Origin: Methanobrevibacter sp. | GTDB taxonomy: Archaea > Methanobacteriota > Methanobacteria > Methanobacteriales > Methanobacteriaceae | DNA: 64,000 nt | Assembly: GCA_017553445.1 (NCBI GenBank) | Contig: JAFZMD010000068.1 | Coordinates: 1 to 64,000 of the forward strand | Direction of reading: 5' to 3' | Shown here: in pieces, positions 1 to 64,000 of the stretch | How positions within the stretch are numbered: the stretch's first letter is position 1 | How the letters are laid out: each line of letters begins with the position of its first letter | Notes under the pieces: generated by a model | Databases searched by the model: none | What the model saw: the letters and a program-made list of their open reading frames with translations, nothing else | What the model was told of the DNA's origin: nothing | Position numbers and translations under genes: made by a program

Positions 1-2325
1 AAAATCAACATTGGAATCCCAAAATATTGCACCACCCTTACCATTAGCAGCAGAATTATGGTCAAATGTGGAATTTGTTACTTTACCATGATTATTCGTG
101 TTTGTTTTAATATAGACAGCACCACCATTATTTGAAGTAGCGCTATTGTATGAAAAAGTAGAATTATTGAAATAGAAATTACCATTTGAATTGATTATTG
201 CATAGATTGCACCACCAGAAGGAGCGTTGTTTCTAGTGAAATTGGAATTATTAACGTTGATGCTGTTAACGGAAGGGAAGAAAAAAGCTCCTCCAGATGT
301 AGCATCAGTAGTAGCATTATTGTTTTCAAATACGGAATTTTCAATAATTAAATCTCCAGGATTTTTGACAAAGTAAACAGACCCAAAATCAGAAGTATGG
401 TCTTTGAATGTAGAATTAATAAATTGAATATTAGATAAAGTAGCACTTGCTACTATAGTATCAAATGAAATTGCCGGACCATGTGATGCAGCAATATTTC
501 CTGTAAAAGTAGAATTTATAAATTTAATATTTTCTGAAGGACCATAATAATCAATTGCACCACCATCATGATCATATGCTTTATTGCCTGTAAAAGTACA
601 TCCTATTATATCACAGTCATAAACACCATCATCATCATACAGGATTGCTCCCCCATAGAATGCAGTATTTTCTATAAAAGTACAGTCTACGATATTAGTA
701 TTTCTTACAGTATTAAAAAACATGAGTGCACCACCATCACGAGAAGCTTCATTTTGGGTAAAAGTACAACCACTAATTAAATTACCATTAGAAGCCTCTT
801 TAAAATATAATGCACCACCATAACGACGATTTTGACCTAAATTACCATTAGCTTTATTATTGGAAAATGTGGAGTTAATGATTCTTACATTAGAATTTGT
901 TGATTCAAAAGCTATTGCACCACCATAAGATCCAACATTACTCTCACTATCATAATCATTAAACACATAATTACCATTAAATCTAGAATTATTTACAAGG
1001 AAATTAGTGATGGAGCCCACATATATTGCACCACCTTCTTTCATACTATTAGCTGAATTATTAATATAGTTATTCTCAAATGTAGAACCTTCAAATTTTA
1101 TGTCTCTACAGCTATCTGCAAAATAAATAGCTCCACCATTAGAACTAACACGGAAATTTTCAAAAGTAGAATTTTTAAAATTAACGTTGTAATTGCTACC
1201 CGCAAAATAAATAGCTCCACCATTAGAACTAGAAGCACTACCCTGATTATTCACAAAAGTAGAATTTTCAAAATCTATGTCGTGAGCCCCACTTGCAAAA
1301 TAAATAGCTCCACCATTAGAACTAACACGGAAATTTTTAAAAGTAGAATTTTTAAAATTTATGTTGTAACTGCTACCTGCAAAACAAATAGCTCCACCAT
1401 TAGAACTAGAACTACTACCCTGATTATTCTCAAAAGTAGAATTTTCAAAATTTATGTCGTGATACCCACTTGCAAAATAAATAACTCCACCATTAGAACT
1501 AGAACCACTACACCTGTTATTTACAAAAGTAGAATTTTTAAAATTTATGTTTTGACCGCTACCCGCAAAATAAACAGCTCCACCACCAGTATTCGCATTA
1601 TTGTTTATAAAAGTACAATTTATAAATTCAGTATTTGAATTGGAACCTGCCAAATAAACTGCACCCCCATAATCAGTAGCAGAAGAAACAGTAACATGTG
1701 AATCTGTAGTCCCATCAGATTTTCCATTTTTAAAAATTATATTTTTAAATGTGACGCTGACACTTGATGAAACATGAAAAATCCTTCCATAAGTTGCAGC
1801 ATCAATGGTGTGTCCTTGACCATCAATGGTTATTGATTTCGTTATTGGAAAATCAATATAATAATACCAATGATAATCATAACCGGTAAAAAAACTACCA
1901 GTTGTGTCATAATAACTTCTACTAGTAGCCGTGTAATCCTCAGTTAGATAAACCGTATCGCCAGCATTAGCATTAGTAATTTTCCAATATAACGGTACAC
2001 CATGAACTATATTTTCCCCCAATAAATCATTATCAAAAATAGAAGCACCTAAAAGATTATTTTCACCTATAGAATTATCCAATTTAATATCTTCTTTAGA
2101 TATTTGGGACATATTCTTATAGGTATTATTAACATCTTGATTTTCATCTATTGAAATACCTAAAACTTCATCACTGTCAGCCTTTTCAGCTGATACGCTT
2201 ACCACCCCCGTATCAATTGTTTTATTTTTAATGTCTGTTTGGTCATTTTCAGCAGCCGATGCAGAAGCTACTGATATTAAGAAAACCAGCAAACAGACTA
2301 ATATAATACCATATTTAATCTCCAT
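1..2325 (-). CDS. Adhesin-like secreted beta-helix protein (3' end outside window)
   Basis: The frame stays open from the ATG at 2325 to the window edge (775 codons), so the C-terminus is missing. The first 24 or so residues form a signal peptide with a hydrophobic core and an Ala-Ser-Ala end. A charged, Asn-rich linker follows, then from about residue 190 a long series of short units built on the pattern GGAIYFA ... NFKNSTFVNN. This pattern is typical of right-handed parallel beta-helix (polymorphic outer membrane protein or adhesin-like) domains, which methanobacterial surface proteins carry in large numbers. Seven units between 1118 and 1649 are close DNA copies. The product is expected outside the cell, bound to the wall or membrane. 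Its ligand cannot be inferred. Upstream lie about 0.6 kb of non-coding DNA and an unrelated gene, so it is probably transcribed alone. Confidence 0.9.
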   Translation of the reverse strand, partial: MEIKYGIILVCLLVFLISVASASAAENDQTDIKNKTIDTGVVSVSAEKADSDEVLGISIDENQDVNNTYKNMSQISKEDIKLDNSIGENNLLGASIFDNDLLGENIVHGVPLYWKITNANAGDTVYLTEDYTATSRSYYDTTGSFFTGYDYHWYYYIDFPITKSITIDGQGHTIDAATYGRIFHVSSSVSVTFKNIIFKNGKSDGTTDSHVTVSSATDYGGAVYLAGSNSNTEFINCTFINNNANTGGGAVYFAGSGQNINFKNSTFVNNRCSGSSSNGGVIYFASGYHDINFENSTFENNQGSSSSSNGGAICFAGSSYNINFKNSTFKNFRVSSNGGAIYFASGAHDIDFENSTFVNNQGSASSSNGGAIYFAGSNYNVNFKNSTFENFRVSSNGGAIYFADSCRDIKFEGSTFENNYINNSANSMKEGGAIYVGSITNFLVNNSRFNGNYVFNDYDSESNVGSYGGAIAFESTNSNVRIINSTFSNNKANGNLGQNRRYGGALYFKEASNGNLISGCTFTQNEASRDGGALMFFNTVRNTNIVDCTFIENTAFYGGAILYDDDGVYDCDIIGCTFTGNKAYDHDGGAIDYYGPSENIKFINSTFTGNIAASHGPAISFDTIVASATLSNIQFINSTFKDHTSDFGSVYFVKNPGDLIIENSVFENNNATTDATSGGAFFFPSVNSINVNNSNFTRNNAPSGGAIYAIINSNGNFYFNNSTFSYNSATSNNGGAVYIKTNTNNHGKVTNSTFDHNSAANGKGGAIFWDSNVDF
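1118..1660 (-). repeat. Tandem coding repeats, 84 and 93 bp
   Basis: Copies beginning with a GCAAAATAAATAG-like segment (plus-strand reading) occur at 1118, 1202, 1295, 1379, 1472, 1565 and 1649. The steps are 84, 93, 84, 93, 93 and 84 bases, all multiples of three, so each copy adds 28 or 31 residues and keeps the adhesin frame open. Each unit encodes one beta-helix rung with a conserved NGGAIYFA segment. Some rungs are almost identical in DNA, which suggests recent duplication or gene conversion. Confidence 0.85.
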
Positions 2326-2902
2326 ATAAAACCCCTTTTAAATTTTTAATAAAAACTATCTATACAAATAAAAAATATGGTTAAATTTCACTTGATTAAC
2401 CACATAATTCAATTTAATTTCACTAATTCATACATTAAGATAGATAAACTTTATCTTTATTGTTAACTATTAATATACCTTACTAAAATACGGCCAAAAA
2501 TAGCTTAATTTTATTGAAAACTGATTTAAATTAATTAATTAAAAATATACAGTGCCACAAAATCAAAAAATTGAAATTATATTAATATATAAAATAAAGT
2601 TATTATATTAAAAACTGTTTAAAATATGAAAAAAATACTCAAATTCAAAAATTAAATTAGTATCCTAAATGAAAAAAATCATTTTTTGTTTTGACAAATA
2701 TTCATTTTATCTATATAAAAATAAAAATTTATACATACCTTATAATTTTTACTTAACAAAATACAAATGTTGAAGTCCACATCAATAAATTGTTTAAAAT
2801 AAAATAATAATCACTTTACCCCATTTCACAAAAAAATCAGAATATTCACTAAACTGTGGACTTGAATACAATTCTTTAAAATCATAAAAAGAGGTAAAAA
2901 AG
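2326..2902. other. AT-rich intergenic region upstream of the adhesin gene
   Basis: There is no credible open frame in 577 bases of very AT-rich DNA. It should contain the adhesin promoter, but TATA-like strings are too frequent here to choose one. The only clear structure is a perfect 9-base inverted repeat, AAGTCCACA at 2773-2781 and TGTGGACTT at 2855-2863, separated by 73 bases. Confidence 0.6.
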
Positions 2903-3934
2903 CTATTTGCCATTTTTACCTAAGTCATATAAGTTATCTATAATAATCTGGAACAGATCGTCTGTTTTTAAGTCTATTTTTTCATGAGGATTCTGCAAAA
3001 AGTCCAGTGCTTTAGTTACTACCTGATTCACATTATTGGACCTGTACATCAATCCGTGATTGATATAATACTGATCAACTGACAAGGTCTCTCCAGGATA
3101 ACATGAAATGACAGGAGTCTGTAAAATAGCTGCTTCCCTATTCATTGTTCCTCCTGCTCCTATGACCAAATCACACTTTTTAATTAGGCTTGAAGTGTCA
3201 ACCGGAGGCTCCAGTATCGTAACATGGTCAATGCCTTCAAAAATATCTGCCTGTTCTTTAAACCTTGGCAATATCAATATGTTAGCATTGTCTTTTAAAT
3301 CATCCACAATTGGAGAGAGAACGGATTTGGTGCAGTCAGCATCAAGGTATGATGCAAGAGACGGTTCCGGTCTCATCAATATTGTCTTTGGATGTTCAAG
3401 CTTTAAATTCAAGTCATTGAAAACATTGTCATTATAATTGAAGCTTTTGAAATGCATCAGTTCAGAAGTGCCGTTATATGGAATAATGGTATTTGGATCA
3501 GCTCCGAATTTCATTAGTTTCCACATGTCAATTATATTTGGAGTGATAATCCTGTCACATAATGGCAATGTCAGTTTATTGGCCGCAAGGGCATGTTCGT
3601 TGTCTAAAACGTACAAACTTGGAATTCCTAATCCGAATGAGATTCTAGGAAGTTCAATAGAATGCTTGCTAAGGGCGACATCAACCCTTTCATCAGCTAT
3701 AATATCCACCAAATCATAAACTCTTGAAGTGCTTTCCTTTAATTTATCATATAGGCTTACCCCATGTTTTCCAACGGAAATGAAGTCTATATCATACACG
3801 TCCATTAATTTATGAATATCACCAAATTGCCTTGCAGTAACTATCAAATCCTCCCCTTCGGCTTCAAGATACTTAATTACATCCTTAAAGAACCTCACAT
3901 GAGGAGCATTTGAAATATCAATCCAAATTTTCAA
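2903..3934 (-). CDS. DUF354 family protein, GT-B-like fold
   Basis: The 343-residue product begins MKIWIDISNAPHVRFF, characteristic of the archaeal DUF354 family. This family is predicted to share the two-domain GT-B fold of UDP-GlcNAc 2-epimerases and glycosyltransferases. The C-terminal half carries GAGGTMNREAA followed by TPVISCYPG, which corresponds to the nucleotide-sugar binding segment of that fold. No signal peptide or membrane segment is visible, so it is probably cytoplasmic and may act in surface glycan synthesis. It starts 13 bases after hypB ends on the same strand, so it is probably co-transcribed with hypAB. Nothing in the sequence ties it to nickel insertion. The family is sure, the reaction unknown. 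Confidence 0.8.
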   Translation of the reverse strand: MKIWIDISNAPHVRFFKDVIKYLEAEGEDLIVTARQFGDIHKLMDVYDIDFISVGKHGVSLYDKLKESTSRVYDLVDIIADERVDVALSKHSIELPRISFGLGIPSLYVLDNEHALAANKLTLPLCDRIITPNIIDMWKLMKFGADPNTIIPYNGTSELMHFKSFNYNDNVFNDLNLKLEHPKTILMRPEPSLASYLDADCTKSVLSPIVDDLKDNANILILPRFKEQADIFEGIDHVTILEPPVDTSSLIKKCDLVIGAGGTMNREAAILQTPVISCYPGETLSVDQYYINHGLMYRSNNVNQVVTKALDFLQNPHEKIDLKTDDLFQIIIDNLYDLGKNGK

Positions 3935-3947
3935 AAAATCACCACGA

Positions 3948-4601
3948 TTATTTGTTCATAGCGTCTTCAATACATTCAATGATTTCATCCAGTCCGGTTC
4001 CGTCCTTTAAACTGGATTTGATGACTTTAATATTAGGATTTAATTTTAACGCATCATAAACCATCTTGTCGGCATCTGCACCAACGGCATCTGCCAAGTC
4101 AACCTTATTGATGACAACTGCATCTGAAGTTTGGAAAATGATTGGGTGTTTTTCAACGGTGTCATCACCTTCAGTGACACTAACAACAACCATCCTGAAA
4201 TGTGAACCCAAATCAAAGTCAACAGGACAGATTAAGTTACCTACATTTTCAATGATGAGCATGTCCAAATCATCCAACGGCAAGTCTGCAATTCCATGGC
4301 CTACCAGATGAGCATCAAGATGGCATTCCTTTCCTGTGTTTAAGCCAACTACAGGAACATCATGCTTTTCTATTCTTCCGGCATCGAATTTGGAGATTAC
4401 ATCTCCTGCAAGAACACCAATCTTATAATCGGTATTATCAATAATTTCTTCCACCAAAGTTGTTTTACCGGAGCCTATTGCTCCAACAAAATCAACGCAG
4501 AATATTCCTTTTTCATCCAAATTTTTCTTGTTTTTTTCTGCTAATTTTTTATTAGCGTCCATAATATTTTTTGCTACTTCCACATCAGCCACTTGATGCA
4601 T
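3948..4601 (-). CDS. hypB: Hydrogenase nickel incorporation GTPase HypB
   Basis: This SIMIBI-class GTPase works with HypA to deliver nickel to [NiFe]-hydrogenases, which methanogens use for H2 oxidation. The 217-residue protein has a Walker A site GAIGSGKTT near residue 40, the family segment GLNTGKECHLDAH, a Walker B region ending in ENVGNLICPVDFD, and the guanine-specificity motif NKVD. It lacks the long His-rich N-terminus found in some bacterial HypB proteins, so nickel storage is unlikely. Its ATG follows a GGTGAT ribosome site. hypA lies just upstream on the same strand with an 18-base gap. Confidence 0.95.
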   Translation of the reverse strand: MHQVADVEVAKNIMDANKKLAEKNKKNLDEKGIFCVDFVGAIGSGKTTLVEEIIDNTDYKIGVLAGDVISKFDAGRIEKHDVPVVGLNTGKECHLDAHLVGHGIADLPLDDLDMLIIENVGNLICPVDFDLGSHFRMVVVSVTEGDDTVEKHPIIFQTSDAVVINKVDLADAVGADADKMVYDALKLNPNIKVIKSSLKDGTGLDEIIECIEDAMNK

Positions 4602-4619
4602 ATAATCACCACAATCTAT

Positions 4620-4997
4620 TTAATCATCATCAGGTTTTTCGATAACTATATTTTTAACAACAATGTCTTTTCCGTTTAAAATTTCAATTGCATAACTATC
4701 ACATTTGGGACATTGTACCATTGGGGCATAATGATCTTTTTCATCAATTACTGCATTTCCATGAAAATTGCAGTCATGACATTCAATTTCTACAGGAATT
4801 TCTTCAAAGACTATTTTTGCATCTTCCAATAAAGTATTTTCAACTAGAACCCCTAATATGAATTCCAATTGTTCCGGATTAACCATTGCCAGTCTTCCAA
4901 GCTCTATTGTAACTTCATTGACTTCAGTTGCATTATTGCTTTCTGCAGTTTCAATCACTGCATTAATTATTCCTTGAGCCATTGATAATTCATGCAT
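4620..4997 (-). CDS. hypA: Hydrogenase nickel metallochaperone HypA
   Basis: The 125-residue HypA begins MHELSMAQ, in which His2 is the nickel ligand of the family. It has a C-terminal zinc loop with CHDC and CPKC pairs. It receives nickel and passes it to hydrogenase large subunits together with HypB, encoded immediately downstream. The gene is first in the run hypA-hypB-DUF354 and is divergent from the aldo/keto reductase at 5148. The length is normal for archaeal HypA. Confidence 0.95.
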   Translation of the reverse strand: MHELSMAQGIINAVIETAESNNATEVNEVTIELGRLAMVNPEQLEFILGVLVENTLLEDAKIVFEEIPVEIECHDCNFHGNAVIDEKDHYAPMVQCPKCDSYAIEILNGKDIVVKNIVIEKPDDD

Positions 4998-5078
4998 TTA
5001 TTTCACCCAATATTAAAAATATAATTATTAATATTATACTTTTTGACTTGAATATTAATAAATTTTATCAAAACAAAT

Positions 5079-5104
5079 TGTTGCAATCAGCAACATTTAT
5101 ATAG
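5079..5104 (+). promoter_or_regulatory. Inverted repeat abutting a TATA box, aldo/keto reductase promoter
   Basis: TGTTGC (5079-5084) and GCAACA (5090-5095) form a perfect 6-base inverted repeat with a 5-base spacer, touching the TATA-like sequence TTTATATAG (5096-5104). Transcription would begin near 5126-5130, upstream of the ATG at 5148. The dyad overlaps the expected TFB contact site, as expected for a repressor operator. No regulator gene is adjacent. Confidence 0.45.
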
Positions 5105-5147
5105 ATTGGAAAATAAAATATTATTTATTAGTAAAGGGAGTAATAAT

Positions 5148-6287
5148 ATGACTTTTAAAGAAAAATTCGGATTTGGATGTATGAGGCTTCCATTGACAGA
5201 TAAAGAAGACCCTACAAGTATTGACCAGAAATTATTTAATGAAATGGTTGACATTTACATGGAAAAAGGCTTTAACTATTTCGATACCTCATATGCATAC
5301 CACAATGGAATATCCGAAATTGCCATTAGAAAGGCATTAGTTGAGCGATACCCAAGAGAATCCTTTAAAATTTGCGATAAAATGCCAACATGGGCGTTGA
5401 GCAGTGAAAAGGACAATGATAAATTCGTCAGCGAAATGCTTGAAAGATTGGGAATAGATTACTTTGATGTGTTTTTTGTACATAACATCAACATTCCATG
5501 GTATAAATTGGCTGAAAACGCAAAAACATTCGAATACGTTAAGAAAATGAAGGAAACAGGAATTGCTAAAAAGATTGGCTTCAGCTTCCATGACAACTCC
5601 AAGCTCTTAAAGGAAGTTTTGGATAAATATGGAGACTTTTTAGATATAGTGCAGCTGGAATTAAACTATCTTGACTGGAAAGATCCGGCAATTGAAGCAC
5701 AAAAATGCTATGAAATATGTGTTGAATATGGCCTTGACGTTTATGTAATGGAACCGCTAAAAGGAGGAGTTATTGTAAACCCGCCAAAAGAAATTGAAGA
5801 AGACTTTAAAAAATTCAATCCCGACAAATCAATAGCAAGCTTTGCATTAAGATTCTGCGCATCCTTAGAGCATGTTAAAATTGTTCTAAGCGGAATGAGC
5901 AATATGGATGATTTAATCGATAACTGCAATACATTTGAAAACTTTGAAGTGTTAACCAACCAAGAAAGTGAATTTTTAGAAAAGATGGCAGATAAATTGA
6001 ACTCCAGACTAGCTGTACCATGCAGCGAATGCGGATATTGCATTGATGCATGCCCCGAAATGATTCCGATACCGGAATATTTTAGATTGTACAACAACAG
6101 CAAAAACCAGCCTGAATCAAACATTTACAGAAATTACTTTGACAAATTAGCTGATGAAAAGGTACCTGCCGATGACTGTACATACTGCGGAACATGTCTC
6201 GATTACTGTACCCAACACATTGACATAGCTGAAGAGCTGGAAAAAGTATGTGAACACTTTAAAGAAGGTTTCAGTGCTTATTCATAA
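5148..6287 (+). CDS. Aldo/keto reductase with C-terminal 2[4Fe-4S] domain
   Basis: The 379-residue protein starts MTFKEKFGFGCMRLP, an aldo/keto reductase TIM barrel with DTSYAYHNG near residue 45. Its C-terminal ferredoxin-like region has two cysteine clusters, CSECGYCIDAC and CTYCGTCLDYC. Such 4Fe-4S reductases are common in anaerobes and presumably exchange electrons between ferredoxin and a carbonyl substrate, which is unknown. An in-frame ATG at 5106 sits on the TATA box, so the ATG at 5148, preceded by AAAGGGAG, is the better start. The gene is probably monocistronic and faces the helicase gene tail to tail. Confidence 0.85.
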   Translation: MTFKEKFGFGCMRLPLTDKEDPTSIDQKLFNEMVDIYMEKGFNYFDTSYAYHNGISEIAIRKALVERYPRESFKICDKMPTWALSSEKDNDKFVSEMLERLGIDYFDVFFVHNINIPWYKLAENAKTFEYVKKMKETGIAKKIGFSFHDNSKLLKEVLDKYGDFLDIVQLELNYLDWKDPAIEAQKCYEICVEYGLDVYVMEPLKGGVIVNPPKEIEEDFKKFNPDKSIASFALRFCASLEHVKIVLSGMSNMDDLIDNCNTFENFEVLTNQESEFLEKMADKLNSRLAVPCSECGYCIDACPEMIPIPEYFRLYNNSKNQPESNIYRNYFDKLADEKVPADDCTYCGTCLDYCTQHIDIAEELEKVCEHFKEGFSAYS

Positions 6288-6324
6288 GTCCTTAAAAATA
6301 GATTCATCACCATATAATATTTTT

Positions 6325-9228
6325 TTAAGACAATTCCCTAATTAATTCACGAACCATTTCATTGTTTTTATCCAGTTTAGAGGCTTTTCGTGCATATTCA
6401 ACAGCCTTTGGAAAAACTCCGCCCATCCTGTAGACAAAACCCATCAATGCAGTTGCTTCAACATGAGTATCGTCAATAGTCAGCAGTTCTTCAAGCAGTT
6501 CTCTTGCAGTATCCAAGTCTCCCTGATTAAAGAGATCATATGCCTCTTCATATAATGTATCCACATCATCAAATGAGTTACCGGTATCTGATTCCTGAAA
6601 ATCTTCTTCTTTTTCATCAATGCTTTTATGAGTGAATTCTACTTTTGCAGGGACAAACTGCAGTTTTTGCAATAATGCGGCGGCATTTGTATTAGATGGA
6701 GAAATTTTAAGTGCTTTTCTTGCATAATATGTTGCAACATCTTCTATTCCCTGTTCATATAAGACATGTGCCATCAGCAGATTTGCATTCAAGTTATTGG
6801 CATCATCATTGAGTATTTCATGAAGCAAGTCCTTTGCCTGTGAGTATAAATGTTGAGTGTAGAAATCCAAGGCCTGAGCATATAAGTCATCATCATGAGT
6901 CTTAACTTCCTCAGTCACTATTTCAGAGTTATTCTTTTGGCTTTCATCAAGCATATATTTTAAAATATGTTCAGTTGCCTTTTTATGAAGAGGCTTGTTA
7001 TCGTTTCCGCATTTCGGTGAATAAATGCATGATGGACAGCCGTTTCTGCATTTGCAGTTTTTAATCAGGTCAAGGGTTGACTCCAACAGCTCCACAAATA
7101 CGTCAACAGCCTTTTCACAGATTCCTATTCCGCCTTCATAGCCATCATAGATAAATATCGTTGCCTCTTCCGTGTCCTTGTGATATGCCGTTGACATTCC
7201 ACCTATATCGAAGCGGTCACACATCACCTGAAGCGGGAAAAGCCCAATTAATGCATGTTCGGCTCCATGAAGGCCACCTTCAAATACCTCATCGTCATCA
7301 GGATATGAATTTTTCAATTCCTCTTTTACGCTTTCAGGTATAGTAAACCATAACCCTTTTGTTTTGAATTTAAGGGGCGGCAAATCCAGAGGATACATTC
7401 CAAGCACTCTTGAATGCTGCATCTTTTTGTATTTATAATAGTCTTTCTTTACGTTGAGCTCTCCGAAATGAATTGTCAAATCACCGTATTTTCTTTTAAA
7501 TTCCTTTGATACAACATTTACTTCAGTATCGTTTAACACCATCGTATGATAATCCACATTTTTCTTGGATACATTGACGTAACCTGATTTTAAATTAATG
7601 TTATCAACAGTATAGGTCTCTCCCTTATTTATGAGAATTGCTCCCTCATGGGCTTCACGATATACCTGTGAGCGTTCCATTGTCTCCAGCAGTCTGCCGT
7701 TGTTCATTATCTTAAATTCCTCTGATGAAATCTGGTCCAGGGAATGGTCGAATGCAGGATTATCATCATATTTATATGTATAGTTTCCAACGCTTGAGAG
7801 GTACAAATCATCCCTTTCAACCATTTCATCCAAAACGTCATCAGATATATTAAAGTAGGTTAAAGCCTCTCCTTTTTTCAACGGCAGTTCATTGGCCGCA
7901 CATAGCAAGTGAGCTTCCTGCAGTATCGGATTGGACAAATCTATAATGGCCTTTTCCTGAGGTTTTGAGAAAAATGCCTTTGGATTGTTCATGTAATATT
8001 GATCCAGCTGATTTTCAAATGCAAGTAAAATTGCAAGTGATTTCTGATTGCTTCTTCCTGCCCTTCCGCTCTGCTGCCAGGTTGACATCATCGTTCCCGG
8101 AAAACCTGATATTATAACCGCATCAAGAGATCCTATGTCAATACCAAGTTCCAGCGCATTTGTACAGGTAACACCCAGATATTTACGTGTCTTTAATCCT
8201 TCTTCTATTTCACGCCGCTCTTCTGGCCTGTAGCCTGCACGATATGCTGCAATACGGGAATTGTCCAGCTTGCCGTCTGTCAGTTTGGCATCCTTTTTTG
8301 ACCACATCGCAATCAGTTCAGTGATTTTACGTGAAACGGTAAAGCATAATGTCTGAATGTTTTTAAGCATAAGATAGCGAAATATGTCTGCTGTCACCAC
8401 ATGAATTGATGGTGCTGATGATTCTGCAGAATTTCTATAATTTTTAAAGGGATTGAATAAAATGAAATCTTTTTCTCCGCTCGGAGATGTATCATTATCT
8501 ATTAAAGTAAATTCCTCACCAGTCAATTTGTTTGCAAGCTCCAAGGGGTTTGCAAGTGTTGCTGATGATAAAATAAATTTTGGATCTGACCCGTAGAAAT
8601 TGGCAATTCTTTTCAATCTCCTGATTAAAAAAGCCACATTAGAACCGAAAACACCCCTGTAATAATGTGCCTCATCTATTACAATATACTTTAAATTGCG
8701 GTAAAATCTCTCCCACTGATGATGCCAAGACAGAATCAGATGCAGCTGATAGGGATTTGTCAGAATAACCCTTGACTTTTGGCGGATATTATACCTTTGA
8801 GACTTTGGAGTGTCTCCGTCATATGTTCTTGGCTTGATGTCGATACCCAAATCCTTTTCCAAATCCTTTAAAACATTCAACTGGTCATTCGACAAGGCCT
8901 TTGCAGGATAAATATAAAGGGAGGTTGCCTTTTCATCCTCAATTAAGGAATCCATAATCGGCAAATTGAATGCCAGAGTTTTACCTGAAGCGGTTGTTGT
9001 AGTCAAAATTACATTTTCATCCCTTTTAATGGCTTCATAAGTATCGGCCTGATGATTATATAGTTTTATTTCTTTCAAATCAAGATAATCAACGATTCTG
9101 TCATTTAAATCAGGTATTTTTTTGAAACTGGCTTTTTTAGCAGGAATAGTTTCAACATGAGCAATGTGGTCTCTAAACCTAACATCATTTTTAAATGCAT
9201 CAATCGGAGAATCTAACATAATAATCAT
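6325..9228 (-). CDS. MrfA/Hrq1-like DEAD/DEAH helicase with DUF1998 and TPR tail
   Basis: The 967-residue superfamily 2 helicase resembles bacterial MrfA (YprA) and eukaryotic Hrq1, which act on DNA crosslinks and other lesions. The N-terminal half holds TTTASGKT (Walker A), DEAH, SSATLANP and a helicase C domain ending QQSGRAGR. A MrfA-type zinc domain (DUF1998) follows around residues 650-760, with CKCRNGCPSCIYSPKC supplying four cysteines. The last 170 residues consist of TPR-like helical repeats (ALDFYTQHLYSQAKDLL; LYEEAYDLFNQGDLDTARELL), an addition not in the textbook MrfA layout. Downstream Met codons near the N-terminus leave the start uncertain by a few residues. The gene is divergent from the UvrD-like helicase gene. 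The helicase family is firm, the substrate inferred. Confidence 0.88.
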   Translation of the reverse strand: MIIMLDSPIDAFKNDVRFRDHIAHVETIPAKKASFKKIPDLNDRIVDYLDLKEIKLYNHQADTYEAIKRDENVILTTTTASGKTLAFNLPIMDSLIEDEKATSLYIYPAKALSNDQLNVLKDLEKDLGIDIKPRTYDGDTPKSQRYNIRQKSRVILTNPYQLHLILSWHHQWERFYRNLKYIVIDEAHYYRGVFGSNVAFLIRRLKRIANFYGSDPKFILSSATLANPLELANKLTGEEFTLIDNDTSPSGEKDFILFNPFKNYRNSAESSAPSIHVVTADIFRYLMLKNIQTLCFTVSRKITELIAMWSKKDAKLTDGKLDNSRIAAYRAGYRPEERREIEEGLKTRKYLGVTCTNALELGIDIGSLDAVIISGFPGTMMSTWQQSGRAGRSNQKSLAILLAFENQLDQYYMNNPKAFFSKPQEKAIIDLSNPILQEAHLLCAANELPLKKGEALTYFNISDDVLDEMVERDDLYLSSVGNYTYKYDDNPAFDHSLDQISSEEFKIMNNGRLLETMERSQVYREAHEGAILINKGETYTVDNINLKSGYVNVSKKNVDYHTMVLNDTEVNVVSKEFKRKYGDLTIHFGELNVKKDYYKYKKMQHSRVLGMYPLDLPPLKFKTKGLWFTIPESVKEELKNSYPDDDEVFEGGLHGAEHALIGLFPLQVMCDRFDIGGMSTAYHKDTEEATIFIYDGYEGGIGICEKAVDVFVELLESTLDLIKNCKCRNGCPSCIYSPKCGNDNKPLHKKATEHILKYMLDESQKNNSEIVTEEVKTHDDDLYAQALDFYTQHLYSQAKDLLHEILNDDANNLNANLLMAHVLYEQGIEDVATYYARKALKISPSNTNAAALLQKLQFVPAKVEFTHKSIDEKEEDFQESDTGNSFDDVDTLYEEAYDLFNQGDLDTARELLEELLTIDDTHVEATALMGFVYRMGGVFPKAVEYARKASKLDKNNEMVRELIRELS

Positions 9229-9294
9229 TAAAAATAGTTATATAGTTATAATATTGATTAAATGTAATATTTAAAATTATTGTGAATATATTTT

Positions 9295-9310
9295 ACTTAT
9301 CAAATGCTCT
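9295..9310 (+). promoter_or_regulatory. Shared upstream promoter element, copy 1 (uvrD-like gene)
   Basis: ACTTATCAAATGCTCT is one of four window copies of A[CG]TT[AG]TCAANTGCTCT. It is about 10 bases upstream of an AT-rich TATA-like stretch and 62 bases before the uvrD-like ATG. It lies in the divergent region shared with the MrfA-like helicase and could affect both genes. Confidence 0.5.
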
Positions 9311-9372
9311 CTCAATTAATTTATTAATAATTAAATCAATACATATAAATATTGAAAATTTTAGGGATTGCA

Positions 9373-11814
9373 ATGATTAGTTATGAAGAGTTTGAAGATA
9401 TAGTTGTAAATATTTTGAAAAGAGATATTTCATCCAACCATGACCAGAAAAAAGCTATTCTTTCAAAGGCAGATGAAGGACTTTTTATTGTAGCGGGTCC
9501 CGGATCCGGAAAAACAACCGTAATTGTACTTAAAATATTAAAATACATTTTTGTAGATGACATTAAAGCAAGTGAAATACTTGCAACAACATTTACAAAA
9601 AAGGCTGCAGATGAGCTGTACTCACGTATTCTCGGATGGGGAGATGAAATAAAAAATTATCTCATAGATAATGCTGGAGATGATTTTGACAGATTAATTG
9701 AACTTAACAGAATTGATTTTAACCAACTGACAATAGGAACTACAGACAGTATTGCTCAAGAGCTTTTGCGTGTCCATAAAGAGCCTGGAACAAACCAGGA
9801 AGTTGTTATAGAGGAGTTTGTCGCTAAATTTGCAATGGTTAGAATCCTATTGAAAGATAATCGTTATCTTGATGAAAACCTGCAGGGCTATCTTAAAAGC
9901 TTTACTAAAAGAGATAAATTGAAAGAAGCTTCCCAAATGAGTGAACTTCTATTGAATCTAAAAAACAGGATGTATTATGACCAGATTGACTTTGATGAAT
10001 TTTACAATAATGTCGGTGAGGGCAGCGGTGCAAGAATAGCCCTTGACTGCATAAAGGAATATGAAGAGGAACTGAAAAGCCGAAACATTATTGACTTTAC
10101 AATGCTTGAATCCAAATTCCTGGATTCGCTGAGAAACAATAAACTGGATATCTTTTTGGATGATTTGAAAATCATTTTAATTGATGAATACCAGGATACC
10201 AATCTAATTCAGGAAGAGATTTACTTTACAATGGCCAAATCAGCGATTGAAAATGGTGGAAGCATATCCGTTGTAGGAGATGATGACCAATCCCTTTATC
10301 GTTTTAGGGGAGCGACAGTGGATTTATTCACGAATTTCAAATCAAGAGCCAAAAACAAGCTTGGAATTGACGTTGAAGAAATCAACTTAAGAACCAATTA
10401 CCGTTCAAGCAGGAATATCATCAACCACTGCAACCAGTTTGTCGAACTTGACAGAGCATATCAAAGCGCAAGAGTGGAAGCAAAACCTAAAATCATTGCT
10501 CCGGAGCTTGAAAAATACAATATGCCCATTTTGGGATTGTTCAGAAACAATCTCCAAATGTTATCTAAAGACTTGGCGAAATTAGTCAGCGATTTGATTA
10601 ATGAAGGCGAAACAACATTGAAAGTCAATAGGGTCATTGACGGAGAATACTTTGAAAAACTTGAAAAATGCAAGACCCCTCAGGAACTAAAACAGCTGAA
10701 ACAGGAAAGTGCTAAAAAGGCAAGATGGATTGACAACATCAACATCAAATTGGATGAAAAAGACGGGTCCGCATCAGATATGGCAGTTTTGACATATTCA
10801 CCGAAAGAAATGAGCTATGGAGTTCATACGTTAAACGGATATCTGAGAAATCAGCTGAAAAAAATAGAAAAACCAATTGAAGTGTTTAATCCCCGTGGCC
10901 GTGACTTGCAGGAAATCAAGGAAGTTGCAATATTCTGCGGATTGATGCTTGAATGCATTGACCCGGAATCCAAAATACAGGATTCAGATAAACAGATACC
11001 CAATCTCGGCAGAAAAAATATGCAGCGCTGGAGATATGAGGCAAGAGAGTATCTCAAATTAAATCCCGAACCTCATGAACCCTTTGACTTGAATACATTC
11101 GTTATAGATTGGCAGAGGAGAAATCCGAGAGGATATGACAAATGGCCCGACAGAGCCAATCTGATGGAACTTGCATATAAGCTGGTTACCTGGCTTGACT
11201 TCCTGCAGGAAGATGCTGAGGGAGTAGTTTATCTTGAAGCAATAACACAATCCATTACGCAGACAGGATTTTTCAACAAATACTCTGCAAACATTGTATT
11301 TACCTCCCCAGAATCTGAAAAGGCATCAATTCTTGAAGCAATCTGGAACATTTTCCTGCCAATAGCTACAGGAGACGTTTCAATAGATGAAGCATTGCTT
11401 GAGACTCTGCCTGCAAACAGACTGAATATAATGTCCATTCACCAGTCAAAAGGTCTGGAATTTCCATTGGTCATTGTTGATGTCGGTTCCAAATTTAAAA
11501 ACAATGACATCAGAACACAGAATCTGAGATTTCCAAAAAAAGAACCTGAACATACCATCATGGAAGAGAGCATACGAAAATACAGTGAACTTGGTGAAGA
11601 CGAAAGAAGTGAAAAGGACAAATCATTTGATGACTTGACAAGACTTTACTTTGTTGCATTTTCAAGAGCAGAACATATCCTAATATTGACCGGACTTAAT
11701 AAGGCAATCGACGGCTATTCATTTAAGCAGAAGCACAAGTCAATACCTAATGTTGCCCTAGGCTGGAGCAGAGACGAACATCAGAAAGGATTTAAAGAAA
11801 TTTATTTAGTATAA
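9373..11814 (+). CDS. UvrD/Rep-family superfamily 1 DNA helicase
   Basis: The 813-residue ATP-dependent helicase has the UvrD motif set in order: GPGSGKTT (residues 42-49), TFTKKAA, LIDEYQDTN (Walker B), GDDDQSLYRFRGA, NYRSS, SIHQSKGLEFP and LYFVAFSRAEHILIL. The middle region is longer than in minimal UvrD and may hold accessory 1B/2B domains. A TTG at 9352 is in frame, but the ATG at 9373 with AGGGA upstream is preferred. The stop at 11814 lies inside the ribosome site of a PD-(D/E)XK nuclease gene, so the two are co-translated. This looks like an AddAB-type helicase-nuclease split over two chains. Role in double-strand break processing is inferred. Confidence 0.88.
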   Translation: MISYEEFEDIVVNILKRDISSNHDQKKAILSKADEGLFIVAGPGSGKTTVIVLKILKYIFVDDIKASEILATTFTKKAADELYSRILGWGDEIKNYLIDNAGDDFDRLIELNRIDFNQLTIGTTDSIAQELLRVHKEPGTNQEVVIEEFVAKFAMVRILLKDNRYLDENLQGYLKSFTKRDKLKEASQMSELLLNLKNRMYYDQIDFDEFYNNVGEGSGARIALDCIKEYEEELKSRNIIDFTMLESKFLDSLRNNKLDIFLDDLKIILIDEYQDTNLIQEEIYFTMAKSAIENGGSISVVGDDDQSLYRFRGATVDLFTNFKSRAKNKLGIDVEEINLRTNYRSSRNIINHCNQFVELDRAYQSARVEAKPKIIAPELEKYNMPILGLFRNNLQMLSKDLAKLVSDLINEGETTLKVNRVIDGEYFEKLEKCKTPQELKQLKQESAKKARWIDNINIKLDEKDGSASDMAVLTYSPKEMSYGVHTLNGYLRNQLKKIEKPIEVFNPRGRDLQEIKEVAIFCGLMLECIDPESKIQDSDKQIPNLGRKNMQRWRYEAREYLKLNPEPHEPFDLNTFVIDWQRRNPRGYDKWPDRANLMELAYKLVTWLDFLQEDAEGVVYLEAITQSITQTGFFNKYSANIVFTSPESEKASILEAIWNIFLPIATGDVSIDEALLETLPANRLNIMSIHQSKGLEFPLVIVDVGSKFKNNDIRTQNLRFPKKEPEHTIMEESIRKYSELGEDERSEKDKSFDDLTRLYFVAFSRAEHILILTGLNKAIDGYSFKQKHKSIPNVALGWSRDEHQKGFKEIYLV

Positions 11815-11824
11815 GGTGGAATTT

Positions 11825-13018
11825 ATGAGATTATCATCAAAATCAAAACCATATATGATTCCGGAATACAGTCTGACCGGAGACTTGTTATCATATTTGA
11901 CCTGCGGCTTGCAATACAGATATCAAAATAAAGGAACTCTTCCCCCTTCAATGCCAGTGCAGCTTTGGTTTGGAGAGTTTATTCATGGAGTGATGGAAGA
12001 GGCCTATATGAAATGGGAAAGCGATAAGACCTCTTTTCCATGGGACTGGAAAGAAGACATAAGGCCGATTGAAGATATTATCGATTTAAGATTACAAATC
12101 AGAGGACTTTATCCTCCTGCCAATCATTTCTTTACAATCAATCATCCGGATATAGAAATGACCATTGATGATTTGAATGAATATGATCACAAAAAATTGG
12201 CCAGTGCAAGAGCTGAAAAGGCCATTAACGTTTGGGGTTCCGATTTATTCCCAATGATGGATTCGGCTGAAGTATTAATCAAAGGTTTGAGGGATATGCC
12301 CTATACTAAAGATGATAAGCGTTCAAAATATTATGGCATTAATGGAGTCATTGATGTATTGAGCCTTGTCAATATCAAAGACGACAATAAGATTGTCAGA
12401 TACCTGAAAGCCAATGAAGAATTCAATAAAATAGTCAAACAATATAATGAAGACGAATATGAAATCATAATTGACTATAAAGGTATGAAAAGGCCCCCAT
12501 GCAATGTTTCGGCCAGCAACAATGAAAATTGGGATTATCATGAAAGACAAATCCTAACATATTCCTGGCTTAGGCAAAAGCAGGAAGGCAAAAAGCCTGT
12601 TGCCGGAATAATCTTTTACCTGAACGAACTGGTTCCGTCAATTGAGGATTTAAAATTGATTAAAGAAGATTTATACTATCACTTAACTGATGTTGGTGAT
12701 GGTGACGAATATAAAGAAGATATTGAATTAATCGAAAATTGGACTGAAGATGACGATATGCCCAAATTAAGTGAAAAATTCAAAATGGACAGATCAATCA
12801 GAATTATTCCAATTGATGATGAAAAAATCAATGCTGCACTGGAAAAATTCGATAAAGTGGTTGAAAAGATAGAAACATCAATAATAAAAGAGATTAATGG
12901 CTGTAAAATTCAGGATGCATGGACTGCTGAGGCAGAAGAGAGAACCTGCAGTGCATGTGATTTTAAGACTTTTTGTAAAAATAACAAAAACAAAAACAAA
13001 GAATTTAAAATTCCTTAA
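11825..13018 (+). CDS. PD-(D/E)XK nuclease, RecB/Cas4-like with Cys cluster
   Basis: The product is about 397 residues. The nuclease core shows GVIDVL followed by EIIIDYKG, matching the Asp and Asp-x-Lys metal and catalytic positions of RecB/AddB/Cas4 nucleases. The C-terminus ends with ERTCSACDFKTFC, cysteines that with C28 or C36-type partners could form the iron-sulfur staple of this group, although only some of the four expected cysteines are clear. The N-terminal PEYSLTGDLLSYLTCG resembles the entry helix of such nucleases. A GTG at 11816 lies within the AGGTGG ribosome site, so the ATG at 11825 is the likely start. It probably processes DNA ends with the upstream helicase. Confidence 0.78.
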   Translation: MRLSSKSKPYMIPEYSLTGDLLSYLTCGLQYRYQNKGTLPPSMPVQLWFGEFIHGVMEEAYMKWESDKTSFPWDWKEDIRPIEDIIDLRLQIRGLYPPANHFFTINHPDIEMTIDDLNEYDHKKLASARAEKAINVWGSDLFPMMDSAEVLIKGLRDMPYTKDDKRSKYYGINGVIDVLSLVNIKDDNKIVRYLKANEEFNKIVKQYNEDEYEIIIDYKGMKRPPCNVSASNNENWDYHERQILTYSWLRQKQEGKKPVAGIIFYLNELVPSIEDLKLIKEDLYYHLTDVGDGDEYKEDIELIENWTEDDDMPKLSEKFKMDRSIRIIPIDDEKINAALEKFDKVVEKIETSIIKEINGCKIQDAWTAEAEERTCSACDFKTFCKNNKNKNKEFKIP

Positions 13019-13049
13019 AGATAAACTATAATATAAATAGGTGAGTACT

Positions 13050-13730
13050 ATGAGTAGTGAATTAGAAAAAAATCAAAAATACACAGAAGTTATCGGTTCA
13101 AAAGTTAAATTAATAACTAAACCAGTAGCTATGAAATTGATTAAAAGTGAAGACGAAATCCCTGAAGGCTTTGATTTGATTGATGAAAAAGTAAGACACT
13201 GTGAAATGGTTAGAAAAGCTTCTTTTGGTGAAAAATTCTACAGCACTGTTGAAGAACAAATGTGTCTTGGCGGAGCTGGAGCTATCGGACTTAGAGATAT
13301 GCCTGAAAAATTAGCTAACGGTGAAAAATACTTTTCTTTAGGTAGATTCAAAGACTTGGAAACTGCAAAAAGCTTAACTGCCAAATTATCCATTGTTGAA
13401 GATGAATATTGGGGAATGTTATATGCGCCATTGGATGAAGCCGATTTCAAGGCAGATGTTATTCAGATAATAACCGAACCGGTAGGCGGAATGAAGCTTG
13501 CTCAAAGTATTGTGTATGCAACTGGCGATAAAGTCAACCCTAGCTTTGCAGGAATTCAGTCATTATGTGGAGACGCTTTTGCAAATCCTTATATTGAAGG
13601 TGGAGTTAATTTCACTTTAGGCTGTGACGGTTCCAGAAAAGCCGCTGACATTAAGGATAATGAAATGACTATTGGTATCAGTGCTGATAAAATAGACGAA
13701 GTAATTTCCGGATTGGAATCAATGGCTTAA
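13050..13730 (+). CDS. DUF169 family protein
   Basis: The 226-residue protein belongs to DUF169, found in many methanogens and anaerobic bacteria and without an assigned reaction. Cysteines occur in RHCEMVRKA, QMCLGGAGA and SLCGDAFANPY, positions conserved in the family as far as recalled. They may bind a metal or cofactor. A GTG at 13041 belongs to the AGGTGAG ribosome site, so the ATG at 13050 is taken. The gene follows the nuclease gene by about 30 bases and could be read through from it, but the functions look unrelated. Its 3' end overlaps the convergent nucleotidyltransferase gene by 12 bases. Confidence 0.8.
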   Translation: MSSELEKNQKYTEVIGSKVKLITKPVAMKLIKSEDEIPEGFDLIDEKVRHCEMVRKASFGEKFYSTVEEQMCLGGAGAIGLRDMPEKLANGEKYFSLGRFKDLETAKSLTAKLSIVEDEYWGMLYAPLDEADFKADVIQIITEPVGGMKLAQSIVYATGDKVNPSFAGIQSLCGDAFANPYIEGGVNFTLGCDGSRKAADIKDNEMTIGISADKIDEVISGLESMA

Positions 13731-14372
13731 TTCCAAATAATCATCATAATGATTAATATTTAATAATTCTTTTTTATTTTTTTCTTTTATTCCATAAAAC
13801 GTATAGCCGTCAGCAAATATTTTTCTTAAAATCGGATTTAAATTATCATCCTCATTTTCAAGGTATTTCATCAGATTGATTCTCGGTGCTACAAAGGGCA
13901 TTCCAAGACCTTCTGCAGTATCCAATAATCCGGTTTTTCTTCTTCTCAATATTGAAATCGTTTTATACGGATTTTCACATTTTTTTAAAACATCTATCAT
14001 TTTATTGAATGTTTCTGTTGATACTGTTGGCTGGTCTCCCGTAACGCATAGTGCAAAATCAGATGTTATATTAGACAAACCATTGAATAGGGAAGTTGAT
14101 AAACCTACATCACATGGATTATTGATAATGAATTTTACCAATCCATCATAATTATTAGAAATAGCTTCCATTATTTCATCACTATAATGGCCAAGTACGA
14201 CAATGCATTCATCAATATTTGCAGATAATGTATTGTCAATTGTTGTCTCCAGAACGGTTTTATTATCAAAAGGTAAAATCAGCTTATTTTTAATTTCAAG
14301 ATTTCTGGAAATCTGATCTTTGCGCATTCTGGAATTCTTTCCTGCGGCCGTGATGATAGCAGAAATTGACAT
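13719..14372 (-). CDS. MobA-like NTP transferase
   Basis: The 217-residue GT-A-fold nucleotidyltransferase begins SISAIITAAGKNSRM, a variant of the AAGxxxRM nucleotide-binding loop. It also has LCVTGDQP, the metal-binding Asp segment, and NNPCDVGLSTSL, as in MobA/MocA-like cytidylyl- and guanylyltransferases. The substrate could be molybdopterin or a sugar or polyol phosphate. The position downstream of a VanW-like protein and a Mur ligase makes a cell-envelope precursor plausible, while the nearest molybdenum genes are 17 kb away. It is 18 bases from its upstream neighbour, so the two probably form an operon. Confidence 0.7.
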   Translation of the reverse strand: MSISAIITAAGKNSRMRKDQISRNLEIKNKLILPFDNKTVLETTIDNTLSANIDECIVVLGHYSDEIMEAISNNYDGLVKFIINNPCDVGLSTSLFNGLSNITSDFALCVTGDQPTVSTETFNKMIDVLKKCENPYKTISILRRRKTGLLDTAEGLGMPFVAPRINLMKYLENEDDNLNPILRKIFADGYTFYGIKEKNKKELLNINHYDDYLELSH

Positions 14373-14390
14373 GATAAAAAAAAGATAAGA

Positions 14391-15647
14391 TTAGGTAGAT
14401 GAATTACCTATATCTTTTGTAGTTGTTGAATTTGTGGTCATATTATTTGTATTAACTTCATCAGCAGGAACATATCTGACAATTTTGGAGAAAATACACA
14501 TACTAGTACCTTCACCTTCAGTCCACATTATAATTTTAACGGGATAAGAATGAGTATTGGTTACTTTAATATCACTGGCAGGATTATAACCGAATAATAC
14601 TGCATTCTCAGAATCATCCATACCAACAGGCAAACTAAATCCTTCTCCTAAAACAGCAGATCTTAAAGCTCTGGCCGGCGGACAGACCCCGTGTGCTGCA
14701 CTTCCTCCAGGAGCAGAAGCATCAGCTGCAGAACCGAATGAAACATAATCATGTCCGTTACCTGTACAGTTAGGAGGAATGACAGTATTGTTCCATGCTT
14801 CAACAAATTGCCTTGCATTATATTCCCTTACGGTGTCCCCATATTCAGGGTGTGAATCCAGATAAGTATAATAGACTTCCCCTTCAACAGGAGTGGTATT
14901 ACCCATATATAAAACAATAGGTGAGCCTGACGGATAGGCATCTACATAATCAGAAACATTTTTACCAAAAATGCGTTCCACATCATCAAAATTAATATCA
15001 TTTCTGCCGTCTGAAAAATCAACGATACCCTTTTCTAAAGTGAAGTTTGAACCGACTTCAGCTTCAGAATTATACCATTCTACAATTGTTGATGAATTAT
15101 AGAAATCATTATGGAAATCTAAATTTTTAATTTCATTTGTAGGAACTGATCTGACGACAGTACCATTTTCAACTATATCCACACCATTTTTTGTCTTTGT
15201 TAAAAGTTTATACGGTGAACTGTAACCCCATATATAATTGTCTGGAGCTTTAACAGTCAATTTATCTCCTTCAATATCCAAATAACCCGGACCTTCAAAT
15301 CCGTACGCATTTCCATAAGAATCAATATTATCAGATGAAATGGTTGAAAAATCAAAAGGAACATATCCTGTTGTTAAAGTAAACAAAAGACCTTTCAAAT
15401 CAAGAGTTGTAATTTCATGGAAAATAAACAATGGATTTGAAAGCAATGGAACTTCAACCATACCCTGATCATCTAAAATAGAATCGCCAGCGAATATTGA
15501 CTGTCCAACAGGCAAATTATATGCATCAGCAAAAGATTGGCCAGTATATGTAGTATGATTTACAAATGAAAATGCAAATAACATTATACAAACAACAAAT
15601 AAAACTAAAACAATTTTAACTGATGTATGTCTCCACTTTGAACTCAT
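14391..15647 (-). CDS. Membrane-anchored VanW-like extracellular protein
   Basis: The 418-residue protein has one N-terminal transmembrane anchor (KIVLVLFVVCIMLFAFSF) and otherwise an extracellular Asn-rich chain. Residues 300-390 hold GGSAAHGVCPPARALRSAVLG and later DIKVTNTHSYPVKI, an arrangement resembling the VanW domain (normally GGGICQ ... DLRFRN ... YPI). VanW-like proteins occur with peptidoglycan-related genes in bacteria. The presence of a Mur ligase directly upstream supports a role at the pseudomurein wall. The intervening 68 bases carry a TATA-like sequence, so it may have its own promoter. The domain assignment is by motif only. Confidence 0.6.
   Translation of the reverse strand: MSSKWRHTSVKIVLVLFVVCIMLFAFSFVNHTTYTGQSFADAYNLPVGQSIFAGDSILDDQGMVEVPLLSNPLFIFHEITTLDLKGLLFTLTTGYVPFDFSTISSDNIDSYGNAYGFEGPGYLDIEGDKLTVKAPDNYIWGYSSPYKLLTKTKNGVDIVENGTVVRSVPTNEIKNLDFHNDFYNSSTIVEWYNSEAEVGSNFTLEKGIVDFSDGRNDINFDDVERIFGKNVSDYVDAYPSGSPIVLYMGNTTPVEGEVYYTYLDSHPEYGDTVREYNARQFVEAWNNTVIPPNCTGNGHDYVSFGSAADASAPGGSAAHGVCPPARALRSAVLGEGFSLPVGMDDSENAVLFGYNPASDIKVTNTHSYPVKIIMWTEGEGTSMCIFSKIVRYVPADEVNTNNMTTNSTTTKDIGNSST
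14392..14410 (-). terminator. Hairpin at the end of the VanW-like gene
   Basis: TAGGTA (14392-14397) and TACCTA (14405-14410) form a 6-base stem spanning the stop codon. On the minus strand an AT stretch with a T-run follows. The stem is short and the next gene begins 18 bases on, so it may only attenuate. Confidence 0.35.
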
Positions 15648-15715
15648 TCTATAAACACCACAGTAAGTTATACACTTATTAGATATATAGTTTATTACTA
15701 TTTATATATAATGCT

Positions 15716-17008
15716 TTAAGAAAGTTTTTCAGAAATTAATTTGATTCTCTCCTGGATATTGATAATGGCTTCCTGACCATTACCGCCAATTAAGATTGCC
15801 TCTTCATGTGAAAACTCAGCCACATAAGCAATGATATCATCTAAAGAAGTAGCGGTTAATACTCTACCCCTATATTTTAGATAATTCAAGCGATATAAAA
15901 CCAAATCCAGATTATCATCCAAACCAGGGAAAACCACAATCACTTCAGGATTATACTTTACAGCCTCATCAATAATGTCAAGCCTATGGGCTTCATGAGG
16001 TCTTGGAGTTCCTATGAATATGGCATAGAAATCCTTTTCTGACAAAACAGACTTTAAAGCATCAGAATTATCAGTTTTTCCAACATAAACCAATGAATCA
16101 TTAATCTTATAAACGTCCAAGCGGCCGCTAACAGCTTCAAATTCAGATAAAGATTTTCTAATAATGTCTTTAGGAACCTTTAGCTCCACAGCAATGGCCA
16201 TGGCCAGACCGGCATTTAATCTATTGAACTTGCCAAAGACATTTAACTCATCTCGATACTCAAAATAAGAAATATGGCTTGATGAAGCTTCCTTAAAATT
16301 GCTATTGAAATCCTGATTATAAGCAGTGAAAATCTCCTTATCAGTGAAAAACCTAACCAAAGAATCCTTATAATTGGCTATTGTTTTATGGACATCCATA
16401 TGATCATTTCCAATATTAGTCAATCCAACCATGTCAAAATCAAAAGCATAATTGCAAAAATCCAATGTCATGTCACATACTTCAACCAAAAGAACATCAT
16501 AATCCTCATTTTCAGCCTGAAGCATCAAATCATAATAGCCTGAAAAGCCTCCACCACCGTTTCCACCTACAAGAACCTTTTTTCCTGCATTTTCTAGAAT
16601 GCTTTTCAACATATGGACTGTAGTGGTCTTACCGTTAGTTCCTGTAATGCCAATAGTAAGCATTTTTTTATGATTGGATAGGACATCACTTAAAAGATTG
16701 CCTTCATTTAACAATTTTGTAGCAAAAGAACCGCCAAACATGCTTGGACTGATAGCAATAGCATCACATTCATCAATAGCCTGGGAATTGGTAAAGCCCA
16801 AATCCAAAGTTAAGGAATCCGAAACTATGGAAAAAGTCTCTCCACCATCTAAAAAGTTTAAAGAAATACCTGGTAAATCCAAATCAGATAAGTCTATATT
16901 ACTATTCAAATCACTTGCATAAACATCCCAACCATGTTTTAAAAGTGAATTAACTGCCTTTTTACCTTCAACACCTAAACCTATAACCGCCGCCTTCATA
17001 AAAAACAT
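15716..17008 (-). CDS. Mur ligase family protein, candidate pseudomurein peptide ligase
   Basis: The 430-residue protein has the three-domain Mur ligase layout. An N-terminal Rossmann-like domain (KAAVIGLGVEGKKAV) precedes the central ATPase domain with GITGTNGKTTT (residues about 125-135). NIGNDHMDVH supplies the family's metal-binding His, and a C-terminal domain starts at SGRLDVY. It therefore joins an amino acid or peptide to a nucleotide- or lipid-linked precursor using ATP. Methanobacteriales carry several Mur ligase homologues linked to pseudomurein synthesis, and this one looks closest to MurD in its N-terminus. The exact step cannot be told from sequence. A second in-frame ATG at 16999 (MKAAVIG) is an equally likely start. 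Confidence 0.82.
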   Translation of the reverse strand: MFFMKAAVIGLGVEGKKAVNSLLKHGWDVYASDLNSNIDLSDLDLPGISLNFLDGGETFSIVSDSLTLDLGFTNSQAIDECDAIAISPSMFGGSFATKLLNEGNLLSDVLSNHKKMLTIGITGTNGKTTTVHMLKSILENAGKKVLVGGNGGGGFSGYYDLMLQAENEDYDVLLVEVCDMTLDFCNYAFDFDMVGLTNIGNDHMDVHKTIANYKDSLVRFFTDKEIFTAYNQDFNSNFKEASSSHISYFEYRDELNVFGKFNRLNAGLAMAIAVELKVPKDIIRKSLSEFEAVSGRLDVYKINDSLVYVGKTDNSDALKSVLSEKDFYAIFIGTPRPHEAHRLDIIDEAVKYNPEVIVVFPGLDDNLDLVLYRLNYLKYRGRVLTATSLDDIIAYVAEFSHEEAILIGGNGQEAIINIQERIKLISEKLS

Positions 17009-17087
17009 AAACCTTAAAATAAATTATATTAAATATATTAATAATTTAAATATTTTATAAAATATATTTTTTGATTAGGTGAAATAA

Positions 17088-17486
17088 ATGTTTGAAGAGG
17101 ATAAAGACGATAAGATTTATAATTTAATCATCAGTAATGGAATGGATATGAAAAATGAACATGGGCAATTTACCGAAAAATTATTCTCAAAAGTTGATTT
17201 CTTATGGAAAGAATCAATATCCGCATCATATGCAACAGCAGGAGACGAATTTTATCAAAAAATAGATGCAATAATCCTACTTGCAGGATTATATAAAGAC
17301 AACAAAGAATCATTTGATGTTTTATTGGAAGCAGCAGAAAAATACCGCATCCCAATAGTGCTTGTAAGGCCATACGGACTTGAAGAAGTTCCAATAGAAC
17401 TGGAAGAAAAAGCAGCTACAATAGTCGGCTGGAACGCAAACTGTATAGTCGACTCCATTAAAAATTCAGATGAATTCATTGAATAA
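17088..17486 (+). CDS. MTH538-like TIR-fold protein (ThsB_TIR/DUF1863 family)
   Basis: The 132-residue protein aligns by eye over its C-terminal two thirds with MTH538 of Methanothermobacter, whose solved structure has a flavodoxin/TIR-like fold. Shared segments are DAIILLAGLY near residue 63, IPIVLVRPYGLEEVP near 86 and IVGWNANCI near 110. The family was renamed after the TIR-like ThsB subunit of Thoeris antiphage systems, but MTH538-type proteins stand alone and have no demonstrated NAD activity. No ThsA-like gene is nearby. It is divergent from the Mur ligase and converges on rad50 with a shared terminator. An AGGTGA ribosome site precedes the ATG. Confidence 0.78.
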   Translation: MFEEDKDDKIYNLIISNGMDMKNEHGQFTEKLFSKVDFLWKESISASYATAGDEFYQKIDAIILLAGLYKDNKESFDVLLEAAEKYRIPIVLVRPYGLEEVPIELEEKAATIVGWNANCIVDSIKNSDEFIE

Positions 17487-17491
17487 TTAAA

Positions 17492-17522
17492 AAAAATAGT
17501 AAAAAATTAATTTACTATTTTT
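17492..17522. terminator. Bidirectional terminator between the TIR-like gene and rad50
   Basis: AAAAATAGTAAA (17492-17503) is the exact reverse complement of TTTACTATTTTT (17511-17522), with a 7-base loop. It ends in T-runs on both strands and sits between two convergent genes, with the rad50 stop codon in the loop. Confidence 0.7.
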
Positions 17523-20257
17523 GAAATTCCATTTTCTTTTTCTACCTTAATCAGATTATCCGCAGCACTTTCAAGCTGATTTTCATGGGTTACAATAATC
17601 ATTTGAGGAAGCAAGGACATTTCTTTTAAAAGATTAATCAATTCCTGTCTTCTGGAATCATCCAAATGAATTGTAGGTTCATCCAATAAAATAGTTTCCA
17701 AATCACCTTTAGCCATGGATTTGGTGATACCTAGCCTTAAAGCCAATGCAATAGCTATTTTTTCACCGCCACTGACCATTGACATGGAAGATTCTCCTTC
17801 AGGACCTCTGACAACCACATTATACTCATCATCAATTATCAAATCAGAATAATTGAAATTAAAATCATCAAAGAATTTTTTAGTGTTTTTCTGTATAATA
17901 GGTCTTGAATTATTCCTTAATTCCTTTTGAATACCGTTTTTACCATACAATTCACGAATATCCTTTAATAAAACCAGGTATTGTGAAATGTTTTCATATT
18001 CTTTTTGGAATCTATCATTATTTTTGATTTTTTCAGCCAGACTCTTATGAACATTGATAAGCTCCCTAGCCCTTCCCTTAATTTCGGACAGTTCATTTGT
18101 AAATGATTCATGCCTTCGGACATACATTTCATCACGATAAATTATCTGTTCATATTTTTCTTTATCGTAAGTTGATGCATCAATTTTATTTTGAATGATT
18201 TCCAATTGATTATTGCAAACACCAATATCCTCCTTTACAGATTCAAAGTGAGCAGTAACAGTTTTTTTATTTTGAACAAAACCTTTAAGCTGATTATATT
18301 CCTCATTTTTAGCTTTTAAATCATCAATGCGCTGTTTGAGTTCAAGATTATCCATGTCCCCACTTAGGTGAGAGTCATTTTCAATAGCCAATTTAATATT
18401 TTTAACGTGAACATCAATTTCATTTTTTATCTGTTTCAACTTATATTCAGATTCCGTTTGACTGCCTAAAACATCCAAAGCACCTTTAGCCTGATTATAA
18501 TCATCATGATCCTGTTTATAGCTGTCACGGTTTTCTTTTTCCTTTGCAATTTCCAAAATCAATTCACCTAACTTATTTCCGATATGTTCTTTAGCATCAA
18601 GACCCTGATCGATTTCATTTAAGCGTTCCAAGTCTTTTTCAAGATTTGAGAATTTATATTTGTATTCCAAAATATCTTCGGATAATTTTTTAACCTTGGA
18701 TTGCTTTTCAGTGAAACTATCTTTGTTTTTAGTGAATAAACGAATGTTTTCTTCATTTTCTTCAATTGATTTAGTATTTTCTTCAATTTCAGTTTTATAC
18801 TGAGTGATTAACTCTTCTTTTTTAGCATCACTGATATCTGACTGGCAAACGGGACATTTATTTTCCACATCAGCCAGTTCTTCTAACGGCTTTTCACATG
18901 AAGCAATGGTCTGTTTAAATGCTACAATTTCTTGTTTTTTAGAATTGATTTCATCAGTTAAATCCTCTATTTTTGCTGATATTTCATCTGAGAATTTATT
19001 AGTAATGTCCCCCAGTTTCTTCAGGTCATCAACGCTAGCCAAGTCATCTTGTGAAACGCCATAATCCAATAATTTTTCTTTTGAAACAGAAAAAAAGCTT
19101 TCAATGTCATTTCGATCAGCTTCAATTCCTTTTAAAAGATCTTTTTTATCCTTTTCAAGGCTAGTGATAGTGGCTAATTGCTTTTCCAAATCTATTTTTT
19201 TATTGTTTAAAGTTGAAATTAACTCATCAGATTTCAAATAATCATTATATCCCTGTTTCTTTTCATGAATTGATTTTTTCTGCTCTTTAATTGAATCAAT
19301 TTTGTCTTCAAGTTCAATTTCAGACTCTTTTAGAGATTGAATACTGACAACTGATTTTTCAAAATCAAGATAGACATCTAATTTTGATACATATTTTTCC
19401 AAACGTGCAATCTCTTCTTCTGCTTCACGTATCTTATCCAAACTTTCTTGAAGAGTATGTTTATCTTTTTCTAGCCTTTCAAGAGTTTGCTTTTCATTAT
19501 TAAAGTTATTCATTTGAGTTTCATAGATTTCCTTTTCACGTTCCATGTTACGTTTACTTTCGGAAATCTCTTCTATCAGCTGTTTGACTTCTTCAATTTG
19601 AGATTCGAGTTCATGACCCCTACTTTTCATTTCATTGAGTTCATTGGTCTTTACTTTATATTCTTCATCCAATGCAGATTTGGAATATAGTTTACCCTTA
19701 ATTTCAGATAATTTATTTTCATATTCACTGATTAATGGAGATAAATTTTTCCATGCGTTTTCTAGAGAGTCAAGACCCAATAACTTGCCGATTAAACGTT
19801 TTTTCTCTGCAGGTGTTTTATCTACAAGTTCTGCTATTTCACCTTGCCTTACATAAATAGCATTTAAAAACAAATTAGCATCCATGTCCAATATTGCCTG
19901 AATATTGTCTGCAACTTCTTTTTCCCCAGAACAGATAGACATGAATTCACTGTCGCTGGATGTTTTTGTTAGAAGTCTGGATACTGTTTTGGATTTTGTT
20001 TTATCGCGAACGATTCTATATTCTTTTCCTCTTGAGATGAAATCCAATTCCACACTCATATTTTCAGTATTATTGCGAACCAAATCACCTAATTTTCCTG
20101 CAGTATGCTGTTTGTATAATGCGAAACTAATAGCTTCGAAAATAGAGGATTTACCAGCACCATTTTGACCAACAATAACTGTGATTCCTTTATCGAAATT
20201 AATTATTTCATTTGAATAGGACTTAAAATTTTTTAATCTTAAACGCTTAAAAATCAT
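17507..20257 (-). CDS. rad50: DNA double-strand break repair ATPase Rad50
   Basis: The 916-residue SMC-like ATPase forms the Mre11-Rad50 complex that senses and processes DNA ends. The Walker A site GQNGAGKSSI is near residue 32. Long coiled coils flank a central zinc hook CPVC near residue 470, which dimerises the complex. The C-terminal lobe holds the signature SMVSGGEKIAIALALRLG, then Walker B ILLDEPTIHLD. Size and order match archaeal Rad50. It begins 3 bases after mre11 ends, so the two are transcribed together and presumably translated in a coupled way. Confidence 0.96.
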   Translation of the reverse strand: MIFKRLRLKNFKSYSNEIINFDKGITVIVGQNGAGKSSIFEAISFALYKQHTAGKLGDLVRNNTENMSVELDFISRGKEYRIVRDKTKSKTVSRLLTKTSSDSEFMSICSGEKEVADNIQAILDMDANLFLNAIYVRQGEIAELVDKTPAEKKRLIGKLLGLDSLENAWKNLSPLISEYENKLSEIKGKLYSKSALDEEYKVKTNELNEMKSRGHELESQIEEVKQLIEEISESKRNMEREKEIYETQMNNFNNEKQTLERLEKDKHTLQESLDKIREAEEEIARLEKYVSKLDVYLDFEKSVVSIQSLKESEIELEDKIDSIKEQKKSIHEKKQGYNDYLKSDELISTLNNKKIDLEKQLATITSLEKDKKDLLKGIEADRNDIESFFSVSKEKLLDYGVSQDDLASVDDLKKLGDITNKFSDEISAKIEDLTDEINSKKQEIVAFKQTIASCEKPLEELADVENKCPVCQSDISDAKKEELITQYKTEIEENTKSIEENEENIRLFTKNKDSFTEKQSKVKKLSEDILEYKYKFSNLEKDLERLNEIDQGLDAKEHIGNKLGELILEIAKEKENRDSYKQDHDDYNQAKGALDVLGSQTESEYKLKQIKNEIDVHVKNIKLAIENDSHLSGDMDNLELKQRIDDLKAKNEEYNQLKGFVQNKKTVTAHFESVKEDIGVCNNQLEIIQNKIDASTYDKEKYEQIIYRDEMYVRRHESFTNELSEIKGRARELINVHKSLAEKIKNNDRFQKEYENISQYLVLLKDIRELYGKNGIQKELRNNSRPIIQKNTKKFFDDFNFNYSDLIIDDEYNVVVRGPEGESSMSMVSGGEKIAIALALRLGITKSMAKGDLETILLDEPTIHLDDSRRQELINLLKEMSLLPQMIIVTHENQLESAADNLIKVEKENGISKIVN

Positions 20258-20259
20258 TT

Positions 20260-21420
20260 CTAATCCTCCTCTACTTCCTCTTCAATAGGATATTTTTCCT
20301 TATAAAATTCATCAATTAATTCCCTAGCATCTTCGGATTTATCTTTTGAAAGTAAATTATATAATTCTGTAGCGAATTTGGTAATGTCTTCATCATCATA
20401 TTTTTCCAATCTTGATGATAAAACTTCAACAGGACCTAATGCATTTTCCTTATCGATGATCAAATCAATGCTTTCTTCGCCAGGCACTTTGAATTTAGGC
20501 CTAATCATCAATGCCAGGTCATCAAGTTCTAATGAAATGATTTCATGTGCTGTGGCAGTTGATGTAACATTATTAACGGTTAAATTCAAAATCGGCTTTT
20601 TATCGAAATCCTTGATTGTCTGCTTTATTGCTTCAATTCCGTTAGCCAAATTGTCATAATCAAGCGTCCTTTCTATGAATTCGCGTGGAAGGTCTATTTT
20701 AATTCTTTCAACAGATGGTTTTTTACCATCCAAATCTACAATAACAAAACCTTTTCCATTTTTCCTGTAATCTGCAAGTTCTGTTGTTTTCCAAACTTCA
20801 CTGGATCCGGGATAAACCAATTTACCATTTCCAAAATCATCATTAATAAAATTGTGAAGGTGTCCCATTGCATAATATGTGAAATTGTCCGGAACATCAC
20901 CTATTTCCAATTCATATTGCAAATTAAAGTATTTATCTATACCCTGATGCAATACAAGAATTGATTTTTCATGATTGGCCGCCTTTTTAGACAAATCTGA
21001 GAGTTTATTTTTAAGATTCTTATATTGTGAAGATGGATAATAAGGCAAACCTGCAATGAATACATCTTCATACATATAATTGGTGTTGATTGGACTAATC
21101 ACTTTTAAACCAAACTTTTTAAATAATACCTGTGGAGGAATTGCTCCTTTACGCAGTACACTATCATGGTTTCCTGCAATAGCATAAACTGGAATATTAG
21201 CATTTTTAAGTTTTATCAAACATTTTTGAAATGTTAAAAGTGCTAATGGAGATGGTCTTGAATTATCAAATAAGTCTCCACTATGTATTACAAAATCTAC
21301 TTTCTCTTCTATTATTTTATCAATTATCTTTTCAAACACTTCATAAAAGTCTTTTTCGCGCTCGAATAAACCGAACTGACGATACCCTAAATGAGTGTCT
21401 GCTAAATGTGCAAATTTCAT
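20260..21420 (-). CDS. mre11: DNA double-strand break repair nuclease Mre11
   Basis: The 386-residue calcineurin-like phosphoesterase has the metal motifs in order: ADTHLGYRQ (residues 6-14), HSGDLFDNSRP, AGNHDSV and MGHLHNF. It provides the 3'-5' exonuclease and endonuclease activity of the Mre11-Rad50 complex. The C-terminal acidic region is of normal length for archaea. A 126-base gap with TATA-like sequences separates it from herA upstream, so mre11-rad50 probably has its own promoter but lies in the same direction as nurA-herA. Confidence 0.96.
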   Translation of the reverse strand: MKFAHLADTHLGYRQFGLFEREKDFYEVFEKIIDKIIEEKVDFVIHSGDLFDNSRPSPLALLTFQKCLIKLKNANIPVYAIAGNHDSVLRKGAIPPQVLFKKFGLKVISPINTNYMYEDVFIAGLPYYPSSQYKNLKNKLSDLSKKAANHEKSILVLHQGIDKYFNLQYELEIGDVPDNFTYYAMGHLHNFINDDFGNGKLVYPGSSEVWKTTELADYRKNGKGFVIVDLDGKKPSVERIKIDLPREFIERTLDYDNLANGIEAIKQTIKDFDKKPILNLTVNNVTSTATAHEIISLELDDLALMIRPKFKVPGEESIDLIIDKENALGPVEVLSSRLEKYDDEDITKFATELYNLLSKDKSEDARELIDEFYKEKYPIEEEVEED

Positions 21421-21546
21421 TATATTACCTTTTTTATATTTTGTATATAACCAATTTAAACACTAATAAAGTATTTAATTATGTATTAGTATAATTTATT
21501 AATATATTTAAGGTTTATGTTCCTCTAAGGGCAATATTGACCTCAA

Positions 21547-23046
21547 CTAATAATCATACCCCAAATCAAGACTCTCTTGTTCTTGATGTTTGATTTCATC
21601 TTCTTCAGACTTACCATATTTTGCCAAATCTCCGATAATATCTAAATCACCACCCGTGCGGCGGCCTTTGAACTCATCAATTTTAACCAATGTAGGCACC
21701 TTGGTCATCAATCCCAAAACAATAGCTTCACCAACATTTAAAGAAGGCAATTGATTAATTAAATCCTTGGATAGGGATTCTGAAGCTGACTGTACATGCC
21801 TTTGGTCTTCCGGCTCGACGAGCCTTAATATAATCATGTTGTTCATCTGTGACAATGCATCATGGTCAACTGTCTTTGGAGACTGGCTGACCAAACATAA
21901 TCCCAAACCAAATTTACGGCCTTCCCTTGCAATCCTTTGAATCCAATGCTTGGATTGAGAATCACGTTTATTTGGAGCCAAAATATGGGCTTCCTCTATA
22001 ACGAAAAATACCGGATGATCTAAAGTTTTATTGGAAGTGCCATGAACAGCATTTTTCCTTCTTTGAAGAGCATTTCTTAAGATATGACTTACAAGAACTT
22101 CAGAAACAGGATCATCTGTTTGGCTCAAATCCAAAACATTGACATGACCGACTTTAATGCTTGTTAAAATATTTCCTTTATTGCTGTCAAATAAATTGTC
22201 ATATTTGTCTTTAGCATCCTCTATCTTATTCATCACATCAACAATCTGCTTATCTGAACCATCTTCCTGTGATTTAACATATAAAATATCATGCATGGCA
22301 TCCAAAAACTTGAAGGTATGCTCAGTTCCTCCCTCAATTTCTTTTTTAGCTTTGTTGAATGCCTGTCTAAAGTGCCTTTCCTGGATGTATGCATTGTTAG
22401 GAATATTGACTAACCTTTTAATTTCATAAAAAGACATGTATGTAGGATTAATTTTAGGCCGAATGACATTAACTTCACCATTTGGGAAATTGGCATCCTT
22501 ATACTCTCCATGCATGTCAAAGACAAATATAGGAACATTATATCCAAGCAATTGATCCATCAATACCGCCACAGTATTTGACTTGCCCGCACCGGTCATA
22601 GCCAGTATTGCCAAATGCCTGTTCAATATTGGATTTCCTTCAACATTGACTTCAATGTCTCTCTGATTGACCAAAGTTCCCAATTTAATTGGATTTTTAA
22701 CTTTAAAGACTTCATTTAAGATTTCCTTATCCGCCAATTTTATTGGCGTTCCTGGAAGTGCGGGAGTTCTTGGAAGCCTTAGATTATCATTGACATCACC
22801 TAAAAGCTTGATTTTGCCCTTAATATAATAATCATTACCTCCGATACGTGCAATTGTTTGGATTGCATCAACATCATGCAAATCAATGTTTAAAGCATCA
22901 TTTCCCCTAACTAAGCTTTCAACCATCCCCAAAACTTTTTTGCCATCATAATCAACAGTCACATATTCGCCAACCTGCGGCATCTTATCTGAAATAAATG
23001 TTAACTCTGATAGAGATATTTCACCGACACAATAACCTACTGTCAT
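21547..23046 (-). CDS. herA: HerA bipolar DNA translocase/helicase
   Basis: The 499-residue FtsK/VirB4-type hexameric ATPase partners with NurA to generate 3' single-stranded tails at DNA breaks. A beta-barrel HAS domain at the N-terminus is followed by MTGAGKSNT (Walker A, near residue 155) and VIEEAHILAP (Walker B). A conserved region RIAREGRKFGLGLCLVSQSP comes next. It begins just after the nurA stop with a ribosome site AGAGGTGATAAG, showing translational coupling. The protein is of usual length. Confidence 0.95.
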   Translation of the reverse strand: MTVGYCVGEISLSELTFISDKMPQVGEYVTVDYDGKKVLGMVESLVRGNDALNIDLHDVDAIQTIARIGGNDYYIKGKIKLLGDVNDNLRLPRTPALPGTPIKLADKEILNEVFKVKNPIKLGTLVNQRDIEVNVEGNPILNRHLAILAMTGAGKSNTVAVLMDQLLGYNVPIFVFDMHGEYKDANFPNGEVNVIRPKINPTYMSFYEIKRLVNIPNNAYIQERHFRQAFNKAKKEIEGGTEHTFKFLDAMHDILYVKSQEDGSDKQIVDVMNKIEDAKDKYDNLFDSNKGNILTSIKVGHVNVLDLSQTDDPVSEVLVSHILRNALQRRKNAVHGTSNKTLDHPVFFVIEEAHILAPNKRDSQSKHWIQRIAREGRKFGLGLCLVSQSPKTVDHDALSQMNNMIILRLVEPEDQRHVQSASESLSKDLINQLPSLNVGEAIVLGLMTKVPTLVKIDEFKGRRTGGDLDIIGDLAKYGKSEEDEIKHQEQESLDLGYDY

Positions 23047-23050
23047 CTTA

Positions 23051-24142
23051 TCACCTCTTCAATTGTTCTCTGTTTGTCGTTTCGTAAATTCTACTGATTT
23101 TTAAAAGTTCATCCACATGTTTATTCGTAATTACCACATCATTATGAGCCTTGTTAAGCAGATAAGGATATCCTTCAGCCGAATCCCTTTTAATGACTTC
23201 AACGATCTCTGTTATTTCATCGTCTTCAGCCCAATAAGGAAGTTCCACTTTCAAAACATTTTTGTTTTCCTCCAACCTCACGTAAAATATTGTAAACCAT
23301 AACTTTTTGAATAAATCATCATAAATGGGAAAAGGAACCACAATATTGCTTTCAACCTTTTTTCTAATGATTTTAGAAATGCCCTGTTTTTCACTAAACT
23401 GGTCCAAAATACCGATATCCGGCGCATTGCTGTGAAACAGGTCATTATTGGATGAAGTTTTAGAAATTGAAATAATCTTTTTATTTTTCTTTAAAACTTC
23501 CTTTAAAACCAATAATTTCTCTATTGATGATAAATAAAGATTATAAACATCATCCATTTCATCATCCTTAAAATCATCTTCGCCTTCACCAGATACATGG
23601 ACATATACTTTCCTTTTTATTTCCGGAAATGACAAATCAAGAGTTGACAAATCATTAATTTCATCTTCAAACAATTTTAAAACTCCTGGAGATAATTGTT
23701 CTTTAATGTCTGAAGGTTGCTTGGCACCTTTAGGATAATGATTCTGCAAATCTCCAAAAATGGATCCGTCAAACAAATAATAGTCAACATCAAATTCATT
23801 GATGGCCTTCAGGCAGCATTTGAGTTCAAATATTGACATGTAGTTTGGAATCAATTCCTTCAGGAAGGGAAGATGTTTGATTTCAAAAATTTCAGACTGT
23901 TCAATGCTTTTCAAATCACCGTCATAAATAATGGCTTCAGCAGATACCGGACAGTAATTAAACATTAGAAACTTTTTAATATTGAAACTTCCATCACCTG
24001 CAGCGATAGAAAACTCTTTTTTACTTTTAGCGAATGGTCTGTCAAACCATTTATCCTTTAGAGAAAAATCACTGGTTTTTTCTGGCTCTGGTTGAAGGTA
24101 TCTTCTATTATTTAGTGCTTTAATATAAAGGGACTTTAACAT
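23051..24142 (-). CDS. nurA: NurA 5'-3' nuclease
   Basis: NurA degrades the 5' strand while HerA pumps DNA through the complex. Conserved features include AAGDGSFNIKKF (metal-binding Asp), YYLFDGSIFGDL and a C-terminal YPYLLNKAHNDVVIT segment typical of the NurA RNase H-like core. A longer frame opens at a TTG at 24196 but would overlap the promoter. The ATG at 24142 has a TATA sequence (TTTATATATA) about 20-27 bases upstream, so the message may be leaderless. The upstream promoter carries one of the four shared elements. The nurA-herA pair is close-packed. Confidence 0.93.
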   Translation of the reverse strand: MLKSLYIKALNNRRYLQPEPEKTSDFSLKDKWFDRPFAKSKKEFSIAAGDGSFNIKKFLMFNYCPVSAEAIIYDGDLKSIEQSEIFEIKHLPFLKELIPNYMSIFELKCCLKAINEFDVDYYLFDGSIFGDLQNHYPKGAKQPSDIKEQLSPGVLKLFEDEINDLSTLDLSFPEIKRKVYVHVSGEGEDDFKDDEMDDVYNLYLSSIEKLLVLKEVLKKNKKIISISKTSSNNDLFHSNAPDIGILDQFSEKQGISKIIRKKVESNIVVPFPIYDDLFKKLWFTIFYVRLEENKNVLKVELPYWAEDDEITEIVEVIKRDSAEGYPYLLNKAHNDVVITNKHVDELLKISRIYETTNREQLKR

Positions 24143-24182
24143 AATAGATAATATGTAAATATATATAAAAAAAATTAGTGGT

Positions 24183-24198
24183 AGAGCAGTTGACAACT
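24183..24198 (-). promoter_or_regulatory. Shared upstream promoter element, copy 4 (nurA)
   Basis: On the minus strand this reads AGTTGTCAACTGCTCT, matching A[CG]TT[AG]TCAANTGCTCT. It overlaps the last two bases of the upstream gene's stop codon and ends about 15 bases before the nurA TATA box, 40 bases before its ATG. Confidence 0.5.
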
Positions 24199-24949
24199 AC
24201 TCCGTGGAAGCTTTTCTGATAGCTCCTGCAAGTTCTTGAATTTTAGCTTTAACATCACTGGTTTCTTCGACTACAGTACCAGTTACTATAATGTCTCCGC
24301 CAGCTTTGGCTGCAGTATATGCTGCTTTAGCATCACGGATACCTCCACCGACAACGATAACCATATCATCAGTAGCTCTTTTGGTGTATGCAACCATTTC
24401 AGGAGGAATCGGTTCATCAGCACCTGATCCTGCTTCAATATAAAAGAATCTCATTCCCAAAGATTCGGCAGCCATTGCATAAGCAGCAGGTATTTTTGGC
24501 TTGTTTCTAGGTACCAATTTGGCATCTCCAACCCATCCAACAGTTCCACCAGGTTCTGCAACCATGTAACCCATAGGCAATACTTCGATTCCGGATTTTT
24601 TAACGGACAGTGCACCGAGAGCTTGTGCCCCAATTATCCAATAAGGATTGTTGGAGTTAAGATAACTCATAAAAAATATTGCATCGGCATATTTGCTTAC
24701 GCTGCTGGTATTTCCAGGAAATATGATTATAGGAACTGCTATGTTTTCAGACAATATTTTGCAGGTTTCATCAACATCTTCATTATTGACAGTTGATCCG
24801 CCAATCATAATACCATCAGTTCCGCCTTCAATAGCTTCTGTAGCAATGTTTAAAGCTTCTTCAGGTGTTTGTTCATCAGGGTCAATTAATGTGAAATGGA
24901 TTTTTCTAGTTTCCAATATATTTTTAATGTATGCTTCAACATCTTTCAT
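24197..24949 (-). CDS. Geranylgeranylglyceryl phosphate synthase
   Basis: The 250-residue TIM-barrel prenyltransferase makes the first ether bond of archaeal membrane lipids, joining geranylgeranyl diphosphate to sn-glycerol 1-phosphate. Diagnostic parts are HFTLIDPDEQTPEEA at the N-terminus, GGSTVNN, AYAMAAESLGMRFFYIEAGSGA and the phosphate-binding VVGGGIRDAKAA. It belongs to the methanogen-type group of the family, with normal length. It sits upstream of nurA on the same strand, but nurA has its own promoter overlapping this stop codon, so no functional link is implied. Confidence 0.95.
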   Translation of the reverse strand: MKDVEAYIKNILETRKIHFTLIDPDEQTPEEALNIATEAIEGGTDGIMIGGSTVNNEDVDETCKILSENIAVPIIIFPGNTSSVSKYADAIFFMSYLNSNNPYWIIGAQALGALSVKKSGIEVLPMGYMVAEPGGTVGWVGDAKLVPRNKPKIPAAYAMAAESLGMRFFYIEAGSGADEPIPPEMVAYTKRATDDMVIVVGGGIRDAKAAYTAAKAGGDIIVTGTVVEETSDVKAKIQELAGAIRKASTE

Positions 24950-25062
24950 GGATATATCTTTATTTAAAATTATATATTAAATTAATGTTAAAAATCAAAA
25001 AAAATAGAAATGGAAATTAGGGTAAAAATTAAAAAAAAATAGTTGAAGAAAATAGAATGAAT

Positions 25063-25209
25063 CTATCCTCTTGGTTCTTTAGCTTTGTATCTTAAACCTT
25101 TGTAACCACATTTTCTACAAGTTGTTGCACCAGCAGGGTTACGAGCGTTACATTTTAAGCAGATTTTAATATTGAACATTCTGTTTTCTGCTTCTTCAAA
25201 TCTTGCCAT
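25063..25209 (-). CDS. 50S ribosomal protein L40e
   Basis: The 48-residue zinc-ribbon ribosomal protein contains [19 protein letters not shown], a four-cysteine finger followed by a basic tail ending EPRG. The size and the motif are typical of archaeal L40e. A strong ribosome site AAGGAGGAG precedes the ATG. It is preceded by 184 bases of AT-rich intergenic DNA and probably has its own promoter. Confidence 0.93.
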
Positions 25210-25357
25210 TAATAACTCCTCCTTATAATAATGAAATCATATTAAATAATCGTTATGAAGAAAATAAGACATTTCAATAATCATAACTATTAATAAATTA
25301 TATTTAATTAATAGTATTTAAAGTTTTAGATATTTTTGCTTATTTTATGTGGAAAAA

Positions 25358-25390
25358 TTTTAAATCATTAAAAATAAGAATGATTTAAAA
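25358..25390 (-). terminator. Terminator of the NSS transporter gene
   Basis: TTTTAAATCATT (25358-25369) and AATGATTTAAAA (25379-25390) form a perfect 12-base stem with a 9-base loop. It lies directly after the transporter stop codon, with T-rich sequence following on the minus strand. Confidence 0.65.
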
Positions 25391-25393
25391 TGT

Positions 25394-26854
25394 TCAATCA
25401 CTTGCCTCATCTGATTTGATTCGGGTAAACATTATGCTGACTGCCACTACGGCAACAAGTATTATTCCATAGATTGCAAGTTTGAAAGGATCTTTATCGA
25501 AATACAATTCAACTACACCTGCAGCCCACATTACAAATAAAAATATCGGCAATATATATTTAACAACAGCTTTCCATATTTTTCCAACTTTAAAGCCACT
25601 GTTTTCATTTATTTCATCCATGATTTCATCAATGTCAATAAGCCATGTGAAAACTATACATTGAATCGAAATGAAGAAAATCAAACAAAAGTTATTGATG
25701 AATCCATCAACAATTCCCAAAAGATAACTGCTGATTCCCGTAGTGAAAAGAAGTGACAATAAACATCCCACAATTGACAGTACGGTGACCGCTTTTTTAC
25801 GAGTCCAATTTAGTTTATGCATGGTGGAATTAACCATAGGCTCCATTATTCCAAAAACAGATGTTATTCCTGCAAATAAAATTGCTATAAATAAAACTGG
25901 TGCGAAAATATGTCCAACAGGACCCATTATATTGAAAATCGTTGGGAAAACAACAAAAATCAATCCGGTTCCTTCCGTAATCAAGTTAACCATTGGCGTT
26001 CCTGAAGTTGAAGACATATAACCCAATACTGAAAATACTCCGAATGCAGTACATACTTCAAACAGACTATTGCTTGCAACAACAATAAAGACATTATCAA
26101 TCAGTTTAGCACCTTTAGGCAAGTAACTGGCATAACTCAATGCAATGGCCTGACCCATACTCAAAGAAAACAGAACCTGTGAAAATGCGGCAAGCCAGAT
26201 GTTAACATCAGTTAAAGCCATCCAATTAGGATGCAATAATGTACTAATACCTATGCCTGCACCTGGAAGAGTAATGGAATAGACAATAATTATTGCCATT
26301 ATGACAAAAAGAGCAGGAATCAAGATTTTTGAAATCTTACCGATACCATCACTTAAATCCCTATGGGAAATAGCCCATGTAACAGCCCACAATATTATAA
26401 CACCCGCTAGCGTTGGGAGTATAATTGAGGTCATATTTGATAAGTTAGAGCTTCCGCCAACTGCCTTTTCAAAGTAAAGTGCAGGATCACTTCCCCATGC
26501 AAAATTAATACTTGAACACAGATAAACAAAATCCCAAGAAATAATAACCATATAATAAACGACGATAATGAATACGAAAAGCACCAGCATCCAGGATAAT
26601 ATTTCAAGTTTTGGATTTACCTTCTTAAAAATATTTGTAAATGAATCCTTGAATGAAAATCCAATACCATATTCCAGAATCAAAAATGGAATTCCCATAA
26701 GACCAATTGCGACCAGATATGGGATGAAAAATGCTCCACCACCATTTGAATAAAGTACATAACTATAACGCCAAATATTTCCTAATCCGACTGCAGCTCC
26801 AATCATTGCCAAAACAAATGACAACGGAGAGTCCCACTGATTCTTTTCAACCAT
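25394..26854 (-). CDS. Sodium-dependent NSS/SNF family transporter
   Basis: The 486-residue membrane protein has about 11-12 hydrophobic spans. Its N-terminal signature is GAAVGLGNIWRYSYVLYSNGGGAFFIPYL, the first helix and unwound region of LeuT-type neurotransmitter:sodium symporters, here including sodium-site residues such as Asn in GLGN. It should import an amino acid or similar solute with sodium into the cell. The substrate is unknown. It has its own upstream region and a clear terminator, so it is monocistronic. Confidence 0.9.
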   Translation of the reverse strand: MVEKNQWDSPLSFVLAMIGAAVGLGNIWRYSYVLYSNGGGAFFIPYLVAIGLMGIPFLILEYGIGFSFKDSFTNIFKKVNPKLEILSWMLVLFVFIIVVYYMVIISWDFVYLCSSINFAWGSDPALYFEKAVGGSSNLSNMTSIILPTLAGVIILWAVTWAISHRDLSDGIGKISKILIPALFVIMAIIIVYSITLPGAGIGISTLLHPNWMALTDVNIWLAAFSQVLFSLSMGQAIALSYASYLPKGAKLIDNVFIVVASNSLFEVCTAFGVFSVLGYMSSTSGTPMVNLITEGTGLIFVVFPTIFNIMGPVGHIFAPVLFIAILFAGITSVFGIMEPMVNSTMHKLNWTRKKAVTVLSIVGCLLSLLFTTGISSYLLGIVDGFINNFCLIFFISIQCIVFTWLIDIDEIMDEINENSGFKVGKIWKAVVKYILPIFLFVMWAAGVVELYFDKDPFKLAIYGIILVAVVAVSIMFTRIKSDEASD

Positions 26855-27012
26855 AATATTTTCACCAAAAATTAATTATATTAATATTTATTAATTTCAA
26901 TATTTAAAAGTAACAAATAATTTTTAATCATTATTCAATATCATGATTAAAATAATAAAATCAGACATTAATTTTTGACTGTTCTTAAATAATGTTAAAA
27001 ATAAAAAAAGTA

Positions 27013-27033
27013 GAAGTTTTAAAAAAAAACTTC
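27013..27033 (-). terminator. Terminator of the DUF11 surface protein gene
   Basis: GAAGTTTT (27013-27020) and AAAACTTC (27026-27033) form an 8-base stem with a 5-base loop. On the minus strand it is followed by a T-rich tract. It is 7 bases beyond the stop codon at 27040. Confidence 0.65.
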
Positions 27034-27039
27034 ATTAAC

Positions 27040-28044
27040 TTATTCTTTTTTATGTCTTAAACAGACACATGCAGACAATAATACAATCATTAAAATCATT
27101 AGCGGATTGCCTGTTTCTTTTAATCTAACATCAGCTTTTTGATGTATTAAAGCATCATTGCCCATTTTGCTTTTAGCCCCATGTTCAACAACTTCAATTG
27201 TTACATTTTCATAAGAGGATGTAATATTTTCAATTTCCTGATTTGCAACCACTATAGCATAGTTTGTAATATTACCTGCTTTAGTAAGTTGAACTAGAAT
27301 GTTCAGAATCCTTGTTTCACCAGGATTAAGATCACCTATATCCCAAATGCCAATAGTAGGATTATATTCACCATTACTATCATCAGAAATATAACCTAAA
27401 CCCTCAAGTAAATCCTCATGTACACAAACTCCAGTTGCATTAACGGAGCCTTTATTGGATACAGTTATTGTGTAAACAACAAAATCTCCAACATAAGCTT
27501 TAGTTGCATTTACCGTTTTTGTCAATTTCAAATCAACCTTATCATAATCTTTATCATTAATAGCTACATTATTTTTAGTAATATCATCATATTTCAACCC
27601 AACAATACTACTCAAATCACCATAGCTATTTTTGAGAGTTAAATCTTTTTCTTGTGAAGATTCATCTCCAACATATGATACGGCTGAATTTTGAACTCGA
27701 ACATCAGTAAATACAGAATTTTCAATTGTTGAACTGATTACGCCACCATCAGTATTTTCAATACCCTCTTGATAATCAAGAGCAAGGACATCATTTTCAG
27801 CAGAATTTGAATCCCCACTATTATCATAAGTAGCATAATCCAATGTAATTTCTTCGCTAGACTCGGAATTTATTACATTTTCTGAATCAATACATGTTTC
27901 TTCATTATTAGGAGCTTGTAAAACTCCATTATCTCCATTATCACCAATTATATTAATATCAGCATCATCACTAGCAGATACGGATTGCACTGACATTAAG
28001 ATAACAATTAATAGAGATATGATAATTATTTTTTTATTTATCAT
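27040..28044 (-). CDS. Surface-anchored protein with DUF11-type repeat
   Basis: The 334-residue protein has an N-terminal signal peptide (KIIIISLLIVILMSVQSVSAS), a long acidic Asn/Ser-rich region and a C-terminal membrane span with basic tail (LMILMIVLLSACVCLRHKKE). Residues about 165-285 form a DUF11-like domain: KTVNATKAYVGDFVVYTITV ... WDIGDLNPGET, an immunoglobulin-like fold found in archaeal and bacterial surface proteins. It is expected to be held at the outer membrane face, perhaps extending through the wall. It is shorter than most methanobacterial adhesin-like proteins. AGAGGTAGA is a possible ribosome site. Neighbours give no functional clue. Confidence 0.8.
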   Translation of the reverse strand: MINKKIIIISLLIVILMSVQSVSASDDADINIIGDNGDNGVLQAPNNEETCIDSENVINSESSEEITLDYATYDNSGDSNSAENDVLALDYQEGIENTDGGVISSTIENSVFTDVRVQNSAVSYVGDESSQEKDLTLKNSYGDLSSIVGLKYDDITKNNVAINDKDYDKVDLKLTKTVNATKAYVGDFVVYTITVSNKGSVNATGVCVHEDLLEGLGYISDDSNGEYNPTIGIWDIGDLNPGETRILNILVQLTKAGNITNYAIVVANQEIENITSSYENVTIEVVEHGAKSKMGNDALIHQKADVRLKETGNPLMILMIVLLSACVCLRHKKE

Positions 28045-28344
28045 ATTCTACCTCTTATTTTAAATTATCTTTTAAATAGCCTTTACAATACCATTAAATT
28101 CTCTGCTAATAATTTCACTGCTTAAATTTCTATATTTTTTATTAATTACATTACTAAATTCATTTTTTAATCTTTCAACAATCAAAATGCCCTTTTCAAG
28201 TTCAACCATTCCGTTAAAATAATACTCAATAGCTGAACCGAATATTTCAATTCTCCATGATAGAAAAATTGTATTTAATCCATGTATATTTATTTTCAAT
28301 TTAATTCCGCCATCAAGTGTTTTTAACAAGCGCCAAATCAAATT

Positions 28345-29001
28345 AAACTTAATACATTTATCAAATAACTTAAAGCAATAATATGTTCATTTATTACATT
28401 TTAGAATTAATTTAGTTCAAATTCTTATAAATAATATAGCCGATTATTATCGTGCTTATAAAACATATTATAACCAAGAAAAAAAACCTAATTATATACA
28501 TTAAAAAACACTAAACCAAATTATACCAATCAGATTTTATTGTTAACAGAAATTAACTCAATAATTTGATTCATGCCAAATTTAATATAAGATTTGACTT
28601 TTCTAAGTAGTATAAATCAATATATTTTACTTATGATTTTTAGAATAAAATCCCCAGATTAATGTTTAAAAATACATCTTATCCAGAATTTCTATCCAAA
28701 AATTTATTTTTCTTTTAAATTGCTCATGAGCCTAAAATATTTTACTAATTTAGATTTTATTACCAATAAAACACCATTTTTAATAATGGCTTATTTTTGT
28801 CTAAATTAAAAAATAATAGACTGCAACTTTATTTTTATTAAAAAAAGTATATAAAAGTATTCATTTGAGTATATTTAAAATAAATTTAGTAAAATCAAAA
28901 GAATATTCGATATTAATTATTTTTAAAACCGAGCATTTCTAATTAAATAATATATGGTTTTAACAAAAATGAAACATTAAATTTAAAATTATTAAAAAAA
29001 A
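28345..29001. other. AT-rich non-coding stretch
   Basis: In 657 bases no credible open frame, RNA gene or clear inverted repeat was seen. Composition is far more AT-rich than neighbouring genes, with many stop codons in all frames. Together with a doubtful 89-codon frame at 28072-28341 it may be decayed sequence upstream of the DUF11 gene. Confidence 0.5.
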
Positions 29002-29517
29002 TCAATCATGAGATTCCAAGAATTCATTCTGTATTTTTACAACTTCAGCGCTTGTATCGGCTTCGGAATAACCTTCAAGCAAGTCATGATTCAACTCCAA
29101 AAAGGTATGGCCCCACTTAAATCCATCCAATATGTCCTTTGCTTCATCCTTGAATCGAGTAATATATAAAGTGGCCGAAATTGCTTCAACAGTAGATAAA
29201 ATGCAAGGTTTTCCATAATTGACTGGATTTGTTGCAATTAGAAACGGCAATGATCTGTGGTATTTTGATAAAGAAAAGAATTTTTTAGAACTTGACACTT
29301 CGTTCCAAGAACAGTCAAGTCCTACTATTCCTCTTCTTTCAACGAATCTGTAATCTTCGTATGATACAGCCTTTTCCGCATATGGATTTAAAACAATGGC
29401 TCCTGAAGGTATCTTATTTATATTATAAACTAACCTACATTTACCTAACTTTTCCATTTTGATGGATGTGCATTTTTTTCTGTCACATTCATTTGCATGA
29501 AAAACTGTAATTCTCAT
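29002..29517 (-). CDS. Tsr3 rRNA aminocarboxypropyltransferase (DUF367)
   Basis: The 171-residue SPOUT-fold enzyme transfers an aminocarboxypropyl group from S-adenosylmethionine to a modified uridine of small-subunit rRNA during ribosome maturation (known for eukaryotic Tsr3 and archaeal homologues). Family segments seen are VLNPYAEKAVSYEDY, GLDCSWNEV, RSLPFLIATNPVNYGKPCILSTVEAISATLYI and GFKWGHTFLELN. The C-terminus is shorter than in yeast, as usual for archaea. The start overlaps the stop codon of the upstream membrane-protein gene by one base, which indicates an operon. Confidence 0.92.
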   Translation of the reverse strand: MRITVFHANECDRKKCTSIKMEKLGKCRLVYNINKIPSGAIVLNPYAEKAVSYEDYRFVERRGIVGLDCSWNEVSSSKKFFSLSKYHRSLPFLIATNPVNYGKPCILSTVEAISATLYITRFKDEAKDILDGFKWGHTFLELNHDLLEGYSEADTSAEVVKIQNEFLESHD

Positions 29518-30170
29518 TATTTACCTTGTACTGCAGAGTAGTTTCCAGCTTTTAATTGATGTACAATATCCATCTGTTTGTTGAAATCATCCTTGGACAA
29601 ACCGAATTGTTCATGTATTGCCGGAACATTATTGCTTTGTTTTAAATCAATGCTTTTGAGTAACGGCTCAATATAGTTAACGTATGAATCGCCAAAGGTA
29701 TTTAAAGTAAAGTTAACTTTGCTTAAGTCGAATATTACATAAATTACATATCCTTGGGATTCCTTTTGTGATTGGCAGATTATGATACCCATAGATTTGC
29801 TTGTATCTTGCTGTGTTGTATTGTTTACTGCAGGCATTGCTTCACCAAAGTATATATTCCAGTCATTTCCATTATACGTACGGTGATCCGGACCTTGTAC
29901 TCCTTGAACTTGATATATCTCCATTAATGAATCAGAATCATCCATAGTGGTTAAATTATAGGTAATATTGTGTTCTTTATCCTGAAATGATGCTAAAAAT
30001 GATTCGTTCGTGTCCATTTTTTCCACATTTCCCACAAACTCTCCACTCATAAACTCTGTATCAAATGGGGTTTTGGCTGCATTATTATTTAAAGCACCAC
30101 TAGCGAAAACAGCAACAATAGCTATTATTACTACGATAACTCCTATAATTATCATGTTTTTCTTTTCCAT
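29517..30170 (-). CDS. Membrane-anchored extracellular protein of unknown function
   Basis: The 217-residue protein has a single N-terminal span (IIIGVIVVIIAIVAVFASGAL) and a soluble extracellular part of about 185 residues containing several potential N-glycosylation Asn-x-Ser/Thr sites. No catalytic motif was recognised. GGAG precedes the ATG. It is translationally coupled to Tsr3 downstream, but a shared function is not obvious. Similar single-span proteins of unknown role are common in Methanobrevibacter. Confidence 0.7.
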   Translation of the reverse strand: MEKKNMIIIGVIVVIIAIVAVFASGALNNNAAKTPFDTEFMSGEFVGNVEKMDTNESFLASFQDKEHNITYNLTTMDDSDSLMEIYQVQGVQGPDHRTYNGNDWNIYFGEAMPAVNNTTQQDTSKSMGIIICQSQKESQGYVIYVIFDLSKVNFTLNTFGDSYVNYIEPLLKSIDLKQSNNVPAIHEQFGLSKDDFNKQMDIVHQLKAGNYSAVQGK

Positions 30171-30249
30171 TATTAAACTCCGTAAACTTTTTACAATATA
30201 TTTTATAATAAAAGTATTTAATATAACTTTACTTCAAATATATTATTGA

Positions 30250-30795
<546 letters not shown>

Positions 30796-30842
30796 CAATA
30801 GTTATATATCATTACAATAAAAATAATAATGAGGTTAATAAA

Positions 30843-31280
30843 ATGGTTGTCAGAGTTATTGAAGCAAAAGAAGATAAAGTAACAATTCCAGACTTACTTA
30901 ACGATATAAAGAAAAATACTAAAATCGATTATTGTGGAGCTATTTTCACTTTTGAAGGAATAGTTCGTGGAAAAGAAGAAAATATGGATTTGGAAAAATT
31001 GATATTGACTACTCCTGATAAAGAAACTACAAAAGAAGAAATAGAAGCAATAGTTGAAAATGCAAAAATAAAATATAATGTAGCTGAAATATCCGTCGTT
31101 CACTACATCGGTGAATTCTATACCGGAGACAGCTTATTTTTAGTGGCAGTATTAGGCAATCATCGCGGTGAAACCCTAGATGCACTAAAAGAAGTAATAG
31201 AAAAAGTAAAATACGATGTAGAATTCAAAAAAGAAGAAATATCAAAACAAGGAACAAAAACTATATTAGCCGGAGGATAA
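30843..31280 (+). CDS. moaE: Molybdopterin synthase catalytic subunit MoaE
   Basis: The 145-residue MoaE inserts sulfur into precursor Z to make molybdopterin, needed for tungsten or molybdenum formylmethanofuran dehydrogenase and formate dehydrogenase. Recognisable parts are GAIFTFEGIVRG near residue 35, ISVVHYIGEFYTGDSLFLVAVLG near 82, and the C-terminal VEFKKEEISKQG around the active-site Lys. No MoaD gene is adjacent. Two molbindin genes lie immediately downstream on the opposite strand, consistent with a local molybdenum/tungsten cluster. Confidence 0.92.
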   Translation: MVVRVIEAKEDKVTIPDLLNDIKKNTKIDYCGAIFTFEGIVRGKEENMDLEKLILTTPDKETTKEEIEAIVENAKIKYNVAEISVVHYIGEFYTGDSLFLVAVLGNHRGETLDALKEVIEKVKYDVEFKKEEISKQGTKTILAGG

Positions 31281-31432
31281 TGTGAGCATCATATTACTCC
31301 TCAAATTATACTATTCTGTGCAGTTTATTCCACTGCAAAACATTTAAAATTCATTATTGTATCAATATAGTTCTATTTTTGCCTGATTTTTTAACTACAT
31401 ATTCAGGCTTTATTTGAAAAAAAGAGATTATA

Positions 31433-31453
31433 AAACTGGATTCAATCCAGTTT
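31433..31453 (-). terminator. Palindromic hairpin at the molbindin gene end
   Basis: AAACTGGATT (31433-31442) and AATCCAGTTT (31444-31453) form a perfect 10-base inverted repeat with one central base. It overlaps the stop codon of the downstream molbindin gene. It also lies about 150 bases after moaE, so it could act in both directions. Confidence 0.55.
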
Positions 31454-31658
31454 ATTTTCCAATAATAACTTCAGTTGATTTAATTAAAGCAGTAACATCG
31501 TCACCTTCTTTTAAACCTAATCTTTCAGCAGACTCTTTAGTAATTACAGCAGTAATAACATTAGGATCAGCCACTTCAATTTTAATATTAGCCATTACAG
31601 CACCCAATTCAACATTTGCAACTTTACCTTTTAACTGATTTCTAGCACTTAATTCCAT
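31452..31658 (-). CDS. Molbindin (Mop/TOBE domain), copy 1
   Basis: This 68-residue single TOBE-domain protein (MELSARNQLKGKV ... GDDVTALIKSTEVIIGK) belongs to the molbindin family, small oligomeric proteins that bind molybdate or tungstate in the cytoplasm. The GTG at 31667 lies in the GAGGTG ribosome site, so the ATG at 31658 is the start. The second half is identical in sequence to the neighbouring copy, so the pair is a tandem duplication. It is 15 bases downstream of copy 2, on the same strand. Confidence 0.9.
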   Translation of the reverse strand: MELSARNQLKGKVANVELGAVMANIKIEVADPNVITAVITKESAERLGLKEGDDVTALIKSTEVIIGK

Positions 31659-31672
31659 ATTTAACACCTCAT

Positions 31673-31879
31673 CTATTTACCAATAATAACTTCAGTAGAC
31701 TTAATTAAAGCAGTAACATCGTCACCTTCTTTAAGACCTAATCTTTCAGCAGACTCTTTTGTAATTACTGCAGTGATTACACCTGGTTCTGACACATCGA
31801 TTTTGATGTTTGCCATTACAGCACCTAATTCAACACCAGTTACTTTACCATTTAATTGATTTCTTGCACTAAGTTCCAT
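31673..31879 (-). CDS. Molbindin (Mop/TOBE domain), copy 2
   Basis: This is the upstream member of the tandem pair, also 68 residues and a single TOBE domain. It differs from copy 1 mainly in residues 10-35 (for example NGKVTGVELG against KGKVANVELG), while GVITAVITKESAERLG to the end matches. An almost perfect ribosome site GGAGATGAT precedes the ATG at 31879. In-frame upstream starts at 31888 and 31894 overlap this site. Both copies probably form one operon controlled from 31900-32000, divergent from trmO. Confidence 0.9.
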   Translation of the reverse strand: MELSARNQLNGKVTGVELGAVMANIKIDVSEPGVITAVITKESAERLGLKEGDDVTALIKSTEVIIGK

Positions 31880-32045
31880 TAAAATCATCTCCAATTATTT
31901 GTATGTTAATATGTTATATCGAATTGTATATAAATGTTTCGTTTTTTTTAAAATAAAGATTTTTTAAATCGATTACAGAAAATGCTTCATATCGATAAAA
32001 CCGAAATGAAATAATATATTAATCAGTAATAATAAATATAAAAAC

Positions 32046-32531
32046 ATGAAGATAGAACTTGAATCAATTGGAACAATACATACAGAGTTTACAGAAATTG
32101 AAGGAATGCCCATCCAACCAACCGGAGCAAAAGGTGTTAAAGGAACACTTGTAATAAAAGACAAATATGTAGAGGGTTTAAAGGATTTAGAAGAATTTTC
32201 ACACATCAATATTTTATATTTGCTTCATAAAGTTGATGGCTATTTACTCGAAGTAAAGCCTTTTATGGATATCAATACCCATGGAGTTTTCGCAACAAGG
32301 TCACCTAAAAGGCCAAACCGCATAGGTTCTTCCGTTGTACAGATAGAAAAAATTGAAGGAAATACCGTATACGTATCAAATATCGATGTTTTAGACGAAA
32401 CACCACTATTAGACATCAAACCATACGTACCCCAATTATATGAAGATACGATAGAAGAGTTAAAAATAGGCTGGTTTGAAAAAAATCACAATAAGGCAAA
32501 ATCACAAAAATCAGACGATAGATTTAAATAG
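32046..32531 (+). CDS. trmO: tRNA t6A37 N-methyltransferase TrmO
   Basis: The 161-residue beta-barrel methyltransferase uses S-adenosylmethionine to methylate the N6 of threonylcarbamoyladenosine at tRNA position 37 (family UPF0066, YaeB/VirR in bacteria). Motifs are GTIHTEF, the loop EGMPIQPTGAKGVKGT, HINILYLLHKV and the hallmark GVFATRSPKRPNRIGSSVV near residue 78. DVLDETPLLDIKPYVP follows. The length is normal and no fused domain is present. It ends at a bidirectional terminator facing the M42 peptidase gene. Confidence 0.93.
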   Translation: MKIELESIGTIHTEFTEIEGMPIQPTGAKGVKGTLVIKDKYVEGLKDLEEFSHINILYLLHKVDGYLLEVKPFMDINTHGVFATRSPKRPNRIGSSVVQIEKIEGNTVYVSNIDVLDETPLLDIKPYVPQLYEDTIEELKIGWFEKNHNKAKSQKSDDRFK

Positions 32532-32553
32532 GAAAGTTAAAAAAAAACTTTCC
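32531..32553. terminator. Bidirectional terminator between trmO and the M42 peptidase gene
   Basis: GGAAAGTT (32531-32538) and AACTTTCC (32546-32553) form a perfect 8-base stem. T-rich tracts follow on the plus strand. It lies between two convergent stop codons. Confidence 0.7.
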
Positions 32554-32566
32554 TTAAAAACTTTTT

Positions 32567-33598
32567 TTATTCTAATTCATTAATAGCTGCCACTATTAAC
32601 TGAATAGTAGATTCCACATCATCCATACTGCAAACGCTTACAGGAGTGTGGATATATCTTGTAGGAACTGACAATACACCAGTCGGAATACCTTCACGGG
32701 TTAAATGAATTGCGGTAGCATCAGTAGTTCCGCCGTCACTAACTTCCAATTGGTAATCGATGTCGTTTTCATCCCCTACTTTTATTAATAAATCCTTAAT
32801 AATAGGGTGAGTCAGGATTCCACGTCCGGAAGCATCGGAAATGATGACTGCAGGACCTTTACCCATTACAACAGGAGCCTCTTCAGGTTTAATTCCTGGG
32901 TGGTCACCGGATAAAGTTACATCAAGTGCTATAGCATAATCAGGATTTAATTTGAATGCGGAAGTTTTTGCACCTTTAAGACCTACCTCTTCCTGTACGG
33001 TTCCAACGCCATAAACAGTGACGTCTGCATCTACTCTTTTTAAAACTTCCATCATCACATAACAACCTGCACGATTGTCAATTGCCTTACCCATGATTAA
33101 ATTATTAGGATATTCTGCAAACAATGAATTAAAAGTCATCAAATCGCCGACACGAACCATCTTTTCAGCATCTTCCTTATCTTTTGCACCTATATCGATA
33201 AACATTGCATCATACTTGACAACCTTATCTCTTTCTTCAGGTTTTGTAACGTGAGGTGGTTTTGAACCTATTACGCCGATAACGTCTTCACCAACACTGC
33301 TGTGAATTGTTACGGTTTGATTCATCAGCATCTGATCATTGATTCCACCAATTTTGGAAAATAAAATATAACCGTTATCGTCAATATATTTAACCATTAA
33401 CCCAATTTCGTCCATATGGGAAGCTAACATAATTTTAGGGGCTTTTTTAGAACCTTTTTTAGTAGCAATGATGTTTCCTAAACTATCACGTTCAATAGTA
33501 TCTGCAACATCTTTCAATTCTCTTTCAATAATTTTAGCTATTTCATCCTCACCACTGGATACACCGGGTGCTAATAAAAGTTCTTTCATTAATTCCAT
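32567..33598 (-). CDS. M42 family zinc aminopeptidase
   Basis: The 343-residue metallopeptidase belongs to the M42 (TET/glutamyl aminopeptidase-like) family that trims short peptides in large cytoplasmic dodecamers. The co-catalytic zinc ligands are visible in ASHMDEIG (near residue 66), [18 protein letters not shown] (general base Glu), [12 protein letters not shown] and the C-terminal [11 protein letters not shown]. The length is typical. It is the last gene of a same-strand group with the HEAT-repeat protein and the RNase H-like protein. Confidence 0.93.
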
Positions 33599-33641
33599 TT
33601 TATCACCATTTATAGATTTATTAATTTATTATATATAAAAA

Positions 33642-35162
33642 TTATTTTAACGCTTTAATCTTATTTTTTGCAACATTTCTCACATATTCATTTTCATCAT
33701 TTAAAGAAACATCCCTCAATACTTTTATACTGACGATTTTTTTAACGCATGCTTCCCTAACCCTCCAGGATTTATCTTTCTGTAAGATATTGGTCAATAC
33801 TTTTTGATTTCTGATTTTAGAAACACAACGGACATTAATGTCTTCATGAATGTTCTGCTCATAAATCTTAATAATTACTTCTTCATCATCTATTTTGTTT
33901 AAAGCCTTAAGGCTGAAATCAACATCCTTATTGGCCAAAATAATTTCAACCAGGACTTTCAGATTATCAATATTTTCCAGAGTATCCTTTCTTACAGATG
34001 CCAGTTTGGCTTCATGCAATATTTTAACGTAACTATCTTCTGAAGTGATGTTTTTCATAGCTTCAAGCGCAACATCCTCATGATTGGTGTTAATAGCTAT
34101 TTTAACAAAATCCTCCTGTGAATTTAAATTAGGGTTCGTTACTGCATGGGACCTGACAAAGGAATCTTCATCAGTTAAAGCAATGTTAACCAATTCATCA
34201 GTGTTTTTTATTTTCTTAACTGCAGTTTGGCGAGTGAATCTGTCCGAATCATTTTTAGCCACTTTAATTAATGTTTCATCATTTTCAATCTTTTTAATGG
34301 CTTCACTTCTGACAACACTATCCTCATCATTCAGTACGATTTGACTCAATACATCTTCATCATCAATGATTTTAATCAAATCCAGTCTTACATCAGATTT
34401 TTTAGAATTTATGGCAATATCGTTTAACAATCTTTCATTAGTTATTTTTTCAAAAATTACATTTCTGATTTTTGCGTTATCCTCTTCTTTTGCTATTTCA
34501 ACCAACTTATCTTCATTTGATATCTTATTAATGGCTGCGAGCCTGACTTCACCATCGGAATCTGTCATTGCAATCTTATATAAAGCCTCTTCATCAGTGA
34601 AAGAATCTTTTAAAATGGCATTTTTTCTTATAACTTTATCCTTTGCTTTGAAGACCAAATCCGCCAATATTTCTCCATCGTTAATTTTTTCAAGTGCTTC
34701 CTTTCTGTATTTTTTATCAATGGCATTTATTGCTATATCCTTTAAAGTCTCTTCATCTTCGACTTTATTGAAAATTTCAGTTATATCCTTTGATCTTTTC
34801 TGGTTAATTACCATTTCAGCTATGGATTTATTGTTTTCGCCCAATCTTTCATAAGCAAAGCTTCTAACGTCATAAAAGTTAGAATTTAAAGCGGCATCCC
34901 ACAACAGGTTTTCATCTTCAATTTTATTTGCTGCAATCAGTCTGATGGCACGGTCTTTCACATTTTTTGCTAAATCCAGTGCCACATATTGATTTGTAAT
35001 GTTATTTACTGCAACTGCTCTTTCATTTCTGTTTTTGCTGTTCATTGCAATTTCCTTTAACTGCAATTCAACTTCAGGAATTTCAACAGTTTTAGGAATT
35101 TCCTTTGGCTTTCTTTCTTTTTTGTCCTTTTTATCTTTTTTAAATCTATCAAATAAACCCAT
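33642..35162 (-). CDS. HEAT-like repeat protein
   Basis: The 506-residue protein has a basic start (MGLFDRFKKDKKDKKERKPKE) followed by roughly 20 repeats of about 23 residues built on VRSEAIKKIENDETLIKIA-type helices, as in short HEAT/PBS-lyase-like repeats. Such solenoids act as protein-binding scaffolds. No enzyme motif was seen and the protein is probably cytoplasmic. The frame can be extended to 35195, but the ATG at 35162 has a ribosome site AGGTG and avoids overlapping the upstream gene. It is downstream of an RNase H-like gene. Confidence 0.78.
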   Translation of the reverse strand: MGLFDRFKKDKKDKKERKPKEIPKTVEIPEVELQLKEIAMNSKNRNERAVAVNNITNQYVALDLAKNVKDRAIRLIAANKIEDENLLWDAALNSNFYDVRSFAYERLGENNKSIAEMVINQKRSKDITEIFNKVEDEETLKDIAINAIDKKYRKEALEKINDGEILADLVFKAKDKVIRKNAILKDSFTDEEALYKIAMTDSDGEVRLAAINKISNEDKLVEIAKEEDNAKIRNVIFEKITNERLLNDIAINSKKSDVRLDLIKIIDDEDVLSQIVLNDEDSVVRSEAIKKIENDETLIKVAKNDSDRFTRQTAVKKIKNTDELVNIALTDEDSFVRSHAVTNPNLNSQEDFVKIAINTNHEDVALEAMKNITSEDSYVKILHEAKLASVRKDTLENIDNLKVLVEIILANKDVDFSLKALNKIDDEEVIIKIYEQNIHEDINVRCVSKIRNQKVLTNILQKDKSWRVREACVKKIVSIKVLRDVSLNDENEYVRNVAKNKIKALK

Positions 35163-35172
35163 TTTAAAGCAC

Positions 35173-36216
35173 CTATTCGTAATTAACCTCTTCATACATC
35201 TTCATGAGAAAATTAGCAAGAGAAATAATATCCTGTTTATTATGTTCTATTATCGGAATCATCGGCCCAATGTTTTTCTCGCTAAGATAAGTATTATAGT
35301 AACCCGGAATGTATTGGCCAGGAACATCGTCAATTCTTTCAAGCCCAAATTTATATTTTTCTATGGTTTGGAGTTGGCAATTAGGCAAATCATCCCTCCA
35401 CAGATATTTTGCAAAATACATTAAATCCAGGTGAGCCAAATTAAAATCAACATCAATCCTATGATAATTAAGCCTATTTTTTATAAACGGCACATCAAAT
35501 GTTTTTCCATTGAACGTTACATGAACAGAATTTTCATCCAGATGAGAAAAATAAGCTTTTAAAACAGCTATCTCTTCATTTAAATCCCTTAAAAAATATT
35601 GTGAGGATATGATGTTTTTTCCTTTTATTTCAGCAACACCAATTAGTATGATTGGAACATTTGAAAGACCTAATGTCTCTATATCCATAAATTTGAAGTT
35701 TTCATAATCAGGAATGCTAACACATTTTATTAAATTATCCTTACATGCCTTCCCATATCTGTTTTGATTCAACAGATCAATTATTTGAGAAAATGACATT
35801 CCATCAATATTTTCAATGAAATTCCTTGCATTATCCTTATGGGAGTCATGTTCTAAAAGAGATTCTATTGTAGTAAATCCCTGTTTTTTCAAGTTTTGCT
35901 CCGTTTTAATTCCAATTTTTGGAAGTAATTTTAGATTACGATTCATTTGACTTTTAAAATTATTTTCTGCAAGTTCAAAATCAATTTTTTCTTTTTGAAC
36001 TATTTCCAAAGTTTCACCATATGGAGTTTCTATTACTTTACTTCCCTTAATATCAGTCAATTCATTATTTTCATATTTTTCAAGAAGGTGCTGCTTTAAA
36101 TCAGCATAATAAGCAGGTGAAACTTTCCTATATTCTTCAAATGAAAAGCTTTCAGAACTGGGTGAGCTCTTCAATATTGACTTTAACATATAATTTTCAT
36201 GCTCTAAATCCTGCAT
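35173..36216 (-). CDS. RNase H-like (YprB-type) exonuclease domain protein
   Basis: The 347-residue protein has a C-terminal ribonuclease H-like fold of the YprB/PF13482 type: FMDIETLGL (acidic pair, near residue 190), VTFNGKTFDVPFI, HLDLMYFAKYLW and NKQDIISLANFLM, covering the DEDD-type acidic residues. The N-terminal half is helical and includes a possible helix-hairpin-helix (LLPKIGIKTEQNLKKQGF) for DNA contact. The frame also opens at a TTG at 36237, but the ATG at 36216 lies about 25-30 bases after a TATA-like sequence, as in a leaderless message. It heads the operon with the HEAT protein and M42 peptidase. Confidence 0.75.
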   Translation of the reverse strand: MQDLEHENYMLKSILKSSPSSESFSFEEYRKVSPAYYADLKQHLLEKYENNELTDIKGSKVIETPYGETLEIVQKEKIDFELAENNFKSQMNRNLKLLPKIGIKTEQNLKKQGFTTIESLLEHDSHKDNARNFIENIDGMSFSQIIDLLNQNRYGKACKDNLIKCVSIPDYENFKFMDIETLGLSNVPIILIGVAEIKGKNIISSQYFLRDLNEEIAVLKAYFSHLDENSVHVTFNGKTFDVPFIKNRLNYHRIDVDFNLAHLDLMYFAKYLWRDDLPNCQLQTIEKYKFGLERIDDVPGQYIPGYYNTYLSEKNIGPMIPIIEHNKQDIISLANFLMKMYEEVNYE

Positions 36217-36283
36217 CAATTTATAATATGTTATCAATTAGATATAAAAATTATCAATAAATCCCACTTGAATTTTTATAAAA

Positions 36284-36293
36284 CTATATATAG
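36284..36293 (+). promoter_or_regulatory. TATA box of the candidate ncRNA
   Basis: CTATATATAG (36284-36293) is centred about 27 bases before G36316, the first base of a stable hairpin. That is the usual archaeal TATA to start-site distance, so the RNA would begin close to its 5' stem. Confidence 0.5.
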
Positions 36294-36315
36294 TAAAAGA
36301 TTCATAATATAAATT

Positions 36316-36455
36316 GACTACTGAAAAGTAGTCTAGAGATGTAGATTAAAACAGCCAAACTTTAAATTCATTTCTCTAAAAAACTTGTTAAACAAGTACT
36401 TAGGTAGGTAATGCCCATTACCTACCTAATATTTTAAAAATAATTACTTTTTTTA
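36316..36455 (+). ncRNA. Candidate structured small RNA
   Basis: Between two genes that diverge from each other lie four inverted repeats in one direction. GACTACT-GAAA-AGTAGTC (36316-36333) is a 7-base stem closed by a GAAA tetraloop. TAGAGA (36334-36339) pairs with TCTCTA (36373-36378). ACTTG-TTAAA-CAAGT spans 36383-36397. TTAGGTAGGTAATG (36400-36413) pairs with 36416-36429 over 14 bases and is followed by AT-rich sequence with a run of T near 36447-36454. A TATA box stands about 27 bases before the first stem. No open reading frame fits. Since neither flanking gene ends here, the 3' hairpin is unlikely to be a neighbour's terminator, so an independent RNA of roughly 115-140 bases is proposed. 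No known RNA family was recognised. Confidence 0.5.
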
Positions 36456-36552
36456 TGATTACATTTGAAAACAAATAATCAAACAATTTTTTAAAAATTT
36501 AAGAAAACTTTATATGAATTTTTAAACATAATATTAATTTAAGAGGATTAAT

Positions 36553-36936
36553 ATGAAACTTAAATTAGGAATAATCTGCGGAGTATTAATATGGATTTTG
36601 ACATATTTAATTTCTATAATTGTTCAGCCGTTAATTTTGGACAATACATTATACAATACACTAATCCTACCTTTAAATATCATTATAGTTACAGGATTTT
36701 TTGGAATAATCTATATTCGAAATATTGATAAAAATGAACTGCTTGAAGGAATATTGGTTGGAATACTGTTTATAGTGATTGATATTATATTAGATGTAAT
36801 CTTTTTCGAAATCCCAAACAATACAAATATTCTAATTTCAAATTATCCTAACCACATTATTTTAATGTCAATTATAATGCTTATAATAACTTCATTTTTA
36901 GGTTATTTGGCTCAAATGAATATCGAATTAAAATAA
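36553..36936 (+). CDS. Small integral membrane protein, four predicted spans
   Basis: The 127-residue hydrophobic protein has about four membrane helices (GIICGVLIWILTYLISIIV; TLILPLNIIIVTGFFGIIYI; ILVGILFIVIDIILDVIFF; IILMSIIMLIITSFLGYLA) separated by short loops. No family was recognised. AGAGG upstream of the ATG is a plausible ribosome site. It is followed 11 bases later by the phosphopantoate-beta-alanine ligase gene, so it is probably the first gene of that operon, although no link with CoA synthesis is apparent. Confidence 0.75.
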   Translation: MKLKLGIICGVLIWILTYLISIIVQPLILDNTLYNTLILPLNIIIVTGFFGIIYIRNIDKNELLEGILVGILFIVIDIILDVIFFEIPNNTNILISNYPNHIILMSIIMLIITSFLGYLAQMNIELK

Positions 36937-36947
36937 AGAGGCAATAA

Positions 36948-37694
36948 ATGTTATCAAAAGCTCATCCACGATATGAATCTTTAGTATTAAGAGATAAAAT
37001 TGTAAAAGCTTCTAAAGAAGGCTATCTGGCAGACTCAGCAATGATTGCTCATGGCAGGGGAGAGGCATTTGACTATTTACTTGGAGAGAAAACCACACTT
37101 CCTGCAAAAAGGGCGATGTATGTTACAGTTGCGCTGATGATTTTATCCAAAAATCCTGTGATTTCAGTCAATGGAAACACAACAGCTCTGGCAATAGATG
37201 AAATCATTGAATTTGCAAAAGCAATAAATGCAAAAATCGAAATAAATCTATTTTACAGAACCGATGAAAGAGTTGAAAAGATAACCGAACTGTACAAAAG
37301 TCATGGCTATCCGGAAATACTCGGATCTTTAGATGATGAGATAATGCATATCAATGAGATCAAAAATCCAAGAGCGTCTGCAAGCAAAACCGGAATTTAT
37401 AGTGCAGATACTGTACTGGTACCTCTTGAAGATGGAGACAGGGCCGAAATATTATCCAAAAGTGGAAAAAACATAATAACCATTGATTTGAATCCGCTTT
37501 CAAGAACATCAAGAATGTCTGATGTTTCCATTGTCGATAATGTTGTACGCGCGATTCCATTCATGACAAAAATAGCTGCAGATTTACAATCACAGGACAA
37601 AGAATTACTTAAAGAAATAATAAAAGATTTTGACAATAAAACAAATTTAAAGGAATCATTAAAGTTATTCAAAATAAAAGAGGACATAAAATGA
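36948..37694 (+). CDS. 4-phosphopantoate--beta-alanine ligase
   Basis: The 248-residue archaeal enzyme joins 4-phosphopantoate to beta-alanine with ATP to give 4'-phosphopantothenate. With pantoate kinase it replaces the bacterial pantothenate synthetase and kinase in CoA biosynthesis. Family segments are HPRYESLVLRDKIV, SAMIAHGRGEAFDYLLGE, VNGNTTALA and TIDLNPLSRTSRMSDVSIVDNVVRA. The length is normal. Its stop overlaps the start of the downstream P-loop gene by four bases, indicating translational coupling. Confidence 0.9.
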   Translation: MLSKAHPRYESLVLRDKIVKASKEGYLADSAMIAHGRGEAFDYLLGEKTTLPAKRAMYVTVALMILSKNPVISVNGNTTALAIDEIIEFAKAINAKIEINLFYRTDERVEKITELYKSHGYPEILGSLDDEIMHINEIKNPRASASKTGIYSADTVLVPLEDGDRAEILSKSGKNIITIDLNPLSRTSRMSDVSIVDNVVRAIPFMTKIAADLQSQDKELLKEIIKDFDNKTNLKESLKLFKIKEDIK

Positions 37695-38230
37695 GAATAA
37701 TTGGAGTATCCGGATTGGCCGGATCTGGAAAAAGTTTAGTTACTGAAGTTGCAACTGAAAGAGGATCAATGATAGTCAGTATGGGAGACATCATACGAAG
37801 AGAAGCTAAAAAGCGTGGCGAACCAAGTAAAGAAACAGCAAAAAACTTAAGAAAAGAGCATGGCCCATACATAGTTGCTGAGTTGACAATAGAAGAAATC
37901 AAAAGGATTATAGAAGAAGGATTTGACTCACATATTATTGTGGAAGGCATCAGAAGCCAGCATGAAGTGGAATTATTTAAAGAAAATTTTGACAATTTTA
38001 TTGTCGTTTCAATATTTGCAAACCCACAAATACGTTTTGAAAGAATCAAATTAAGACAAAGGGAAGACGACACTACAGATTATAAAGTATTTGCCGAAAG
38101 GGATCAAAACGAATTGGGCTTTGGAATTGGAAACGTCGTTTCTCTTTCTGATAAAATGATAATAAATGAAAGTGACATAGAATCCTGTAAAAAAGAAATA
38201 GAAATGTTTTTAGAAGAATGTGATGTCTAA
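37691..38230 (+). CDS. UPF0200 family P-loop nucleotide kinase-like protein
   Basis: The 179-residue protein has a Walker A loop GLAGSGKS at residues 7-14, then IVSMGDIIRREAKKRG, as in adenylate-kinase-like lid and NMP-binding segments, and a later RIKLRQREDD arginine-rich region. It matches the archaeal UPF0200 family, which has no confirmed substrate. It is co-translated with phosphopantoate-beta-alanine ligase, so a kinase step in CoA synthesis or salvage is worth considering. However, the archaeal dephospho-CoA kinase described so far is a different, DUF359-type protein. It ends one base before the convergent Dph6-like gene. Confidence 0.75.
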   Translation: MRIIGVSGLAGSGKSLVTEVATERGSMIVSMGDIIRREAKKRGEPSKETAKNLRKEHGPYIVAELTIEEIKRIIEEGFDSHIIVEGIRSQHEVELFKENFDNFIVVSIFANPQIRFERIKLRQREDDTTDYKVFAERDQNELGFGIGNVVSLSDKMIINESDIESCKKEIEMFLEECDV

Positions 38231-38911
38231 TCATTTTTCTTCTAATACTGCATCTTCAATAATATATAAACCGCTGTCAACATTCGATTGTTTTTTGTCT
38301 TTAATGATTTTTAATCTTTTTTTAAAAATAGGGCCATCCAAAACCAGGGTTTCAGCCTCACCGCCTTCAAAGGCCATGTTAATGCCAACTTTTTCATTGA
38401 GTTTAATCAAGTCCTCAATGCACTCATCATCAATTTTTCGGCCAAGCCATTTTTCATCCAAACCATAGGCTGCAACACCGCTGATTATAACATCAAAACC
38501 AAGGGATACAATCATCCGCATATAGTCCAGCTCATTTACATGCCAATAAGGAGAAACTGCCTTTAAGCCAACTTCATCGGCCAGTTTTTCAATCCTTGAC
38601 TTTTGATAAGTGGAATAAAGTGCACCTGTGTATATGGCCTCAACGCCTAAGGATTTCAACTTTTCAAAGCCTGCCCTTAAATCATCAAGTTCCTTTTCTT
38701 TTATCCCCTCAGTTTCAACGCTGATTATGGGAATGTCCATAGCTTCTGACAGCAAATCAGTAAGGTGAATGTTAGGCACATGAAACATGTATGACTCATC
38801 ATTGGCAGATTTCATGGAAAGCAAATATTCAACATCCTCACCATTTTCCAAAGCATTGTAAACTGCCATGGTGCTGTCCTTACCGCCGGAAAATAAAACT
38901 GCAACTTTCAT
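38231..38911 (-). CDS. Diphthine--ammonia ligase-type PP-loop ATPase
   Basis: The 226-residue protein belongs to the Dph6/ATPBD4 family. It starts MKVAVLFSGGKDSTMA, the PP-loop motif SGGKDS, and has ISVETEG, GVEAIYTGAL and the conserved FEGGEAETLVLDGP near residue 190. It should amidate diphthine on translation elongation factor 2 to give diphthamide, using ATP and ammonia. The frame can be opened to 38980, but that overlaps the upstream gene by 65 bases and lacks support. The ATG at 38911 gives the standard start. Confidence 0.88.
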   Translation of the reverse strand: MKVAVLFSGGKDSTMAVYNALENGEDVEYLLSMKSANDESYMFHVPNIHLTDLLSEAMDIPIISVETEGIKEKELDDLRAGFEKLKSLGVEAIYTGALYSTYQKSRIEKLADEVGLKAVSPYWHVNELDYMRMIVSLGFDVIISGVAAYGLDEKWLGRKIDDECIEDLIKLNEKVGINMAFEGGEAETLVLDGPIFKKRLKIIKDKKQSNVDSGLYIIEDAVLEEK

Positions 38912-38915
38912 AGTA

Positions 38916-39722
38916 TTATCTTTTCTTTTTAGTTCCCAAAAATCTTCTAAATCTTCTTTTACCAACGACAAAGTGTTCATAGAAAAGACCTAAAACAGCG
39001 ACAAGAACACCGACGCCTCCGCATGCGATTACAAACTGGGTATTTGAAATCATTGAAGTATTGGAAGTATCCACACTATTTTGAATAGAGCCTTCCATAC
39101 TGGATGGAACAATACCTTTTGAAAGCAATGCTGATTTGACTTGGTCATAAGCTGAAGAAGAAATGACTATTTTAGCATGAACCTGTGCATAATTAATCGG
39201 TCCGTCGAAATTATCCTTATACCATGCAGCAAATGTCTTTAAAGCATCCGCAGAAGAATAATTGTTCAGCGCAATGTAAACCGTTCCCTCGGTTTTGTTA
39301 ACAGTGTAATTTTCAAAATGAGAATCCATGTTAGGTACGGAACTGTTGAAAAATTCAAATTCCCTATCTGAAAACGACCACAGGGGAATGGTAACACCAG
39401 TTTCTTCAAAACTTTTAAAGCCCTCAATTTGAGACAAATCACTTCTCAATTTATTAATGTCAGTAGCTGATGATAAATCCAGATATAAAGTCTCCTGATT
39501 ACCCGGAGTAATTTTTTCAATAGCAGTCGCAACTTCAGGTACATCCGAGTAAATAGGGGTCAGGAAAAACGCTCCCCCCAATGCACCAATGAAAAAACCA
39601 ACAGCCAGTATTAAAATCATTTCTTTTTTTGACATGAAGGGTTTTAGCATGGCTATTGAAAAAACGAATATCATCATTATAATAAACAAAACTAAATAAA
39701 CAATAGTAATTATAATATCCAT
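38916..39722 (-). CDS. Membrane protein with a large extracytoplasmic domain
   Basis: The 268-residue protein has two N-terminal spans (IIITIVYLVLFIIMMIFVF; MILILAVGFFIGALGGAFFL), a soluble Ser/Asn-rich part of about 165 residues and a C-terminal span (FVIACGGVGVLVAVLGLFY) with a basic tail ending GTKKKR. The soluble part is probably outside the cell. No catalytic motif or named family was recognised. It ends 4 bases before the Dph6-like gene on the same strand, so both are probably in one transcript. Confidence 0.7.
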   Translation of the reverse strand: MDIIITIVYLVLFIIMMIFVFSIAMLKPFMSKKEMILILAVGFFIGALGGAFFLTPIYSDVPEVATAIEKITPGNQETLYLDLSSATDINKLRSDLSQIEGFKSFEETGVTIPLWSFSDREFEFFNSSVPNMDSHFENYTVNKTEGTVYIALNNYSSADALKTFAAWYKDNFDGPINYAQVHAKIVISSSAYDQVKSALLSKGIVPSSMEGSIQNSVDTSNTSMISNTQFVIACGGVGVLVAVLGLFYEHFVVGKRRFRRFLGTKKKR

Positions 39723-39785
39723 CTAAATCACTCATTTAATAATATAATTATATTATTTAACTGATTACTATTAAATAAGTTTGTA

Positions 39786-40217
39786 TTAATATTTCTTATA
39801 GATTATCATTTTTTCTTCATTTACAGGCCATTCTACAATAATTTTATTTTCACCCTTATCCAAAAATAAACTTCCCTTATTGAGATTGGAATTATGATTT
39901 AATTTAAAATCCTTTTGTTTCCCATCATTTAACTTATAGCTAGAAGACAGATATGAATTTGTTATCTTAACATTAATGGCTTCATCTAAAGTCAAATATA
40001 GCGTTTGTTTTGATCCCTGACCTTCGGAATAAACCAAAGTTATTGCATCTGATAGTTTTGAAAGTTCTGCCTTAACATTTAAACTGTCTGATACGTCCAT
40101 GGTATTTTCAATGGCCATTTCGGCCAAAGGCAATGTGAATGCAATCAGAAGTATTATTGAAACTGCAAATATAAGCAGATATTCCAAAGAAACCTGTCCT
40201 TTATCTTCTCCCATCAT
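39786..40217 (-). CDS. Class III signal peptide (archaeal prepilin-like) protein
   Basis: The 143-residue protein begins MMGEDKGQVSLEYLLIFAVSIILLIAF. The KGQVSLEYLL segment followed by a hydrophobic helix is the archaeal class III signal peptide, in which cleavage precedes the Gln and the helix builds a type IV pilus-like fibre or anchors a surface protein. The mature part of about 130 residues has a beta-rich, Lys/Asn-rich composition without known domain. The prepilin peptidase gene lies directly upstream, its stop at 40218 abutting this start codon, so the peptidase and its substrate are co-expressed. Confidence 0.85.
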   Translation of the reverse strand: MMGEDKGQVSLEYLLIFAVSIILLIAFTLPLAEMAIENTMDVSDSLNVKAELSKLSDAITLVYSEGQGSKQTLYLTLDEAINVKITNSYLSSSYKLNDGKQKDFKLNHNSNLNKGSLFLDKGENKIIVEWPVNEEKMIIYKKY

Positions 40218-41087
40218 TTAAACCACGAAAATTATATTTTTTAAAATCAACATTGACAAATCCCCATAAAATATGGCTATTATCAATCCAATCAATATTG
40301 CCGGAACATATGGAAAGCCCAATTTTATTGAAATCTGATTTGAAATTATCTTTTGGGCATTCATTATCTTAAGCAGGTACATGTCATCCTTTGTTATTCC
40401 TCCAGCCGTAAGTGTTTTAAAATAATATTTTGACATGTCATCATCACTTTTAAACACTTTCAAATTGGTTTTTTTATTGCTTTCAATCAGTTGTTTTACA
40501 TAATCGTTGTCAAAATAGAAATTATTTATCATCATTCCTTCTTTTAAATCTGCAACATTGATATGTTTGTTAAAGCTTGAGTCAATAAGAAGCTTTAAAC
40601 TTTTATAATTGAGAAATCCTTTAAATACTTCAATATTTTCATCAAAAACATCGTTTTTATTTATTAAATAAATCAATGATAAGATTAAAAACGGAAATGA
40701 TACCAGAATACTGTTCAACATTACTGTAAAGGAGAATGGATAGAATGAAAGCAGAGGAGAAATATTCAAAAATGATAAATTTATGCCAAATGGTATAACT
40801 GCTGCAATTGATGAGAACAATTTTACATCGCCACCACCCCATACATTCAATTGCCATAGCATTAAAGTTATGAGATATGTTATAGAGTATGAAATAATTG
40901 AGAAGAAAATGAATTTAACGTTAGTTGTTATTATTGTTAAAATTAGATTTGAAGAAAAGCCAAAGGCCGCCAATATATAATTCAATTTATTTGGAAGAAA
41001 CCCCTTTCTGATATCATAAAAGCAAAAAACAATGCAGAAAACTAAAGTAATGATAATCTGAATTAAATAAATATCCTCTAAAATCAT
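40218..41087 (-). CDS. A24 family prepilin peptidase
   Basis: The 289-residue membrane aspartic peptidase has catalytic Asp residues in FYDIRKGFLPN (near residue 24) and WGGGDVKL (near 88), the GxGD motif of type IV prepilin and preflagellin peptidases. Several membrane helices flank them. Between residues about 140 and 255 there is an unusually long polar insertion (for example INVADLKEGMMINNFYF ... ITKDDMYLLKIMNAQ) before the last helix. It presumably cleaves the class III prepilin encoded immediately downstream. Three 18-base-spaced repeats lie 50-100 bases upstream of its start. Confidence 0.85.
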   Translation of the reverse strand: MILEDIYLIQIIITLVFCIVFCFYDIRKGFLPNKLNYILAAFGFSSNLILTIITTNVKFIFFSIISYSITYLITLMLWQLNVWGGGDVKLFSSIAAVIPFGINLSFLNISPLLSFYPFSFTVMLNSILVSFPFLILSLIYLINKNDVFDENIEVFKGFLNYKSLKLLIDSSFNKHINVADLKEGMMINNFYFDNDYVKQLIESNKKTNLKVFKSDDDMSKYYFKTLTAGGITKDDMYLLKIMNAQKIISNQISIKLGFPYVPAILIGLIIAIFYGDLSMLILKNIIFVV

Positions 41088-41136
41088 GATTTAAACTTTT
41101 TGAAAAGTAGTATATTAATTAGATAGAAATTAAGCC

Positions 41137-41190
41137 GGTTATAATCAATGAAAAGGTTATACTGTACGGGACGGTTATAGTGTATGAAAA
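41137..41190 (-). repeat. Three direct repeats with 18-bp period
   Basis: GGTTATA occurs at 41137, 41155 and 41173 (plus-strand reading), exactly 18 bases apart. Units 1 and 3 also share ATGAAAA in their second half, while unit 2 differs there. The array lies between the end of pyrG and the start of the prepilin peptidase gene, both on the minus strand. It could be a regulator binding array for the pilin operon or part of the pyrG 3' untranslated region. Confidence 0.5.
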
Positions 41191-41202
41191 AGTAAAAAAA
41201 AA

Positions 41203-42819
41203 TTAATTTTTAGAATACTCATAAATAGCTTCTAAAAATGATTTAAATAATGGATGTGGCCTATTAGGTCTTGATTTGAATTCCGGATGGAATTGACAAC
41301 CAATAGCCCAAGGGTGATTTGGAATTTCAACAATTTCAACCAAGAAATCATCAGGACTTGTACCTGAAATGATTAAGCCCTTATCCTGAAGGTCTTGCCT
41401 GTAGTCATTGTTAAACTCATACCTGTGTCTGTGACGTTCCTCAATATCCACTTCACCATAAGCTTCATAGGTTTTAGTGCCTTCAGCAATCTTACAGTCA
41501 TAGGAACCTAAACGCATAGTTCCGCCCATGTTCTTGATTTTCTTTTGCTCTTCCATCATGTCAATGACAGGATGGGCCAAATCATCATCAAACTCGGAAC
41601 TGTTGGCATCAGGATAACCGTTGCGTCTTGCAAATTGAGTGACCATTGACTGCATACCTAAACAGATACCGAATAAAGGAACATTATTTTCAATAGCATA
41701 ATCAACAGCATCCAATTTTCCTTCAAATCCACGTTCACCGAATCCTCCAGGAATCAGAATACCGTCAAAGCTACTTAAAATATCTTCATCAAGATGTTCA
41801 ACATCTGAACTCAGGAATTCAATGTTTGCTTTGACACCGACACTAGCTGCCGCATGAAGTAAAGACTCACGAATACTGATATAGGAATCTTCAAGCTCAA
41901 CATATTTTCCGACAATACCAATTGTAACTTCAGGATCTTTAATTCTTAAAGATTCTACAATTTCTCTCCATTCATCTAATTTAGAGGAATCTGCTTCAAT
42001 ATCAAGCCCTATTCTATCTACGATTAATTGACCGATGTTCTTGTCTTCCAAAACTAAAGGCACTTCATAGATTGTACCTGCATCAGGAGTATTTACAACC
42101 GCATTTACATCCACGTCACAAAAGTGAGCAACTTTACCAAGCAGCGCATCATCAATATGAACCTGGGATCTGCATACAATTACATCAGGATTTATACCGA
42201 CACTTCTTAATTCTTTTGTAGAATGTTGAGTTGGCTTTGTCTTAAATTCGCCAGCTGCATTTAGGTAAGGGATAAATGTAACATGGACAAACATGACATT
42301 TTCACGTCCCTCCTCATTTCTAAGTTGTCTTAAAGCTTCAAGGAAAGGCTGACTTTCAATATCTCCAACAGTACCTCCAAGTTCAACTAAAACCACATCA
42401 TAATCTGCACTTTCAGAGTTTTCTCTAATCATTTCCTTGATACGATTGGTAATGTGAGGAATAACCTGTACACATTCACCCAAGTATCCTCCTTCTCTTT
42501 CTTTAGCAATGACAGATTCGTAAACTTTGCCTGTTGTAATATTTGCAAGTCCATCAAGTTCAACATCTAAAAATCTTTCATAATGACCCAAATCCAAATC
42601 AGTTTCCATTCCATCATGAGTTACATAAACTTCACCATGCTGGTAAGGATTGAGCGTTCCTGAATCCCAGTTTAAATAAGGGTCAATTTTAATAGCAGAT
42701 ACTTTTAAACCATAAGATCTTAAAATCCTACCCATAGATGCGGAGGTAATTCCTTTACCGATAGAACTAACTACTCCTCCAGTAATAATGATATATTTTG
42801 TCAGAAAAATCCTCTCCAT
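41203..42819 (-). CDS. pyrG: CTP synthase
   Basis: The 538-residue two-domain enzyme makes CTP from UTP, ATP and glutamine. The synthase domain begins TKYIIITGGVVSSIGKGI with the nucleotide-binding loop and includes KIDPYLNWDSGTLNPYQHGEV. The glutaminase domain (from about residue 300) has the oxyanion GGFGERG, the nucleophile in FGICLGMQ and the catalytic His-Glu of FHPEFKSRP. The start is uncertain. The ATG at 42819 gives five extra residues (MERIF), while family members usually begin MTKY, here encoded at a CTG (42804) preceded by GGAGAGGAT at good spacing. Transcription is divergent from the peptidase-like gene at 42913. Confidence 0.96.
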   Translation of the reverse strand: MERIFLTKYIIITGGVVSSIGKGITSASMGRILRSYGLKVSAIKIDPYLNWDSGTLNPYQHGEVYVTHDGMETDLDLGHYERFLDVELDGLANITTGKVYESVIAKEREGGYLGECVQVIPHITNRIKEMIRENSESADYDVVLVELGGTVGDIESQPFLEALRQLRNEEGRENVMFVHVTFIPYLNAAGEFKTKPTQHSTKELRSVGINPDVIVCRSQVHIDDALLGKVAHFCDVDVNAVVNTPDAGTIYEVPLVLEDKNIGQLIVDRIGLDIEADSSKLDEWREIVESLRIKDPEVTIGIVGKYVELEDSYISIRESLLHAAASVGVKANIEFLSSDVEHLDEDILSSFDGILIPGGFGERGFEGKLDAVDYAIENNVPLFGICLGMQSMVTQFARRNGYPDANSSEFDDDLAHPVIDMMEEQKKIKNMGGTMRLGSYDCKIAEGTKTYEAYGEVDIEERHRHRYEFNNDYRQDLQDKGLIISGTSPDDFLVEIVEIPNHPWAIGCQFHPEFKSRPNRPHPLFKSFLEAIYEYSKN

Positions 42820-42912
42820 TAATAATTATTAATATTATAAATATAGTATTTTATAATATATAAAATATACAATTTCAAAAAATAGTCCCAAAAAAGTCAG
42901 GAGAATTATCAA

Positions 42913-43662
42913 ATGAAAAACAAATATAATGTTATAATAGCCATTTTGATTATTATTTTAGCTATTGGAATATTCCTTGTAGGTACACAGTTACTTACAA
43001 ACGACAATAGTCAGAATACACCAATATCAAACAGCAATGCAACTTCCCGAGAAGTAATTTCAAACTCATCAGACGATCCGGGCAGCGTTGAAGTCATAAA
43101 AAATGTCGGAAACCCAAACGGTGAAAAAATAGCCTATGTTGTTGGAGTCCACCCTCTGGAGCATGAAGTCCACGAAACATTGGTCAAACTGCTTCCGCAA
43201 ACGGACAATCTAAATTACAGCTACGACATCTACATAATCAATGTTACAGATGATGTCGGCCAATATGGAGCAGGCTATTCTGACCAAAGTGACCCTGGAA
43301 GGCAGAACGGACAGAATCTAGCATACAAATACGTTTATCCAAAAATAGTTAACGGAAGCTATAAGGCAGCGATTGACGTGCATTCAAACATAGGTGCCTA
43401 TCCATTCAAAACATTTGTATTCAGCCCGGTAAATGAAGGATCAGGCGAAAAATATGCATCAGACGTTGCAAGCAAATGTGAAAACATCAGCTATTACTCA
43501 CCGGAATCAACGACAAGCGGACCTTACCTGACAATACCGTTGAATGAACATGGAATACCTGCATTTTACTTTGAGGAATACAGTTTTGCAGACCAGTCCA
43601 CAAAGAACATGCACGTTAAAGAATTGATTAAAGCTGTTGACAGCTTGAATTTTAAAAACTAA
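42913..43662 (+). CDS. Membrane-anchored M14-like metallopeptidase homologue
   Basis: The 249-residue protein has an N-terminal span (YNVIIAILIIILAIGIFLVG), then a Ser/Asn linker and a soluble extracellular domain. GVHPLEHEVHETLV resembles the HxxE zinc pair of M14 carboxypeptidase and succinylglutamate desuccinylase-like proteins. A third possible ligand is in AAIDVHSNIG and a possible catalytic Glu in FYFEEY near the C-terminus. It may act on cell-wall peptides or other external substrates, but this is inference from sparse motifs. It is divergent from pyrG. Confidence 0.6.
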   Translation: MKNKYNVIIAILIIILAIGIFLVGTQLLTNDNSQNTPISNSNATSREVISNSSDDPGSVEVIKNVGNPNGEKIAYVVGVHPLEHEVHETLVKLLPQTDNLNYSYDIYIINVTDDVGQYGAGYSDQSDPGRQNGQNLAYKYVYPKIVNGSYKAAIDVHSNIGAYPFKTFVFSPVNEGSGEKYASDVASKCENISYYSPESTTSGPYLTIPLNEHGIPAFYFEEYSFADQSTKNMHVKELIKAVDSLNFKN

Positions 43663-43689
43663 ACTAATTTAATCATTGGAGAATAGCTA

Positions 43690-44214
43690 ATGAAAATAAT
43701 AATCTACGGTTCGAAATATGGAACGACAGAACAGTATGCCCAGGAATTATCTAAAAAAACAGGCATTAAATCAGAGGAATACACTAATGTTCATGATATC
43801 AACCAATATGAAACAATAATATATCTTGGAGCATTATACGCAGGAAATGTCCTTGGAATGAAAAAGACACTTAATAAAATCGAGGACTGTTCAAACAAGA
43901 AAATCATCATTGCAACAGTAGGGCTGGCAGACCCGAATGACAAAGAAAATACTGACGGAATAAGAGAAAACATTAAAAGGCAACTGTCCAATGACATTTT
44001 TAATCATGTAAGTATCTATTTTTTAAGGGGTGGAATAGATTATTCTCTCCTTAACTTTAAACACAAAACTATGATGAAATTTGTATATAATAAATCAAAA
44101 AAATTAAAAGAAGAGGAAAAAACTGCCGAAGTAAAGGCCATACTTGAAACCTATGGTAAAAAAGTTGATTATATAGATTTTAATAGCTTAAATCCAATAA
44201 TAGATGAAATTTAG
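43690..44214 (+). CDS. Flavodoxin domain protein (HemG-like)
   Basis: The 174-residue protein has IIIYGSKYGTTEQYAQEL, the FMN phosphate-binding loop of the flavodoxin fold, then YLGALYAGNVLGMKK and a C-terminal RGGIDYSLLNFKHKTMMK. This layout resembles the flavodoxin_5/protoporphyrinogen-oxidase-like group, in which the flavodoxin may act on small or protein substrates. It follows the M14-like gene by 27 bases and is probably co-transcribed. Its electron partner is not evident. Confidence 0.75.
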   Translation: MKIIIYGSKYGTTEQYAQELSKKTGIKSEEYTNVHDINQYETIIYLGALYAGNVLGMKKTLNKIEDCSNKKIIIATVGLADPNDKENTDGIRENIKRQLSNDIFNHVSIYFLRGGIDYSLLNFKHKTMMKFVYNKSKKLKEEEKTAEVKAILETYGKKVDYIDFNSLNPIIDEI

Positions 44215-44246
44215 AAATTCTATTAACATTCCCATTAATCCTTTGA

Positions 44247-44369
44247 TTATTCCAATTTTGTCCCCAATATCCGGCAGAAATTCTCTGTCTTAATATCTTC
44301 GCTACCGCATTTAGGGCATTTAGTTTCATCCTCTTTAACTTCGCAGCCGCATTCTTGACAAATCCTCAT
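44247..44369 (-). CDS. 40-residue zinc-ribbon protein
   Basis: This is a tiny reading frame with an intact zinc ribbon: MRICQECGCEVKEDETKCPKCG, where CxxCxC and CxxC supply the ligands, followed by about 18 residues ending KLE. It is 11 bases downstream of the esterase gene on the same strand, so probably the last gene of that group. Small double-zinc-ribbon-like proteins are common in methanogens. The role is unknown. Coding use agrees with its neighbours. Confidence 0.65.
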   Translation of the reverse strand: MRICQECGCEVKEDETKCPKCGSEDIKTENFCRILGTKLE

Positions 44370-44380
44370 ACAATAACCCA

Positions 44381-45154
44381 TTATAATTTTTTTATGAATT
44401 CCTTTACGAATTCATCACAGAACTCCCAGTTATGCTCACCTTCAGCTCCAATGAAAGTAGCATCGATATCATGTGACTTCAAGAACCTATAAAAATCTGC
44501 ATTTTTTTCAAACAGAAAATCATCCAATCCGCAGAACATGTAAATTTCGGGAATGTCATCACAGTTTTCAATCAGGTATTTCGGATCCTTATCGGAGCCT
44601 TTGACTTCATCGAGATTTCCGAAAACTGATTCATAAAAAGGCCTGGAGTACAATACGTTATGATTGTCACCATAATCAGCAATGTCATCAGTTATCAATG
44701 CCGCAGATATCATTCCTATCTTTGAAAAGTTCTGAGAGTACTTCAAACCGTTTCTGATGGCTCCGTAACCTCCCATTGAAAAACCTGCAATGAAAGTGTC
44801 TTCCCTTTTATCAGACAACGGGAAAATATTTCTTGTAATGTCAAGCAATTCCTGGCCAACATATTCACCGAATAGCCTGTTGGAAGCATAATCATCCAGA
44901 TAGAAGCTGTTTTCACCGCACGGAATTACAATAGCTATGCCATTGTCTTCTGCAAACTTCTGAATTGAAGTATTTGCCAGGAATATATCGTCACTTCCGT
45001 AAAGGCCGTGAAGCAGATATAAAGTCCTATAGGGCTTTTCAACAATTTCTTCCGTATCGTTTAAAAAATGCAGGTTATCTGCAGGCAGAATCACACTTAT
45101 TGAAGTTCTCCTTTGAAGGCTCCTGCATTTAATGTCTCCTCTAAAAAGTACCAT
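44381..45154 (-). CDS. Alpha/beta hydrolase, esterase D-like
   Basis: The 257-residue esterase has LYLLHGLYGSDD near the N-terminus, the nucleophile elbow AGFSMGGYGA (Ser near residue 123) and C-terminal GEHNWEFC containing the catalytic His, with an Asp in LDDFLFE. It resembles acetylesterase/tributyrin esterase and esterase D proteins of the S9-like clan. The natural substrate is unknown. An in-frame start at 45172 would overlap the GNAT gene, while AGGTG before the ATG at 45154 supports the shorter form. It is coupled to the GNAT gene upstream. Confidence 0.85.
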   Translation of the reverse strand: MVLFRGDIKCRSLQRRTSISVILPADNLHFLNDTEEIVEKPYRTLYLLHGLYGSDDIFLANTSIQKFAEDNGIAIVIPCGENSFYLDDYASNRLFGEYVGQELLDITRNIFPLSDKREDTFIAGFSMGGYGAIRNGLKYSQNFSKIGMISAALITDDIADYGDNHNVLYSRPFYESVFGNLDEVKGSDKDPKYLIENCDDIPEIYMFCGLDDFLFEKNADFYRFLKSHDIDATFIGAEGEHNWEFCDEFVKEFIKKL

Positions 45155-45162
45155 ATTAACAC

Positions 45163-45570
45163 CTAAGTCCATAAATCAGTGATGAAAAGAGGGCTTGCAT
45201 CATCAGCCTTTTCAAAGCCGCAATTTTCATAAAATCCTATTTCCTCATCATATCCGACGACGACTATTCTTAAATAATCCTTGTAAATGTCCTTAACTTT
45301 TAAAACCAATTCTTTTCCTATTCCCTTATCCTGATATTGGGGTCTTACCAAAAGATAATGAATATATGCAGTCATTATGCCGTCATCCATTGCACAAATC
45401 ATGCCAACCAATTCATCCCCATACCATGCTGAGATTACCGTTTCAAAATTTCTCATAGCAATTTGGAGCTTTTCGGGAAAATGGCCTGATGACCACTCGA
45501 CGGATAAGAACAAGTCCTTTAGGTCTTCCTTTTCAAACTCATGAATATCCTTATAGATTATCTCGCTCAT
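45163..45570 (-). CDS. GNAT family N-acetyltransferase
   Basis: The 135-residue protein has the acetyl-CoA loop in VRPQYQDKGIGKELV (the Q/RxxGxG/A motif) and the last strand YENCGFEKADD. The N-terminus includes LSVEWSSGHFPEKL, as in small acetyltransferases acting on amines or proteins. The substrate is unknown. It lies between the MATE transporter and the esterase on one strand. Confidence 0.85.
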   Translation of the reverse strand: MSEIIYKDIHEFEKEDLKDLFLSVEWSSGHFPEKLQIAMRNFETVISAWYGDELVGMICAMDDGIMTAYIHYLLVRPQYQDKGIGKELVLKVKDIYKDYLRIVVVGYDEEIGFYENCGFEKADDASPLFITDLWT

Positions 45571-45609
45571 AATTTCACATTATTATATCTGATTTCATCG
45601 ACTAAATAC

Positions 45610-46971
45610 TTATACCGCCCGGTACTCTGTCCACTTATCTGAAAAATACCTATAGAGATAAAGGGCTGCTCTTACATACCAGTCGATAAACATTGCAATC
45701 CATGTTCCGAACACCCCTATGCCCAGCCAGTCCGCAATAACATAAGCCAAGACAATCCTGCAGGTAAACATCACTGCCAGACTTATATACATTACGGATT
45801 TTGAATCTCCGGCCCCCCTGAATGTTGCGGGAAGGGTGAATGCAATAGGCCAAATTATAATTGCAAAGATACCGTGCCATATAATCATTTCAGTTGCCAT
45901 TTGAGCAGTTTTGGCAGACAGTCCGTAAACTCCCAATAGAAATGGCAGCAATGCAAAAATGACAATATTTATTATTAGATGAGCAATGAAAACTATTAAA
46001 ATGCATTTCTTATTGTAATATCTTGCCTGTTCATAATCATTTGCCCCGACACACCTTGAAATTACAGCAGTCAGACCCAAATTAATAGCAAAACCCGGCA
46101 ATACTGAAAAGACTCCAATCGCATAGCCAACTGAATTTGCAGCTATTGCCATCGTTCCAAAGGTTGAAACCAGACTTAATACCAAAATACGGCCCAGCTG
46201 AAAGAGACCGTTTTCTATCCCATAGGGAATGCCTACATTCAACACATTTCTTAAAAGCGGCCAGTCAAACTTATGTCTTAAAGTCCTTTTAATGTGCAGT
46301 ATGTAGTTTTCATCCAAAATAAAATATAATAATACAATCGCTGACAAAAACCTTGATATTACGGTTGGAATGGCCACACCTTCAACGCCCCAACCCAGAT
46401 AATAAATGCAAAAGGCATTGCCGATAACGTTTAAAATGTCACATATCAACATGACCTTCATAGGAAGAAATGCGTTGTTGGTCGTTCTAAAAATCGCTGC
46501 GCCGGAATTATAAACAGCAATGAAGGGAATAGAAATGGCAACAATCAACAGATAAATATCTGCAGTATTCCAAACGTCAGCCTCAATCTGGCCAAAGAGA
46601 ATAGATATGAGAAATCGTCTTGCAAAAAGGACAATCATCATGAAAATTAATGATGAAATGGCTGAAAACCATACCAATTGATTTGAAGCATCCCGTGCCT
46701 TATCAATCTTTTTATCTCCAAGGTATTGGCCTGCAATTACAGCACCGCCCGTTGCAAGGGCAGAAAAAGAAAAAATCAATAGCTGCATTAAAAAATCAAC
46801 AAGGGACACGCCTGAAATTGCAGCTTCGCCTAAAGACGCAACCATTATAGAATCGGCAAGTCCCACAAAAAATTCCAAAGACATTTCTATAAGCAACGGA
46901 ATGAACAGATAGAGCAATGCCTTGTTAGAAAACAAATAACCTTCAGGGGTTTTAAATATATTCATCTTCAC
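45610..46971 (-). CDS. MATE family efflux transporter
   Basis: The 453-residue membrane protein has about 12 spans in two similar halves typical of MATE Na+ or H+ driven exporters. Visible family features include PLLIEMSLEFFVGLADSIMVASLG at the first helix and AGQYLGDKKIDKARDASNQL after it. The second half repeats the pattern at AVISRCVGANDYEQARYYNKK. It would export cationic compounds or drugs. The ATG overlaps the stop codon of the upstream flavoprotein gene by four bases, so the two are translationally coupled. Confidence 0.9.
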   Translation of the reverse strand: MKMNIFKTPEGYLFSNKALLYLFIPLLIEMSLEFFVGLADSIMVASLGEAAISGVSLVDFLMQLLIFSFSALATGGAVIAGQYLGDKKIDKARDASNQLVWFSAISSLIFMMIVLFARRFLISILFGQIEADVWNTADIYLLIVAISIPFIAVYNSGAAIFRTTNNAFLPMKVMLICDILNVIGNAFCIYYLGWGVEGVAIPTVISRFLSAIVLLYFILDENYILHIKRTLRHKFDWPLLRNVLNVGIPYGIENGLFQLGRILVLSLVSTFGTMAIAANSVGYAIGVFSVLPGFAINLGLTAVISRCVGANDYEQARYYNKKCILIVFIAHLIINIVIFALLPFLLGVYGLSAKTAQMATEMIIWHGIFAIIIWPIAFTLPATFRGAGDSKSVMYISLAVMFTCRIVLAYVIADWLGIGVFGTWIAMFIDWYVRAALYLYRYFSDKWTEYRAV

Positions 46972-47585
46972 CTAATATAGTTAGTTTTTACTTTAGGAAC
47001 ATCAGTTGGCTTTAAACCTTCCTCTTTACCAGCTTCAATACATTTCAAGAAGAACGCCATGTTATGTCCCAATTGCCTCATTGTACATAACCCTTCCTCA
47101 TCCTGCAATACCTCTTCAGGAGTGTTTCCATGAACCATATTCCAATAGGTGGAGGAGATGATTGGCATCTGAGTAATTCCCAAATATTTATTTAACTGAT
47201 CATAAGTTGCAGTAGTTCCGCCTCTTCTTGCAGAACATATTACAGCACCCGGCTTGCGGGTAAACAATCCTCCGTTTGAATAGAACACCCTATCCAAAAA
47301 TGATGTAATCTGTCCGCTTGCAGCAGCATAATGAACAGGAGATCCGAATATGAATCCGTCTGCTTCACCGGCTTTGGCTGTAAATTCATTTACAACATCA
47401 TCAAAGGTACATTTTCCGATTTCTCTACATTTAGCGCATGCAATGCATCCTCCAATGGCTTTGGTGCCTATCCAGAATATTTCAGTTTCAATTTCGTTTT
47501 CGTTTAATGTTTTAGCTATTTCAGATAATGCTGTGTAGGTACAGCCTTCCTTATGAGGACTTCCATTTACCAATAATACTTTCAT
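46968..47585 (-). CDS. NADPH-dependent FMN reductase/iron-sulfur flavoprotein-like
   Basis: The 205-residue flavodoxin-fold protein begins MKVLLVNGSPHKEGCTYTAL, an FMN-binding loop, then GCIACAKCREIGKC, a Cys pattern resembling the iron-sulfur site of archaeal flavoproteins, and FGSPVHYAAASGQITSFLDR. It may reduce flavins, metals or quinones. A frame to 47606 overlaps the ApgM gene. The ATG at 47585 has AGGTGATAG before it. The co-translated MATE gene downstream suggests a shared stress role, which is inferred. Confidence 0.85.
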   Translation of the reverse strand: MKVLLVNGSPHKEGCTYTALSEIAKTLNENEIETEIFWIGTKAIGGCIACAKCREIGKCTFDDVVNEFTAKAGEADGFIFGSPVHYAAASGQITSFLDRVFYSNGGLFTRKPGAVICSARRGGTTATYDQLNKYLGITQMPIISSTYWNMVHGNTPEEVLQDEEGLCTMRQLGHNMAFFLKCIEAGKEEGLKPTDVPKVKTNYIR

Positions 47586-47595
47586 TCTATCACCT

Positions 47596-48816
47596 TTAAA
47601 ATTCATTTATCATTCTAGATAATAATTTATAACCTTCCTGTTTTTCAATAGATCCTGTCTTAACGCCTTCCTCATCAAATGATGTGCATTCATCACCAGT
47701 CTTAGCTGTTGAATAGACTACAAGAGGCACGTCATCACGGGTATGGGTTCCGATATCAATCGGTGTCGGATGGTCCGGCAATATTGCTGCCTTGAAGTCC
47801 TGGCCTTCCAAACTGTCAATGACAGGACCTACTATAAACTCATCAATTCTCTCGATTGCCTTTACCTTTTCATCTATCAATTGGGCATGACCCGCTTCAT
47901 CAGGCGCTTCGATATGGATAAACAAAACATCATGTGTCTTTAGCGCTTCGATTCCGTATTCGCCCTTTGCCTTATAGTCAGTATCGAAAAATCCTGTAGC
48001 TCCAGGCACATCAATAACATCCAGATTGGCAAATACTCCTATTCCTTTAAGCAAGTCAACACCCGTTATTACAGCACCAGTTAAGCCATAGGTTTCCTTG
48101 AAATCCGGCAATTTCGGTGTTGGACCTTGTCCCCACAGCCATACCATATTGGCGGGATTCTTGCCTTCAGCAATTCTTTTTTTATTAACGTCGTGATCTT
48201 TCAGGACCTCTTGGGCCTCATACATGATATTTCTCATTTTTACTGCCAAATCATCATTCCATGTTGTGTATTCGGTTAAGTTTTCACCTGAAATGTCATG
48301 GGGAGGAACGGTTTCCAATTTTGCCAGAATATCGGCATCATCTTCACTGTCGCAGGAATATACAAATAGATGCCTGTAGCTTATGCCTGCATAGAATTTG
48401 CCTTTAAAGTCATCATATTTTTCTCTAAAGTAGTCATTTAAAGCATCCATTAGGATAGCTGCCTCTTCAGATGATATGTGGCCTGCATTAAAGTCTTCCA
48501 TTGTGTCATCCTTTTCGGTTATGGTGTTGCATCTGAATATTATATCGGTTGGCTTTGTGTCTATGCCTACGCTTCCAGCTTCAAGAGGTCCACGTCCAGT
48601 ATAGAAATCAGCAGGATTATAACCGAAAATGCTCATGTTTGCAACGTCAGAGCCAGGAGTATATCCATCAGGGACATTGTTTGTAAATCCTCCAAACCCG
48701 TTTTGAGCCAGTTTATCAATATTAGGAGTGTTAGCTACCTGAAGCGGAGTTTTACCATCCAATTCGTCAATAGGAAGGTCGCTTGAGCCATCAGGAATAA
48801 AAATAACATATTTCAT
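47596..48816 (-). CDS. apgM: 2,3-bisphosphoglycerate-independent phosphoglycerate mutase (ApgM)
   Basis: The 406-residue archaeal phosphoglycerate mutase interconverts 3- and 2-phosphoglycerate in gluconeogenesis. It belongs to the alkaline phosphatase superfamily: KYVIFIPDGSSD with the metal-binding Asp, GSDVANMSIFGYNP with the phosphoserine site, HIEAPDEAGHAQ and ILPDHPTPIDIGTHTRDDVPLV near the C-terminus. The length is normal. It heads the transcript that continues into the flavoprotein and MATE genes. Confidence 0.94.
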   Translation of the reverse strand: MKYVIFIPDGSSDLPIDELDGKTPLQVANTPNIDKLAQNGFGGFTNNVPDGYTPGSDVANMSIFGYNPADFYTGRGPLEAGSVGIDTKPTDIIFRCNTITEKDDTMEDFNAGHISSEEAAILMDALNDYFREKYDDFKGKFYAGISYRHLFVYSCDSEDDADILAKLETVPPHDISGENLTEYTTWNDDLAVKMRNIMYEAQEVLKDHDVNKKRIAEGKNPANMVWLWGQGPTPKLPDFKETYGLTGAVITGVDLLKGIGVFANLDVIDVPGATGFFDTDYKAKGEYGIEALKTHDVLFIHIEAPDEAGHAQLIDEKVKAIERIDEFIVGPVIDSLEGQDFKAAILPDHPTPIDIGTHTRDDVPLVVYSTAKTGDECTSFDEEGVKTGSIEKQEGYKLLSRMINEF

Positions 48817-48848
48817 ATGTATCAGAATCCAAAAAAAGAATAAAAGAA

Positions 48849-48876
48849 ATTAGTATTTTTCTTTTAAAATACTAAT
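48849..48876 (-). terminator. Hairpin overlapping the homoserine dehydrogenase stop codon
   Basis: ATTAGTATTTT (48849-48859) and AAAATACTAAT (48866-48876) form a perfect 11-base stem with a 6-base loop that includes the last codons and stop of hom. On the minus strand it is followed by T-rich sequence. Confidence 0.6.
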
Positions 48877-49869
48877 TACATCAGTCAACATCGCAGATGC
48901 GGTTTCAAGGGAACCTGCACCAAGTCCCATAACGGTAACATCACCGGCCAAGTCAGTTTTGATTGTAGCCATGTTTAAAGTTCCGCCAACATCATAGGTA
49001 CTTCCCTTTTTAACCAAACGAGGGGAAACCTTTAAGGTATCCGGTGAAACTTCAGCTATCAGTTTAATTAAATAGCCATCCTTACGGGCAAGATCAATGG
49101 CATGAGAAGTAATATTTGAAATACCATTAACTTCAACATCATCATAAGTTGCGTCAATTCCTAAAAGGGAATTGGCTAAAATTACAGTTTTACAAGCTGC
49201 ATCAATACCTTCAACATCCTGAGTTGGGTCAGTTTCTGCAATACCTAACTCCTGAGATTCTTTTAAAGTAATATCATAAGCAGAACCTTCTGATGTCATC
49301 CTTGATAAAATATAATTTGTAGTACCGTTTAAAATACCTATGATTGATTTGATGCCGCAGGATGAAAGTGTTTCACGAGAAAAGTTAATAATCGGCATTG
49401 CTCCGCCAACACTGGCTTCATATTTGAATTCAACACCATTGTCTTGTGCAGCTTCAGTAACTTCCTTAAATTTGATTGCCAAATGTCCTTTATTAGAAGT
49501 TACAACATCTTTTCCTTGTTCAAATGCCTTAAGTGTTAATGATAAAGCCGGTTCGGCAGTTTCAATATTAGTAGGGGTTGCTTCCATCAATAAATCATAT
49601 TCAACAGCATCCAAAACATCAAGTCCTGATACATCGCTTCCATAGTCAGGATAAGAGGATAATTTACCTTCACTATTTTTACTGTGAATAAGCAACATTT
49701 CTTCCAAACCATCCTGATTAATAGCGGAAGAGGATGAATCTGCAGCAGCTACAACCTTTAACTCAACTCCATATTTATCTTTAATCATAGCTTTTTTTAA
49801 TGCGATTGCTTGGGCAATACCCTGACCCACGGATCCAAATCCCATTATAATAATTTTACATTCTTTCAT
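48850..49869 (-). CDS. hom: Homoserine dehydrogenase
   Basis: The 339-residue enzyme reduces aspartate semialdehyde to homoserine, the branch point to methionine, threonine and isoleucine. It has the NAD(P) loop [38 protein letters not shown] and the catalytic-domain signature [11 protein letters not shown] and [17 protein letters not shown]. It lacks a C-terminal ACT domain. Instead an ACT-domain protein is encoded immediately upstream, with a 7-base gap from that stop to the ATG at 49869 (a further in-frame ATG at 49887 would overlap). The two probably act together. Confidence 0.95.
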
Positions 49870-49876
49870 ATTATCA

Positions 49877-50362
49877 CTAAACTTCATTAATCATAAGTAA
49901 ATCTTTCTCATTAGCAATTTTTTTAATCTCATCAAACGCAAATTGCTTCTTGCCATATGCAACTTCCAAGTTAATTAATGCAGTGGATTTGGCCTCACCA
50001 TCTAATTTAATATCAAATCCAACAACATAAACACCATCTAAAGCATTAATTTTATCTGTAGTGTCTCTGACATCCCCATCAACAATATGACCAATTAAAA
50101 TAGTGCTAATAAACTCCTTGTTAATAACACCATCTTTTTCAATGATACTAACACCCAAATCATTGAATCTGTCAATTACTCTGTTGAGATTTTCTTGTTC
50201 GCCTTCCAAAGTAAGCTGAACAGGAATTTTACCATTTTCATTTTTAGAATCTCTTTTATGGATAACAGTTACTAAATTAGCACCAAGTCCACTGATAGGT
50301 TCTAAAACAGAAACTAATTGTCCAGGAACGTCTAAAAGCTCAAGAACTAAGTTCATTCTCAT
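49877..50362 (-). CDS. ACT domain protein, probable allosteric partner of Hom
   Basis: The 161-residue protein consists of two ACT-like units: [31 protein letters not shown] at the start and a second around [30 protein letters not shown] domains bind amino acids and regulate the enzymes they associate with. Because homoserine dehydrogenase follows on the same strand and lacks its own ACT domain, this product is likely to be its feedback-sensing subunit for threonine or methionine, an inference from context. A second ATG three codons in (50356) is possible. Confidence 0.85.
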
Positions 50363-50377
50363 TATAAATCACCTAAA

Positions 50378-50590
50378 TTATATCCAATCCGCCTTTTTAA
50401 CTTTAAGATTACCGTCTTTATCAATATGAGCATTTCTTAAAATTTTTTCAGGATTTTTCTCATGAGGTACATCTTCACGAGTCAAATTTAAATTATCAGT
50501 AATATACCATGTTTCCTCTGAATCAGGAATGTTATCTAAAGTTTTTGAAAATTCATCTATAATTTTTTCAGCATCTTTTTCAATTGACAT
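50378..50590 (-). CDS. Small protein, probable GatC-like amidotransferase subunit
   Basis: The 70-residue acidic protein reads as a methanobacterial conserved family: KIIDEFSKTLDNIPDSEETWYI followed by LTREDVPHEKNPEKILRNA and a Lys-rich end KKADWI. It resembles the GatC proteins of Methanobacteriales, in which GatC holds GatA and GatB together during tRNA-dependent amide formation. The match is recalled, not computed. The gene is 15 bases upstream of the ACT gene, so it may be co-transcribed with hom. Confidence 0.55.
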   Translation of the reverse strand: MSIEKDAEKIIDEFSKTLDNIPDSEETWYITDNLNLTREDVPHEKNPEKILRNAHIDKDGNLKVKKADWI

Positions 50591-50718
50591 AAAAACTATA
50601 CTCCTACTAATAAATAATATGAATAATTATGTATTTCAATACATATAAATGTAAAGTTTATATGGTGATTTTTTGAAAGATTCTGATTTTGAAAAAAAAA
50701 GAAGAAATGAAAAGGTAA

Positions 50719-51264
50719 TTAATCAATTTTTACCCATTCATTGTTACCATTATGTTTCCAATAGTGACCGTCCGGAGCCAGCTGAACTTCACCAGTGTAA
50801 ATTGTTTTTCCGGCCTGTTCACTGTAATATGCGCCTTCATCAACAATTGTATTGTCCTGTGACACTTCTTCAACCGCATCATCAACGATTTCTATATCCT
50901 CTTCAACACTACACTCCTGGAATTCATCATTGCCCTCGAAAGTAACATTTACAGTATAATTACCTTCTGAAACATTGGTAAGCTCTATGGCCGCTTCACC
51001 ATACTCATTCGTCTTTACATCCTCATCAACAACAACTTTAGATTCATTGTCAATAATTTCAATAGAAACATTTTCATTAGCGATTGACGTATTATTTAGG
51101 CCAGTAGACTTAACTAAAAATGTAGTGTTTGTATGAACGGTACCATTAGTTACAATATCAATTTTTGATTCCTGTTTGAAAGGATTCATCATGAATACTG
51201 CACCAACAACAAGAATAATTGCTAGAATAGCAACCAATAATATTATTGTTTTGTTATAATCCAT
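50719..51264 (-). CDS. Membrane-anchored extracellular Ig-like protein
   Basis: The 181-residue protein has an N-terminal span (IILLVAILAIILVVGAVFMM) and an extracellular part rich in Asn-x-Thr/Ser. The sequence NENVSIEIIDNESKVVVDEDVKTNEYGEAAIELTNVSEG ... is like a bacterial Ig-like (Big_3/CARDB-like) beta-sandwich. A short Gly/Asn-rich end contains APDGHYWKHNGNNEW. The function is unknown but a surface role is likely. It is separated from the SDR gene by 85 bases and stands alone. Confidence 0.7.
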   Translation of the reverse strand: MDYNKTIILLVAILAIILVVGAVFMMNPFKQESKIDIVTNGTVHTNTTFLVKSTGLNNTSIANENVSIEIIDNESKVVVDEDVKTNEYGEAAIELTNVSEGNYTVNVTFEGNDEFQECSVEEDIEIVDDAVEEVSQDNTIVDEGAYYSEQAGKTIYTGEVQLAPDGHYWKHNGNNEWVKID

Positions 51265-51331
51265 GTTAACACCTATTTAATAATATTAACATTAGGATTA
51301 TTAAAATTTTATGTATTTAAAAAAATAAAAT

Positions 51332-51354
51332 AATAAGGTTTTTGAAACCTTATT
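51332..51354 (-). terminator. Hairpin overlapping the SDR stop codon
   Basis: AATAAGGTTT (51332-51341) and AAACCTTATT (51345-51354) form a perfect 10-base stem with a 3-base loop. It spans the stop codon at 51350 and is followed by a T-rich tract on the minus strand. Confidence 0.65.
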
Positions 51355-52090
51355 GTAAAACAAATCCTCCGTTAGGAGAGATTACTTGTCCAGTTAAATA
51401 ATCTGCAGTCAATATGTACTCAAGAGCACCGGCGATTTCTTCCACTTCACCAATGTGTCCAAGAGGGATAGTAGCTGCAAGAGCGTTCAATTCATCCTGG
51501 TTTACTCCTCTAAGCATGTCAGTCATAATCATACCTGGAGCTATTGAATTTACACGCACTTTTCTTGGAGCAAATTCTAAAGCCAATGCACGGCATAATC
51601 CGATTACACCGGTTTTAGCTGCACAGTAATCAGCTTGGTTAATAACACCAGTCAAACCGCCTACAGATGCTGTACATACAATAGCTGTTTCACGGTCAAC
51701 CATGTAAGGCAAGCACAAGTGGCACATGTGCATCATACTTACAAGATTTGTATTGATTACTCTTTCATAGTCTTCTGGCTGCAAGTCAATGAAGTTAGAA
51801 TTGTTTGTAATACCTGCATTGTTAACTAATGCATCGATTTCTTCACCAAATGCATCAACAGCTGCTTTTACTAATTTTTCACAGTCTTCAAATACACTTA
51901 CGTCTGCCTGTACAGCAATAGCCTCTACACCATATTCTGATTTGATTTCTTCAATCAAATCTTCGGTCAATTGTTTTGAGGAGTCACTTCTGTAGTTAAT
52001 AGCTACATTATATCCAAGTTCGCCTAACTTTAAAGCCATAGCTTTACCGATTCCTCTGGAACCGCCAGTAATTATTGCATTTTTTGCCAT
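51350..52090 (-). CDS. SDR family oxidoreductase, FabG-like
   Basis: The 246-residue short-chain dehydrogenase has the NADP loop TGGSRGIGKAMALKL, the structural NNAG, the catalytic Ser in TASVGG, and YCAAKTGV with catalytic Tyr and Lys, plus a C-terminal GQVISPNGGFVLQ. It resembles 3-oxoacyl-ACP reductases, but archaea without a type II fatty acid system use such enzymes on other substrates, so the true substrate is unknown. It appears monocistronic, with a stop-codon hairpin. Confidence 0.88.
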   Translation of the reverse strand: MAKNAIITGGSRGIGKAMALKLGELGYNVAINYRSDSSKQLTEDLIEEIKSEYGVEAIAVQADVSVFEDCEKLVKAAVDAFGEEIDALVNNAGITNNSNFIDLQPEDYERVINTNLVSMMHMCHLCLPYMVDRETAIVCTASVGGLTGVINQADYCAAKTGVIGLCRALALEFAPRKVRVNSIAPGMIMTDMLRGVNQDELNALAATIPLGHIGEVEEIAGALEYILTADYLTGQVISPNGGFVLQ

Positions 52091-52253
52091 ATTTTCACCT
52101 AATTATTTTGTAATATATAATATATTCCTGAATATTGATAAGTTTTTTGAAATATATTCATGATTTAGAAAAAGAATTTATAATACTTTTAGCCAAAACT
52201 TTTAAAATTACTTTAAAGTTCAAATAATCAAAAATTTAAAAAAAGAAAAGAAA

Positions 52254-53009
52254 TTAAAGTTCAACTAAAGAGAATGAACTTAAATCAAGTAAATCAAAGG
52301 TTAAAATTTTAGGTGCCACCGTAACTTTTCCAACACCAGTCAATATTTTGTAAGCTTCAAAAGCTTCAAGACAGCCAATCAAATTAGGTGTAGGTCCGAT
52401 GACAGGCGGAACACCAGAAGTGACATTTTTTAAAGCATCAATCGTTTCATCATCCAATTCTTTTCCGATTGACGGTAAATTAAACATTTCTTCATAAGTT
52501 TTATCGCTATTCGGCAAAAATACTGTAATTTGACCTTTTGTTCCATGAATTGCACCATGAATATATGGAATATTCATTTCCTTGGCTTTTCTGGATACGA
52601 TAACCCTTGTCAGGGCATTATCAAGTGCATCAATTACAATATTGGAATCTCCTATTACCTTTTCAATATTTGACTGATCAACATGTTCGTTGAATGTCGT
52701 AACCTTAACATAAGGATTGATTAATCTGACTTTTTCTGCTGCAACATCACTTTTTTCAAGACCCAAATCGGCGATTGATGCTAAAGTCTGTCTATTTAAG
52801 TTTGATAAATCAAATGCATCCTTATCAACCAATACAAGTTCTCCAATACCCATTCTTGCAAGCATTTCAATTGTTTCACCGCCAATGCCCCCACATCCGA
52901 TAACGGTTATTTTTCCATCCTTGAATCTTTCCTGCTCGCTTCTTGTAACTATACTCATTTGACGGGAAGCAATTTCCCAGTATCCATCTCCAATATATCT
53001 TGTCGGCAT
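52254..53009 (-). CDS. ThiF/MoeB/HesA family E1-like adenylyltransferase
   Basis: The 251-residue protein adenylates the C-terminus of a ubiquitin-like sulfur carrier. It has VIGCGGIGGETIEMLARMG, the nucleotide-binding loop, DLSNLNRQ (the conserved Arg/Gln motif) and VIDALDNALTRVIV. No cysteine typical of the thiolation step is obvious near the C-terminus and the zinc-binding CxxC pairs of MoeB are absent, so the enzyme may only adenylate. Partners could be MoaD-like or ThiS-like proteins in sulfur transfer, none of which is in this window. A GTG at 53018 belongs to the AGGTGA ribosome site, so the ATG at 53009 is taken. Confidence 0.85.
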   Translation of the reverse strand: MPTRYIGDGYWEIASRQMSIVTRSEQERFKDGKITVIGCGGIGGETIEMLARMGIGELVLVDKDAFDLSNLNRQTLASIADLGLEKSDVAAEKVRLINPYVKVTTFNEHVDQSNIEKVIGDSNIVIDALDNALTRVIVSRKAKEMNIPYIHGAIHGTKGQITVFLPNSDKTYEEMFNLPSIGKELDDETIDALKNVTSGVPPVIGPTPNLIGCLEAFEAYKILTGVGKVTVAPKILTFDLLDLSSFSLVEL

Positions 53010-53276
53010 TATTTTCACCTAATATAACAATAGTTATTTTTTTACTACAACTATAATTTAATACTCCAAAATATTTAAATTTTTTCATCAAAAAAAGAAT
53101 TTTTTTTACATTAGAAATGAACGACCTAAAAATAAAAAATTAATCAGAGTATTACTCATTTGAATAGCAGGTAACACTTTTTAAAAAATTAAAAATAAAA
53201 AAATAGGTTATTTTACTTTAAATTAGATAACCCCAATATTTAGAATCTTATATTAATATTTAAGCAAATTTAAGTA

Positions 53277-54731
53277 TTATTTCAAGTGTAAATATTGGGC
53301 CAAATCAATCTCAGTTATAATCTTTTTTCTAAGGATTTTATCGATGCCCGTTCCGTATTGAGCTGCTTTTTTTGGCCTATAAGCTATTTTTGGATCAAGG
53401 CCTTCATTAAATGCCAGTTTCCTCAATACGTTTTTTCGCAAGTTATCTCCTGGACCGGACACCTTATTTCTTATGGGCAGATTAATTGCATATTCAACCA
53501 GTCTCTTATCCAAAAACGGCAATCTCAACTCGACTGAATTGAGCATTGCACATGCATCATCCCTTTCCAGATTAACATGATACATATTGGAAATATCTTC
53601 CCTTAACTCCCAGTCAAGATTTCCTTCAGCATAGCTCTTCAGATATCTGTTATATCCTCCAAAGAGTTCATCTGCACCCTGGCCTGAAATGGCTACTCGG
53701 ATATTATCCTGAGCAATCATCCTTGTTGCAAAATATGTTGTAAGGCCAACCCCCACTTTCATAAGGTTATCATCGCCAATCGCACGAACGACCTCACCAA
53801 CATGCTGCCTTATCAGCTCTTCGGTTACGATTTGTGTTCTTAAAGGTAAATCCAATAGTTCGGCAGCACATTTGGCGGCTTTCAAGTCCTTTGAGTTTTC
53901 AGTTCCCACGGCATATAATGTAATGTCAAGTTTTTTATTGAGGGAAATTTCCTGCAAAAACAAGGTCAAAATTGAACTGTCAACACCTCCCGAAAATATT
54001 ACACCGACCTCATCTAATCCTTCAACTCTTTTGGAAACACTTAACTTTAATAACTTATCCAACTTAGATGCATCAACTTCATCAATCTTTTCATAAATAT
54101 GTTGTGCAGGAGCTATATCCTCCCAGTTAAAAAGAATGTGTTCAGGCCTTAAAGACTCAACTTCATCGAACCCGACTTCATAGAGACTACCCCTGGATGA
54201 TGCAAAGGCACACAGTTCATCACTGACTGCATAAAACAGGGGTTTTACTCCCAAAGGATCACGTGAAATAGCTAAATTTTCACCATCCCAAACTGCAAAA
54301 GAATAATCACCATCAACTAATTTTAAAGAAGCATTAATTGCCTTAACCAAATCTTCCTTATTGAAAAAATCAATCAGATAAAGCAATGCTTCACTATCTG
54401 ATTTAATTTCGGCTTCAACACCAACCTTGGCCAGAAAGTTCCTGATTGTATTGAAGTTATAAATCTCACCATTGAATACCAAAACCAGATTTTCATTACT
54501 TACAGGTTGTGGTGGAGAAACCCTGTCATCCAGGTCATAAATTGAAAGCAGATTATGGCCTAAACCAATTTCATATTCATTATCATCATTGAAACTGTCT
54601 AAATCTATGTTTAATTTAATATCATCCAAATAAACACCTGATGCATCAGGACCACGATTTTTAGATAGCTTTAACATTTTAATTAAATCATTTCCTTTAA
54701 AATTACCTTGAAGGCCTGCAATAGAACACAT
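53277..54731 (-). CDS. Asparagine synthetase (glutamine-hydrolysing)
   Basis: The 484-residue two-domain enzyme makes asparagine from aspartate, ATP and glutamine. It begins MCSIAGLQG, with catalytic Cys2 exposed after removal of Met1, then NRGPDASG of the class II glutaminase and, from residue about 240, the PP-loop synthetase VIFSGGVDSSILTL and SGQGADELFGGYNRY. It is shorter than bacterial AsnB, as usual for the archaeal form. It is divergent from metY across 63 bases. Confidence 0.9.
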   Translation of the reverse strand: MCSIAGLQGNFKGNDLIKMLKLSKNRGPDASGVYLDDIKLNIDLDSFNDDNEYEIGLGHNLLSIYDLDDRVSPPQPVSNENLVLVFNGEIYNFNTIRNFLAKVGVEAEIKSDSEALLYLIDFFNKEDLVKAINASLKLVDGDYSFAVWDGENLAISRDPLGVKPLFYAVSDELCAFASSRGSLYEVGFDEVESLRPEHILFNWEDIAPAQHIYEKIDEVDASKLDKLLKLSVSKRVEGLDEVGVIFSGGVDSSILTLFLQEISLNKKLDITLYAVGTENSKDLKAAKCAAELLDLPLRTQIVTEELIRQHVGEVVRAIGDDNLMKVGVGLTTYFATRMIAQDNIRVAISGQGADELFGGYNRYLKSYAEGNLDWELREDISNMYHVNLERDDACAMLNSVELRLPFLDKRLVEYAINLPIRNKVSGPGDNLRKNVLRKLAFNEGLDPKIAYRPKKAAQYGTGIDKILRKKIITEIDLAQYLHLK

Positions 54732-54794
54732 AATAATAAATATAATAACTATGACTTAAAAAAATTATTATTATACAATTGAGGTGAGGATTAA

Positions 54795-56072
54795 ATGAAA
54801 AAATATCATGAAAGAACATTAGAAGTTCATGCTGGAGAAATGCCTGATCCAGTAACTGGTGCAAGAGCAACTCCAATATATCATACAAGCTCATATGCAT
54901 TTGAAAGCGCAGATAAAGCCAAAAAATTATATGCACTGGAAGAAGAAGGACACATTTATACAAGAATTTCAAATCCAACTTCAGAAGTTTTGGAAAAACG
55001 TGTGGCGGCAATAGAAAATGGTGTTGGAGCATTAGCACAGTCTACGGGAATGAGTGCAATTCTACTAGCCATCCTAAACATAGCGGGAAATGGCGATGAA
55101 ATAGTTTCATCAAACAACTTATATGGCGGAACATACACATTATTTAAAAACACTATGCCTAACTGGGGCATTAAAGTCAATTTTGTTGACACTCATGATT
55201 TGAAAGCCTATAAAAATGCAATCAATGAAAAAACAAAAGCAATATACTGCGAATCAATTGGAAATCCACAACTGGACATTCCTGATTTTGAAGCGATAGC
55301 AGAAATCGCACATGAAAACGGCATCCCGTTAATAGTGGACAACACTTCTGCCATTACAATGGTAAAACCTCTCGATCATGGGGCAGATGTTGTTGTTCAC
55401 TCAGCAACCAAATTTCTATCCGGAAACGGTACAAACATGGGCGGGATGATTGTTGACGGCGGAAAATTCGACTGGACAAACGGAAAGTTCCCGATGTTTA
55501 CCGAACCTGACGAATCCTACCATGGTTTAATCTATTCGGAAGCATTTGGCGAGAAAGCATATATCATGAAAGCCCGAGCCCATTTGATGAAGGATTTGGG
55601 AACAGTAATGAGTCCGCTTAATGCATTTCTGATTATTCAAAGCTCCATGACATTATCACTTAGGGTCAATCAGCATTGCGCAAACGCTTTGGAAATAGCC
55701 AAATTCCTAAAGAACCATGAAGCAGTATCTTGGGTTAACTATCCGGGGCTTGAAGATAATGAAAACCACGAAATGGCCGAAAAATACCTGAACGGCAATT
55801 ATGGCTGTATCGTGAGCTTCGGCATTAAGGGCGGAATTGAAGAGGGCAAAAAATTCATAGAAAGCGTTGAACTTTTAAGTCACGTTGCAAACATTGCAGA
55901 TTCAAAAACCCTTGTCATTCACCCTGCAAGTACAACACACTCCAACATGACCGAAGAAGAGCAGATAGCCAGTGGAATTACACCGGATTTCATTAGGATG
56001 TCTGTCGGTATTGAAGACGTCCGTGATTTGATTGAAGACATTGACCAGGCACTGAAAAAAGCTATCAAATAA
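54795..56072 (+). CDS. O-acetylhomoserine sulfhydrylase-type PLP enzyme
   Basis: The 425-residue Cys/Met metabolism enzyme begins [30 protein letters not shown] and has the PLP Lys in [16 protein letters not shown], near residue 210, plus [10 protein letters not shown] near the C-terminus. This matches the MetY family, which joins sulfide or methanethiol to O-acetylhomoserine to give homocysteine or methionine. With MetX at 57555 it forms a complete transsulfuration-free route, though the genes are not adjacent. A strong GAGGTGAGG ribosome site precedes the ATG. Confidence 0.93.
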
Positions 56073-56088
56073 GGGTTTTTTAACCCTT
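56071..56088 (+). terminator. Terminator of metY
   Basis: AAGGGTT (56071-56077) and AACCCTT (56082-56088) form a 7-base stem overlapping the stop codon, followed by TATTTTTT. Confidence 0.7.
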
Positions 56089-56146
56089 TATTTTTTAATT
56101 GAAAAAAAGAAAAGATTAAGTACTAAAAAGTACTTTTAAAAGCCAA

Positions 56147-56968
56147 TTAAATGACTTTTCTTAATAATACGCTAGTATTGTTCGTATTTCCTATAGGAAG
56201 CAACATTACTTCTTTGTGGAATCCCCTAAGTATCGTATCTGTTAACGGTGCATAAAGGATAGCTCTCATACCACTGTATGTTCTAACAAGGACAGGAGTT
56301 TTTTCATCCACAATTTCCCAAACATTAGAAAATACTCTTTCTTTAGGTTCGGCAAATGCCGCAACCATCAATATATCAAAATCAATGTCTTTAAGTAGTG
56401 TTTCATCCCCAACAAGTATTTCTATACCATCATCAAGACCTAATTTTTTAATTACTTTTCTGGATAACTCAGCCACATCCTCCTGAATTTCAATACCTAT
56501 ACATTTACAGCCGAATTTCTGTCTGAACAATATTAATGTCAATGGCAAAGGTCCGCTTCCCACAAAAACAAATGTTTTATCCTCATGCCAATGAGCCAAT
56601 TTAGATTCGTTTGTAAGCAAACCTTCGTAACGTTCATAGAAATGAAATGTATCTAAAGTTGCTTGAGGATCTTCTGATTCTATGATTTGTGTAGCATTGT
56701 TTGTTTCCAATCTGGCACCAATATATAAATAGAATTTCCTGATTAATTTCAGGGCCTTATTCATCTTTTCGTCATCCAATATATGCTTTGCTGAATCAAA
56801 ATCTATTGTTTCATCATGAGCAATGACTTCTATTTCATCCAATAATGCGGTTACTTCATCCAAATCCACATCATTTAATGAGGATAAATCTTCAAGAGTA
56901 TCAACACCATAATCTTCTAATTTTACAGCAATTTCTTCTATTTTTGGCCAATATTTCCAGCAACTCAA
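56147..56968 (-). CDS. Nicotianamine synthase-like protein
   Basis: The 273-residue protein aligns by eye over most of its length with the thermonicotianamine synthase of Methanothermobacter, which condenses S-adenosylmethionine with glutamate and aminobutyrate units to give nicotianamine-like metal ligands. Matching parts are SCWKYWPKI, LLDEIEVIAHDETIDF, IRKFYLYIGARLE, FVGSGPLPLT, EIQEDVAELSRKVI and RTYSGMRAILYAP. The ATG at 56980 is followed by a GGTGAT ribosome site and then a TTG at 56968, whose product begins MSCW as in the homologue, so TTG is the better start. It may serve nickel or other metal transport. Divergent from a GNAT gene. Confidence 0.88.
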   Translation of the reverse strand: MSCWKYWPKIEEIAVKLEDYGVDTLEDLSSLNDVDLDEVTALLDEIEVIAHDETIDFDSAKHILDDEKMNKALKLIRKFYLYIGARLETNNATQIIESEDPQATLDTFHFYERYEGLLTNESKLAHWHEDKTFVFVGSGPLPLTLILFRQKFGCKCIGIEIQEDVAELSRKVIKKLGLDDGIEILVGDETLLKDIDFDILMVAAFAEPKERVFSNVWEIVDEKTPVLVRTYSGMRAILYAPLTDTILRGFHKEVMLLPIGNTNNTSVLLRKVI

Positions 56969-57041
56969 CTTTATCACCATTCAAATATGTATTTATCCAT
57001 TAAATAATATTTTAATATTTTAAAATTAATATTTATAGTTA

Positions 57042-57560
57042 ATGATTTTAAAAACCACCAACCTAACATTAAGGCCATGGACGGAATCCGATGCCAAGTG
57101 CCTATATCATTTTGCAAAAAATCCAAAAATAGGTCCAATTGCAGGATGGCCACCTCATGAAAGTATAGAAGATAGTTTAAATATTATCAAAACGGTTTTT
57201 TCTAAAAAAGAAACTTATGCAATTGTTAAAGATAATATTCCTATCGGATGTGTGGGCTTGCTTTTTCATCCGGATACCAACCATTGGTGGGGCGAAGGTG
57301 CTGTTGAGCTTGGTTACTGGATAGCTGAAGAATATTGGGGCAACGGTTATGCATCAGAAGCATCTGAAAGGTTAATTGAACATGCATTTGATGATTTGGA
57401 TGTTAAAGAAATTTATGCATCATACAGAATTGAAAACAAACAATCCCAAAGGGTTTTGGAAAAATTAGGCTTCAAATATTATTGCGAACTCAAAAATGAA
57501 AATTATCTGCATGAAACCTTTAAAGAGATAGCCATGAAAATTGAAAAAAAAGAATTATGA
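57042..57560 (+). CDS. GNAT family (RimJ/RimL-like) acetyltransferase
   Basis: The 172-residue protein has [19 protein letters not shown] at its N-terminus, [33 protein letters not shown] with the acetyl-CoA loop and [13 protein letters not shown], the RimJ/RimL type 3 GNAT pattern. The acceptor, often a protein N-terminus or an antibiotic or amino acid, is unknown. Its 3' end overlaps the convergent metX by six bases. Confidence 0.88.
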
Positions 57561-59021
57561 GAACATATTATTGACCTGATCGATAGTTATCAATCCTTCA
57601 ACAACAAAATCCTCATCAACAACAGGCAAGCATGAAATATCGAATTTACCCATCATACGAGAAATATCCGCAATGGAATCTGTAGAATGACAGAACTTAA
57701 CTGTCGTTGTCATTATATCTTTCAAATCATTAGTATTCATTGCAATAGATTTTGATAAGTCCCAGCTAGTAACTATGCCGATAAGCTTATTGTCATCAGT
57801 GACAACAGGTATATGAGTTATATTCTGTTCAAACATTAATTTAGCAGCTTTTTGAACGGAATCTTCTTCCCTGATTGTTGCTACATCCTGAATCATCAAA
57901 TCACTGACAATATTGTCTGATAAGAATTTGGATAACAAATAGCTAAGCTGTCCCTTTTCAAGTAAAAAGGCATCATGCCCGTAGTTGGATTTTATTTCTG
58001 AAAATGAAACTGCAACATCATTCGCATTGAGCGCAGCTACAATTTCTGTACTTTGCTCTGTCGGATATAGCCAATCAGAATTTACAGAAATAACTTCTAT
58101 TTTAGCTTTAACATCTTTAAAACCATCAATTATAGAGTTATCAATAGCCAAATCAAACAAATCAACTGCTTTTGTAATATATAAATAACTGTTAGCATCA
58201 AAACGCTTTACAAAGGATTCGCCCTGATGATGCAAGTAACTTTCAACTTGGAAATCCATTGAGAAATCATAACTGATTTCATCCTTATCCTGCAAATTAC
58301 GTCCGAACTTAATATACATTGATTCATCACTCAAATAAGTAATATGAGCAATCATACGGGCTAGGGACAATCCATTTTTAGGAATTTTCCCAGAATTATA
58401 ATAATTACCCTCATTCCAATCAGGATCTGAAAATATTGCCTGACGGCCAACTTCATTAAATGCAATTTGCTGAGGGGAAGACCTTGCCGTTGTAGCGATT
58501 GGGACTGCCTTTTTCATCATTTCAGGATAGCTGACAACCCATTGAAGAACTTGCATTCCTCCCATGGAACCTCCAATAATTGCATATAACTGACTAATAT
58601 CAAATGAATCAACCAATGCTTTTTGAACATCAACCATATCTTTAATGGTGATTACAGGAAAATCAATACCATATTTCTCTTTGGTTTTAGGATTGATTGA
58701 ACTTGGACCTGTTGTTCCCTTACATCCCCCTAATACATTAGAACAAATGATAAAGTATTTTTCAGTGTCCAATATTTTACCCGGACCGATAATCATTTCC
58801 CACCATCCAGGCTTTTCATCTCCCTCATGCCAACCTGCAGCATGAGCATCTCCGGTTAATGCATGACAAATTAAAATTGCATTGCTTTTATCCTTATTTA
58901 ATTTTCCATAGGTTTCATAAGCTATAGTAATGCTATCTAAGGATTTGCCACTTTCCAATTCAAAGGGTTCATTAATCTCTAAAAATTCAGTCTCAACCAA
59001 ACCTACGGAATCATTATCCAT
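57555..59021 (-). CDS. metX: Homoserine O-acetyltransferase MetX fused to CBS pair
   Basis: The 488-residue protein has a MetX alpha/beta hydrolase domain (residues about 1-360): [37 protein letters not shown] with the catalytic Ser, and [10 protein letters not shown] with the catalytic His, preceded by the Asp region [10 protein letters not shown]-terminal pair of CBS motifs follows: [27 protein letters not shown] and [24 protein letters not shown]. The fusion suggests control of acetyl-homoserine synthesis by an adenosine ligand such as AMP, ATP or S-adenosylmethionine. The ATG at 59021 with a GGTGATT site is preferred to the GTG at 59030. rnc lies directly upstream. Confidence 0.95.
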
Positions 59022-59026
59022 TAAAA

Positions 59027-59695
59027 TCACCAGATTAAATTTAAATTTCTCATTGCTTCTCTTGCAGCTGACTGTTCAGCTTCTTTTTTATTTCTTCCTT
59101 TTCCATGACCCATATCTTCCCCATTAAGATGAATCGCCATGATGAATGTTTTATCGTGAGGAACTCCATGTTCTTCAAGAAGTACATAATTTATTTTAAT
59201 TTCTCTAGAATCACAGTATTCTTTTATTTTTGACTTATAATCATTGAAATATACTTTCTCATCATCAATATGCCTGAATATGATTTTAGCTACAAATCTT
59301 TTTGTAAATGCAAAGCCCTGATCCAGGAACAATGCTCCCAAAAAGGATTCGAATAAATCTGCAGTTATTGACAATACCTCATTATCGGTTAGTTTCATTT
59401 CATCCACTGAAACTTTTAAAAATTCTTTTAAACCCAATTCATGAGAATATTCTATTAAAGCCGCCTGACATACATAATTCGCTCTAAGTTTAGTCAGTTT
59501 ACCTTCACCGTATTTCGGATATTTCTTATAAAGATACTCTGAAACCAACATATTTAATATAGAGTCGCCAAGAAACTCTAAACGTTCATAATCATATTTA
59601 ATTCCATGTACTGTCGCATATGAACCATGCATGAAAGCCATTTTGTAATAGTCTTCATTATTTGGTTCAATAGAAAACTTTTCAAATAAATTCAT
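59027..59695 (-). CDS. rnc: Ribonuclease III
   Basis: The 222-residue protein has the RNase III signature [21 protein letters not shown] (near residue 38), the second acidic site [14 protein letters not shown] (near 110), and a C-terminal double-strand RNA-binding domain ending [19 protein letters not shown]. All catalytic acidic residues appear intact. RNase III is absent from most archaea, but occurs in some methanogens. The gene is 5 bases from metX on the same strand, an unexpected co-transcribed pair. It is divergent from the gene at 59834. Confidence 0.9.
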
Positions 59696-59784
59696 GTTAT
59701 AAGCCCAATTACCAAGTAATTATTTATATATAACTATGACTTTCAATTTATATAAACTTCATTATATAACTCATGTTATATAAT

Positions 59785-59800
59785 ACTTGTCAAATGCTCT
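59785..59800 (+). promoter_or_regulatory. Shared upstream promoter element, copy 2
   Basis: ACTTGTCAAATGCTCT matches A[CG]TT[AG]TCAANTGCTCT. It lies about 10 bases before TTAAATATGTATAAAA and 33 bases before the first ATG of the 59834 gene (54 before the alternative at 59855). Confidence 0.5.
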
Positions 59801-59833
59801 AGCTCTTCACTTAAATATGTATAAAATTAAAAA

Positions 59834-60211
59834 ATGAATCAAGGATTTGGTACTATGATAATAAATTGGAAAGAAGAGATAACAAAAATAGACCCAGATA
59901 TAAAATTCAGAGCACAGGGCGGATGGTTAAAAACCGTGGAAGAGCTAGATAAAAGCGTAACCAACGGATACTCATTAGTGGGGGATTTTGTAAAAGCAGG
60001 CGACTTTGAAGGAGAATACATTGAAGGAATATACCTTGACTGCAACAAAGAGGGAAGTGCAAAAAAACCACAGACCGACTATAGGTTATTCAGATTCAGA
60101 GACGGTAAAGTAAGGTTGCTTGATATGGTTATCGACGCTCAAAGAAACTGGGCACAGGACTTCTGGGATGCCGTTGAGGAGGAAATTGAAACAATCTCTC
60201 CCCAGATATAA
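59834..60211 (+). CDS. Uncharacterised 125-residue protein
   Basis: No family was recognised. The chain is acidic, with no signal peptide or membrane span, and shows FRAQGGWLKTVEELDKSV in the first half and RLLDMVIDAQRNWAQDFWDAVEEEI near the end, a probable amphipathic helix. The ATG at 59834 lacks a clear site, whereas the ATG at 59855 (MIINWKEEI) is preceded by AAGGATTTGGTACT, so either is possible. It has its own promoter with the shared upstream element, and converges on the gene at 60219. The presence of that element near repair genes hints at a stress role, which is inference. Confidence 0.6.
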   Translation: MNQGFGTMIINWKEEITKIDPDIKFRAQGGWLKTVEELDKSVTNGYSLVGDFVKAGDFEGEYIEGIYLDCNKEGSAKKPQTDYRLFRFRDGKVRLLDMVIDAQRNWAQDFWDAVEEEIETISPQI

Positions 60212-60218
60212 AATACAT

Positions 60219-60629
60219 CTAAAGAATATGGTGCAAGGTACAGCAGCCACAACTTGGATTAAAGTAATTATCCCTCGGCATGTTCTGGGCAGGCTGCATC
60301 AATAAGGAAACCTCAAATGTTGATTCCGCATGAGTACTTCTTTTTTTAATTACATTAGACATTCCCCTATAGTTAACCGGAATAATACCCGTTTGTGAAA
60401 TATCATAATAGAACAGCTCACCAGCATTGACATTTGAGAAAAACTCACTCAATTGTTTTACCTGTTTTGGAGACATAGAAAAGTTAACACCCATCAATTT
60501 ATCCTGTCTCTGTTTAATACTAACATATTTTATATTAACCGCAAGAATATCTCCATTATCCTTTGTAAACACCATACATTCATCCAAATTAATATCTTCT
60601 TTTAAAGCCAAATCAGTTAATTCAGACAT
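60219..60629 (-). CDS. Uncharacterised 136-residue protein with C-terminal CGCC
   Basis: The ORF starts best at the ATG at 60629 (MSELTDLAL), preceded by GAGGTAATGATT. It encodes a mostly hydrophilic protein with SPKQVKQLSEFFSNVNAGELFYYDI and ends YFNPSCGCCTLHHIL, where three cysteines and two histidines could bind a metal. No family was recognised. It is convergent with the 59834 gene with a gap of 7 bases. Confidence 0.6.
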   Translation of the reverse strand: MSELTDLALKEDINLDECMVFTKDNGDILAVNIKYVSIKQRQDKLMGVNFSMSPKQVKQLSEFFSNVNAGELFYYDISQTGIIPVNYRGMSNVIKKRSTHAESTFEVSLLMQPAQNMPRDNYFNPSCGCCTLHHIL

Positions 60630-60725
60630 AATCATTACCTCAAATAATATTCAATAAAAATAGCATATGAACAAAATATAAAAAATTCTGTGATGATAAT
60701 CTTTAAAAAAAAGTGGTTTGAATGA

Positions 60726-60744
60726 AGATTATATTTAATAATCT
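60726..60744 (-). terminator. Terminator of the L37e gene
   Basis: AGATTAT (60726-60732) and ATAATCT (60738-60744) form a 7-base stem with loop ATTTA, 20 bases after the L37e stop, with a T8 run 14-21 bases further on the minus strand. Confidence 0.5.
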
Positions 60745-60763
60745 CCAATAATTTTATACCAAC

Positions 60764-60952
60764 TTAAACTAATCTTTGTCTAGTAGTTGGTTTTTTATTT
60801 TGCCAGCTGTATCTCCTTAATTTACTAGATCTACCAAATCCACAAGAAGCACAAACTTTTTTACGTACGTGGTAAGTATTTCTACCACATCTTCTACATC
60901 TAATATGGGTCTTTTTATTCTTTTTACCCATTGATGGAGTTCCCTTTGCCAT
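60764..60952 (-). CDS. 50S ribosomal protein L37e
   Basis: The 62-residue protein begins with a basic [46 protein letters not shown] pattern, in which CxxC...CxxC forms the zinc ribbon. The short basic tail fits L37e. A strong GGAGGTG ribosome site precedes the ATG. It lies 64 bases downstream of the Sm-like gene, the conserved archaeal lsm-rpl37e arrangement. Confidence 0.95.
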
Positions 60953-61016
60953 TGATACACCTCCTCCATTATTTAATTATAAATCTCTGTAATCTTTAAC
61001 AACTATTGAATAATAT

Positions 61017-61256
<240 letters not shown>

Positions 61257-61438
61257 TTATATTACCATTAATTGTATTTTAGTTAAAATTCTTTTAAAAG
61301 GAATTATTATATTAATATAATATTACCTGTATTAGAAATAATATAATCAAGTTAAGATAGACAAAACCTAATTAAAACTAATAATAAATTATATAATCAA
61401 ACTAATATATAAAGGTTCTTATTTTTAAGCTAAAAAAT

Positions 61439-61454
61439 ACTTATCAATTGCTCT
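61439..61454 (+). promoter_or_regulatory. Shared upstream promoter element, copy 3
   Basis: ACTTATCAATTGCTCT matches A[CG]TT[AG]TCAANTGCTCT. It is followed after 14 bases by TTAAATATTCAA, a probable TATA region, and stands 45 bases before the ATG at 61500. Confidence 0.5.
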
Positions 61455-61499
61455 CTTGCAATTTTCTTTTAAATATTCAATCCCAAAATTAATAATATT

Positions 61500-62003
61500 A
61501 TGCATTTCGACAAAAAGGAATACACAAAATTATTAAGCTACATTCTGTCCCATTGCTATGACAAGCCCCATGTTGGAAAGACAGTCATAACAACAACACT
61601 CTATTTCATAGATTTCAACTACTATGAAGCCTATGGAGAGTCCTTAACGAAAGAAACATACCAAAAACACAAAAAGGGAATAAGACCCAAACACTTTACA
61701 AAAATCACAGAGGAATTGATTGAAAAAAACAAAATACACTTCAGAAAGGAAGCATATTATCACACAACACTGCACAGATACTACCTGACAGAAATACCCA
61801 ACATCAAATTCTCAAACAAAAAAATAAATATCATCGACAGCAGCATGAAACATTTAATAACAAAAAATGCGACAGCAGTAATGAAATACGCAAGTAAAGA
61901 TCCGCCATACAAAAATACCGATTTCAACAAAGAAATAGATTACAATAATGTATATTTTAGGGATTCCAGATATTCAATTAGAAAAAAATATATTAATTTA
62001 TAA
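61500..62003 (+). CDS. Panacea/SocA-like domain protein (DUF4065-like)
   Basis: The 167-residue protein has VGKTVITTTLYFIDFNYYEAYGESLTKETYQKHKKGIRPKHFTKI, which matches the Panacea/SocA-type antitoxin domain (KLLYfaD ... yG.slT ... Y) by eye. In type II systems this domain neutralises varied toxins and is usually next to one. Here the downstream gene is a PUA-domain protein and no toxin is obvious, so it may be a stand-alone regulator or an orphan antitoxin. It has its own promoter with the shared upstream element. No ribosome site is clear, so the message may be leaderless or nearly so. Confidence 0.65.
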   Translation: MHFDKKEYTKLLSYILSHCYDKPHVGKTVITTTLYFIDFNYYEAYGESLTKETYQKHKKGIRPKHFTKITEELIEKNKIHFRKEAYYHTTLHRYYLTEIPNIKFSNKKINIIDSSMKHLITKNATAVMKYASKDPPYKNTDFNKEIDYNNVYFRDSRYSIRKKYINL

Positions 62004-62042
62004 AACAATAGTTATTATATTAACTAAAATAGGGAAAAGAAC

Positions 62043-62525
62043 ATGGCAATAAAAGTTAAAAAAAGAAATTTTCTAAAAAAGAAAAAAATAAAACAGATCA
62101 AAAATGAATTAGGCGAATACGGAGTATTGCTTGAAAACAAAAAAAATGTTGAAATCCTGGAAGCCGAACCAAATTCATTCATATTGGTAGATGGTGAACC
62201 TTACATCATAATAATTGATGATAAAGCATTTCCAACATTAAAGGCTGCACTGGCTAATGAAATTGATGGAAAAACCGTTACCGTGGACATGGGTGCAGTG
62301 CGCTTTGTAACAAACGGTGCAGATATAATGAGTCCAGGAATTACTGCTGCAGATGACGGCATTGAACCTGGTGATGTTGTCTTAATTGTGGATGAAACAC
62401 ACGGCAAACCATTAGCTATTGGAGTAAGTCTTATAACCGGAGAAGAAATGGTTGAAAATGACTCCGGAAAAGCAATAGAAACAAAACACTACGTTGGCGA
62501 TGAAATCTGGAACTTTGAAATATAG
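62043..62525 (+). CDS. PUA domain RNA-binding protein (MCT-1-like)
   Basis: The 160-residue protein has an N-terminal extension (KKRNFLKKKKIKQIKNELGEYG) and a C-terminal PUA domain from about residue 75: GKTVTVDMGAVRFVTNGADIMSPGITAADDGIEPGDVVLIVDETHGKPLAIGVSL. This pattern matches the archaeal MCT-1-like family, implicated in translation initiation or tRNA and rRNA contact. It is co-directional with arfB, whose ATG starts 9 bases after this stop, so they share a transcript. Confidence 0.85.
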   Translation: MAIKVKKRNFLKKKKIKQIKNELGEYGVLLENKKNVEILEAEPNSFILVDGEPYIIIIDDKAFPTLKAALANEIDGKTVTVDMGAVRFVTNGADIMSPGITAADDGIEPGDVVLIVDETHGKPLAIGVSLITGEEMVENDSGKAIETKHYVGDEIWNFEI

Positions 62526-62534
62526 GTGATATAG

Positions 62535-63227
62535 ATGGCTGAATTAAGATACAGAGCAGGAAATGTCCGTGACCCCAACGTTCACAAAATCGGAATAATC
62601 GCACTTGGATCACATCTGGAAAACCATGGCCCGGCACTGCCAATAGATACGGATGCAAAGATAGGTGCACACATTGCATTTCAATCATCTCTAAAATCAG
62701 GGGCAAAATTTTTAGGAGTGATATTTCCTGCATACGAATTAGATGAAATAGACCATGGAATACATGTTTCCCTTGATACATTAAAAGAAAATGTAATAGA
62801 AACATTAAATTCAGCTAAAGAATTCTTAAATATTGAAAAAGTAGTGATAGTAAATGCCCATGGCGGAAACTTACCATTAATGGCAGAAATCTGGGATATT
62901 GAAGAAAAAACCGATTTAATAATAGTAATGAACAATAAAATAATCACTACAGAAGGACCTCACGCAGGAAGTGGAGAACTATCCATGGCAAAAGTTCTGG
63001 GCATAATAAATGAAAATGAACTGGAGCACCAGGCCGACGTAAACAAATACATTGAAGTGGGCCTTCATGGATTTAAAAAAGCACGTGAAAATGACCCAAA
63101 TATAGAAGAGGGAGCACTTGACGTTGAAGAAAATGGAGTTTATGTTGACGAAGAATACGGCCATCAACTGTTTAATTTAGCGATAGATACAGTACTCTTC
63201 GATATTGAAAAATTACTTGATTTTTAA
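62535..63227 (+). CDS. arfB: ArfB formamide hydrolase of riboflavin/F420 precursor synthesis
   Basis: The 230-residue creatininase-like metallohydrolase removes formate from 2-amino-5-formylamino-6-ribosylaminopyrimidinone 5'-phosphate, an archaeal step in riboflavin and coenzyme F420 synthesis. Visible are IIALGSHLENHGPALPIDTDA with the metal ligands, NAHGGNLPLM and EGPHAGSGELSMA. The length is normal. A GGTGATATAG ribosome site precedes the ATG. The stop overlaps the convergent surface-protein gene by four bases. Confidence 0.92.
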   Translation: MAELRYRAGNVRDPNVHKIGIIALGSHLENHGPALPIDTDAKIGAHIAFQSSLKSGAKFLGVIFPAYELDEIDHGIHVSLDTLKENVIETLNSAKEFLNIEKVVIVNAHGGNLPLMAEIWDIEEKTDLIIVMNNKIITTEGPHAGSGELSMAKVLGIINENELEHQADVNKYIEVGLHGFKKARENDPNIEEGALDVEENGVYVDEEYGHQLFNLAIDTVLFDIEKLLDF

Positions 63228-63592
63228 TTACTGGTTGGAGATGGAGTGTTAGAACCGCTTCCTTCCCCTTGATGAGAATCAGTAGCAGGCTCCTGATTTT
63301 GAGTTTGTTGCTGAGATTGTTGGGAAGTATCCTCCGTTGTTTCTACATTAGGATGGGAACTAGAACTAGAACTACTATCATCAGTATAAGTTTGAACAGA
63401 TCCTCCTGAATTGGAGTGACCGCTGTCAGAATCAGGATTTGTCATATTTCCAAAAAACGGTGTTTGATTTGTATCATTATTTCCAAAGTTTAAATGATAT
63501 GTGCCCGTCATTGCTGCAAAAACACCTGCAAAACAAAAAGCTATGATTGCAACAATCAATACAACTAAAACAACTGCAGAACGACTTGACAT
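63224..63592 (-). CDS. Membrane-anchored low-complexity protein
   Basis: The 122-residue protein has an N-terminal span (AVVLVVLIVAIIAFCFAGVFAAM) and a Ser/Gln/Thr/Asn-rich extracellular tail with short repeats (SSSSSSHPN, QQSQQQTQNQ). Tails of this kind span or stick in the wall and are poorly conserved. No function is visible. The GTG at 63601 belongs to the AGGTG ribosome site, so the ATG at 63592 is used. Confidence 0.6.
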   Translation of the reverse strand: MSSRSAVVLVVLIVAIIAFCFAGVFAAMTGTYHLNFGNNDTNQTPFFGNMTNPDSDSGHSNSGGSVQTYTDDSSSSSSSHPNVETTEDTSQQSQQQTQNQEPATDSHQGEGSGSNTPSPTSN

Positions 63593-63652
63593 TTTAAACA
63601 CCTAAAATATTAATATCAATATTATGTATAATTATATTATATAAAGATTATT

Positions 63653-64000
63653 ATGAAAACCATAGCAAAAGCGGTTGAAAGTGAAATAAATGTTAAAAAA
63701 TCACAATTCATTTGTCATTTATTTCCAACCAAAACCAAAAAGGAAAGTAAGGAAATCATATTAAAGGTCAATGAGCAATATAGCGATGCCACCCATAATT
63801 GTACTGCATATATTGTCTCTGACGGCGAAGGATTTGACGATGATGGTGAACCTGGAGGAACTGCAGGCAAACCCATGATTAATGTTTTAAGGAAAAACGA
63901 CCTGCATAATGTTACTGCTGTGGTTACCCGTTATTTCGGCGGAATTAAGCTCGGTGCCGGAGGTTTAGTTAGGGCTTATTCAAAATCAGTTTTGGAAGCC
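63653..64000 (+). CDS. YigZ/IMPACT family protein (5' part, runs out of window)
   Basis: The first 116 codons start MKTIAKAVESEINVKKSQFICHLFPTKT and contain YSDATHNCTAYIVSDGEGFDDDGEPGGTAGKPM and VTRYFGGIKLGAGGLVRAYSK, the signature of the YigZ/IMPACT N-terminal domain. Eukaryotic IMPACT binds the translation regulator GCN1, and bacterial members have unknown substrates. The remaining coding part lies beyond the window. The gene is divergent from the low-complexity protein gene. Confidence 0.93.
   Translation, partial: MKTIAKAVESEINVKKSQFICHLFPTKTKKESKEIILKVNEQYSDATHNCTAYIVSDGEGFDDDGEPGGTAGKPMINVLRKNDLHNVTAVVTRYFGGIKLGAGGLVRAYSKSVLEA

Follow-up and report, generated by a model that had tools for sequence, protein, structure and literature searches.

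A conserved promoter element very probably marks a shared control circuit for DNA repair genes in the Methanobacteriales

The window analysed here is the whole 64,000-nucleotide stretch at positions 1 to 64,000 of contig JAFZMD010000068.1 from the genome of a rumen Methanobrevibacter sp. (GCA_017553445.1). A preliminary description of this DNA had reported four copies of a short element, each pointing the same way relative to its gene; all four were recovered with 0 mismatches at the positions and on the strands given there, and every copy lies upstream of a gene on its own strand. The first of these operator-like elements, ACTTATCAAATGCTCT (9295..9310, + strand), is an exact match whose core is kept 5' of uvrD in relatives. 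It is followed by a TATA-like box recognised by its sequence, TTTATTAATA (9320..9329, +), the spacing being +9 to +16 across sites, and by a gene for a uvrD-like helicase (9373..11814, +; Pfam UvrD-helicase 8.3e-50, first 479 residues). The gene for a PD-(D/E)XK nuclease (11816..13018, +; Pfam PDDEXK_1 7.9e-11) lies 1 nt past uvrD and the two probably form one operon. A gene for an MrfA/Hrq1-like helicase with a TPR-rich C-terminus (6325-9228) lies divergently to uvrD, the intergenic DNA between the two bearing the element.

On the - strand the element AGTTGTCAACTGCTCT (24183..24198), also an exact match by sequence, overlaps the stop codon of an upstream PcrB-family gene and is followed by the TATA-like sequence TTTTTTTTATATATATT (24158..24174, -) and the gene for the NurA nuclease (23051..24142, -; Pfam NurA 9e-28). 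The start of nurA is the ATG at 24142, 40 nt after the element; a longer listed open reading frame with a TTG start overlaps the element. Three further - strand genes continue an apparent nurA-herA-mre11-rad50 operon headed by the element-bearing nurA, namely those for the HerA helicase (21547..23046; Pfam DUF87/HerA 1.5e-43), an Mre11-like nuclease (20260..21420; Pfam Metallophos 7.6e-18), which lies between herA and rad50, and Rad50 (17507..20257; Pfam AAA_23 and Rad50_zn_hook). The remaining two copies, both exact matches on the + strand, stand before genes whose relatives are preceded by the same element. The first, ACTTGTCAAATGCTCT (59785..59800), is followed by the TATA-like sequence TTAAATAT (59811..59818, +) and a conserved unknown gene (59855..60211, +). 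The product of this gene had been taken as a 125-residue protein, for which 59834 would be the start; comparison with its relatives, which align from the methionine at 59855, makes 118 residues more likely. This 118-residue protein had no match in Pfam, PHROGs or PADLOC, and single-sequence structure prediction gave an unusable model (mean pLDDT 44). The second, ACTTATCAATTGCTCT (61439..61454), precedes the TATA-like sequence TTTTAAATA (61467..61475, +) and a gene for a Panacea-domain (SocA-like) protein (61500..62003, +; Pfam SocA_Panacea 2.4e-08).

The genome as a whole (1.96 Mb in 94 contigs, the window being part of contig C92) was then scanned for the element. The pattern W[CG]TT[AG]TCAANTGCTCT gave 16 exact and eight one-mismatch matches across the genome, compared with a single match at up to one mismatch for the reversed control, and the 11-base core TCAAATGCTCT gave 16 matches against 0. 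With a stricter consensus and up to three mismatches there were 58 matches genome-wide against 21 in the control; the third allowed mismatch adds mostly noise. About 25 of the better matches are of promoter type and at least five lie inside genes, so that the earlier statement that coding genes hold no further copy stands for exact matches in the window and fails for the genome. In place of the four genes first described there are some 25 sites, and of the four in the window two stand first in what appear to be operons. Matches in the genome show a strong promoter bias and not the scatter within genes that would speak against a regulatory site.

The element is also longer than the 16 bases originally assigned to it. 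Sites collected from this genome and its relatives extend it to about 19-22 bases, AATATTA[C/G]TT(T/G/A)TCAAATGCTCT. To avoid circularity, sites were picked by the 11-base core alone and their flanks inspected afterwards. At 134 intergenic exact-core sites, which include orthologues and transposon copies and are therefore not independent, two features that had played no part in the selection emerged, the flank AATATTACTT and, at +9 to +16, a TATA box; at 51 core sites inside open reading frames of at least 140 codons neither this flank nor a spaced TATA box appeared. A TATA-like stretch beyond the element had been described at a distance of 10-18 bases; the stretch is present, and most commonly it starts 9 nt beyond the element. 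The element is asymmetric, non-palindromic and found in a single orientation just upstream of the BRE/TATA at near-fixed spacing.

The genes that follow the element were identified by reading each locus and then scanning the downstream proteins for families. In the genome of the window those for repair, replication and dNTP supply comprise uvrA, uvrD, nurA, hef, a hel308-like helicase, RPA, topoisomerase VI-B, a helix-hairpin-helix and MutS2-like protein, a YoaA/DinG-like helicase and nrdD (anaerobic ribonucleotide reductase). The others encode DUF763, a YdjM-family membrane protein, a PfkB kinase, a Panacea-domain protein, a Panacea-like protein and three unknown small proteins, and several TnpB or TnpB-like genes also carry the element. 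Seven of the 25 promoter-type sites drive transposon genes; of the remaining 18, 10 serve genes for DNA repair, replication or dNTP supply. Since repair and replication genes make up a few per cent of an archaeal genome, this enrichment is far beyond chance. In relatives the targets include hjc, mre11, a DinG/XPD-like helicase, the large subunit of polD, mcm, uvrB, radical-SAM proteins and orc-like genes; the naming rests on reading of the sequences, save for mcm in an element, which was named by a family search. TnpB or TnpB-like promoters with the element were observed at L004, L005, L008, L012, L019, L022 and L023, and at L105, L112, L119 and L149 of the relative G061.

In 15 named Methanobrevibacter assemblies of rumen type the core ahead of uvrD has been retained while the adjacent bases drift, and a site is found before RPA across genera and families; the lack of conservation at orthologues that would have weakened the case was not seen. 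Counts of the core are high, with controls near zero, in the genus of the window (g1) and in genera g10, g2, g7, g9 and g15; genomes of g1 and g10 typically hold ~8 to 35 copies compared with 0-2 in the control. Counts are near chance in genera g3, g4, g16 and g17 and in families f2 and f3. Beyond the Methanobrevibacter-like genera the element drifts to ATTA[C/G]TTNTCANNNGCTC, and this form is found upstream of RPA in g4, g5, g6, g11, g16, g17, f2 and f3. A matrix trained on the window's own species and one close relative only, when applied to other genera and families, scored the RPA site at a shuffle p of at most 0.005 in nearly all non-Methanosphaera genomes that have one; as throughout, site counts from different species are not independent. 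The hef site is kept outside the home genera in g6 and g16 only, most genera being without it. The matrix scan gave no clear site at RPA in most Methanosphaera-like genomes. In two of these genomes a diverged form, about ASTTATCAnnnGCTAC, is present ~135 nt before RPA, and loss of the element in this group was on that account rejected as a clue to the regulator. A relaxed pattern finds a site, down to f2 and f3, before a conserved membrane protein of 58-72 residues encoded next to an orc gene. This single-span protein (L009:1535-1750, L219:854-1030, L103, L131 and L328-L330) is encoded behind the most widely retained copy of the element and is perhaps, as a guess, a damage-induced membrane or division regulator.

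Taken together, promoter bias and conservation at orthologues support the original suggestion that the element is a regulator site controlling a small regulon, although one that extends beyond four genes. The sequence comparisons very probably reflect a DNA repair control circuit and operator shared across the order Methanobacteriales. We consider it likely that the element is the site of a dedicated Methanobacteriales transcription regulator, of activator type, which would control a DNA repair and replication regulon of ~20-30 promoters per genome and respond most likely to damage or stalled replication. The predominance of DNA repair and replication among the targets supports the earlier guess of a DNA damage response, and the presence of TnpB genes from transposons, of a PfkB kinase and of small genes without known function, as well as the lack of a site at some genes in some species, speaks against the regulon reading. 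What the sequence shows is the element with its place, spacing, targets and conservation; activation over repression, DNA damage as the signal and a protein as the ligand are what we infer. The stiff spacing, the upstream position and the asymmetry point to an activator that, bound just upstream of the BRE/TATA, would recruit or stabilise TBP/TFB, in keeping with the general rule that in archaea the sites of activators precede the core promoter (PMC5817253). The gene list suggests that the signal would most likely be damaged DNA or stalled replication. In the literature searched, which covered few subscription journals, neither a methanogen DNA-damage motif nor the 11-mer itself was found.

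The most plausible type of protein as binder of the element, though with a low probability, is one of the Orc1/Cdc6 family. Two Orc1/Cdc6 proteins are present across the order, and both are closer to Orc1-1-type structures than to Aeropyrum ORC2. Short Orc/Cdc6-like proteins (~275-285 residues), apparently without the C-terminal winged helix, were observed behind the element in several genera (L187:1289-2116, L188:1727-2572, L332, L358 and L361). By analogy with Orc1-2 in Sulfolobus, the binder might be the divergent 369-residue paralogue OrcB or another member of the family, a possibility that we regard as rather unlikely. The promoter position and the nurA-herA-mre11-rad50 target are common to Sulfolobus, OrcB is present across the order, the conserved small membrane gene bearing the element is convergent to orcB in many genera, and in several the element also stands before a truncated Orc-like gene. 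The T-variant of the element also weakly resembles the origin box TTACACTTGAAAT (10/13), but this resemblance is not significant (p 0.06-0.6), the element of the window's own species has changed to GTC while its origin boxes have kept GAAA, the Sulfolobus core ANTTTC is unmatched and, in the genomes inspected, the element is absent from the promoters of both orc genes. We favour an undescribed DNA-binding protein over one of Orc type as the binder. Three other readings were rejected. That the element is itself an origin box is not supported, its similarity being at the level of shuffled boxes and showing no co-variation in the window's species; a WYL regulator of PafBC/DriD type is excluded by the occurrence of the WYL domain in 0 of 150 genomes of the group, with positive control genomes; and a conserved second TFB equivalent to TFB3 does not agree with the single TFB (one TFIIB repeat pair) of most element-bearing genomes. 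The origin boxes near the 388-residue orc copy read TTACACTTGAAA, and a cluster of them, TTTACACTTGAAA, upstream of the 388-residue orc gene (L230:2900-3270) is the probable replication origin of the window's genome.

A repressor acting in the manner of LexA, which would block the core promoter until damage releases it, is also conceivable as the protein at this site, since the targets resemble the SOS regulon (uvrA, uvrD, a DinG-like helicase and a YdjM-family gene). We think this unlikely. The element lies upstream of the BRE/TATA at fixed spacing, which is the usual place for archaeal activators (PMC5817253), and it is no palindrome, unlike the sites of most homodimeric repressors. The fixed spacing to the TATA box would equally be expected of a general extension of the core promoter, BRE-like or proximal, with no regulatory role. 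It is highly improbable that the element is of this kind, as it occurs at only ~25 promoters in a genome of ~2 Mb, these are concentrated on DNA repair and replication, and its 19-22 bp far exceed the length of a BRE.

The element is also repeatedly adjoined by mobile DNA. In the relative G064 two 2.26-kb copies of a group II intron (RVT_1, GIIM; RF00029) at L424:1389-3648 and L424:8578-10836 lie antisense before different genes, the 5' end of each coinciding exactly with the element's edge. Introns in this arrangement also lie at L047 and L422, fragments of near-identical introns are found at further sites, and in G061 a related intron (L419:17638-19770), with a protein 59% identical, occupies the same spot, as if the element were a homing site of group II introns. 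The same intron end was seen at the uvrD locus L081. The literature, in which few subscription journals were covered, held nothing relevant on group II introns in connection with Methanobrevibacter. On viral contigs (L377-L418) about 24 of 44 copies of the element lie at most 150 nt from a tyrosine-integrase gene, either upstream of it (35-65 nt) or downstream; the six downstream copies suggest that the viral element may function in attachment and not as a promoter. Both the group II introns and the integrases of viruses appear to target the element. At L081, L083 and L022 the contig ends close to the element, probably where repeated mobile DNA adjoining it has broken the assemblies. On the same piece of sequence as the G061 intron, L419:11958-12447 matches only the first 496 positions of archaeal 16S rRNA, and this gene is possibly interrupted or partial. 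That the element is primarily a landing site, for integrase attachment or group II intron homing, which mobile elements have themselves spread, would account for the abutting introns, the viral copies near and sometimes downstream of integrase genes and the TnpB genes that carry it, but we give this reading hardly any credence, as the element is conserved order-wide at RPA and uvrD without mobile DNA and its TATA spacing is fixed, and a conserved host site exploited by mobile elements is more likely.

A wider form of the activator reading would join these observations, with an order-wide, SOS-like damage regulon run by an undescribed type of archaeal activator, the operators of which double as docking sites for at least two unrelated kinds of mobile DNA, group II introns and tyrosine-integrase viruses; for this combination we judge the case to be evenly balanced. 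In the literature searched, the archaeal DNA-damage transcription network described is that of the Sulfolobales (Orc1-2) only. If the proposal is correct, culturable gut methanogens would allow a direct test of how a second archaeal group, distant from the first, responds to damage, the genes of the response would be named, including conserved small unknown genes, a defined DNA bait would be available for fishing out the regulator and the places at which several rumen-methanogen mobile elements insert would be explained.

Several known systems invite comparison. Archaeal origin recognition boxes (TTACACTTGAAAT in this group) are likewise AT-rich, asymmetric and of similar length, with partial agreement in letters that is within chance; these boxes cluster near orc genes, whereas the element is found at promoters. 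Mycobacteria have an asymmetric site for the activation of DNA damage genes, the RecA-NDp motif, which starts with TTGTCA. The element shares with this PafBC motif a resemblance only, and PafBC regulons differ in that no WYL-domain protein is present in the 150 genomes of the group. The class of targets (uvrA, uvrD, a DinG-like helicase and the YdjM family) and the tie to mobile elements recall the bacterial SOS system, although the element, unlike the LexA box, is not built as an inverted repeat and stands before the core promoter without overlapping it. The Sulfolobales provide a further parallel. In Sulfolobus, DNA damage induces herA-mre11-rad50-nurA within the Orc1-2 network (PMC10470591), the promoters of which have a non-palindromic ANTTTC motif upstream of the BRE, at -44 to -39 (PMC5817253), and in the Sulfolobales this element is bound by Orc1-2 (PMC9738581). 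Both elements are archaeal, non-palindromic, in one orientation and just upstream of the BRE/TATA, and both groups count nurA-herA-mre11-rad50 among the targets, by induction upon damage in Sulfolobus and from sequence here. Their target sets differ, with nucleotide excision repair, helicases, RPA and topoisomerase in the methanogens and the ups/ced DNA transfer genes and tfb3 in the Sulfolobales. As the methanogen consensus, A[C/G]TT(T/G/A)TCA within an element of 19-22 bp, is without ANTTTC, it is not the Orc1-2 element of Sulfolobus, but by analogy it may work in a similar way.
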